In this document: positions 1 through 36,967 of the stretch, piece after piece | Layout: each line of letters begins with the position of its first letter | Numbering within the stretch: position 1 is the stretch's first letter | Assembly: GCA_938009745.1 (NCBI GenBank) | Contig: CALLII010000112.1 | Coordinates: 1-36,967, forward strand | Direction of reading: 5' to 3' | Origin: an uncultured Flavobacteriales bacterium | GTDB taxonomy: Bacteria > Bacteroidota > Bacteroidia > Flavobacteriales_D > CAJJDF01 | Length of the DNA stretch: 36,967 nucleotides | Notes under the pieces: model-generated | What the model was told of the DNA's origin: nothing | The model's input: the letters and a program-made list of their open reading frames with translations, nothing else | The model's database searches: none | Made by a program: the position numbers and the translations under genes

Positions 1-78
1 AGATTTACAAAACTTAGCCAACAATTCGCATACGGAATCAAATTCTAAGTCTTCTTTTGTTTGTGGGTCTAGTTGCAT
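1..78 (-). CDS. mutS2: Start of an endonuclease MutS2-like protein (partial)
   Basis: Only the first 26 codons are present; the gene runs off the left edge. The reading frame starts at an ATG at 78 and encodes MQLDPQTKEDLEF followed by DSVCELLAKFCKS. The LEF-x4-ELLAKFC pattern is the usual beginning of MutS2 proteins, which are MutS-family ATPases without the mismatch-recognition domain that act on branched DNA or stalled ribosomes. No ATPase motif lies inside the window, so the call rests on this short N-terminal resemblance. The gene is divergent from the secreted-protein operon that starts at 246. Confidence 0.6.
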   Translation of the reverse strand, partial: MQLDPQTKEDLEFDSVCELLAKFCKS

Positions 79-168
79 AGCGAATTAAAACACGAAGATA
101 AAAAAATGTTATTTGAGAAACTGATTTAATAAAGGAATGAAATTTAATTCAGTAAGATTATTACTTTC

Positions 169-199
169 TTTGATAAAAACAGTAAAATTACTACCTTTA
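169..199 (+). promoter_or_regulatory. Bacteroidota-type promoter of the 246-959 operon
   Basis: A TTTG at 169-172 is followed after 19 bp by TACCTTTA at 192-199. This matches the Bacteroidota pattern TTTG / 19-21 bp / TAnnTTTG except for the last base of the -7 element. It lies about 47 bp before the ATG at 246. A short GACG/CGTC inverted repeat follows in the leader. Confidence 0.45.
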
Positions 200-245
200 A
201 AAAGCTGACGAACAAACGTCTGCCATTCATTTAAACAATAACATC

Positions 246-713
246 ATGAAAAAAAACATTCTTATCCTAGCACTAGTTCTATTAGCTAACATTTCATTTA
301 GCCAAAACTTTAAAAAACTTGCAAATTATGAATTTGAAACTGTAGAGAGTTATACTACTGAAATGGACAAAGTACTTAAATGTGCCAATTATTTATTTGA
401 AAACCCTAATGATGAAAATGGAATGAACAGAATTATTGCTACTCAGTACATTATGAAATGGATGAATGGTACACCAGATTACACTTTTGAACTTGGAGAT
501 GATGCAATGTCATTAATAAAAGGAAAAGAAGAGTATATAGGTTTATATCTTGCAGCTATGGCAAAAGTGGTTTTAGATAATCCTGATAAAGAATTAACTA
601 ACGAAGAAATATACAATCAATCGGAAGAGATAATGGTAAAGTATTGTTCAGATGAAAGTAACAACATCAAGCCATCTAAAAAAATCAAGAAAATTATTAA
701 GAGTAGAAAATAA
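246..713 (+). CDS. Small secreted protein of unknown function
   Basis: A 155-residue protein. Residues 1-19 form a clear Sec signal peptide (MKKN, a hydrophobic core, then FSQ), so the mature protein should be periplasmic or exported. The rest looks mostly alpha-helical, has two cysteines (in KCANYLF and VKYCSDE) that could form a disulfide, and ends in a strongly basic, lysine-rich tail. I do not recognise the family. The next gene, a Kunitz-like lipoprotein, starts only 6 bp after the stop codon, so the two are probably co-transcribed and may act together in the envelope; that is inference from position only. A small helical immunity-type protein is one alternative, but nothing in the sequence settles it. 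Confidence 0.7.
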   Translation: MKKNILILALVLLANISFSQNFKKLANYEFETVESYTTEMDKVLKCANYLFENPNDENGMNRIIATQYIMKWMNGTPDYTFELGDDAMSLIKGKEEYIGLYLAAMAKVVLDNPDKELTNEEIYNQSEEIMVKYCSDESNNIKPSKKIKKIIKSRK

Positions 714-719
714 TGGTTA

Positions 720-959
720 ATGAAAAACCTAATTGTAATCATAATACTTTCAGTTGGTTTAGCAAATTGCAAAAAAAGCTGTAAAAAAGACATTCCTGCT
801 TGTAGTGAATCTCCTACAGGCGGAAATTGTTATGCAGATTTTGAAAGTTGGTTTTTTGCCGAGGGTGACAATAAATGTGTTAAAATTAGGTATAGCGGTT
901 GTGATGAAAAAGGATTTAAAACCGAGGCCGAATGCAAGGTTTGTGAATGTAATAACTAG
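720..959 (+). CDS. Kunitz/BPTI-like lipoprotein
   Basis: A 79-residue protein. A short hydrophobic leader ends in a lipobox, L-A-N-C with Cys17, so it should be a lipoprotein. The mature part follows the Kunitz/BPTI pattern: Cys28, Cys37 (within PTGGNCYA), Cys53, Cys61 (YSGC), Cys72 and Cys75 or Cys77. The spacings C28-C37 (9), C37-C53 (16) and C53-C61 (8) equal those of BPTI C5-C14-C30-C38; the following loop is two residues shorter (11 against 13). The SWFF aromatic stretch and FKTEAEC ending also fit. By alignment the P1 residue after the second cysteine is Tyr38, which in the family would suit a chymotrypsin-like target. Protease inhibition is inferred. The gene directly follows the secreted protein gene at 246-713. 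Confidence 0.75.
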   Translation: MKNLIVIIILSVGLANCKKSCKKDIPACSESPTGGNCYADFESWFFAEGDNKCVKIRYSGCDEKGFKTEAECKVCECNN

Positions 960-962
960 TCC

Positions 963-1023
963 AAAACTTAATATATTATAGTTTTTAACTAATTATTTAG
1001 CCCAATAATTATTAAGTTTTATT
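963..1023 (+). terminator. Possible hairpin terminator after the Kunitz gene
   Basis: AAAACTTAATA at 963-973 and TATTAAGTTTT at 1010-1020 are perfect 11-base inverted repeats separated by 36 bases, with a T-rich right arm. The loop is long, so termination is plausible but not certain. Confidence 0.4.
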
Positions 1024-1035
1024 GTACATTTAGCT

Positions 1036-2454
1036 ATGAATAAACTACTAAAAACAAACTGGATTTTTGTTTTTCTAATTATGACAAGTTGTAATTTACT
1101 GTCTCAAGAAAAAATAACTACTAAAGAAGAAAATACTATTAATCCTAAAGAAGTTGGTGTTTACGATACCGATTTATTACCTGCTAGTTTTCATAAAGAC
1201 CGAAGAGAACAATTAAGAAACTTAATGCCAGATAGTTCTGTTGCAATATTTTTCTCTGCTCCTATTCGTAATCGCTCCAATGATGTAGATTTTGAATACC
1301 ATCAGGATCCAAACTTCAGATATTTAACTGGACTTAATGAACCACACTCTATGGTTATCATTTACAAGCATCCAACTTTGGTTAATGGTAAATTGATAAA
1401 AGAATTACTTTTTGTTCAACCTCGAGATGCAAGTAAAGAATTGTGGCTAGGAAAAAGATTAGGAGTGGAAGGAGCTAAACAAATACTTGAATTTGAGATG
1501 GTTCTGCCAACTACAGTGTTTAAAACTACTAACTGTAAGATTGATGGGACTAACTACACCTACTTCCCAATTGATAATAATGACACTCGAGACACACGTT
1601 CTAAAATTGATTTATTCGATTTAAAAAAGCATTTTTTAACCCAAACAGTTCGTAAAACTGGAAGCCCTCATTTAGGTAGATTTATGGGACAACTGAGAGA
1701 AATTAAGACAGAAGAAGAAATGGTACTTATGCGAAAAGCAATTGACATTACCTGCAAATCGCAAACCGAGTTAATGAAAAAACTTACTCCACAAATGGCT
1801 GAATACCAAACAGAAGCATTGGTAGAATATCATTTTAGAAACGAAGGAGCCGAACATGCTGGTTTTCCCTCAATTCATGGAAGTGGTGGTAATTCATGCA
1901 TTTTACATTATGTGAGTAACCGAAGAATGTTTGAAGAAAATGATTTATTAGTAAGTGACATTGGAGCCGAATATCATGGATATACTGCTGATGTTACAAG
2001 AACACTACCAGTAAATGGAAAGTATTCAACTGAACAAGCAATCATATATAATTTAGTATTAAAAGCTCAATCTGCAGGAATTGACTCTTGTTTGGCAGGA
2101 AATAGTTTTAGGATTGCAGGGCGAGTTGCTAATGAAATAATAGCTGAAGGATTAATTGAATTAGGTATTATTAAAAATCTATCAGAAGTAAAAAAATACT
2201 TTCCTCATGGAACTTCTCATTATTTAGGATTGGATGTTCATGATGTAGGAAGTTATGGAGAATTAACTCCTGGACAAATAATAACAGTGGAGCCAGGGAT
2301 TTATATTCCAGCAGGATCGGATTGTGACCCAAAATGGTGGAATATTGGAGTAAGAATTGAAGATGATATATTAATTACTTCTGGCGAACCAGAAAATTTG
2401 TCGGATTGTGTACCCCGAACCATCAATGAAATAGAGGCTTTGATGAAAAATTAA
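1036..2454 (+). CDS. Exported Xaa-Pro aminopeptidase (aminopeptidase P, M24B)
   Basis: A 472-residue metallopeptidase that removes the N-terminal residue preceding proline. The N-terminal creatinase-like domain covers roughly residues 45-200 and the pita-bread catalytic domain about 225-465. The five expected metal ligands are visible: Asp308 (SDIGAE), Asp319 (TADVTR), His395 (HGTSHYLGLDVHDVG), Glu419 (VEPG) and Glu442 (RIEDD). Unlike the cytosolic E. coli PepP it begins with a hydrophobic leader ending IMTSC, which suggests a lipoprotein anchored at Cys19 or at least export; a peptide-scavenging role in the periplasm or on the outer membrane would follow. A TACATTTA element at 1025-1032, one base from the consensus -7 box, sits only 3 bp before the ATG. 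Confidence 0.9.
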   Translation: MNKLLKTNWIFVFLIMTSCNLLSQEKITTKEENTINPKEVGVYDTDLLPASFHKDRREQLRNLMPDSSVAIFFSAPIRNRSNDVDFEYHQDPNFRYLTGLNEPHSMVIIYKHPTLVNGKLIKELLFVQPRDASKELWLGKRLGVEGAKQILEFEMVLPTTVFKTTNCKIDGTNYTYFPIDNNDTRDTRSKIDLFDLKKHFLTQTVRKTGSPHLGRFMGQLREIKTEEEMVLMRKAIDITCKSQTELMKKLTPQMAEYQTEALVEYHFRNEGAEHAGFPSIHGSGGNSCILHYVSNRRMFEENDLLVSDIGAEYHGYTADVTRTLPVNGKYSTEQAIIYNLVLKAQSAGIDSCLAGNSFRIAGRVANEIIAEGLIELGIIKNLSEVKKYFPHGTSHYLGLDVHDVGSYGELTPGQIITVEPGIYIPAGSDCDPKWWNIGVRIEDDILITSGEPENLSDCVPRTINEIEALMKN

Positions 2455-2491
2455 TAATCCCTTAATTAATATAAATATTTGCAGTTAAATA

Positions 2492-2522
2492 TTTGATTGT
2501 AATATTATAGTTTATATATTTG
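2492..2522 (+). promoter_or_regulatory. Promoter of the rpmG ribosomal block
   Basis: TTTG at 2492-2495, a 19-bp spacer and TATATTTG at 2515-2522 match the Bacteroidota TTTG/TAnnTTTG promoter exactly. It leaves an untranslated leader of roughly 15 bases before the ATG at 2544. Confidence 0.7.
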
Positions 2523-2543
2523 CACTCTTGAAATTAAAGCACA

Positions 2544-2729
2544 ATGGCGAAGACAAAAGGAAATAGAATACAAGTAATCTTAGAATGTACAGAACATAAG
2601 GCGACAGGAGTTGCTGGAACATCTCGTTACATCACAACTAAGAACAGAAAAAACACTCCAGAAAGAATGGAAGTGAAGAAGTACAACAGAATTTTGAGAA
2701 AACACACAATTCACAAAGAAATTAAATAA
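2544..2729 (+). CDS. rpmG: Ribosomal protein bL33
   Basis: A 61-residue basic protein of the large ribosomal subunit. The sequence is typical of Bacteroidota L33: [19 protein letters not shown], a central [16 protein letters not shown] and a C-terminal HTIHKEIK. The cysteine-pair zinc site found in some L33 proteins is absent; only one cysteine is present. It is preceded by its own consensus promoter and followed after 7 bp by the DUF4295 gene. In many Bacteroidota rpmB (L28) comes just before this gene; here it does not. Confidence 0.97.
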
Positions 2730-2736
2730 TTAAGAT

Positions 2737-2889
2737 ATGGCTAAGAAAGTAGTAGCATCCTTACAAAAAGGAGGAGGAAAACAACATACAAAGGTTATTA
2801 AAGCGGTAAAATCACCAAAGACTGGGGCTTACCAATTTAAAGAAGCGATTGTATTGAACAACCAAGTAAAAGATTTTTTTAGTAAGTAA
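2737..2889 (+). CDS. DUF4295 small conserved protein
   Basis: A 50-residue basic protein starting MAKKVVASLQKGGGK and containing VIKAVKSPKTGAYQF and a hydrophilic C-terminus ending DFFSK. The composition and sequence match the DUF4295 family, a short Bacteroidota-specific protein conserved directly after rpmG. Its position in a ribosomal operon and high lysine content suggest a ribosome-associated role, but no function is established that I can name. It lies 7 bp after rpmG. A 7-bp inverted repeat (AGTAAGT/ACTTACT, 2881-2899) spans its stop codon and an intrinsic terminator follows. Confidence 0.9.
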   Translation: MAKKVVASLQKGGGKQHTKVIKAVKSPKTGAYQFKEAIVLNNQVKDFFSK

Positions 2890-2912
2890 ATCACTTACTA
2901 TTCACTATATTG

Positions 2913-2947
2913 AGCTTCTTTCATATCTATGGAAGAAGCTTTTTTTA
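2913..2947 (+). terminator. Intrinsic terminator after rpmG-DUF4295
   Basis: AGCTTCTTTC (2913-2922) pairs with GGAAGAAGCT (2931-2940) through a 10-bp stem with one G-U pair and an 8-base loop, followed at once by a run of six T (2941-2946). This is a textbook Rho-independent terminator. It separates the ribosomal genes from ftsY, unless it is read through. Confidence 0.85.
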
Positions 2948-2966
2948 TTTACTAACATCACTTAAT

Positions 2967-3320
2967 ATGAGGAATTATTCAATACTTTTTTTACTTTTTT
3001 TTGCTTCATGCACAACAAGTAATATTTCAAAACTTAATTCTCAGAATATTGAGAGCCAAGAATCTGCTGAAAAAATTAGTTTCTTTTTAACTAACATATC
3101 TTCTGAATCAATTCCGCTTCTTATTCCATCAGTAATGAATCCTAACTTGTCTCCTAATTCATCTAGTGCAGTTGTACTATCAATTGGACAACAAGTATAT
3201 TTTAAGAATAAAGGAAAAAAATATATTCTTATTGAAGTTGATAGTTCGATAAAAAAAGGAGATAAAATTGAAGTTTCTGAACTACTTAAAAAACGAAAAA
3301 AAGAATTGGGATTAAAATAG
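2967..3320 (+). CDS. Small lipoprotein of unknown function
   Basis: A 117-residue protein. I start it at the ATG at 2967: this gives MRNYSILFLLFFASC, an ideal lipoprotein signal with Cys15, whereas the longer frame from 2910 would have to be translated through the terminator stem. The mature part has a Ser/Asn-rich linker, then a beta-strand-like region (AVVLSIGQQVYFKNKGKK) and a basic C-terminus. I do not recognise the family. It ends 7 bp before ftsY and is an extra gene compared with the common rpmG-DUF4295-ftsY order. Confidence 0.7.
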   Translation: MRNYSILFLLFFASCTTSNISKLNSQNIESQESAEKISFFLTNISSESIPLLIPSVMNPNLSPNSSSAVVLSIGQQVYFKNKGKKYILIEVDSSIKKGDKIEVSELLKKRKKELGLK

Positions 3321-3327
3321 ATTTATA

Positions 3328-4287
3328 GTGAGCATATTTAAAAAAATATTTTCGAAAGAAAAAAAAGAAACTCTCGACAAAGGGCTCGAAAAAACTAAAG
3401 AATCGGTTTTTTCGAAACTATCAAGAGCTGTTGCCGGAAAATCTTCTGTAGATGCAGATGTATTAGACGAACTAGAGGAAGCGCTTATTACTTCTGATGT
3501 TGGTGTAAAAACTACAGTTAAAATTATAGAACGAATTGAAGCTCGTGTTTCTAAAGATAAATACATCAATACTTCTGAGCTTAACAAAATTCTACAAGAA
3601 GAAATTGCTGGTTTACTAGAAGAAAACAACTCTGTTGACCAAACTGATTTTTCTGTTCCTGATACTCACAAACCACATGTAATAATGGTTGTAGGTGTTA
3701 ATGGTGTAGGAAAAACTACTACCATTGGAAAGTTAGCTCATCAGTTTAAGAAAGCTGGAAAAAAAGTAGTTCTTGGTGCTGCCGATACGTTTAGAGCAGC
3801 AGCAGTTGATCAACTTATTATTTGGGCAAATCGGGTAGGAGTTCCTATTGTACAGCAAGGAATGAATGCCGATCCTGCTTCGGTTGCATTTGACACTTTA
3901 CAAAGTGCAGTGACTCAAGGTGCAGATGTAGTACTTATTGATACAGCCGGAAGATTACATAATAAAGTAAATTTAATGAACGAGCTTACTAAAATTAAAA
4001 GAGTAATGGATAAGGTTGTGCCTGATGCACCTCATGAAATTTTATTAGTATTAGATGGTTCAACAGGGCAAAATGCTATAGAACAATGTGCTCAGTTTAC
4101 GCAAGCAACAGATGTTACTTCCCTTGCACTTACCAAACTTGATGGTACGGCAAAAGGTGGAGTTGTTATAGGAATTTCCGATCAGTTTAGTATTCCTGTT
4201 AAATACATTGGTGTTGGTGAAGGAATGGAAGATTTACAAGTTTTCAATAAAATGGAGTTTGTAGATTCATTATTTTCATTGAAGTAA
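3328..4287 (+). CDS. ftsY: Signal recognition particle receptor FtsY
   Basis: A 319-residue SRP GTPase that receives ribosome-nascent chain complexes bound by Ffh and passes them to SecYEG at the inner membrane. The start is a GTG, giving MSIFKKIFSKEKKE; this basic N-terminus can bind membrane, and the long acidic A domain of E. coli FtsY is missing, as is usual outside gammaproteobacteria. The N domain is about residues 25-100. GTPase motifs of the G domain: GVNGVGKTT (123-131), DTFRAAAVDQL (153-163), DTAGR (205-209), TKLDG (269-273) and the closing GVGEGMEDL. It lies 7 bp after the small lipoprotein gene. Confidence 0.97.
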   Translation: MSIFKKIFSKEKKETLDKGLEKTKESVFSKLSRAVAGKSSVDADVLDELEEALITSDVGVKTTVKIIERIEARVSKDKYINTSELNKILQEEIAGLLEENNSVDQTDFSVPDTHKPHVIMVVGVNGVGKTTTIGKLAHQFKKAGKKVVLGAADTFRAAAVDQLIIWANRVGVPIVQQGMNADPASVAFDTLQSAVTQGADVVLIDTAGRLHNKVNLMNELTKIKRVMDKVVPDAPHEILLVLDGSTGQNAIEQCAQFTQATDVTSLALTKLDGTAKGGVVIGISDQFSIPVKYIGVGEGMEDLQVFNKMEFVDSLFSLK

Positions 4288-4307
4288 GATTCTCGTGTTA
4301 GTTAGAA

Positions 4308-4767
4308 TCTAGAAAAGAGAATTTAGAATGATAGAAAAGGAAAAAATTAATTAAAATGGAAACCAAAAATTATTCTTTTGAAAAATTAATTGTTTGGCAA
4401 AAAGCCCATTCTCTTGTTCTTAACATCTATAAAATGACTCAACAATTCCCAAAGGATGAAATTTATGGACTAACTTCACAAATTAGGAGAGCTTCCGTAT
4501 CAATAGCAGCAAATATTGCAGAAGGATTTGGAAGAAGAGGCGCCAAAGATAAATTGAGATTTTACAATATTTCGAAAGCATCACTAAATGAAGTACGTTA
4601 CTTTTTAATACTTACTAAAGATTTAAAATATTATAATACTGATACACTTTTAATGGATATTGAAGAAGTGGATAAAATGTTATTTAGTTATATGAAATCA
4701 ATTTCAGACAACCCTCTTTAAACTAAAAAGAGCTAACATAACTAACATTCTATAATTCTCAATTCTA
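4308..4767. repeat. Inverted repeats flanking the four-helix-bundle gene
   Basis: The left arm at 4310-4334 reads TAGAAAAGAGAATT then TAGAATGATAG; the right arm at 4742-4767, read on the opposite strand, is TAGAATTGAGAATTATAGAATGTTAG. They match at about 22 of 26 positions with one single-base gap. The arms enclose exactly one gene, so a transcript could fold with the gene in a large loop. This recalls the intervening sequences inserted in 23S rRNA that carry the same protein family; the comparison is inference. Confidence 0.6.
4356..4721 (+). CDS. Four-helix-bundle protein of the 23S rRNA intervening-sequence family
   Basis: A 121-residue protein with the family hallmarks: YSFEKLIVWQKAHSL near the N-terminus, IRRASVSIAANIAEGFGR in the middle and RFYNISKASLNEVRY after it. 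Family members form a small four-helix bundle, are found inside 23S rRNA intervening sequences of some bacteria and scattered through Bacteroidota genomes, and are related to the Avd accessory protein of diversity-generating retroelements. Function is unknown. There is no reverse transcriptase or rRNA sequence nearby, so this is neither an rRNA insertion nor a DGR. It separates ftsY from rimO and is bounded by imperfect inverted repeats. Confidence 0.9.
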   Translation: METKNYSFEKLIVWQKAHSLVLNIYKMTQQFPKDEIYGLTSQIRRASVSIAANIAEGFGRRGAKDKLRFYNISKASLNEVRYFLILTKDLKYYNTDTLLMDIEEVDKMLFSYMKSISDNPL

Positions 4768-4783
4768 ACATTCTCTCTAAAAC

Positions 4784-6100
4784 ATGAAGACAAAAACATT
4801 ACAAAAAAATAAAGTAAACGTAATCACATTAGGTTGTTCTAAAAACACCTTTGATTCGGAATTACTAATGGCTCAGCTACATGCCAATAAATTTGATGTA
4901 GAACACGAATCAAATAGTCAAGATCACGAAATTGTGATTGTGAATACTTGCGGATTTATTGATAATGCCAAGCAAGAATCTATCGATACTATCCTACAGT
5001 ACGCAAATGCGAAAGACAATGGATTAGTTGATAAATTATACGTAACTGGATGTTTATCAGAAAGGTATAAAGACGACTTGGAAGAAGAAATTCCACAGGT
5101 AGACGCCTATTTTGGAACTCGTGAATTACCACAAATGCTTAAAGTCCTTAATGCAGACTACAAAAAAGAATTATTAGGAGAACGAATTTTAACTACTCCG
5201 GCTCACTTTGCTTATTTCAAAATTGCTGAAGGATGTGACAGACCTTGTTCATTTTGTGCAATCCCACTAATGAGAGGGAAACACAAGTCTACTCCTATTG
5301 AGCAATTAGTTAAAAACGCAAAAAGTTTAGTAGCAAACGGAGTTAAAGAATTGATGCTAATCGCTCAAGATTTAACTTACTACGGATTAGATTTATACAA
5401 AGAAAGAAAATTAGCCGAATTACTTCGTCAGCTTTCTGATATTGAAGGATTGGAATGGATAAGGTTGCACTATGCCTACCCTAGTGGTTTCCCATTAGAT
5501 GTATTGGATGTAATGGCAGAAAGAGATAACATTTGTAATTATTTAGACATGCCTTTACAACATGGTTCTACCAAGGTGCTGAAAGACATGCGTAGAGGAA
5601 TTACCCGTGAAAAGACTACCGCTTTGGTAAAAACTATTCGTGAGAAAGTTCCTGGAATTGCAATCAGAACAACTTTGATTGCTGGTTACCCTGGGGAAAC
5701 TGAAGAGGACTTTCAGGAAATGGCAGAATGGGTAAAAGAAATGAAATTCGATAGATTGGGAATATTTGAATATTCGCATGAAGAAAATACTCACGCTCAT
5801 AACTCTGATGATGACGTTCCTGCAGAAGTAAAAACTGCAAGAGCCGAAGAGATTATGGATATTCAATCGACTATCTCTTACGAGCACAACCAAGCTAAAA
5901 TTGGAAAAGAGTTTAAAGTACTCTTTGACCGAATTGAAGGAGAACACTTTGTAGGAAGGACAGAATTTGATTCACCAGAAGTAGATAACGAAGTTTGGGT
6001 TCCTATTTCTGAAGAAAATCATGTAAGAATTGGTGATTACGCTACCGTAAAAATCAATACTGCTGATTACTTTGATTTGTTTGGGAGTATTGTGAAGTAA
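4784..6100 (+). CDS. rimO: Ribosomal protein S12 methylthiotransferase RimO
   Basis: A 438-residue radical-SAM enzyme that adds a methylthio group to an aspartate of ribosomal protein uS12. N-terminal MTTase domain with the three cluster cysteines Cys18 (LGCSKN), Cys56 (NTCGF) and Cys90 (TGCLSE); radical-SAM CxxxCxxC at Cys151, Cys155 and Cys158 (EGCDRPCSFCAIP); C-terminal TRAM domain from about residue 375. The specific LGCSKNTFDSE start separates RimO from MiaB. In Bacteroidota it usually follows ftsY directly; here the four-helix-bundle gene lies between. Confidence 0.96.
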   Translation: MKTKTLQKNKVNVITLGCSKNTFDSELLMAQLHANKFDVEHESNSQDHEIVIVNTCGFIDNAKQESIDTILQYANAKDNGLVDKLYVTGCLSERYKDDLEEEIPQVDAYFGTRELPQMLKVLNADYKKELLGERILTTPAHFAYFKIAEGCDRPCSFCAIPLMRGKHKSTPIEQLVKNAKSLVANGVKELMLIAQDLTYYGLDLYKERKLAELLRQLSDIEGLEWIRLHYAYPSGFPLDVLDVMAERDNICNYLDMPLQHGSTKVLKDMRRGITREKTTALVKTIREKVPGIAIRTTLIAGYPGETEEDFQEMAEWVKEMKFDRLGIFEYSHEENTHAHNSDDDVPAEVKTARAEEIMDIQSTISYEHNQAKIGKEFKVLFDRIEGEHFVGRTEFDSPEVDNEVWVPISEENHVRIGDYATVKINTADYFDLFGSIVK

Positions 6101-6190
6101 TTGATAATTATTACCTCAAAATAACCCAAAGTCTTTATCCCAATAATAATTCGTAAATTAGAAGTATAAATAATTGATACTACTTTGAAA

Positions 6191-7297
6191 ATGAAACGAA
6201 TTCTTACTCTTGCACTCCTATTTATTGGAACACTCAGTTTCAGTCAATTATCTTATACAGCATCTAACCATGCTTCGGGAACTTATTCTCATCAAATGTC
6301 TGCAGTTACCATTGGAATAAACGCTTTTAACTTTGATACTACTGGAGCAAATTTCACTTGGGATTACAATGCTCTTGGTAGAGATGCAACAAGTAGCTTA
6401 AGTTCAGTAACACCAGCAAATTCTGGGTATCAAACAGCATTTGTTACACAATGTATTTTAAATGGTGGTGGATTTACATGTCTTTTCAAATGGAATACTC
6501 TTACTAATATTGGCATTGTTGACTTAGATTCTTTTCCTGCAGTAGTAGTTACACTTTATGATGTAATGACTATGGCAAATTTGGCGAACAACCAATTAGT
6601 TGGTAACGTAAAAGGTTTAAAAATCAAAGACACTAACAATCTAATTGTTCCAATTGTAGCCGAATATTACGAGTCTGATACTATTATTACATTTCCTTTT
6701 ACCTACCAAGATTCGGGAAAATCTTTTGGTGGTTGGGGAGTTGATTTAAACTCGTTAGGCCAAAATATAGTGTACAAAGCAGATTATGAGAGAGAATGGA
6801 AAGTAGAAGGTTGGGGAACATTAATAACGCCTTATACAACTCACAGCAATGTATTAAAAGTAAAAACTACTCTAGATCAAATAGATTCACTTAATTTTAT
6901 GGGTACACCTTTTGGAATTCCAAGAAAAATAGTAGAATACACTTGGTATGATGCAGCTTTTGGTTTGCCAGTGATGAAAGCAGAAGGAATAGAAACGCTT
7001 GGTTTAACAACTATAACTACTGTAAGATTTTATGATCTTTTATTTGCATCTGTTAATGAAGAGAACAGGAATATTAAGTTCACTGTTTACCCAAATCCTG
7101 CTCAAGAGTTTATTCAAATATCCTCAATTGAAAACAAATCTACCTCCTATCAACTTATTGATATGCAAGGAAAAGTAGTTGGTTCTAGCTCTTTTTCTTC
7201 TCAAATTTCAATTAGCGAACTTACTTCTGGTGTTTACTTTATTCAATTACTTGATGAAAATGGAGTGATTGGGGTTGAGAAGTTTATTAAGGAGTAA
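6191..7297 (+). CDS. Secreted protein with T9SS type A sorting domain
   Basis: A 368-residue protein. I use the ATG at 6191; a TTG two codons upstream is possible but unnecessary. Signal peptide MKRILTLALLFIGTLSFS, then about 270 residues of beta-rich sequence that I cannot assign to a named family, although the layout (SNHASGTYSHQMSAV start, internal NTLTNIG, a single repeat-free domain) is typical of Bacteroidota surface proteins. The last 75 residues are a Por secretion tail: VYPNPAQEFIQIS, YQLIDMQGKVV, LTSGVYFIQL and a basic end. The protein should cross the outer membrane through the type IX system and stay surface-bound or be released. Confidence 0.88.
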   Translation: MKRILTLALLFIGTLSFSQLSYTASNHASGTYSHQMSAVTIGINAFNFDTTGANFTWDYNALGRDATSSLSSVTPANSGYQTAFVTQCILNGGGFTCLFKWNTLTNIGIVDLDSFPAVVVTLYDVMTMANLANNQLVGNVKGLKIKDTNNLIVPIVAEYYESDTIITFPFTYQDSGKSFGGWGVDLNSLGQNIVYKADYEREWKVEGWGTLITPYTTHSNVLKVKTTLDQIDSLNFMGTPFGIPRKIVEYTWYDAAFGLPVMKAEGIETLGLTTITTVRFYDLLFASVNEENRNIKFTVYPNPAQEFIQISSIENKSTSYQLIDMQGKVVGSSSFSSQISISELTSGVYFIQLLDENGVIGVEKFIKE

Positions 7298-7326
7298 ATA
7301 TTCACTATACTTATTTGTTGTTACTG

Positions 7327-7342
7327 ATTAAAAGCTTTTAAT
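7327..7342. repeat. Perfect 16-bp palindrome
   Basis: ATTAAAAGCTTTTAAT lies 16 bp before the ATG at 7359. It could be an operator or a chance AT-rich palindrome; no recognisable -7 element accompanies it. Confidence 0.35.
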
Positions 7343-7358
7343 TAAAGTAAATTAGAAA

Positions 7359-8210
7359 ATGAATAAAATTTTCCTGTGTATTCTTTTATTTGGATTTAGT
7401 GATTTTTATAGCCAAACTGATTCGTCAAAAAACATTGAGCCAATGTTTAAAAACGAATATTTAAATAAAGTTTTATACTATAATGAAAACTCAAGGTCTC
7501 ATCTTTTTTACTTTTCGTATGCATATGGTTATGCTCCAAAAAACAAAACGTTTGCAATGGGAGGAACTCAATACAGTATTGGATTAAATATTTCAAGAAT
7601 TTTTACCGACAAGTTTTTTTTAGGTATTACTTATAGTTTTGATGGCTCTATATCAAAACTATTTAGACAAAATCTATCGAATGAATTCGTCTCAGACTTT
7701 AATGATAATTTTAATGATAATCAATTAGATAATATTGAAGATTCAGCAAACGCTTCAACTTTATTTGGGGGAATTAACAAAGAAGAGAATTATACCATTG
7801 ACGGAAATGGATTTAACCTTTTTGGGGTTACAATTTCTCCTTTTCCAGATAGATTTGGAGGGTTAGCATTTAGTATGCTGTATGGTAAGGCAACTTATAT
7901 TTTTCATGGTTATCAAAATATCATTCCAAATTCAAATTCTAACCTTCAAGCTTTAAATCAGAAGTTAATTAGAATGGAATTTACTTGTAAGCCATATTTT
8001 ATCTTTAAAAAAGGGAAATTAGCCCCTTTTGACTATGATTTAAAAAACATATATAAGCTCATAACATTTAGTCTTTATGTAGAAAAAACTTCATTTGATG
8101 ATGCTGAATTTGGAGGAAACTCAATAGGTAAATTTGTAAACCAACCTTTTATTGATGAATATTCATCAGATTACCGTTTTGGGTTTAAATTAGGATTAGG
8201 ACTCTATTAA
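7359..8210 (+). CDS. Exported, probably outer-membrane protein of unknown function
   Basis: A 283-residue protein with a signal peptide ending FYSQ at about residue 19. The mature protein is rich in alternating aromatic and small residues (YFSYAYGYAP, YSIGLNISRIF, FFLGITYSFDG), and the extreme C-terminus is YRFGFKLGLGLY, with alternating aromatic residues ending in tyrosine, as in many outer-membrane beta-barrels. A low-complexity stretch of FNDNFNDNQLDN type lies near residue 115. No family recognised. It stands alone between the T9SS cargo gene upstream and a convergent gene downstream. Confidence 0.65.
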   Translation: MNKIFLCILLFGFSDFYSQTDSSKNIEPMFKNEYLNKVLYYNENSRSHLFYFSYAYGYAPKNKTFAMGGTQYSIGLNISRIFTDKFFLGITYSFDGSISKLFRQNLSNEFVSDFNDNFNDNQLDNIEDSANASTLFGGINKEENYTIDGNGFNLFGVTISPFPDRFGGLAFSMLYGKATYIFHGYQNIIPNSNSNLQALNQKLIRMEFTCKPYFIFKKGKLAPFDYDLKNIYKLITFSLYVEKTSFDDAEFGGNSIGKFVNQPFIDEYSSDYRFGFKLGLGLY

Positions 8211-8246
8211 GGAGTAGAATTTACCAAATGGTATCGATCAAAAATA

Positions 8247-8276
8247 AATCTCTGTAAGCCTAAACTCACAGAGATT
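8247..8276. terminator. Bidirectional hairpin between convergent genes
   Basis: AATCTCTGT (8247-8255... left arm) and ACAGAGATT (8268-8276) form a perfect 9-bp stem with a 12-base loop. It sits between the plus gene ending at 8210 and the minus gene ending at 8302, the expected place for a shared terminator, although no long T run follows. Confidence 0.55.
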
Positions 8277-8301
8277 CAAATTATAAAAATAATCTTAGTT
8301 A

Positions 8302-9369
8302 TTAATTAACCACTATCTTCTTAATTGCACTTTGTCCATTAGAAGTGAATCTTGCAGTGTAAATACCGCTAGTTAAGTTATTTAATTCCACAGTGTTTTT
8401 AGCACTATTTAAACTTGAAGAGTACACTAGCTTTCCATTTACATTAAACACATCCACATTAGTATTAACAGGAGTTTCAACTGTAAATATTCCATTGTTA
8501 GGATTTGGGTAAACACTAATTAACTTATCAAAATCTATCTCATCAGTTGATAGTAAAGAACAAATTCCAGATGGGACTTCAGAATCTCTAATTACCTCTC
8601 CTATTTTAATACCATTTCTAAATTCTTCACATTTTACAGACATTACGTATATTCCCAAGAGTGGTGCTAATCCTGTTACTATTCCTGTTGAGCTATTAAT
8701 AGTTAAAGAACCTCCAGCACCTAAAGGGCTAAATAAACTATAACCGAGCTTATAAGTTAAAGTTGAAAAAGGCTTACTTCCCCCAGTTGATGAGATATCG
8801 TAAGGGCTAACTAGTGAATAAACTAAACTATCTCCGTCTGGGTCAACACAAGAAAAATCAAGATTTATAGGGACACCAACACATAAACCCACTGTAGAAG
8901 GATAACCAACAAAGCTCGGGCTAGAGTTACCTCCAGTAATTGCAGGGTCTGGAATATCACAGGTCCAAATATAGCTATCGGCATCATGATTTAGAATAGT
9001 TAAAGCTCTACAACAGTGACTCCATGAAACATAATAACCATTTGGGTTATTAGCAAGAGAAATTGTATCTACATAAGTATAATCTTCAATACAAGTTATT
9101 AGAGAACCTCCTGCAATAAAAGTTATCATAGTATCTATAAATGCAGTGGAAGAACTTATTTGCAAATTTGTCCCTTTGTCATATATTTTATAATTTGAAA
9201 TTATTTGTGGAGCTGGAATTCCATTACAATATCGGATTAAGCGAAAGACTACTCTAAATTGATTTGGACCAATCTGTTCAACTTTGGTATCTCCACCAAC
9301 AATGTGGGTACTTTTTGCATTAAAAGAAAATAGTGAAATAAGCAGGGCGAATAGTAATATTTTTTTCAT
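8302..9369 (-). CDS. Secreted protein with T9SS type A sorting domain
   Basis: A 355-residue protein with a signal peptide (MKKILLFALLISLFSFNAKS). The mature protein starts THIVGGDTKVEQIG and contains FRLIRYCNG, SWSHCCRA and the phrase CVDPDGDSLVYSLVSPYD, a module that recurs at the N-terminus of many large Bacteroidota surface proteins and probably forms Ig-like or cadherin-like beta domains stabilised by disulfides. The C-terminal 75 residues are a Por secretion tail with VYPNPNNGIFTVE and LTSGIYTARF. The function beyond surface display is unknown. It is a stand-alone gene. Confidence 0.85.
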   Translation of the reverse strand: MKKILLFALLISLFSFNAKSTHIVGGDTKVEQIGPNQFRVVFRLIRYCNGIPAPQIISNYKIYDKGTNLQISSSTAFIDTMITFIAGGSLITCIEDYTYVDTISLANNPNGYYVSWSHCCRALTILNHDADSYIWTCDIPDPAITGGNSSPSFVGYPSTVGLCVGVPINLDFSCVDPDGDSLVYSLVSPYDISSTGGSKPFSTLTYKLGYSLFSPLGAGGSLTINSSTGIVTGLAPLLGIYVMSVKCEEFRNGIKIGEVIRDSEVPSGICSLLSTDEIDFDKLISVYPNPNNGIFTVETPVNTNVDVFNVNGKLVYSSSLNSAKNTVELNNLTSGIYTARFTSNGQSAIKKIVVN

Positions 9370-9603
9370 AATAAATTGTTTTTGTTTAGGGTATAAAAAT
9401 CGGGGAAAATAAATAGAGAAAAAGTAATGAAAATCGATTCAGCTGATTGTTATATAAAAGAAATTAATTTCTCATTCTCTTACTATATAACGGTTGCATT
9501 TTTTCAATGGTTGGCTCATACCCTAGAAATAGCTTAAAACTATAACAGAACTAAAATTCAAAAATCTTAACCATAACAGGAGATGTAAGACTGAAAAATG
9601 CAT
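9370..9603. other. Intergenic stretch with nested inverted repeats
   Basis: About 290 bases separate the genes ending at 9369 and 9666. No ORF of note or RNA gene is seen. GTTATATA at 9449-9456 and TATATAAC at 9484-9491 are inverted repeats enclosing the 12-base palindrome GAAATTAATTTC at 9460-9471; their role is unclear. The distal part holds the terminator of the minus-strand gene. Confidence 0.4.
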
Positions 9604-9634
9604 AAAAAAAACTCCAAAAAAAAATTCTTGGAGT
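9604..9634 (-). terminator. Intrinsic terminator of the 9666-10934 gene
   Basis: Read on the minus strand, ACTCCAA and TTGGAGT pair over a 10-base AT-rich loop and are followed by a run of seven to eight T (9604-9610). It lies 32 bases past the stop codon. Confidence 0.75.
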
Positions 9635-9665
9635 CTCTAAAGATTCATGCTTTAATCGAAAAAAA

Positions 9666-10934
9666 TCAAGTCTTTCTCTTCTTTTTCTTTGCTGCAGGAA
9701 ACAAAATATTATTCAAAATCAACCTGTAGCCAGGTGAATTTGGATGTAGGTTTAAATCTGTTGGTGGATCCCCTACTCTATGTTGATAATCCTCTGGATC
9801 GTGTCCTCCATAAAAAGTCCATCTACCCTCACCAAGTTCCCCACTCATATAACGAACAGTTCCCATGGCTTTCGTTTCTCCCATTATGGTTACACTTGAC
9901 TTGATGTATTCTTTTCTAAAATCAGTTGTTTGCCCCATAAAACCCTGAACTACTGAGGTATGATTTTGACACAACATAGTTGGTACAATGTCCCATTTTG
10001 CTGAAAACTCAAACAAGTTAAATATATCTTGATTTTGTGGTACTCTTTGTTTAAATCTCATACTTGTTCCATCTATTGATGAAAACTCATATTGTAATGG
10101 ATTTGTAACTAATTGAAAGTCTTTAAAGGCAAGTGTTTGTGAAAAATCAAGTTTAGATTGTGCCTGCCTATCAGCAGCATCACCATCAAACATAGATGCA
10201 CAAATATCTGTATTTTGTGCAGCTAAAGAAATGTCATAAGAATCTGTTCCCGAACACATTGTGAACAAAAACCCTCCTCCTGCTATAAACTCTTTTATTC
10301 GAGTTGATACCCCAAGTTTTAATTCCGATACTTTACTAAATCCTAAACTTGTTGCGCTTGCTTCTGCGTCTCTTTGTTGTTTTTGATACCAAGCTGCATT
10401 CTTATAAGCAGCATAAAATTTCCCATATTGCCCAGTAAAATCTTCATGGTGCAAGTGAAGCCAATCATATTTTGGTAGTACCATATTGATAATTGCTGAA
10501 TCATAGATTTTATCGTAAGGAATCTCTGCATACTCCAAAACCATAGTAACCGCATCATCCCAAGGCATTTTTCCTGTGGGAGTATAAACAGCAATTTTTG
10601 GTGCCGTTTCTAATTTTACAACTTCTTGGTTTACCTCTGGATCAGCTATTGCATTTTTGATTGAACTTGCTTGTACATCTGCAATTAGTTCATAGGAAAC
10701 TCCTCTAATCACACATTCCTTTTCAATGTCTTTATAGTATTTTATTAAAAAACTTCCTCCACGATAATTCAATAACCATTCCAACTCAATGTCATTTTGC
10801 AACACCCAAAAAGCTATTCCGTAGGCTTTTAAATGATTAGTTTGTTTCCCTTCATCCATTGGAATTAATAGATAAGACGAATAACCAATTTTTATAAAAA
10901 GACTTAGGACAAGAAGTAAAACAATTTTTTTCAT
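9666..10934 (-). CDS. Conserved secreted protein, often labelled asparagine synthetase B
   Basis: A 422-residue protein with a signal peptide (MKKIVLLLVLSLFIKIGYSS). Characteristic stretches are LLIPMDEGKQTNHLKAYGIAF, LNYRGGSFLI, DWLHLHHEDFTGQYGKFY, GGGFLFTMCSGTD, PTMLCQNHTSVVQGFMGQTT, FYGGHDPEDYQHRVGDP and a basic tail. From memory this matches a family widespread in Bacteroidota that automatic annotation calls asparagine synthetase B. The exported location and the lack of an N-terminal catalytic Cys2 or of the ATP-pyrophosphatase motif of AsnB argue against that activity. The GGGFLF-x-MCS turn resembles the nucleophile elbow of class I glutamine-amidotransferase-like folds, which is inference. 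It lies downstream of dnaB, with a 75-bp gap. Confidence 0.75.
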   Translation of the reverse strand: MKKIVLLLVLSLFIKIGYSSYLLIPMDEGKQTNHLKAYGIAFWVLQNDIELEWLLNYRGGSFLIKYYKDIEKECVIRGVSYELIADVQASSIKNAIADPEVNQEVVKLETAPKIAVYTPTGKMPWDDAVTMVLEYAEIPYDKIYDSAIINMVLPKYDWLHLHHEDFTGQYGKFYAAYKNAAWYQKQQRDAEASATSLGFSKVSELKLGVSTRIKEFIAGGGFLFTMCSGTDSYDISLAAQNTDICASMFDGDAADRQAQSKLDFSQTLAFKDFQLVTNPLQYEFSSIDGTSMRFKQRVPQNQDIFNLFEFSAKWDIVPTMLCQNHTSVVQGFMGQTTDFRKEYIKSSVTIMGETKAMGTVRYMSGELGEGRWTFYGGHDPEDYQHRVGDPPTDLNLHPNSPGYRLILNNILFPAAKKKKRKT

Positions 10935-11009
10935 AAAAGTATGCTACAGGTTTTAGACTTAAAGATAATGAATAATTGTTCGCTTTGTAAACGAGATTAT
11001 TAGATAATG

Positions 11010-12566
11010 TTAAAACGGGCTGTCATCATCCATATCAGATGCAAAATCATCATCATCAGAATCATCCCAACCTTTACTTTGCATGGTCATTGTTCCGCCA
11101 GCACTTGAATCAAATTCGTCATTTGGTGTAATAGTACCTCCACCATCATCAAATGAATCTAGGTTTTCGAACTTAGCGAACTGACCTACAAACCTAAGTT
11201 TAACAGTCTCTAAAGAACCGTTTCTGTGTTTTGCAATGATAAACTCCCCTATTCCTTCAAGGGAATCACCAGTAATTTCATCAGTGGTTAATCCGTAATA
11301 TTCAGGTCGGTAAATAAATGATACTATATCTGCATCTTGCTCAATTGCTCCTGATTCTCTCAAATCTGATAGCATTGGTTTTTTATCTCCTCCTCTAGTT
11401 TCTACCGAACGACTTAATTGTGATAGTGCAATAATTGGCACTTCCAATTCTTTAGCAACCGTTTTAATCGAACGGGAAATAAAACTAATTTCCTGCTCAC
11501 GGTTTCCTTTTCCTTCACCTCCACCAGTCATCAACTGCAAGTAATCAATTACAATTAACTTGATATCATGTTGGGCTTTAAGCCTTCTACATTTTGCTCT
11601 AAATTCAAATACAGAAAGAGCTGGCGTATCATCAATAAAGAAAGGAGCCTCAGATAATTTTCCAATTCTTGCGTGCAATTGCTGAAATTCGTGTGGCTCT
11701 AAATTTCCTTTTCTTAATTTTTCTGCTGGAATTTCTGTTTCTCCAGAAATCAAACGATTTACCAATTGTACCGAACTCATCTCCAAAGAGAATATCGCAA
11801 CAGCTTGGTTAAACTGAACAGCTGCATTACGCGCCATTGATACAACAAAGGCTGTTTTTCCCATCCCTGGACGAGCAGCAATTACAATCATGTCTGATTT
11901 TTGCCAACCCGAAGTAACTCTATCCAATGCAGTAAATCCAGTAGGAACTCCACTTACTCCATCTTCGTGATCTTGAGCATTTTCAATTTCTTCAATTGCA
12001 TGCTGCATCACTTTGTCAATCTTCTCGTAACTCTTACTTAAATTACCTTCAGCTACCTGAAACAAGCTACTCTCGGCTTTATCTAATAAATCGAATACAT
12101 CAGTAGTTTCATCATAAGCTGATTTAATCGTATCGGATGAAATTCTAATTAATTCTCTTTGGATAAATTTTTGTGCAATTATTCTTGCATGGTGCTCTAC
12201 ATTTGCTGCAGAAGCAATTCTGTTAGTAAGTTGAGAGATATAATAAGCTCCACCTACATATTCTAATTCACCCCTATTTCTTAGTTCTTGTGTTACAGTT
12301 AAAATATCAATTGGCTGACTATTACCAAACAAAGAGTGAATAGTATCGTATATTTTTTGATGTTGATCTTTGTAAAAACTCTCAGGACTTAATACATCAA
12401 TAACATCATTAACTGCATTTTTTTCGAGCATTAATGCCCCCAAAACTGCTTCTTCAAAGTCTACTGCTTGAGGAGGAATTCTACCTGAGTCTTGAAAAAA
12501 AGGGGAAGCCTTTTTTTTAGTTGCCATTCTTGTGATTGGATCGTTATCAGGTAAATTGTTACTCAT
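11010..12566 (-). CDS. dnaB: Replicative DNA helicase DnaB
   Basis: A 518-residue hexameric helicase that unwinds DNA at the replication fork. I start at the ATG at 12566; the codon before it is an in-frame TTG. The N-terminal DnaB domain (about residues 30-135, PPQAVDFEEAVLGALML) is followed by the RecA-like motor with Walker A ARPGMGKT at about 231-238, LIVIDYLQLM (Walker B), and RSVETRGGDKKPMLSDLRESG before AIEQDADIV. No intein interrupts the motor motifs. The C-terminus is a long acidic tail rich in Asp and Ser (DDSDDDDFASDMDDD), common in Bacteroidota DnaB. It is divergent from the mntR-like gene. Confidence 0.97.
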   Translation of the reverse strand: MSNNLPDNDPITRMATKKKASPFFQDSGRIPPQAVDFEEAVLGALMLEKNAVNDVIDVLSPESFYKDQHQKIYDTIHSLFGNSQPIDILTVTQELRNRGELEYVGGAYYISQLTNRIASAANVEHHARIIAQKFIQRELIRISSDTIKSAYDETTDVFDLLDKAESSLFQVAEGNLSKSYEKIDKVMQHAIEEIENAQDHEDGVSGVPTGFTALDRVTSGWQKSDMIVIAARPGMGKTAFVVSMARNAAVQFNQAVAIFSLEMSSVQLVNRLISGETEIPAEKLRKGNLEPHEFQQLHARIGKLSEAPFFIDDTPALSVFEFRAKCRRLKAQHDIKLIVIDYLQLMTGGGEGKGNREQEISFISRSIKTVAKELEVPIIALSQLSRSVETRGGDKKPMLSDLRESGAIEQDADIVSFIYRPEYYGLTTDEITGDSLEGIGEFIIAKHRNGSLETVKLRFVGQFAKFENLDSFDDGGGTITPNDEFDSSAGGTMTMQSKGWDDSDDDDFASDMDDDSPF

Positions 12567-12648
12567 CAATAATTTAGTTTAAACTGTATGTTCAATATAC
12601 GCTTAATAAACGTAAGTATTCTCTATTTCTTGCCTTTAAAAAGGGTAA

Positions 12649-12656
12649 CAAATATA
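12649..12656 (-). promoter_or_regulatory. -7 element of the dnaB promoter
   Basis: TATATTTG on the minus strand, 82 bp upstream of the dnaB ATG. No clear -33 TTTG is seen at the usual spacing. It implies a leader of about 75 bases. Confidence 0.45.
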
Positions 12657-12688
12657 GCTTGATTAGTTCGGTTTTTTACCACTAGTAA

Positions 12689-12712
12689 ACTAAAAAAGTT
12701 ACTAAAAAAGTT
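12689..12712. repeat. Tandem 12-bp repeat in the dnaB/mntR divergent region
   Basis: Two contiguous copies of ACTAAAAAAGTT, each carrying AACT/AGTT ends. The palindrome AACAATTGTT follows at 12717-12726. They lie between the two divergent promoters; function unknown. Confidence 0.5.
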
Positions 12713-12758
12713 TATTAACAATTGTTGGTAACCTTAGAATTATTCCATTTACAAAACA

Positions 12759-12784
12759 ATATTTTTAGACAAGTCTAAAAATAT
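12759..12784 (+). promoter_or_regulatory. Operator palindrome of the metal regulator
   Basis: Perfect 12-base arms, ATATTTTTAGAC and GTCTAAAAATAT, separated by AA. It has the size and the TTTAGAC core type of DtxR/MntR-family operators and lies just upstream of the gene for such a regulator, so it should mediate metal-dependent autoregulation of the 12800-15085 genes. Confidence 0.75.
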
Positions 12785-12787
12785 ATT

Positions 12788-12795
12788 TATATTTG
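12788..12795 (+). promoter_or_regulatory. -7 element of mntR, probable leaderless start
   Basis: TATATTTG begins 4 bp after the operator and ends 4 bp before the ATG at 12800. With the usual 4-7 bp distance to the transcription start, the mRNA would begin at or next to the start codon. Confidence 0.55.
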
Positions 12796-12799
12796 CATA

Positions 12800-13462
12800 A
12801 TGAGTTATACTAAAACAGAAGAAAATTACCTAAAAGCCATTTATGGTTTAGAAAGTAAGTTTGGCAAATCAGTTAGTACCAATAAGTTGGCTAACAAACT
12901 GGAAACCAAAGCTTCTTCTGTAACAGATATGGTTAAAAAATTAGCTAAAAAAGAGCTCATCACCTACAAAAAATACCAAGGAGTTTCTCTTACTAAATGT
13001 GGGAAAGAGATTGCTATCAATATTATTCGTAACCATAGAATTTGGGAAGTTTTTTTGGTAGAGAAGCTTGGATACAAATGGGACGAAGTTCATGAAATAG
13101 CTGAACAACTGGAACATATCAAATCCGAAGAGTTGGTAGATAGGTTAGATGATTTTTTAGAACACCCTTCATTTGATCCTCACGGGGATCCTATTCCAGA
13201 TAAAAAAGGAAATATTCCTACTCGTAAAGAAGCCATTCAATTGAACGAATTAGCGATTGGCGAAGAAGGAATAATTGTAGGAGTAAAAAACACTAATAAT
13301 GAATTCCTTCAATACTTAGAGGAAATGAACCTGACTTTAGGAAAAAAAATTAAGGTTGAAAAGGTATTTGATTTTGATAAATCAAAAATTATAAAAACAG
13401 AAAAGAAAAAAGTAACTATCTCGAAAGAAGTTAGTTCCAATTTAATTATAGAAAAAAGCTAG
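12800..13462 (+). CDS. Metal-dependent transcriptional regulator, DtxR/MntR family
   Basis: A 220-residue repressor that binds DNA when loaded with Mn(II) or Fe(II). The N-terminal winged helix covers residues 1-65 (YTKTEENYLKAIYGLE, then STNKLANKLETKASSVTDMV as recognition helix). The dimerisation and metal-binding domain runs to about 140, with the ligand-rich HEIAEQLEHIKSEELVDRL and LEHPSFDPHGDPIP. A C-terminal FeoA/SH3-like domain (about 148-215) follows. This three-domain build is DtxR/IdeR-like in length but close to Bacteroidota MntR by sequence; which metal it senses cannot be read off. It is followed after 26 bp by a ZIP transporter gene, its likely target. Confidence 0.9.
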   Translation: MSYTKTEENYLKAIYGLESKFGKSVSTNKLANKLETKASSVTDMVKKLAKKELITYKKYQGVSLTKCGKEIAINIIRNHRIWEVFLVEKLGYKWDEVHEIAEQLEHIKSEELVDRLDDFLEHPSFDPHGDPIPDKKGNIPTRKEAIQLNELAIGEEGIIVGVKNTNNEFLQYLEEMNLTLGKKIKVEKVFDFDKSKIIKTEKKKVTISKEVSSNLIIEKS

Positions 13463-13488
13463 TAACTAGCAGTTAAAAAACTATCAAT

Positions 13489-14337
13489 ATGAAAGAAATA
13501 ATACAATGGTTTGAGTCTGTAGATCCTGTATGGGCTGCATTTGCAGCAACATCTTTTACTTGGTTTGCCACAGCAGCTGGAGCTTCTCTAGTGTTCTTTT
13601 TTAAATCACTGAATAGAGCAGTTTTAGATATTGCCTTAGGATTTACTGGAGGTGTTATGGTAGCAGCAAGTGTGTGGAGTTTAATAATGCCAGCACTAGA
13701 AATGAGTGAAGGAACAGGATTTGATAAAGTTGGACCAACAGTTATTGGATTCTTATTAGGAGCGTTATTTATTTTTGCTTTAGATAAATTGATACCTCAC
13801 ATTCACCTTAATTACGAAAAAGTATCTGAGGCTGAAGGACCAAAAACCAAGATGAACAAAACATTATTACTTGTAATGGCAATAACGCTTCATAATATTC
13901 CTGAAGGATTAGCTGTAGGTGTTTTGTTTGGAGGAGTTGCAAGTGGAGTTGAAGGAGCAACAATTGGAGGTGCAGTTGCTTTAGCTTTAGCCATGGCAAT
14001 TCAAAACTTCCCAGAAGGATTTGCAGTATCTATGCCACTTAGAAGACAAGGAATGAAAAGAGGAAAGAGTTTTTGGTACGGACAATTATCTGCCATTGTA
14101 GAGCCGATTTTTGGAGTTTTAGGAGCAGTAGCCGTTTTAACTTTTACTCCACTCCTGCCATATGCGTTAGCATTTGCAGCAGGGGCAATGATTTTTGTAG
14201 TTGTTGAAGAAGTAATACCAGAAACCCAAAGAGATAAATATACCGATCATGCCACACTTGGTTTTATAGGAGGTTTCCTTGTAATGATGGTACTTGATGT
14301 AGTACTTGAAGATGTATTCGCACAATTAGTCGTATAA
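13489..14337 (+). CDS. ZIP-family divalent metal transporter
   Basis: A 282-residue inner-membrane protein with about eight hydrophobic segments. The family's metal-site helices are obvious: HNIPEGLAVGVLFGG (TM4) and QNFPEGFAVSMPLR (TM5), separated by a Gly/Ala-rich segment; a histidine-containing loop HIHLNYEK precedes them. Bacterial ZIPs move Zn, Mn, Fe or Cd into the cytoplasm. It sits between a DtxR/MntR-type regulator and an outer-membrane protein, which suggests a metal-repressed uptake operon. The length and GG-rich start put it nearer the GufA-like branch than to ZupT. Confidence 0.9.
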   Translation: MKEIIQWFESVDPVWAAFAATSFTWFATAAGASLVFFFKSLNRAVLDIALGFTGGVMVAASVWSLIMPALEMSEGTGFDKVGPTVIGFLLGALFIFALDKLIPHIHLNYEKVSEAEGPKTKMNKTLLLVMAITLHNIPEGLAVGVLFGGVASGVEGATIGGAVALALAMAIQNFPEGFAVSMPLRRQGMKRGKSFWYGQLSAIVEPIFGVLGAVAVLTFTPLLPYALAFAAGAMIFVVVEEVIPETQRDKYTDHATLGFIGGFLVMMVLDVVLEDVFAQLVV

Positions 14338-14347
14338 AAAAATAACT

Positions 14348-15085
14348 ATGAAAAATTTAACAATCTTATTTATCCTATTTTCTACTCTTTCTTACAGTCA
14401 ACAAATTGATACGGACAGACCAGATCAAACTGAAAGTTCTTCGATTATTCCTCACAAAAGCTTTCAGATTGAAAGCGGATTTTTAATTGAATTTGATGAA
14501 ATGAATACTTCGTTTGGAACAACTTCAAGTACTTTACCTACAACATTATTTAGGTATGGATTATTAGATTGGTTAGAATTAAGATTAGTAACTGAATACT
14601 CTTGGACAAAATCTGGAAACTTCAGGTTACAAGGAATGAATGATTTACAGTTAGGAGCTAAAATACAACTCTTAAAAAAAGAGACTATAAATACCGAAAT
14701 TGCATTTATGTCTCATGTTATTGTGCCTTCTGGAACAAGAAATTATTCTGCTAGATATGGTACAATTAATCGTTTTTTAATTTCTCATCAGATAAACGAA
14801 AATGTGAATTTAGGTTATAACATAGGTTGGGATTACTTTGGATCTGGAATAGGAAATTTCACTTATACAGTTGCTCTAGGAACATCTGTAGGTGATCGAT
14901 TTGGATTTTTTATTGAGCCATTTGGAGAAATATTTGAATTTCAAGATCTTATTGCAAGTTTTGATGCTGGAATTACCTATTTAATTACTGATAAATTACA
15001 AGCCGATTTCTATTTTGGAACGGGGCTTAACCACAAGAATAATTTCATGGGAGGTGGTTTAAGTTGGTTGATTTTAGATAAATAA
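14348..15085 (+). CDS. Outer-membrane transporter-like protein (MetA-phenol-degradation family type)
   Basis: A 245-residue protein with a signal peptide ending LSYSQ at about residue 18. The mature N-terminus IDTDRPDQTESSSIIPHKSF is characteristic of the PF13557-type outer-membrane family, in Bacteroidota usually named simply transporter. The rest is beta-barrel-like (FQIESGFLIEF, LELRLVTEYSW, NVNLGYNIGWDYFG). It begins 10 bp after the ZIP gene, so the two are almost surely co-transcribed and it may serve as the outer-membrane route for the same metal; that is inference from position. Confidence 0.75.
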   Translation: MKNLTILFILFSTLSYSQQIDTDRPDQTESSSIIPHKSFQIESGFLIEFDEMNTSFGTTSSTLPTTLFRYGLLDWLELRLVTEYSWTKSGNFRLQGMNDLQLGAKIQLLKKETINTEIAFMSHVIVPSGTRNYSARYGTINRFLISHQINENVNLGYNIGWDYFGSGIGNFTYTVALGTSVGDRFGFFIEPFGEIFEFQDLIASFDAGITYLITDKLQADFYFGTGLNHKNNFMGGGLSWLILDK

Positions 15086-15094
15086 TCTATTAAA

Positions 15095-15117
15095 AAACAA
15101 GACCTAATAACTTGTTT
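15095..15117 (+). terminator. Hairpin after the metal operon
   Basis: AAACAAG and CTTGTTT form a 7-bp stem over a 9-base loop 9 bp past the stop codon. The T run is short, so this is a moderate terminator candidate. Confidence 0.45.
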
Positions 15118-15127
15118 AAAACTTCCC

Positions 15128-15145
15128 TTTACCTAAATAGGTAAA
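15128..15145 (+). promoter_or_regulatory. Perfect palindrome upstream of tal
   Basis: TTTACCTA and TAGGTAAA separated by AA, located at the expected -33 region of the promoter whose -7 box is at 15161. The arm-AA-arm design resembles the mntR operator, with a different core. It could be an operator for an unidentified regulator. Confidence 0.5.
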
Positions 15146-15160
15146 CTAACCCCTACTTGG

Positions 15161-15168
15161 TATTTTTG
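15161..15168 (+). promoter_or_regulatory. -7 element of the tal promoter
   Basis: TATTTTTG matches TAnnTTTG and lies 26 bp upstream of the ATG at 15195. Confidence 0.5.
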
Positions 15169-15194
15169 AGAAACAATAAATTACCAAACAAGCT

Positions 15195-15851
15195 ATGAAA
15201 TTTTTTATCGATACTGCTAACCTAAACGACATCAAAGATGCTAATGATTTAGGAATATTAGATGGTGTAACTACCAACCCATCATTGATGGCAAAGGAAG
15301 GAATTGGAGGAACTGACAGAGTAATGAAACATTACGTAGATATTTGCAACATTGTAGATGGACCTGTAAGTGCTGAAGTTATCTCTACTGATTTTGACGG
15401 AATGGTGAAAGAGGGATTAGCTCTTGCCGATTTACACGAAAACATTGTAGTAAAAGTGCCAATGATTCCTGAAGGAATTAAGGCAATAAAATATTTTTCT
15501 GAAAAGGGGATTAAAACAAACTGTACATTAATCTTTTCTCCTGGACAAGCATTATTAGCTGCTAAAGCTGGTGCAACATACGTTTCTCCATTTATTGGAA
15601 GATTGGATGATATCTCAACAGATGGTTTAAACTTAATTGACGAAATCAGATTAATTTTTGATAACTACGGATATCCAACAGAAATTCTTGCAGCTTCTGT
15701 TCGTCACCCAATGCATATTATCAACTGTGCTAAAATTGGTGCAGATGTAATGACAGGACCATTAAGTGCAATTTTAGCATTAGCTAAACACCCACTTACA
15801 ACTAGTGGATTAGAAAAATTCTTGGCGGATCATGCTAAGGCAAACGCATAA
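15195..15851 (+). CDS. tal: Transaldolase, short decameric-type
   Basis: A 218-residue TIM-barrel aldolase of the TalC/FSA group, moving a dihydroxyacetone unit between sugar phosphates in the pentose phosphate pathway. [20 protein letters not shown] and [14 protein letters not shown] are family signatures. The Schiff-base lysine is Lys87 (NIVVKVPM). The acid-base position that is Gln59 in E. coli fructose-6-phosphate aldolase is Glu61 here (PVSAEVIST), the residue found in true transaldolases, so transaldolase rather than FSA activity is predicted. It is followed after 3 bp by the YciO-like gene. Confidence 0.93.
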
Positions 15852-15854
15852 ATT

Positions 15855-16478
15855 ATGTCAGCAGAATTCCTTGAAATACACCCAATAAATCCTGAATTTA
15901 GAAAAATTCAAGAGGCAGTGAAAGTATTACAAAAAGGAGGAATTATTGCTTACCCAACAGACTCAGTTTACAATTTTGGTTGCTCGCTTGATAACAAGCG
16001 AGCAATTGAAAAACTGGCCAAGTTGAAAAATATAAAACTTAAAAAAGCAAATTTTTCACTTGTTTGCCCCGACCTAAAATCGATTGATGAATACACCAAT
16101 CCATTTAGCCGAGGTATCTTTAAAGCTCTTAACAAGAACCTTCCTGGGCCTTTTACTTTCATACTTAATGCAAGTAATAAAATCCCTAAACTGTTCGATA
16201 CCAATAAAAAAGAAATAGGAATCCGAATACCTGACAATATTATTTGTTTGCAAATAGTAGAATTATTAGGAGTTCCAATGGTAACTTCTTCTATTCATCA
16301 TGAGGATGAAATTGTAGAATACATTACCGATCCAGAACTAATTTTTGAACAATTTGAACACCAAATTGACTTAATAATTGATGGCGGAATTGGGAACAAT
16401 GAAGCCTCGACTGTGGTTGATTGTACCAATGATGAACTGGATATTGTGAGGCAAGGAATTGGGGAGTTGGAGTATTGA
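15855..16478 (+). CDS. YciO-type member of the YrdC/Sua5 family
   Basis: A 207-residue single YrdC-fold protein. GGIIAYPTDSVYNFGCSL is the nucleotide/threonine-pocket start, followed by KKANFSLVCPDL, GPFTFILNAS and IGIRIPDN, which match E. coli YciO better than TsaC. The SAN-type motif of canonical threonylcarbamoyl-AMP synthases is replaced here by VTSSIHHEDE. The full-length Sua5 encoded at 19830 probably does the tRNA t6A chemistry, leaving this paralogue's role open. It lies 3 bp after tal and overlaps the next gene's start by 4 bases. Confidence 0.88.
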   Translation: MSAEFLEIHPINPEFRKIQEAVKVLQKGGIIAYPTDSVYNFGCSLDNKRAIEKLAKLKNIKLKKANFSLVCPDLKSIDEYTNPFSRGIFKALNKNLPGPFTFILNASNKIPKLFDTNKKEIGIRIPDNIICLQIVELLGVPMVTSSIHHEDEIVEYITDPELIFEQFEHQIDLIIDGGIGNNEASTVVDCTNDELDIVRQGIGELEY

Positions 16479-16915
16479 TTAAATTAACTTTGAATTTCTT
16501 TACAAATATAATTTCTACTACTTTTTCATCTGAAATTGATAATGACAAAGAAATTATAGAATGTTCTGAGTTTGTACTAAACACATTTGGATACAAAACA
16601 AAAAATAAAACTAAGGAACAATTAGTATTAGTACCATATTGGTTATCATTTTTTATGCCTCATCCAAATGCGTTTATAATTAGAAGTAAATTTAGTTTCG
16701 ATAATAACAAAAAAACAATCAAACTAAAAGTTTGGCATCCTCTTCACTTAATTATTAGTCTTATCTGTCTCTTTTTCATTTGGAATAAAATCAATTCAAT
16801 AGTAGTATTGGTAATTCCAATATTTCAGTGTTACTTTTTAGTTTATTCGATAATAAATCAAAAGGCAATTTTTAAAAAAATTCTTTTAGAAATTGAAAAA
16901 GAGGAAATTAAATGA
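16475..16915 (+). CDS. Small membrane protein of unknown function
   Basis: A 146-residue protein. The proposed start is a TTG inside TTGA, overlapping the stop codon of the YciO-like gene by four bases, as in translationally coupled pairs; the true start could be further in. The C-terminal half contains two adjacent hydrophobic segments (LHLIISLICLFFIW and IVVLVIPIFQCYFLVYSI), so it is probably an inner-membrane hairpin protein with a soluble N-terminal part. No family recognised. Confidence 0.6.
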   Translation: MIKLTLNFFTNIISTTFSSEIDNDKEIIECSEFVLNTFGYKTKNKTKEQLVLVPYWLSFFMPHPNAFIIRSKFSFDNNKKTIKLKVWHPLHLIISLICLFFIWNKINSIVVLVIPIFQCYFLVYSIINQKAIFKKILLEIEKEEIK

Positions 16916-16954
16916 AAACTAAAAATGTAAAGTCTTTATCTCAAAAAAGACCTG

Positions 16955-17368
16955 TTAACTATAAACTATCTCGTAACTAACTTCAGCAAACTGCCTAAAC
17001 ATTTCGTAAACCCCACAATATCTATCTACCGATAATTTTACGGCTTTTTCTATTTTGTCTTTTTGTAAATCATCTCCTTTAAACTTGTACAACATCTTTA
17101 CTTTGTTGTAATATTTCGGATGTTCCTCGGTAAGCTCTGCCTCTACTTCTACTTTAAAATCAGTCACTTGCGTTCTCATTTTTTCCAATAAAGAAGTTAC
17201 ATCCATACTAGTGCAACCAGCCAAAGAAACCAACATTAAGTACTTAGGAGTCAAACCTTTTGCTTCTCCATTTTCATCTGGAGTTGCATCTAATTGTAGT
17301 TTACCACCTGTAGTTTCTACTTCGTAAGCCATGTCCCCTTTCCAATCAGAAGTTATTTTATGTGTCAT
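16955..17368 (-). CDS. OsmC/Ohr family protein
   Basis: A 137-residue protein of the OsmC peroxiredoxin-like fold. The two conserved cysteines are Cys52 (SLAGCTSMDV) and Cys118 (VDRYCGVYEMF), as in family members that reduce organic hydroperoxides. The short N-terminus and the MTHKITSDWKGDMAYEVE start resemble the YhfA-like OsmC branch, for which no precise substrate is settled. It is convergent with the membrane-protein gene at 16475 and divergent from the GT87 gene. Confidence 0.88.
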   Translation of the reverse strand: MTHKITSDWKGDMAYEVETTGGKLQLDATPDENGEAKGLTPKYLMLVSLAGCTSMDVTSLLEKMRTQVTDFKVEVEAELTEEHPKYYNKVKMLYKFKGDDLQKDKIEKAVKLSVDRYCGVYEMFRQFAEVSYEIVYS

Positions 17369-17520
17369 TTATTTATATTTAATACTTGTTCATTTTATAG
17401 ACGAACCAAAATAGTAATTATTACTGATTAAATGCTTTACAACTATCAGTTTGATTCAACTAAATAAGAATACTTTTTCTTTATATTCGTAGAACAATCC
17501 TACTGGGTTAATTTAAATAA

Positions 17521-18783
17521 ATGACCAAAAAATACTATTCGATAGCCACAATAATTCTAGTTCTAATTGGTATTATTTTATCATTCGAATTAGTAAGAGA
17601 TTCCATGAGAAATGGAGATTTTATTGGCTATCTAAATGCTGGGAATGCGGTAATAGATGGTGAAAATATTTATCTAGATCAGTACAACACTTGGCCTCCA
17701 TTCTTTTCAGTTTTCAGTGTAATACTTGCCTTTTTTGATAATTTAAGTAGTGTTTTCATAAAATTCATATGGCTGTTAGGAAGTGTTTTATCTATGTTTT
17801 TTATTATCAATGAATCAACTAAATTAATTTTTAATAAACCTATAAATTTTAAAAAGAATTACGGTACAATACTTATTCAAAACCCAATAATATTAATTCC
17901 TTTACTCATAGTATTACGATTTGTTATTGACAACCTAGCAAATCTTCAAATCAATATATACATGCTGCTATGCTCTCTGCTGAGCATTGTTTTCTTTATC
18001 AAAAAGAAATATATGTGGGTAGGATTTCTTTTAGGATTAACTATCTCACTTAAAGTTTATACCATCTTTTTCTTGTTCTATTTTTTATTCAAAAGGGAAT
18101 TTAAACCCGTATTATGGACTTTTGTATTTCTAATCGGGTTCAACTCAATAAGTTTTATGGTTTTTGGATACGAACAAACAATCATATATTATCAGCAGTG
18201 GGTTACAGAAATTGCGCCAAAATCTTATATAGCCAACCACAATAATCAATCAATTTTCGGATCATTTCTTAGGTTTTTTACTTCCGAAAATTCTAATATT
18301 GATTTACAAGTTAATGTACTAGACCTGAAACCTTATGCAGCAAAAAAACTCACTTATTTGAATATTATTTTGTTTGCAATTTTTCCAGCTATTTTACTTC
18401 GAAAAAAAATAAAGGATAGGTCAAGTTTCAATTCCATTTTAGAATACTCTTTACTTTTTATTATTATTCCTCTTTTATCTCCTATCGCCTGGAAAGCCTA
18501 TTTCATATTTTTATGGATTCCTTACTTTGTTCTATTCATCTCTTTATTTAAAGCCCAAAACGAACTAAGAACTTTAACAACAAAAGTACTCAAGTTTTTA
18601 TTCTATCTCTCGATAGTATTTACGGTATTCTCAACTGAGGCTGTAATAGGACACTACTATTCCGATATATTAGAAGCTTATTCAGTGATTACAATTGGAA
18701 CAATAATTCTTTTATTTATCACACTATTTTTAATTACTAAAAGCGATAAATTAGATGTGAAATCTCTAGTTTCTAACACATAA
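17521..18783 (+). CDS. GT87/DUF2029-type membrane glycosyltransferase
   Basis: A 420-residue integral membrane protein with about ten hydrophobic segments. The first periplasmic loop carries DFIGYLNAGNAVIDGENIYL and TWPPFFSVF, the pattern seen in the DUF2029/GT87 family of GT-C-fold transferases that use polyprenyl-phosphate sugars; the Asp in that loop is the probable catalytic base. The sugar and the acceptor cannot be predicted. The gene is followed by the MDR oxidoreductase with only one base between them, suggesting co-transcription but not a shared pathway. Confidence 0.75.
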   Translation: MTKKYYSIATIILVLIGIILSFELVRDSMRNGDFIGYLNAGNAVIDGENIYLDQYNTWPPFFSVFSVILAFFDNLSSVFIKFIWLLGSVLSMFFIINESTKLIFNKPINFKKNYGTILIQNPIILIPLLIVLRFVIDNLANLQINIYMLLCSLLSIVFFIKKKYMWVGFLLGLTISLKVYTIFFLFYFLFKREFKPVLWTFVFLIGFNSISFMVFGYEQTIIYYQQWVTEIAPKSYIANHNNQSIFGSFLRFFTSENSNIDLQVNVLDLKPYAAKKLTYLNIILFAIFPAILLRKKIKDRSSFNSILEYSLLFIIIPLLSPIAWKAYFIFLWIPYFVLFISLFKAQNELRTLTTKVLKFLFYLSIVFTVFSTEAVIGHYYSDILEAYSVITIGTIILLFITLFLITKSDKLDVKSLVSNT

Positions 18784-18784
18784 T

Positions 18785-19753
18785 ATGAAGGCAGTTACAA
18801 GAAAAAAATATGGAGGTATCGAAGTTTTGAGAATTATTGACATACCAAAACCTGAAACAAAAGAAAATGAAGTACTCGTAAAAGTTTATTGCACTACTGT
18901 TAATAGAACAGATTGTGGAATATTAACCGGAAAACCGTTTTTGATTCGATTTTTTACCGGATTATTTAAACCTTCTTCTTTAGTTTCAGGCACTGATTTT
19001 GCTGGGGAAGTTGTAGGGATTGGCAATAAAGTTTCTTCTTTTAAAATAGGAGATAGAGTTTGGGGATTAAATGACGAAGGCTTAGCCTCTCAGGCTGAAT
19101 TTATGGTAATAAAAGAGAAAAAAGCAATAGTACTAATTCCAAATAACATACCTTATAATGAAGCTGTCGCCTGTGCAGAAGGTGCTCATTATGCTTTTAA
19201 TTTTATTAATAAGGTGAAATTAAAAAAAGAACACAAAATTCTTATTAATGGAGCTACTGGTGCTATTGGTTCGGCAGCACTACAATTAATAAAAAGCCAA
19301 GGGATTAAAGTAACAGCAGTAGGTAACACAAAAAACATAGAATTGATAAAATCGCTTGGAGCCGACAAAATTTATAATTATGAAAAAGAAGATTTTACAG
19401 AAATAGATGATGAAAAATATGATTTTATACTGGATGCTGTAGGAAAAAGTTCTTTTGGAGCTTGTAAAAAACTTTTAGCTCCAAAAGGAATCTATATTTC
19501 TTCGGAATTAGGTCCGGGAGCTGAAAATTTATACTTACCATTAATTACTAAATTAAAAGGTGGGAAAAGAGTAATATTTCCAATACCATCAAATTGTACT
19601 CGAACTTTAAACTCCATGAATGCATTACTTGAACAAAATAAATTTAAATCTGTTATCGATAAAGAATATGACATGAAAGATATCGCCAAAGCTTATGAAT
19701 ATGTTATGACTGGAGAAAAAACAGGGAATGTGGTAATTAATTTCAAAATCTAA
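18785..19753 (+). CDS. NAD(P)-dependent medium-chain oxidoreductase
   Basis: A 322-residue MDR-superfamily enzyme of the quinone-oxidoreductase or reticulon-4-interacting type. The N-terminal GroES-like domain runs to about residue 120 (NRTDCGILTG, SGTDFAGEVVGIG). The Rossmann domain has NGATGAIGSAALQ at 155-167 and a closing GEKTGNVVINFKI. The structural zinc cysteines of classical alcohol dehydrogenases are missing. The A-T-G-A-I-G phosphate-binding loop suggests NADPH. Substrate unknown. Confidence 0.88.
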   Translation: MKAVTRKKYGGIEVLRIIDIPKPETKENEVLVKVYCTTVNRTDCGILTGKPFLIRFFTGLFKPSSLVSGTDFAGEVVGIGNKVSSFKIGDRVWGLNDEGLASQAEFMVIKEKKAIVLIPNNIPYNEAVACAEGAHYAFNFINKVKLKKEHKILINGATGAIGSAALQLIKSQGIKVTAVGNTKNIELIKSLGADKIYNYEKEDFTEIDDEKYDFILDAVGKSSFGACKKLLAPKGIYISSELGPGAENLYLPLITKLKGGKRVIFPIPSNCTRTLNSMNALLEQNKFKSVIDKEYDMKDIAKAYEYVMTGEKTGNVVINFKI

Positions 19754-19796
19754 AAAGTACATTCTTTAGTTTAAACTTAACTTTTGAATAAATCCT

Positions 19797-19804
19797 TAAC
19801 TTTG
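19797..19804 (+). promoter_or_regulatory. -7 element of the sua5 promoter
   Basis: TAACTTTG matches TAnnTTTG and lies 25 bp upstream of the TTG start at 19830. Confidence 0.45.
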
Positions 19805-19829
19805 TGCACTTACCTTACCAATTACAACC

Positions 19830-20783
19830 TTGATTACAACCGATATTAATCTGGCAAAAAAAGCGTTATCCAATAACGAACTTGTGGCAATCCCTACCGA
19901 AACGGTTTATGGATTAGCAGGAAATGCGTTTAACTCAGAAGCTATAACCAAGATTTTTGAATTAAAAAAGAGGCCATTTTTTAATCCATTAATAGTTCAC
20001 ATAAAATCGGCTGAATATTTAGATAAAGTGGCTAAAAACATTCCCAAAAACGCACAAAAATTAGCCAAAGCCTTTTGGCCAGGACCACTTACACTAGTTC
20101 TTGAAAAACAACCTATTATTCCCGAAATTGTAAATGCAGGAAAAGAAACTGTGGCAGTTCGTATTCCAAATCATCCTATTACTTTACAATTGTTGAATGA
20201 ATTAAATTTCCCAGTTGCAGCACCAAGCGCCAATCCTTTTGGGAGCATAAGTCCTACTTCTGCCGAGCACGTTTTTTCTTATTTTGGAGAAACTTTGCCA
20301 GTAGTTTTGGATGGTGGCGTATGCCAAAAAGGTATAGAATCGACCATTGTTGGTTTTGAAGGAGAAACTCCTGTTTTATACAGATTAGGATCTGTTTCTG
20401 TGGAACAAATTGAAATTGAAGTTGGGAAAATTAAAGTGATGAATCACTCCGAAAAATCACCAGTTGCTCCAGGAATGTTGGCAAGGCACTATGCCCCTAC
20501 TACTCCTACTTTCCTTACGGAAAATATAGAAAAAATGATTGCCGAAAATCCAACAGAAAAAATTGGTGTGTTGTCGTTTGAAACCAAGATAGAAAACGCA
20601 AATCTAGTTCACCAAGAAATACTTTCACCTACTGGAAACTTGGAGGAAGTAGCCAAAAACTTGTATGCTGCTATGCACAGATTGGATAAACTAAACCTCA
20701 CAATGATAATTGCAGAGCGATTTCCAAACCAAGGAATTGGACGAGCAATTAACGATAAATTGGAAAGGGCGATTAAGAAGTAA
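19830..20783 (+). CDS. sua5: L-threonylcarbamoyladenylate synthase, Sua5 type
   Basis: A 317-residue enzyme that makes threonylcarbamoyl-AMP from threonine, bicarbonate and ATP for the t6A37 modification of tRNA. The YrdC domain (about 1-200) has AIPTETVYGLAGNAF, KKRPFFNPLIVHI, WPGPLTLVL, VAVRIPNHP and APSANPFGSISPTSAEHV. A Sua5-specific C-terminal domain starts after a linker, from SPVAPGMLARHYAP at about 211. The start codon is TTG; no ATG occurs before the first motif. It is a second YrdC-family gene 3.4 kb from the YciO-like one. Confidence 0.95.
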   Translation: MITTDINLAKKALSNNELVAIPTETVYGLAGNAFNSEAITKIFELKKRPFFNPLIVHIKSAEYLDKVAKNIPKNAQKLAKAFWPGPLTLVLEKQPIIPEIVNAGKETVAVRIPNHPITLQLLNELNFPVAAPSANPFGSISPTSAEHVFSYFGETLPVVLDGGVCQKGIESTIVGFEGETPVLYRLGSVSVEQIEIEVGKIKVMNHSEKSPVAPGMLARHYAPTTPTFLTENIEKMIAENPTEKIGVLSFETKIENANLVHQEILSPTGNLEEVAKNLYAAMHRLDKLNLTMIIAERFPNQGIGRAINDKLERAIKK

Positions 20784-20847
20784 CCCTATTCCATTCACGT
20801 GAGAAATGTTTTGGTTAACTTTACACTTGCAACAAATAAATCAACCA

Positions 20848-22002
20848 ATGAACTACGATTACATAATAGCAGGAGCAGGTGCTGCTGGATTGAGCTTGTT
20901 GTATAGTTTGTTGCAAGATTCGGAATTGAACAAATCCAACATTTTGGTGGTGGATAAAGACACCAAACAACAAAACGACCGCACTTGGTGCTTTTGGGAG
21001 AGGGAAGCAAGTCATTTTGAATCCATAGTAAATCACGAATGGAAAACTCTGGAGTTTAAAACCGAAGAATTTAAAAGACAATTTGAGCTGGAAGAATACA
21101 GCTACAAAATGATTCGTGGAATTGATTTCTATGAGTTCGTATTAGCTTTTGCCCAGAAATTTGATAATGTTACTTTTTGTTATGAATCCATCATTTCCAT
21201 AGATTGCGACAAGGAAAAAGCCAAATTAATTACTGAAAATGGAGAATACAAAGCTAATTATGTGTTCAACTCCACTCCTATTTTTAATCCAGAAATAACT
21301 GCCGAAAATTCTCTCCTACAACATTTTGAAGGCTGGGAAATAGAAACCAAACAACCTGTTTTTGATGAAAAAGTAGGAACCTTGATGGATTTTAGTTTGA
21401 GCCAAGAAAATGGAGCTACTTTTATGTATGTATTGCCAACTAGCTCAACAAAAGCTTTGGTGGAATACACGCTTTTTAGTCCAAAATTATTGGATAAAGA
21501 AACCTACAAAACAGCTTTGAAAAACTACATCAAAGATGATTTAAAAATTGAAGAATTTGAAATTACTCACGAAGAGTTTGGAGTTATTCCCATGTCATTA
21601 GCAAAATTTGAACCTTCGCCCAAGAATAAAGATCGAATTGTAAATATTGGAACAGCTGGAGGCTATACCAAAGCTAGTAGCGGTTACACCTTTCAGTTTG
21701 TTCAAACTCATACCAAATTAATGATTGAAGCGCTTAAACAAGGGAAATCGCCTGTTGTTTCGCCTTCTTTCCGAGAAAAAATGTTTCATTGGTACGACAA
21801 AACGGTTTTGGATGTGATGCTGACTAAAAAAATGACTGGAAAAGAGATTTTTAGTATTATGTTTAAGAAATTAAATCCAGAAAAAATATTGGCATTTTTG
21901 GGGAATCAAAGTACCTTTTGGCAAGAGATTAAAACTATGAATAGCGTGCCTTTAATTCCTTTTGTTTCTTCGGGGATTAAGCAATTTTTCTCCAAAAACT
22001 AA
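20848..22002 (+). CDS. crtY: Lycopene beta-cyclase
   Basis: A 384-residue flavoprotein that cyclises the ends of lycopene to give beta-carotene, the precursor of zeaxanthin-type pigments in yellow Bacteroidota. Start chosen at the ATG at 20848, giving MNYDYIIAGAGAAGLSL with the FAD-binding glycine motif at once; a 14-residue extension from 20806 has no support. NDRTWCFWE and GTAGGYTKASSGYTFQF are conserved cyclase segments. No other carotenoid gene (crtB, crtI, crtZ) is in the window, so the pathway is split. The next gene starts 8 bp later. Confidence 0.93.
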   Translation: MNYDYIIAGAGAAGLSLLYSLLQDSELNKSNILVVDKDTKQQNDRTWCFWEREASHFESIVNHEWKTLEFKTEEFKRQFELEEYSYKMIRGIDFYEFVLAFAQKFDNVTFCYESIISIDCDKEKAKLITENGEYKANYVFNSTPIFNPEITAENSLLQHFEGWEIETKQPVFDEKVGTLMDFSLSQENGATFMYVLPTSSTKALVEYTLFSPKLLDKETYKTALKNYIKDDLKIEEFEITHEEFGVIPMSLAKFEPSPKNKDRIVNIGTAGGYTKASSGYTFQFVQTHTKLMIEALKQGKSPVVSPSFREKMFHWYDKTVLDVMLTKKMTGKEIFSIMFKKLNPEKILAFLGNQSTFWQEIKTMNSVPLIPFVSSGIKQFFSKN

Positions 22003-22010
22003 TTCCAATA

Positions 22011-22865
22011 ATGATTACAACCCAACTCCAATTGGAAGATTCTTTCCCACTTACTTGCTCCCGAGCAGGAACTTGTTGCCATGGAAAAACTGTATTTCTT
22101 AATCCTTGGGAATTGGCAACTATTGCCCAAGAAAAAAAATTGTCTGCCGAAGAATTTAGCACACAGTTTTGCGAATGGGGAGGAATAAAATTAAAATTTA
22201 ACGGAGAATCGCAATTCAAGAATCAATCGGCTTGTAGCCAATATATCGAGAATTTTGGGTGTAGTGTTCACTTAGGTCGTCCGCTTGCTTGTAGGTTATA
22301 TCCGCTAGGGCGAAAAATTCAAAACCAAGAAACACATTACATTCACGAAGGAAAGGAATTCCCTTGCTTGGCAGACTGCCCAACAGTGACCACTTTGCCA
22401 CAAATGACAGTAGGAGAATATTTGAAAAGTCAATCAGCAGATGCATTTGAAACTGGACAAGATATTTATCTGGAACTAGTCCAGCAACTTGCTGACATTG
22501 CTTTTGAATTGTATTTAGATTCTGGATTAGCAGCTTCGGGAAACCGAACTACTTTGGAAAGTTGGAAGAATTTAGGTGTGCTTTCGCCAGAAGAATTACC
22601 CAAAATGATTCGTGAGGATTGGTTAACTGAACTTATTCTCCCAGAAATTAAAGGAGTTGAAAATCCAACTGAATTTGCTACAACCCATTCACAAATTTTA
22701 TTTGGCAAGGCTCAAACCGAATTTGGAAACATTACCACACTAGGAGAATTGGAAAAGGCTTCTACCTTAATGATGGCTGTTACTTTGCAACTTGCTCGCT
22801 CTATTGGAGCTGATGCAGTTGGATTATGCGAACATTGGGTCGAAACAGCTAAAAAACATCTTTAA
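22011..22865 (+). CDS. YkgJ-type cysteine-cluster protein
   Basis: A 284-residue protein. The N-terminal 120 residues hold the cysteine pattern of the YkgJ family (putative Zn or Fe-S cluster binder): CSRAGTCCHG, then a cysteine at SACSQY, GCSVHLGRPLACRLYPLG and CLADCP. The C-terminal 150 residues are helical and without recognisable motif. The biochemical role of the family is not firmly known. It lies 8 bp after crtY and probably shares its transcript; a bidirectional terminator follows. Confidence 0.85.
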   Translation: MITTQLQLEDSFPLTCSRAGTCCHGKTVFLNPWELATIAQEKKLSAEEFSTQFCEWGGIKLKFNGESQFKNQSACSQYIENFGCSVHLGRPLACRLYPLGRKIQNQETHYIHEGKEFPCLADCPTVTTLPQMTVGEYLKSQSADAFETGQDIYLELVQQLADIAFELYLDSGLAASGNRTTLESWKNLGVLSPEELPKMIREDWLTELILPEIKGVENPTEFATTHSQILFGKAQTEFGNITTLGELEKASTLMMAVTLQLARSIGADAVGLCEHWVETAKKHL

Positions 22866-22866
22866 C

Positions 22867-22899
22867 AAAAAAGGCCACTTCTTTAGAAGTAGCCTTTTA
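22867..22899. terminator. Bidirectional intrinsic terminator
   Basis: AAAAGGCCACTTC and GAAGTAGCCTTTT form a 13-bp stem with one mismatch over a 4-base loop, with A runs before and T runs after. It lies between the convergent YkgJ-like and S46 peptidase genes. Confidence 0.85.
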
Positions 22900-22918
22900 A
22901 AATTCTAAAAGAATTTAT

Positions 22919-25171
22919 TTATTTAATCACAGTCATTTCATCAATTAAGTGACGAGCTCCTGCATATTTATCAATGATAAATAAAGTGTATCTAATATCA
23001 ACAGATATAGTTCTTTGTACTTTATTTTCAAAAGAAATATCTCCACTCATTGCTTCCCAGTTTCCATCAAATGCAGTTCCAATTAAGTATCCATTTCCAT
23101 CAATCACAGGACTTCCAGAGTTACCTCCAGTAATGTCATTGTTAGTTAAAAAGTTTACTCTTAATTTCCCATTTTCATCAGCATATTGTCCGTAATCTTT
23201 AGCTTCATACAATTCTTTTAATCTAGCTGGAATTTCAAACTCAGGATTATTTTTATCTTCTTTTTCAATTAATCCTTCCATTGTTGTGAAGTAAGTGTCT
23301 AACCCATCTTTACTTCTCACCATTTTTTTCACTCTATCACTTACAGAGTAAGACAGAACACTTCCGTATGTTAATCTTTGTGTAGAGTTTGCATTAGGAT
23401 AAAAGCTTTTTTCAGGTTGCATTAGTCTTATTCCTTCAACAAATAATTTGTATCCTTCTTCCATCTTCTTTTCAGCTTCTGCAAATTTTTCTGCAGACCC
23501 AAAATACATTCCTAAAAAATCGTTAGCTGCAACAATTGCTTGATCTTGATCAATTTTTTTCAACTTCATTCCCCAATTCAACTTACGAATAAGCCTTTTC
23601 ATTTTCCCCTTTTTCATCAAAGGCGAAGTCTTGAATAATTGTCTAGCATATTCTTTAAAGTCAGCTTCATTAACATTTGCAAAAAATGGAGGATGTTGCT
23701 CTTTGTTTACTTTCTTGTAATACAAATCAAATAAGTTAGCAATTAAGTCTTCTTCTAAAGTTTTATCATAGTTTTTGAAATGTTCTTCAGACAATGCTTC
23801 TAACCTAGAAATTAATCCTTTAACGGCAGCTTTTCTTGCTTTTTTCAATTCTTTCTTTTCAGATTTATCAGTAGCTGCATCAATCTTAGCATCCATTTTA
23901 GATTTAGTTGACTCAATCGCACCTAATAATCTACTAGTTCTAAAAGCAAACAAAACAAAGTCAGGACCTCTTACTCCTGCTTCCATAACGTAAGTGTTAC
24001 CAACAGTATATTCATTAGTTAAGTTGTAATATTTACTAATATCATCAAGAGCTGAACCATATTTTTTTTGTCTTTTAGGATCAGCAGAATACCACTCTTT
24101 AAAACGATCTTCAAGTTCTTTTTTTCTGTTAACTACTCCATTTGTTTGAAGTTGTTCTGTTTGTCCTTGGTAATATTTCCAATAATTAGCAGTTTGAGCA
24201 TATTTAGCAGAATATTGAATGTCTACTTTTTCTTCAGCATCCATTCTATTCTTCATTGTTTTTAGTTTCAAATCTCTCACTTCTACAACAGTTGGCCCTT
24301 TAATGTCAATGGCTTGTTTAACCCCAAATGAAGACAAATACCTATCAGTACTTCCAGGATATCCCATTATCATTGCGAAATCACCTTCTTTTACTCCTTT
24401 GATATTTACTGGTAAATGGTGCTTAGGCTTTAATGGTACATTTTCAGCAGAATATTCTGCTGGCTTACCATCTTTACCCATGTATACTCTAAACATACTA
24501 AAATCACCCGTGTGTCTTGGCCACATCCAGTTATCAGTATCTCCTCCATATTTCCCTACAGACTCTGGTGGAGTTCCTACTAATCTTACATCATTAAAAG
24601 TTTCATTTACAAACATGTAAAACTCACTTCCGTAGTAAAAATCCTTAATGTATGCTGTATAATGAGTTCCCTTAGTAGCTTTAGCTATTAATTCTTTTTG
24701 AATTTCTTTAAGCTTTTGAGCTTTGTCTTTTTCATCAGTAATTCCTTCAATGGCTTTATTTACTTCAGCTGATACATCTTCCATTCTTACTAAAAAGGTA
24801 ACGAATAATCCTTCTACTGCCTTTTCATCAGATTTAGTTTTAGCCCAAAATCCATTTTTTAAGATATTGTTTTTAGGAGTTGAGAAACTCTGTATCGCTC
24901 CATAACCACAGTGATGATTGGTTAGCATAAGTCCTTGGTCAGAAATTATCTCTCCTGTACAAAAACCTCCCATAGAAACAATAGCATCTTTTAAACTTGA
25001 TTTATTTACACTGTAAATTTCTTCAGCTGATAATTTAAGCCCTTGTTTTTGCATGTCTTCAATGTTCAACCTTTTAATAAACATTGGGAGCCACATTCCC
25101 TCGTTAGCAGAGACACTGAATGTTGTAAATAACATAGAGGCAGCTAATAATAACGATAGTATTTTTTTCAT
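22919..25171 (-). CDS. S46 dipeptidyl peptidase, DPP7-like
   Basis: A 750-residue exported serine peptidase that releases dipeptides from oligopeptides, an amino-acid supply route in Bacteroidota. Signal peptide at about 1-22. The chymotrypsin-fold triad is visible: His87 (LTNHHCGYG), Asp223 (PRHTGDFSMFR) and Ser685 (TGGNSGSPV). The residue 18 after the catalytic Ser is Gly703 (AFDGNWEAM); the equivalent position is Gly673 in P. gingivalis DPP7 (hydrophobic P1) and Arg673 in DPP11 (acidic P1), so DPP7-like specificity is predicted. The helical lid region lies between about 270 and 560. Conserved NWMWPRH is present. Single gene with its own terminator. Confidence 0.95.
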   Translation of the reverse strand: MKKILSLLLAASMLFTTFSVSANEGMWLPMFIKRLNIEDMQKQGLKLSAEEIYSVNKSSLKDAIVSMGGFCTGEIISDQGLMLTNHHCGYGAIQSFSTPKNNILKNGFWAKTKSDEKAVEGLFVTFLVRMEDVSAEVNKAIEGITDEKDKAQKLKEIQKELIAKATKGTHYTAYIKDFYYGSEFYMFVNETFNDVRLVGTPPESVGKYGGDTDNWMWPRHTGDFSMFRVYMGKDGKPAEYSAENVPLKPKHHLPVNIKGVKEGDFAMIMGYPGSTDRYLSSFGVKQAIDIKGPTVVEVRDLKLKTMKNRMDAEEKVDIQYSAKYAQTANYWKYYQGQTEQLQTNGVVNRKKELEDRFKEWYSADPKRQKKYGSALDDISKYYNLTNEYTVGNTYVMEAGVRGPDFVLFAFRTSRLLGAIESTKSKMDAKIDAATDKSEKKELKKARKAAVKGLISRLEALSEEHFKNYDKTLEEDLIANLFDLYYKKVNKEQHPPFFANVNEADFKEYARQLFKTSPLMKKGKMKRLIRKLNWGMKLKKIDQDQAIVAANDFLGMYFGSAEKFAEAEKKMEEGYKLFVEGIRLMQPEKSFYPNANSTQRLTYGSVLSYSVSDRVKKMVRSKDGLDTYFTTMEGLIEKEDKNNPEFEIPARLKELYEAKDYGQYADENGKLRVNFLTNNDITGGNSGSPVIDGNGYLIGTAFDGNWEAMSGDISFENKVQRTISVDIRYTLFIIDKYAGARHLIDEMTVIK

Positions 25172-25366
25172 TGTTTTATTTTTTTAGTTTTGGAACACTA
25201 AAGTAATAAAAAAATAGGTTTCGCCCTCTCAATTTTGTTGAATGGTAAATTGAACAAAATATAAATTGTAGTGGAAGAATAAAAAATAGTTAGATAAAAA
25301 AATCGAGGAGATAATTTTATGTAAAATAGGTAAAACAATTCACCTCAACATTAACTTAATAAAAAA

Positions 25367-26356
25367 TTACCTCAACAGGAATCTTAGTGTTACTTCTAAT
25401 CCACCTAATGTACTATTAGCTTGAGCTAGGTCGGATATAGTAGCATCATAACTTACTCCTAATTGGTAGTTGTCATAATTTAAATTAAATGTAGGGATTA
25501 TTGCATCTCCTGGCAATCTAACATATGCCCCAAAAGACATATCGAACCTATCATAGTATCCTGTATATTTACTTTCTTCTCTTATTACAAACTTGTAAAG
25601 AGTTCCAAATACAAATTCTGATTCTTTTCCTTTTCTACTATACAAAAAAGCTGGTTCTAGTGCAGTTGCTCCATTAATTAAAGTGATTTCTGCATTTCCA
25701 GAAATTGATATTCTTGAATACTCAGAATTACCTGAATAGTATGTTAAACCAGGAGAAGCTAAATGATACAATGAGGCTCCAATTTCCAGTTTAGTTAATG
25801 TATTGTCAAATCTATTATATTTACTTTTGTCGTATTTCCAATTTAGCCCTGCACCAACTCCAAAATTGATAAACGGTTGAAAAAGTGGTTGCTCATTAGA
25901 TGATAAGTTTGGATTAAATCCCTTTCCATCATATTGATTTTGCCATTGAGCATTAGATTCATCTATACTGTGTTGGGTAATTCCAAATTGAATTCCTGCT
26001 CCCAAGTGACTGTAATTAGTGATTTTTTGGTGATAAGCAATTGCTACTTCCGCTCTTAATCTCGTAAGACTTAAATCTCCGGCAACATCTCTATTTACCA
26101 TTAGTCCTATTCCTAAACTATTGTCATCCATTTTAAAGCTATAATCTGTGAATAATCCCATAGTTTGGTAGGCACTTGCGACTGTTGGTGATTGATTTCT
26201 GTAATGAAGTCCTCCTCTATATTTAGCATCTTCACCTCCAATAGAAGCAATTGAATTATAGTAATTATTTAACTTTAAATTACTAAAGTGTAAATCTTGT
26301 GCAAAACTTGAAACTGAAAATAAGAGTATTGCTATCGAGTAATTAATTTTCTTCAT
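25367..26356 (-). CDS. PorP/SprF family type IX secretion membrane protein
   Basis: A 329-residue outer-membrane beta-barrel. Signal peptide ending SSFAQ at about residue 19; the mature start DLHFSNLKLNNYYNSIASIGG and the later GLHYRNQSPTVASAYQTM and SLGIGLMVNRDVAGDLSL are standard PorP/SprF features. Members partner with T9SS cargo carrying a type B C-terminal domain, as SprF does for SprB. It begins 11 bp after the giant type-B cargo gene, so it is very likely the dedicated partner of that protein. Confidence 0.92.
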   Translation of the reverse strand: MKKINYSIAILLFSVSSFAQDLHFSNLKLNNYYNSIASIGGEDAKYRGGLHYRNQSPTVASAYQTMGLFTDYSFKMDDNSLGIGLMVNRDVAGDLSLTRLRAEVAIAYHQKITNYSHLGAGIQFGITQHSIDESNAQWQNQYDGKGFNPNLSSNEQPLFQPFINFGVGAGLNWKYDKSKYNRFDNTLTKLEIGASLYHLASPGLTYYSGNSEYSRISISGNAEITLINGATALEPAFLYSRKGKESEFVFGTLYKFVIREESKYTGYYDRFDMSFGAYVRLPGDAIIPTFNLNYDNYQLGVSYDATISDLAQANSTLGGLEVTLRFLLR

Positions 26357-26367
26357 TTTTACTTATT

Positions 26368-29300
26368 TTATCTTCTAATTATTGTTACCGTTCCTTTCTC
26401 ATTAAACTCAGTACCATCAACAAAAGTTCCTTTTGCAAAATATACAAATACATCAGGGTTTGCTTGTTGTCCCTTGAAAGTTCCATCCCATCCAATAGAT
26501 TGAGAGTTAGATTGAAATACTAAATTACCATACCTATTATAAACAGACAATTCTACAGTTTCTATTCCTGCTCCCTCTACTTGGAAAACATCATTTTCTC
26601 CATCTCCGTTAGGAGAAAACACATTTGGAATATAAACATTATAATCACATGTATCACTATTCAGGTTGGTTAAAATTGCAGTTTCGGAATCAGTACAGCC
26701 ATTATTATCAACAACTGATAAAGAATAGGAACCTTGTTTAATCCCAACCAAATCTTGAGTTGTGTCTCCAGTGCTCCAAGAATAAGTTATTGGCAGAGTA
26801 CCTCCTGTTAAACTAACATCAATACCACCAACTGAAAAGTCACATTCATCATCAGTAATATCCATAACAATGTTTGGTACAGAGTATACATTAACTACTA
26901 CAGAATCAGTCATTCCGCATAGTCCTGGAGAAGTATATGTAATTGTATAAATTCCTGCTCCAAACATAGCTGGATCAAATAACCCTGATGCTGTATTCAC
27001 TCCGTTCCCTCCCCATGTTCCTCCGGCTGGTGTTGCAGTGAAAGTAACTGGATTAGCATCTGCACATAAATCTACAGTGCTTGTTATAGTAGCTGGAGTA
27101 ATTGGATTAATTGTAAGGTTGGTTACTATTATTGAATCACATCCTAATAAAGTTAAGAAAGTATCTCGATAGACCCCAGTAGCTCCATAAGTATTTGAAC
27201 CAACTATTACAGTTTGCCCTGCACACAAACTAAAAGTGTTAGAATCTTTTGATGACTGACCTAACACAAGATTTATAGTAATTATACTATCACATCCATT
27301 AGAAGCAAGAACCGTATCAGTGTATGAACCACCTGTAGTTACTATAGTTCCACTTGGTAATGTATAGGTATCACATCCATTTGCAAGAAAAGTAAAGGTT
27401 GCATTCTGGAGTATTGTTAATCCTATAGTTATTACACTATCACATCCAGCTGCATTTGGGATTGTATCAGAATAAGGACCTGAAACAGTATAGATTTTTC
27501 CGCTTGGACTTGTGTAGGTTAAACATGAAGTTATTAGTATTGTACTACTTGTTGGAGAAGAGTTACTTAAGTTGGTTGTAATGATACTATCACATCCAGC
27601 TAAAGAAACCAAGGTATCTTGGTAAGTTCCTGCTATAGTTGTGGTTGTTCCTCCTGGTAATGTATATGGTAATCCAGCACAAATACTCGCATTTACAGTT
27701 GTAGATTTTGGCACTAATACGGTTACATTGAAAGTATTAACACTATCACAAATAAATGTGGCTCTTGTAATTGTTTCGATATATGTACCAGTAGTCTTAA
27801 TTATTGTTCCATTTGACAATACTATTGAATCTCCTTGACAAATAGTGGAATCTATAGTTATTCTTGGAGTCGTATCTACTTGTAATTGCAATACAAAAAT
27901 AGAATCACATCCTGAAAAAACTGTATCTCGATATGTTCCTGAATTAGTAACTGTTTGGCCTCTCCAAACTGTTTGGTCGCATACAGTATCTACAAGAGTA
28001 TCTCGGTAAGTTGGGATAACGGTTAAATTAATTTGAGTTATGGAATCACATGCTTTTGTTGCGCCTACTCCTCTTATTTTAATTTCATCTACAGCAAAAC
28101 CAGGAGATGCTCCAGTTCCGTTAGTATTATTAAAACCTACTGCAAATCTCAGGGTAGCTTGATTAGCAAAAGCTGGATCAGTTATGGTTGCAGTTGTCCA
28201 ACCATTATTTCCATTATTAAAGTTACCTCCTACTCTATTCCAAGTTAATCCAGCATCAGTACTATAGTAAATTCTTCCGTATGAACCTTTACATAAATAG
28301 TACATTTCAAAAGAAACATAATTCATACCAACTGTAGTTATATCAGTACTCATTCTGCTTACATTAAGCCCATTATTACCAGCTAAAAAAGTAAGCGAAG
28401 CATCTATATAGTTTGCGTTAGTAATTGATGGAGATGAGAATGTAGCTGCATACCTACTATGAATGTGTAGGTAACTAGAATTAATTCCACCAGTAATTGC
28501 TGGATTTTGTGGAGGTGTAGGATCAATTGTTGATACTCCAAAAACAGTTCCTCCAGCATAGCTACTATTTATTATCCATGCATTGTCTCTTGTTCCAGGA
28601 GTTATACCTCCAGCATCTGTAGTATTTAATATGAAACTAGTAACAGCTCCAGAAAAATCTTCATCAAACAATAATGTATTTTGAGATGAGTTCCCAACTA
28701 CTGTATCAAAATAAGTTCCCGAAGTTTTAATAACTGTTCCATCACTAAGAACTATTGAATCTCCTTCGCAAAAAGAAGGGCTTAAAGTCACATTAACAGG
28801 CGTATCAATAACCAAGTAAATTGTAACTATACTATCACATCCTGTGCTTAATAATAGTGTATCCTGATATACTCCTGTGGTTGTATAAATTTTACCATTT
28901 GGACTTATAAATGTATCACAAGCAGAAACTAAACTAGTTGAAGAAGCTGAATAATTTACTGTAAGATTATATTCTATAATACTATCACACCCATAAATAT
29001 TTGGTAATATATCATAATAGGTTCCTGAGTTAAGAAAAACCATATTGGTAACCGAAACAAAACTATCACAGACACTAAAGGTTAGAGATGTCCAATTCCC
29101 TGTTGTTATTGAAATAGAGTCTACTACTATTGTATCACACCCGGTAGATGAAGAAATTGTATCATATAAATTCTGAGAAGTAAAGTACCAAGTCCCATTA
29201 ACTTGAATACTATCACAAGCTATTGTTACCGGATTATTAACTATTGTAGCAGTTAAAATTGTAAGATTAATAGTCATTAGACTATCGCATCCTTGGCTGT

Positions 29301-32300
29301 TGATTAAAGTATCAAAATAAGTTCCTGATGATTTAAAAACTTTACCAGAGGAAGTAACTAAACTATCGCAGACTGATATTGTTTGAGTAGAGCTGGTAGA
29401 AGTACCGATAATAACATTGTATAAAAAAGTACTATCACAGCCATTAATAGAACTAAAAGTATCGCTATAAATCCCAGTTGTATACACTGTTCTTCCACTT
29501 GTAATTAGAGTAGCAGAATCACATCCAGTAAGGACTGATGATGTAAAGTAAGTTGTATTCCTTGTGAAATCTAATGTGAAAATAGAATCACAAATACCTG
29601 TTGTAACAGTATCGCTTATTAGTATAGAAGTAAAATAAGTTGTTCCTCTCCAATCAAATGAACTATCACATCTTGATACGGTTAAAGTATCTCTATATTC
29701 AGTGCTAATTGTAAGATTAAAAGTCATTAAACTATCACAACCTTGTGCGTTAGTTAAGGTATCTAAAAACACTCCGGTAGTTTTCCAAATTTTTCCTGTT
29801 GGGCTAATTAAGCTGTCACAAGCATTTACCATTTGCGTAGAAGTGCTCGTAGCTCTTATTTGCAAATTAGTAATTACAATACTATCACAATTAGCTCCAG
29901 CTAAAGTATCTCTATAAATTCCAGATGCAGTAGGATTACCTCCACCAGGAAGTGTATACGTTTGAGAAGAACAAATTGTATCAAAAATTACTGAATCATT
30001 TAAAGGTAAAATTGTTAAATCATATCTTAATATGCTATCACAATATTGTTGGGTAATGGTATCAAAAAAGCTTCCTGTTGTTTTACCAATGATTCCATTC
30101 ATCAAAACAATAGAATCTCCAAAACAAATAGTAGAATCTATTAGTGTTGTTATAATGGTATCTACAAATAAATTAAGTACATAAATAGAATCACATCCTC
30201 CAATTACTGTATCCTTGTATATACCCGAAGTAGTATAGGTAGTCCCTCTCCAAGTTGTAGTTTCACAAACTGTATCTACAATTGAATCGTAATATCTTGG
30301 GAGAATAAAAATATCGAATCTTACTATACTATCACATCCGTTAATATTAGTAAGAGTATCACTAAAAATACTAGTTGTTGTTATGACTTTTCCATTTGGA
30401 GATGTATAAGAAATACAGACAGAATCAACTACAACAAACTCTTGATTCAATTTTAATATGTACCCATCTCTTCCTCCTCTAGAGGTTAAGTTTGTAACTC
30501 CTACACCAGGATCAAAATCTACTATTCTTTCAAAATAACCTGTTGTGTAAATATTCCCTGAAACGTCAGTTGTGATAGAATAACCATAGTCAGAACCTGT
30601 TTCTCCTAAACTTTGAGCCCATCCAAAATTTCCGTTAGAATCTAATCTATTAATATAGGCATCATAACTTCCGTTTGAAGTTAAAGGTCTATTTCCTATT
30701 CCTGGATCAAAATCTACTGTTCCAAAAAACGAACCAGTTATATAAACATTCCCAAAAACATCCGTAGTAATTGATCTTCCGTCTTCGATACTAGAACCTC
30801 CAAAGTTTTTTGCCCAAACATAATTACCATTTAAATCTAATTTAGATACAAATACATCATAAGCACCATTAGAAACAAGGTTAGAAACCCCTGCTCCTGG
30901 GTCAAAGTCTACTGTAGATGTAAAATAACCTGTGGTATAAATATATCCGAAATCATCTAAAACTATAGAATAAGCTTTATCGTTTCCAACTCCTCCTATA
31001 TTCTTGGACCATAAGTAAGTTCCATTGCCATTTAACTTTACAATAAAAACATCTTCTGTCCCATTAGAAACCTGATTCACAATACTAGCTCCTGGGTCAA
31101 AATCTACTGTTCCTTCAAAAAAACCGGTCGTATAAATATTTCCAACATCATCAATAATTAGTGTTGATGAATAATCGTTACCAGTTCCACCAATATTTTT
31201 TGCCCAAACATAATTACCATTTGCATCTAACTTAGATATAAAAATGTCATTACTTCCATTAGAAGTTAAATTAAAAGTTCCTACTCCTGGATTAAAATCT
31301 ACTGTTCCTTGATAAATACCTGTTGAATAAACATTTCCTGAAGCATCTGTTACTACTGAAGTTCCTTCATCAACACTACCTCCACCAAAGCTTCTTGCCC
31401 AAATAAAGTTTCCATTTGGATCTAATTTTGAGACGAAAATATCATAACTCCCATTTGATGTTAAATTAAAAACTCCAACTCCTGGATCAAAGTCAGCAGT
31501 TCCCTGAAAAGTACCTGTTGCATAAATATTACCTAACTTATCTAGTGATATTGAATAACCATCATCAAGAGCAGAACTACCAAAGCTTTTTGCCCAAATG
31601 AGGTTTTTATTAGGATCTAATTTTGATATAAAAACATCATAACTTCCATTTGATGTTAAATTAAAAACTCCTGCTCCTGGATCAAAATCTATTGTTCCTT
31701 GAAAATAACCAATCGTAAATATATTTCCTTGCTCATCTATTGTAATAAAATTACCATTGTCATTACTTGTTCCTCCTATTTGATTTACCCATTCAAAAAT
31801 TACGCTATCTCCAATTGACGGGTGATTGATAGTAACATTAACAATAAAAACACTATCACAGCCTGAACTAAAAGTTGTATCAAAATAAACTCCTGACGAC
31901 TTATAAATTTTTCCTGAAAGAGATACTACACTATCACATCCAATTAAGTTTATGTTTGTAATTGATGCTGTAGTTATAGTTACATTAAAAGATAGCAAAC
32001 TATCACATCCAAATGTGTTAGTTAATGTATCACTGAATGTTCCATTGGTTTTCCAAACTTTTCCACTTGGTGATACAAAACTATCACAGGCTGTTACCGT
32101 TTGTAAAACTGCAACATTACTGCCAGAAAGTGTGAATGAATTAATTTTAAAATTATTAGATGAATTAATGTCATTATCTGTTCCATTAATATTAACAGTA
32201 TCAACTCTTGCGGTAAAAGTATGAACTCCATTTGTAGAAGCTACCGAAGGTAAAAAAAATGTATCGCACTCCCCAGCAAGAAGATTCCCTGTCCAGTTGA

Positions 32301-33582
32301 ATATGCTTAAAGCTCCTGCATCTACTTGATAATCAACATTAAAAGCAGTAACAATATCAGTAGATGAATTGTTACAAACCACAATCTCTGGTATAAAAGT
32401 TAATGAACAAATAGTATCAGTAGGCACAAAAATGGTATCCAACTCTAAATCTATTGCTGGTGGAGCAATACAATTATTGTTCGTTACTAGGGCATTCCTC
32501 CCACTTGAACCTGACAGAGCGAGCACGGCTCTCATTCTGGCAACTTGATCGGGTGTGAAATCCGAAGCACAAGCACCATTTTGATATTGCATGTAGTTTT
32601 CTTTATTATCTAAAGGACAAACTGGTGCTGTACAATTATTTCCTGCTCCAACAATAGTTGTTGGTGTATCACAACATCTGTCTCCACCAGTAGAGCATGG
32701 AATTACTTGAGTACAAGAATCGGTTCCAGAAAAGGTATGAAATAAATTTAAATAGTGTCCAACCTCATGAGTAAACACTCTATTATCTAGTGTTGCTCCC
32801 CATAAATTATAACCTAAAGCTCCAGTTGGGTCATTACCAACTGCACTCGAAACCATAACTACTCCATCATAAGGAGATGGTGCTCCAGGAAAAAAAGCAT
32901 AACCCTGAACTCCTCCAGAGTAACCTCCAGTTGAATAAATGTTACTAAGATTTCTAATTTTATTTACCACCCATACATTCATGTATTGAGTATTATCCCA
33001 ATTCACTGATGATTTCATTGAAAAATCGCTTCTCCAAAGTGAGGATGTATGATAAACTCCACTATCTAAGTAAGCCTGATTACCTGACATATCATGTCTA
33101 GTTACTCCATTAGTAGCATTTCCATTTGGATCTCTTTGAGCCATACAAAACTCTATTTCTGCATCTATTCCTAGTGGTCCTGAATTTGCAATTCCTCCAT
33201 CAGCTGCTGTTCTTCTAAAATCTCTATTTAAGGCATCAATACATGATAGTGCTTGAGCATAAGAAATATTAGTTGAGTCACCAACTGCTTCACCTGAATG
33301 CATTACGTGAAAAACTACTGGAATTGTATAGACTACTCCTGCTGCTCTTGAACCAGAATTTTGTTGAATATATTGTTGGATTTGCACCTCAAAATTTGCT
33401 CTAGTTTGAGCATAAGCTGGATCTTTTAACAATTCATTTTCAGCATATTCGCTTGCACAAGGTTCTCCTGGAAATGGCACTGTATTATTTGCCTTATTAG
33501 GTAAATAAACACTTGTTCCCTGAGAGAATAATTGAAGTGAAAAATAAGCAAATAATAAAGTAAGTATAAAATATCTAATCAT
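26368..33582 (-). CDS. Giant secreted M43 metalloprotease with Cys repeats, propeller and T9SS type B tail
   Basis: A 2404-residue surface protein. In order: signal peptide (1-20); M43 pappalysin/cytophagalysin domain with zinc motif HEVGHYLNLFH at 272-282 and a CCDTP segment after it; a CARDB-like beta domain (about 370-490); two 50-residue Cys repeats; seven propeller repeats (about 595-1047), each with a DFDPG or DFNPG core and a W-A/S-K/R strand; eighteen more Cys repeats (about 1050-2160) of the form C-x(10-14)-G-x-Y/F-x-DT-x(4-8)-GCDSI-x-LNLTI; a MAM/jelly-roll-like domain of about 205 residues inserted in one of them (about 1633-1841); an Ig-like domain; a SprB-type repeat (about 2231-2294, SWSTGDTTQDL); and a type B CHU_C tail (VFSPNGDGENDVF). 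It probably acts on the cell surface in adhesion, motility or polymer digestion; substrate unknown. PorP/SprF follows directly. Confidence 0.92.
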   Translation of the reverse strand: MIRYFILTLLFAYFSLQLFSQGTSVYLPNKANNTVPFPGEPCASEYAENELLKDPAYAQTRANFEVQIQQYIQQNSGSRAAGVVYTIPVVFHVMHSGEAVGDSTNISYAQALSCIDALNRDFRRTAADGGIANSGPLGIDAEIEFCMAQRDPNGNATNGVTRHDMSGNQAYLDSGVYHTSSLWRSDFSMKSSVNWDNTQYMNVWVVNKIRNLSNIYSTGGYSGGVQGYAFFPGAPSPYDGVVMVSSAVGNDPTGALGYNLWGATLDNRVFTHEVGHYLNLFHTFSGTDSCTQVIPCSTGGDRCCDTPTTIVGAGNNCTAPVCPLDNKENYMQYQNGACASDFTPDQVARMRAVLALSGSSGRNALVTNNNCIAPPAIDLELDTIFVPTDTICSLTFIPEIVVCNNSSTDIVTAFNVDYQVDAGALSIFNWTGNLLAGECDTFFLPSVASTNGVHTFTARVDTVNINGTDNDINSSNNFKINSFTLSGSNVAVLQTVTACDSFVSPSGKVWKTNGTFSDTLTNTFGCDSLLSFNVTITTASITNINLIGCDSVVSLSGKIYKSSGVYFDTTFSSGCDSVFIVNVTINHPSIGDSVIFEWVNQIGGTSNDNGNFITIDEQGNIFTIGYFQGTIDFDPGAGVFNLTSNGSYDVFISKLDPNKNLIWAKSFGSSALDDGYSISLDKLGNIYATGTFQGTADFDPGVGVFNLTSNGSYDIFVSKLDPNGNFIWARSFGGGSVDEGTSVVTDASGNVYSTGIYQGTVDFNPGVGTFNLTSNGSNDIFISKLDANGNYVWAKNIGGTGNDYSSTLIIDDVGNIYTTGFFEGTVDFDPGASIVNQVSNGTEDVFIVKLNGNGTYLWSKNIGGVGNDKAYSIVLDDFGYIYTTGYFTSTVDFDPGAGVSNLVSNGAYDVFVSKLDLNGNYVWAKNFGGSSIEDGRSITTDVFGNVYITGSFFGTVDFDPGIGNRPLTSNGSYDAYINRLDSNGNFGWAQSLGETGSDYGYSITTDVSGNIYTTGYFERIVDFDPGVGVTNLTSRGGRDGYILKLNQEFVVVDSVCISYTSPNGKVITTTSIFSDTLTNINGCDSIVRFDIFILPRYYDSIVDTVCETTTWRGTTYTTSGIYKDTVIGGCDSIYVLNLFVDTIITTLIDSTICFGDSIVLMNGIIGKTTGSFFDTITQQYCDSILRYDLTILPLNDSVIFDTICSSQTYTLPGGGNPTASGIYRDTLAGANCDSIVITNLQIRATSTSTQMVNACDSLISPTGKIWKTTGVFLDTLTNAQGCDSLMTFNLTISTEYRDTLTVSRCDSSFDWRGTTYFTSILISDTVTTGICDSIFTLDFTRNTTYFTSSVLTGCDSATLITSGRTVYTTGIYSDTFSSINGCDSTFLYNVIIGTSTSSTQTISVCDSLVTSSGKVFKSSGTYFDTLINSQGCDSLMTINLTILTATIVNNPVTIACDSIQVNGTWYFTSQNLYDTISSSTGCDTIVVDSISITTGNWTSLTFSVCDSFVSVTNMVFLNSGTYYDILPNIYGCDSIIEYNLTVNYSASSTSLVSACDTFISPNGKIYTTTGVYQDTLLLSTGCDSIVTIYLVIDTPVNVTLSPSFCEGDSIVLSDGTVIKTSGTYFDTVVGNSSQNTLLFDEDFSGAVTSFILNTTDAGGITPGTRDNAWIINSSYAGGTVFGVSTIDPTPPQNPAITGGINSSYLHIHSRYAATFSSPSITNANYIDASLTFLAGNNGLNVSRMSTDITTVGMNYVSFEMYYLCKGSYGRIYYSTDAGLTWNRVGGNFNNGNNGWTTATITDPAFANQATLRFAVGFNNTNGTGASPGFAVDEIKIRGVGATKACDSITQINLTVIPTYRDTLVDTVCDQTVWRGQTVTNSGTYRDTVFSGCDSIFVLQLQVDTTPRITIDSTICQGDSIVLSNGTIIKTTGTYIETITRATFICDSVNTFNVTVLVPKSTTVNASICAGLPYTLPGGTTTTIAGTYQDTLVSLAGCDSIITTNLSNSSPTSSTILITSCLTYTSPSGKIYTVSGPYSDTIPNAAGCDSVITIGLTILQNATFTFLANGCDTYTLPSGTIVTTGGSYTDTVLASNGCDSIITINLVLGQSSKDSNTFSLCAGQTVIVGSNTYGATGVYRDTFLTLLGCDSIIVTNLTINPITPATITSTVDLCADANPVTFTATPAGGTWGGNGVNTASGLFDPAMFGAGIYTITYTSPGLCGMTDSVVVNVYSVPNIVMDITDDECDFSVGGIDVSLTGGTLPITYSWSTGDTTQDLVGIKQGSYSLSVVDNNGCTDSETAILTNLNSDTCDYNVYIPNVFSPNGDGENDVFQVEGAGIETVELSVYNRYGNLVFQSNSQSIGWDGTFKGQQANPDVFVYFAKGTFVDGTEFNEKGTVTIIRR
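27105..30430 (-). repeat. Array of eighteen 50-residue cysteine repeats (about 150 bp each)
   Basis: DNA-level repeat inside the giant gene. The word TGTGATAGT, encoding the CDS of each GCDSI motif, recurs through the array; the 12-mer ACTATCACATCC (plus strand) starts at 27286, 27436 and 27586, exactly 150 bp apart. Two further units lie at about 31800-32100, before the propeller. Repeats have mostly diverged at third positions, so the array is old apart from local conversion. The unit near 28040-28700 is split by an inserted domain. Confidence 0.8.
30440..31800 (-). repeat. Seven propeller-type repeats (about 190 bp each)
   Basis: Seven units share a core coding for SNG-x-x-D-x-F-I-S-K-L-D-x-N-G-N and DFDPG, with NIYTTGYF-type strands. 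Seven copies is the number needed to close a seven-bladed beta-propeller of the SBBP kind. Confidence 0.85.
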
Positions 33583-33689
33583 AATCTTTTCTTAGCGAGT
33601 GCGAAGCTACAAAGATTAATACGGATTATTAAAAAATAGGTTGCTAAAAAGACTCTAACAGATTGAAAATTAACAATTAGATAACCAAC

Positions 33690-34763
33690 CTAATTAAATT
33701 TAAAACTCAAAGAAAATACATTGGAATAAAGTGCAAGAGATGAATTACCAATATTAGATAAAGCGTAATCAATATTAAACTTTTTGAAAGCTACTCCTAT
33801 CCCAATATTTGGCATAATTGATAGTGTCTCAGTCTGGTTAAATTGGCGAATCCACTGGGCGTTATTAAATCCTCCTCTTAAGAAAACTATTTTTTTGTAC
33901 CCAAGTTCAAATCCAACCATTGGTGAAATACTAAATGAATTAGCTCTAATCAATGAGTTTCTTTGTCCATCCAAAGTCACTTCTAAATCTGTTTCGGCAA
34001 TAAATTGAAGCTTATCACTGAACTTGAATTCACGGGATACTCCTAATAATATTCTTGGAATTGTAAGCTCTGTAGAGTTTTCTGGAATTTCATTTCCTGT
34101 TGCTGCAAATACCTCACGAGTTGCTTCATCAATAGAGTAACTCCAGGCATTAACTGTGGTTGTAATGTCGCGAGCTACTGCTGCAAACTTCCAATCTTTG
34201 TAAGTGTAATTTACCGAAACATCTAATCCAAATCCCCATGAACGGGCAAAATCCCCTATTCTTCTGTGAATTATTTTAAAGTTTCCTCCTAACTCTAATC
34301 CACTTTTGGTTTTGCGAGCATAAGATAAAAGCAATCCATAATCGGCTGCAGAAAATCGTGTTATTCTGTCGTAATCGATATTTCCGTTTTTATCAATAAG
34401 TTGTGTAGTATTTGGAATATCATCCGTACCAAAACGAATGAAAGAAACTCCTGCAACACTATTCTCGTCTATTCTTTTGGCAAATCCTAAGTAATCGTAT
34501 TTGGCAATTCCTGCAAAATACTCGGAGTGCATCAATCCAACTTCCATGTCTTTTTCTATTCCCAATAATCCAGATGGATTGTAATAACCTGCAGTAACAT
34601 CATTAACACCAGCCAAAACAGAATTGGCCATTGCAAAGTTTCGTGCTCCTACTCCAATCGTCAAAAATTCGTTACTGTACTTTGGTGCAGTTGTTTGCGA
34701 AAACAAACTTCCAAAGGAAAATACTAAAAGTAAAAAGACTATAAAAAATTGAGTTCTAGGCAT
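33690..34763 (-). CDS. PorV/PorQ-family type IX secretion protein
   Basis: A 357-residue outer-membrane beta-barrel of the FadL-like PorV/PorQ group. Signal peptide ending SLFSQ at about residue 23. The mature N-terminus FLTIGVGARNFAMANSVLAG and DVTAGYYNPSGL are diagnostic: gly-ala-arg followed by an N-P-S-G/A-L hatch motif. PorV shuttles cargo with C-terminal signals from the translocon to the attachment complex; this copy looks like the PorV2-type paralogue rather than the core PorV. Gene order (GT2, this gene, giant cargo, PorP/SprF, all minus) suggests a role with the giant protein. Confidence 0.85.
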   Translation of the reverse strand: MPRTQFFIVFLLLVFSFGSLFSQTTAPKYSNEFLTIGVGARNFAMANSVLAGVNDVTAGYYNPSGLLGIEKDMEVGLMHSEYFAGIAKYDYLGFAKRIDENSVAGVSFIRFGTDDIPNTTQLIDKNGNIDYDRITRFSAADYGLLLSYARKTKSGLELGGNFKIIHRRIGDFARSWGFGLDVSVNYTYKDWKFAAVARDITTTVNAWSYSIDEATREVFAATGNEIPENSTELTIPRILLGVSREFKFSDKLQFIAETDLEVTLDGQRNSLIRANSFSISPMVGFELGYKKIVFLRGGFNNAQWIRQFNQTETLSIMPNIGIGVAFKKFNIDYALSNIGNSSLALYSNVFSLSFKFN

Positions 34764-34795
34764 GGCGAAATAACGAGAGATACTTTGGTTTAGTA

Positions 34796-35839
34796 TTAAG
34801 ATATGAAATTATTTTTATCCAATTGCGAAAAGTGTTTTTTTCCTTTCACAAAGCTAGAGAAAACAATGCTTTTGATATAAATCCCTTTTCTGTTAGGAAC
34901 ATGACTTTTTGAAGAAACTTTCAAAGCTCTTCGCTTCACTTTCATTGATTTCAGTTTTTTCACAAAATGAACTTGCGCTTTAAGCACTTGCCAAGCTGCT
35001 TTCCATTCGCCATTTACTATAAAAGCAAGACTTGCTATGTAATCTAACACAAACCTCCACACTATTTTGAAAAACAGAAAGTTACCACGGTAGTTTTTGT
35101 ACAAAGTGAACAAACTGTTTCTGAAATTTAAATATACTTTCCTTGGGCTCATGTAATTAAGTGTTCCTCCACCCAAGTGGTACACCACAGAATTAGGATT
35201 CACCATAATTTTTTTACCATGAAGCTTCATTCTCCAACACAAATCAATTTCTTCCATGTGGGCAAAATAATCGGCATCAAAACCTTCCATTTCATGAAAA
35301 TCTTTGGCTCTTACAAACATACACGCTCCAGTTGCCCAAAACACTTCCTGAACACTGTCGTATTGGTTGGTATCTACTTCGTTTTCATCAAAAATTCGTC
35401 CTCGGCAAAATGGATAACCATTCACATCCATAAATCCTCCAGAGGCTCCTGCATGCTCAAATTTAGTCTTGTCTTTGTAAGCCAAAATCTTGGGTTGGCA
35501 AGCAGCAATTTCTTTGTCCTCCTCCATCAAGTTAATGATTGGCGAAATCCAATTTTCGGTAACTTCTACATCCGAGTTTAGTAAAACGTAGTAGTCAAAT
35601 TGATTTTTAATTTGCTCCAATCCTTCGTTATAGCCTTTGGCAAAACCACCATTAGATTCATTGTGAATCAATGAAATATGAAGATAATTAGCTTTTAGGA
35701 ACTCTACAGAATCATCCGTAGAATCATTATCAACCACCACAATTTGTGCTTCCTTAGAGTGTTGCTCTACCGAAGGCAAATAGGTTTCGAGATGCTGTTT
35801 CCCGTTCCAGTTAAGTATAATAATTCCTACTTTGTTCAT
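34796..35839 (-). CDS. Family 2 glycosyltransferase
   Basis: A 347-residue GT-A enzyme with start at the ATG at 35839 (a GTG lies one codon earlier). GIIILNWNG opens the nucleotide-sugar fold, VVVDNDSTDDS and VLLNSDVEV supply the nucleotide and metal-binding acids, and MEEIDLCWRM matches the ED-x-W-type catalytic-base region of rhamnosyltransferase-like GT2 proteins. The C-terminal 90 residues are very basic with a hydrophobic stretch (FKIVWRFVLDYIASLAFIV), suggesting association with the inner membrane. Sugar and acceptor unknown. It is preceded by its own consensus promoter. Confidence 0.9.
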   Translation of the reverse strand: MNKVGIIILNWNGKQHLETYLPSVEQHSKEAQIVVVDNDSTDDSVEFLKANYLHISLIHNESNGGFAKGYNEGLEQIKNQFDYYVLLNSDVEVTENWISPIINLMEEDKEIAACQPKILAYKDKTKFEHAGASGGFMDVNGYPFCRGRIFDENEVDTNQYDSVQEVFWATGACMFVRAKDFHEMEGFDADYFAHMEEIDLCWRMKLHGKKIMVNPNSVVYHLGGGTLNYMSPRKVYLNFRNSLFTLYKNYRGNFLFFKIVWRFVLDYIASLAFIVNGEWKAAWQVLKAQVHFVKKLKSMKVKRRALKVSSKSHVPNRKGIYIKSIVFSSFVKGKKHFSQLDKNNFIS

Positions 35840-35843
35840 CACT

Positions 35844-35874
35844 CAAATATAACTAGTTATTGACTAATTGCCAA
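35844..35874 (-). promoter_or_regulatory. Promoter of the GT2 gene, probable leaderless start
   Basis: On the minus strand, TTG (35874-35872), a 20-bp spacer and TATATTTG (35851-35844) match the Bacteroidota consensus. The -7 element ends 4 bp before the ATG, the same N4 spacing as at the metal regulator. Confidence 0.6.
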
Positions 35875-35877
35875 TAG

Positions 35878-36967
35878 TTATTTCATTGCTCTTACTTGTC
35901 TGAAAGAAATACCTAATGCTTTCTCGAAATACCTCACTGATTTTAATTCCTTAGAATTTACCAAACAGATAGAAACTCCTTCTTTTCCTGCTCGTGCAGT
36001 TCGTCCACTTCTGTGGGTGTAATATTCTTCTTTATCGGGCATTTCGTAATGTACCACAAAAGATAAATCGGCTACATCAATTCCACGAGCAGCAATGTCT
36101 GTAGCTACAAGCATACGAATGGATTCGTTTTTGAAAGCACGCATTACTTTGTCTCTTTCTTTCTGTAATAAATCTCCATGAATGGCTCCAGAAGATACAT
36201 TTTTGGCCTCTAATTGTTGAGCCAATAAAATGGTAGCTTTCTTTGTTTTACAGAAGATAAGCCCTCTGTTTTTGTGTTCCGATTTAAGAAATTGTAGCAA
36301 TACATGCAATTTATCGGGATCGTCACACACCACATAAAGGTGCTCAATTTTTTTGTTCACCACATCTTTACTTACCTCTAGCTTTTTGGCATCTGGCGAA
36401 AGGTGAGTATTCACAATTTGTTTTATTCCTGTAGGCATAGTTGCAGAAAAAAGCCATTTAGCTCTCACATTCTTCAACATTCCCAATATTTCATCTAATT
36501 CCTTTTTGAAACCCATACTCAGCATTTCGTCTGCTTCGTCCATTACAACTGTGTGCACATTGGTTAAATCAACAGCTTTTCGGTTTACCAAATCAATTAA
36601 TCGCCCTGGTGTTGCTACTATAATTTGAGTAGGACGCTTTAGTTTATCAATTTGTATATCAATGTATTGCCCGCCAAAAACAGCCTCTACAAATACTTGC
36701 TCCGAGTATTTAGTAAACTTAAATAGTTGCTTAGCAATTTGCTGCCCCAATTCTCTTGTTGGCGACAAAATAAGCGCCTGAACTTTAGGATTAGTGTGAT
36801 CTACTTTTTGTAGCAATGGCAAACCAAAAGCTGCTGTTTTACCAGTACCAGTTTGGGCTTGACCTACTAAATCGGTTTCGAAATTAAGCAACATAGGAAT
36901 CACCAACTCTTGAATAGGTGTAGGTGTTACAATATTCATTTCGTTTAATCCTTTAATCAGACTTTTG
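35878..36967 (-). CDS. DEAD-box RNA helicase (5' end outside the window)
   Basis: At least 362 codons; the frame stays open from the ATG at 36939 to the window edge, and the residues before that Met (KSLIKGLNE) belong to the usual segment ahead of the Q motif, so the true start lies beyond 36967. Motifs: Q motif TPTPIQ, Walker A AQTGTGKT, PTRELGQQ, TPGRL, DEAD (VMDEADEML), SAT, and in the second RecA domain GLIFCKTKK, DIAARGID and HRSGRTARAG. The protein stops soon after the helicase core, at RQVRAMK, without the long basic C-terminal tail many RhlE/DbpA relatives have. Likely function in ribosome assembly or RNA turnover. Confidence 0.94.
   Translation of the reverse strand, partial: KSLIKGLNEMNIVTPTPIQELVIPMLLNFETDLVGQAQTGTGKTAAFGLPLLQKVDHTNPKVQALILSPTRELGQQIAKQLFKFTKYSEQVFVEAVFGGQYIDIQIDKLKRPTQIIVATPGRLIDLVNRKAVDLTNVHTVVMDEADEMLSMGFKKELDEILGMLKNVRAKWLFSATMPTGIKQIVNTHLSPDAKKLEVSKDVVNKKIEHLYVVCDDPDKLHVLLQFLKSEHKNRGLIFCKTKKATILLAQQLEAKNVSSGAIHGDLLQKERDKVMRAFKNESIRMLVATDIAARGIDVADLSFVVHYEMPDKEEYYTHRSGRTARAGKEGVSICLVNSKELKSVRYFEKALGISFRQVRAMK

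Follow-up and report, generated by a model that had tools for sequence, protein, structure and literature searches.

In many relatives of the bacterium studied here, ftsY and rimO lie 2-18 nt apart or overlap, which agrees with the original prediction that the pair is commonly contiguous. In the 36,967-nt stretch analysed in this study (the window), taken from the draft genome of an uncultured Flavobacteriales bacterium (G000; 90% complete, 3.5% contamination), the two genes are separated by a small gene of the family encoded in the intervening sequences (IVSs) of 23S rRNA, enclosed by inverted repeats. What is such a gene doing in a protein-coding operon junction, and does it belong to a mobile unit?

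At the level of sequence, the interval 4288-4783 is probably a mobile element that resembles an IVS and resides in an operon junction, and a member of a widespread class. Our comparisons define this class as a single PF05635 gene flanked on either side by arrays that are inverted and matched in register, with units of about 7 (sometimes 8) nt. Such elements sit mostly in operon junctions, co-directional with the host genes. Their arms, the 7/8-nt period, the locus specificity and the G-rich 5' polarity are visible in the sequences, and the association with PF05635 genes extends across phyla.

Structure of the ftsY-rimO junction

The host genes, both on the + strand, are ftsY upstream (3328-4287, GTG start) and rimO downstream (4784-6100), each 92-93% identical to its counterpart in congeners. 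The intergenic space is taken up by two arms around a PF05635 gene (4356-4721), and all genes lie on the + strand. The 5' arm (4295-4334, +) is a purine-rich stretch of 40 nt made up of degenerate repeats of about 7 nt (TTAG TTAGAAT CTAGAAA AGAGAAT TTAGAAT GATAG). When aligned to the reverse-complemented 3' side, it matches the 3' arm (4742-4783, +), a pyrimidine-rich inverted copy of 42 nt that abuts the rimO start codon. Complementarity extends over 33 of the 40 aligned positions with two 1-nt gaps, giving an arm score (the top-scoring inverted match of the 160 nt that precede a gene to the 160 nt that follow it) of 17.5. The original prediction of arms of about 25 bp with about 22 complementary positions was thus right as to their existence and too short as to their length. 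With the arms chosen beforehand, the duplex reached -26.2 kcal/mol, compared with -9.3 ± 2.7 kcal/mol when the 3' arm was shuffled. A generic inverted-repeat finder with 9-nt seeds found no arms at this locus because the longest exact run within them is only 7 nt, so mismatches must be allowed. In addition, BLAST against the own genome showed that the 3' end of the element, from the gene stop to the rimO start (4722-4783, +), is a dispersed repeat.

An Rfam search of the whole window found no rRNA and no other Rfam family. The locus therefore shares with IVSs the complementary termini that can form a stem around the insert (4295-4334 and 4742-4783), and departs from them in lying between ftsY and rimO instead of inside an rRNA gene; the layout of an ORF within a stem in an mRNA context had been anticipated correctly. 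The present analysis adds that the arms are arrays of heptamers whose word is specific to the locus, and that this is a property of the family.

The ORF at 4356-4721 encodes a four-helix-bundle protein of 121 aa, and its placement in the 23S rRNA IVP family was borne out by matches to PF05635 (4e-38, 130.3 bits, cut-off 33.8) and TIGR02436 (2e-37, 127.7 bits, cut-off 24). PF05635 proteins have been annotated from rRNA inserts and, to our knowledge, have no known function. The solved relatives are 2GSC (XCC0516) and 2RLD, one solved relative is pentameric, and the proteins tend to a mildly positive net charge (median +3). Omega values of 0.03-0.20 for protein pairs with measurable dS show purifying selection, and therefore that the protein is kept; stops are present in several gene copies elsewhere. 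The accessory protein Avd of diversity-generating retroelements (DGRs) is a related four-helix bundle, but the window protein matched Avd-type profiles weakly (bAvd 2e-6, DivGenRetAVD 3e-7) and under the curated cut-offs (30.9 bits versus 80), with ftsY and rimO as neighbours and no reverse transcriptase or template repeat noticed near the gene, and is not assigned to that group. Within the unit 4288-4783 the IVP ORF stands alone, with no nuclease, transposase or reverse transcriptase, which leaves the IVP protein as the only encoded candidate for the agent of movement.

The locus in relatives and in its own genome

Among 30 rimO loci from the own genome and relatives, an upstream IVP gene was present only in G000 and G005. 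Three congeners have a 97-121 nt ftsY-rimO gap without the gene, which is in line with the original prediction. These are not clean pre-insertion sites, no such allele was found among the relatives compared, and one congener (G003) has kept a sequence like the window's 3' arm before rimO. In G005, which belongs to another genus of the same family, the closest IVP relative (65% identical) also stands before rimO, and in the tree the two proteins belong to one well-supported three-member group; the arms there consist of another word and the upstream gene differs. Because of the arm-like remnant in G003 and the IVP relative in G005, an older element before rimO that was lost in congeners would be as plausible as a recent insertion in G000.

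Searching 4716-4783 against the own genome revealed near-copies upstream of gltX (91%, E 6e-13; L382, G000:C12:43121-43167) and of an arsC-like gene (84%, E 9e-11; L387, G000:C74:22908-22967). Both stand directly before the start codons and are co-directional, and arms may in this way become 5' leaders of genes. Neither copy is accompanied by an IVP gene or a 5' arm, and for the window locus the dispersed part is the 3' end only. Together with the congeners that lack the gene, these near-copies lend support to the earlier idea of a small mobile element. A short pattern built on the locus's own word, allowing one mismatch, was not commoner in the AT-rich own genome than its reversed control (27 versus 23). 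A second IVP gene of G000, on contig C135 (L080), is associated with another word, AATTACGAATTGAG. We also noted two different obgE genes in this draft, on C135 (L080) and C74 (L387); one of these contigs may be a contaminant or a strain variant.

Insertion sites and mobility in the order

PF05635 genes of the order recur in the junctions fadB/fadA, sdhA/sdhB, cysD/cysN, scoA/scoB, hmgA/hpd, sufB/sufC and others, names which we recognised from the flanking protein sequences. The IVP gene is co-directional with both neighbours in 58 of 81 cases, compared with 160 of 322 ordinary genes (p 4e-4); some f9 and f10 members are convergent or antisense to their neighbours. In a tree of 90 proteins the junction labels cluster (12 changes versus 22.1 when shuffled). 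The cysDN and hmgA-hpd junctions are each held by two well-separated IVP clades, and the occupancy of sdhAB is compatible with one origin.

Evidence for movement came from several comparisons. First, copies in G039 that are 94% and 82% identical stand in different places and share the gene and approximately 80-150 nt of flank before they diverge; these relatives thus behave as a unit found at different sites with its termini. No target-site duplication was noticed in the G039 copies compared, and no mobilising enzyme of its own was found in the unit. Second, ORF-less elements with the same ends occur among the G039 arrays. Third, the scoA-scoB junction contains a full element in G003, a 30-nt solo sequence resembling a 3' arm in G002, and 5 nt in G027 and G008, and the hmgA-hpd junction contains the element in G003 and G005 and ORF-less repeats with another word in G001 and G002. 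Our comparisons show patchy occupancy, repeated and independent colonisation of the same junctions, near-identical copies of gene and arms within one genome, and ORF-less and solo-arm derivatives.

Heptamer arrays and the matching of the two arms

The flanks of PF05635 genes showed autocorrelation peaks at 7, 14, 21 and 28 nt, with smaller ones at 8 and 16 nt. Repeat words differ between loci, yet within a locus the arms match each other: own arms were matched at a score of at least 12 in 67% of cases, compared with 4.8% for arms of other loci. At the sdhA-sdhB junction, IVP genes are present in five genomes from different families, each with its own word, and the own partner arm was the best match in four of the five (in the fifth, L038, the difference was small). 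The arms are also matched in register, as the mean score fell from 18.4 to 8.5 when one arm was slid by 7 nt, a drop that is partly expected since the best register had been chosen beforehand. Where the G and C counts of the 5' arm differ (81 loci), G exceeds C in 74 (p 3e-15). All repeat words share only a weak consensus, TNRRNNN (8.56 versus 7.87 ± 0.34 in permuted controls).

The possibility that RNA pairing is kept by compensatory change was set aside, as the mismatch test gave it no support: at arm positions without Watson-Crick pairing, G-U (103) was about as frequent as A-C (91; p = 0.43). If RNA pairing were under selection, an excess of G-U would be expected; none was seen, so that the likeness of the two arms would be maintained by copying of DNA, and the RNA hairpin may be without function.

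These results bear on the alternative that the element serves its host, as an intercistronic processing or regulatory device in which hairpin and IVP protein tune the expression of the operon partners and the arms are selected for pairing. The same junctions of metabolic operons (fadB/fadA, sdhA/sdhB, cysD/cysN, scoA/scoB) are used again and again, which fits this explanation, as do the possible single origin at sdhAB, purifying selection on the protein and co-directionality with the neighbours; against it, occupancy is patchy within a genus, words are replaced wholesale at orthologous sites, and the arms have no excess of G-U. We regard a host function of this kind as improbable, and favour a mobile element of operon junctions.

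Two further arrangements were observed. L047 and L056 are IVP genes with long direct, not inverted, heptamer arrays on both sides; like the convergent or antisense f9 and f10 members, they count against the reading as a mobile element. In L136, L138, L294 and L299 (G039 and G057), a 14-bp palindrome, TCCGCCGCGGCGGA, occurs repeatedly in or beside octamer arrays, as if nested.

Arms compared with ordinary genes

Arm scores were obtained for 518 genes in approximately 670 kb, comprising 400 kb of the complete relative G007 and approximately 270 kb of the own genome. The window IVP gene ranked first, and the two IVP genes of the G007 stretch were also within the top four. Arm scores of at least 14 were reached by 49 of 93 PF05635 genes of the order (53%) and by 3 of 515 other genes (p 2e-42). 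About half of the PF05635 loci are therefore without strong arms by this measure, and are either old or eroded copies or outside the element.

The same scan addresses whether the IVP gene is passive cargo, that is, whether heptamer hairpins arise alone through slippage and fold-back copying and IVP genes were inserted or captured. Solo arrays without IVP genes do exist, and complementary heptamer stems without an IVP gene occur in Nostoc trnL introns, where the P6b stems described in the part of the report considered here show whole-word replacement with pairing retained (PMC4476775). However, heptamer arrays were rare away from IVP genes in the 670 kb scanned, and in the one genus examined the octamer word of the G039 elements, with 56 occurrences in that genome and 11 in G057, the two genomes that bear IVP genes, was absent from four congeners without them. 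Passive carriage thus seems slightly less probable still than a host function. A fortuitous inverted repeat in an AT-rich intergenic region around an ordinary small gene can practically be dismissed, even though the whole intergenic RNA folds only mildly better than shuffles (1.5 SD; z -1.5, 8/100), because the window locus ranks first of 518 genes, near-copies of the arm lie elsewhere in its genome, and the arm pattern across PF05635 refutes chance at the family level. The whole-region fold is not decisive, and the evidence therefore lies in the arms.

Distribution across phyla and plasmids

Eighty named loci with PF05635 relatives were collected; their sources include Bacteroidota, Cyanobacteriota, Planctomycetota, Chloroflexota, Acidobacteriota, Nitrospirota and Methylomirabilis, as well as one Desulfosarcina and an archaeal Methanophagales genome; many are metagenome bins, and single placements need care. 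Arm scores of at least 14 were found in 39 of 79 (49%), with the same 7-nt peak. Twenty named loci, all outside Bacteroidota, were checked for rRNA and contained none, and no PF05635 gene was found in phage records.

On cyanobacterial plasmids, IVP genes occupy the cas10-cmr3 and cas6-cas4 intervals and also occur within T4SS-like operons; several of these loci have matching heptamers. In two of these loci (L145, L147), IVP genes with heptamer arms stand inside Cmr and type I-D CRISPR operons; they are probably insertions, not CRISPR components. A function specific to reverse transcriptases or CRISPR was set aside, as most loci lie within ordinary metabolic operons. PF05635 genes in cas loci, for example between cmr2 and cmr3, have been listed as a CRISPR-Cas-associated function (PMC3936711). 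As far as the portion of that report considered here goes, it likewise places the family in an operon junction, a layout matched in a Picosynechococcus plasmid, and differs in that flanking repeats are not mentioned.

Possible mechanism and relation to known systems

We propose that the transcript would form a long hairpin whose loop contains the ORF, and that insertion between cistrons would be tolerated in the same way as rRNA helices tolerate IVSs. The IVP protein would bind the array hairpin and be needed for spread or maintenance. RNase III may cut the array stem, a prediction for mRNA junctions to which we give somewhat less than an even chance. For the 23S rRNA IVSs with S23p/IVP ORFs of Leptospira and Coxiella, excision by RNase III is established (PMC4990558). 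Those IVSs have the same protein family, a long stem that loops out an ORF and a patchy occurrence, and have been called selfish or parasitic (PMC4990558); in contrast, the present element lies in a protein-coding operon junction and its arms are built from heptamers of a word specific to the locus. Insertion of IVSs into rRNA helices could then be one instance of a more general insertion at sites where transcripts tolerate it.

The IVP family was already known from rRNA IVSs, from cas operons and from rRNA insertions of CPR bacteria (PMC11270868), and heptamer repeats were known separately. The sections of the reports considered here describe such repeats in cyanobacteria, Xanthomonas and Beggiatoaceae (PMC4692102, PMC4679880), including tandem heptamers of Calothrix (cited in PMC4692102), inverted GGGAATC pairs in Xanthomonas (70 and 75; PMC4692102) and sets of TAACTGA heptamers (PMC4679880). 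These resemble our arrays in having 7-nt units that are often degenerate, mostly intergenic and in some cases arranged as inverted pairs; they differ in that the same sections make no link to PF05635 genes, and the trnL and Xanthomonas repeats were compared by description only. The origin of the repeats in cyanobacteria, Bacteroidota and Xanthomonas is left unexplained in those sections. An open-access literature search found no paper joining PF05635 genes with heptamer repeats. A single unit of gene and repeats, present in many phyla and for the most part outside rRNA, would tie the two puzzles together.

A broader and doubtful extension is that PF05635 proteins lay down, spread and keep matched heptamer or octamer inverted arrays across bacteria, so that rRNA IVSs, operon IVP genes, cyanobacterial heptamer repeats and the Nostoc trnL heptamer stem would form one unrecognised element class without a classical transposase. 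In RAYT/REPIN systems, one gene is flanked by repeats and gene-less hairpins are dispersed in the same genome, and RAYT is a tyrosine transposase. The element described here is similar in its gene between repeats and its dispersed gene-less hairpins, but no nuclease domain is known in the IVP protein. The element-bearing operons of culturable flavobacteria offer a concrete, testable system.

Elsewhere in the window, the ORF at 720-959 (+) encodes a small protein, putatively a lipoprotein, that matches the Kunitz/BPTI domain PF00014 above the cut-off (2e-5); this domain seems to be unusual in bacteria.
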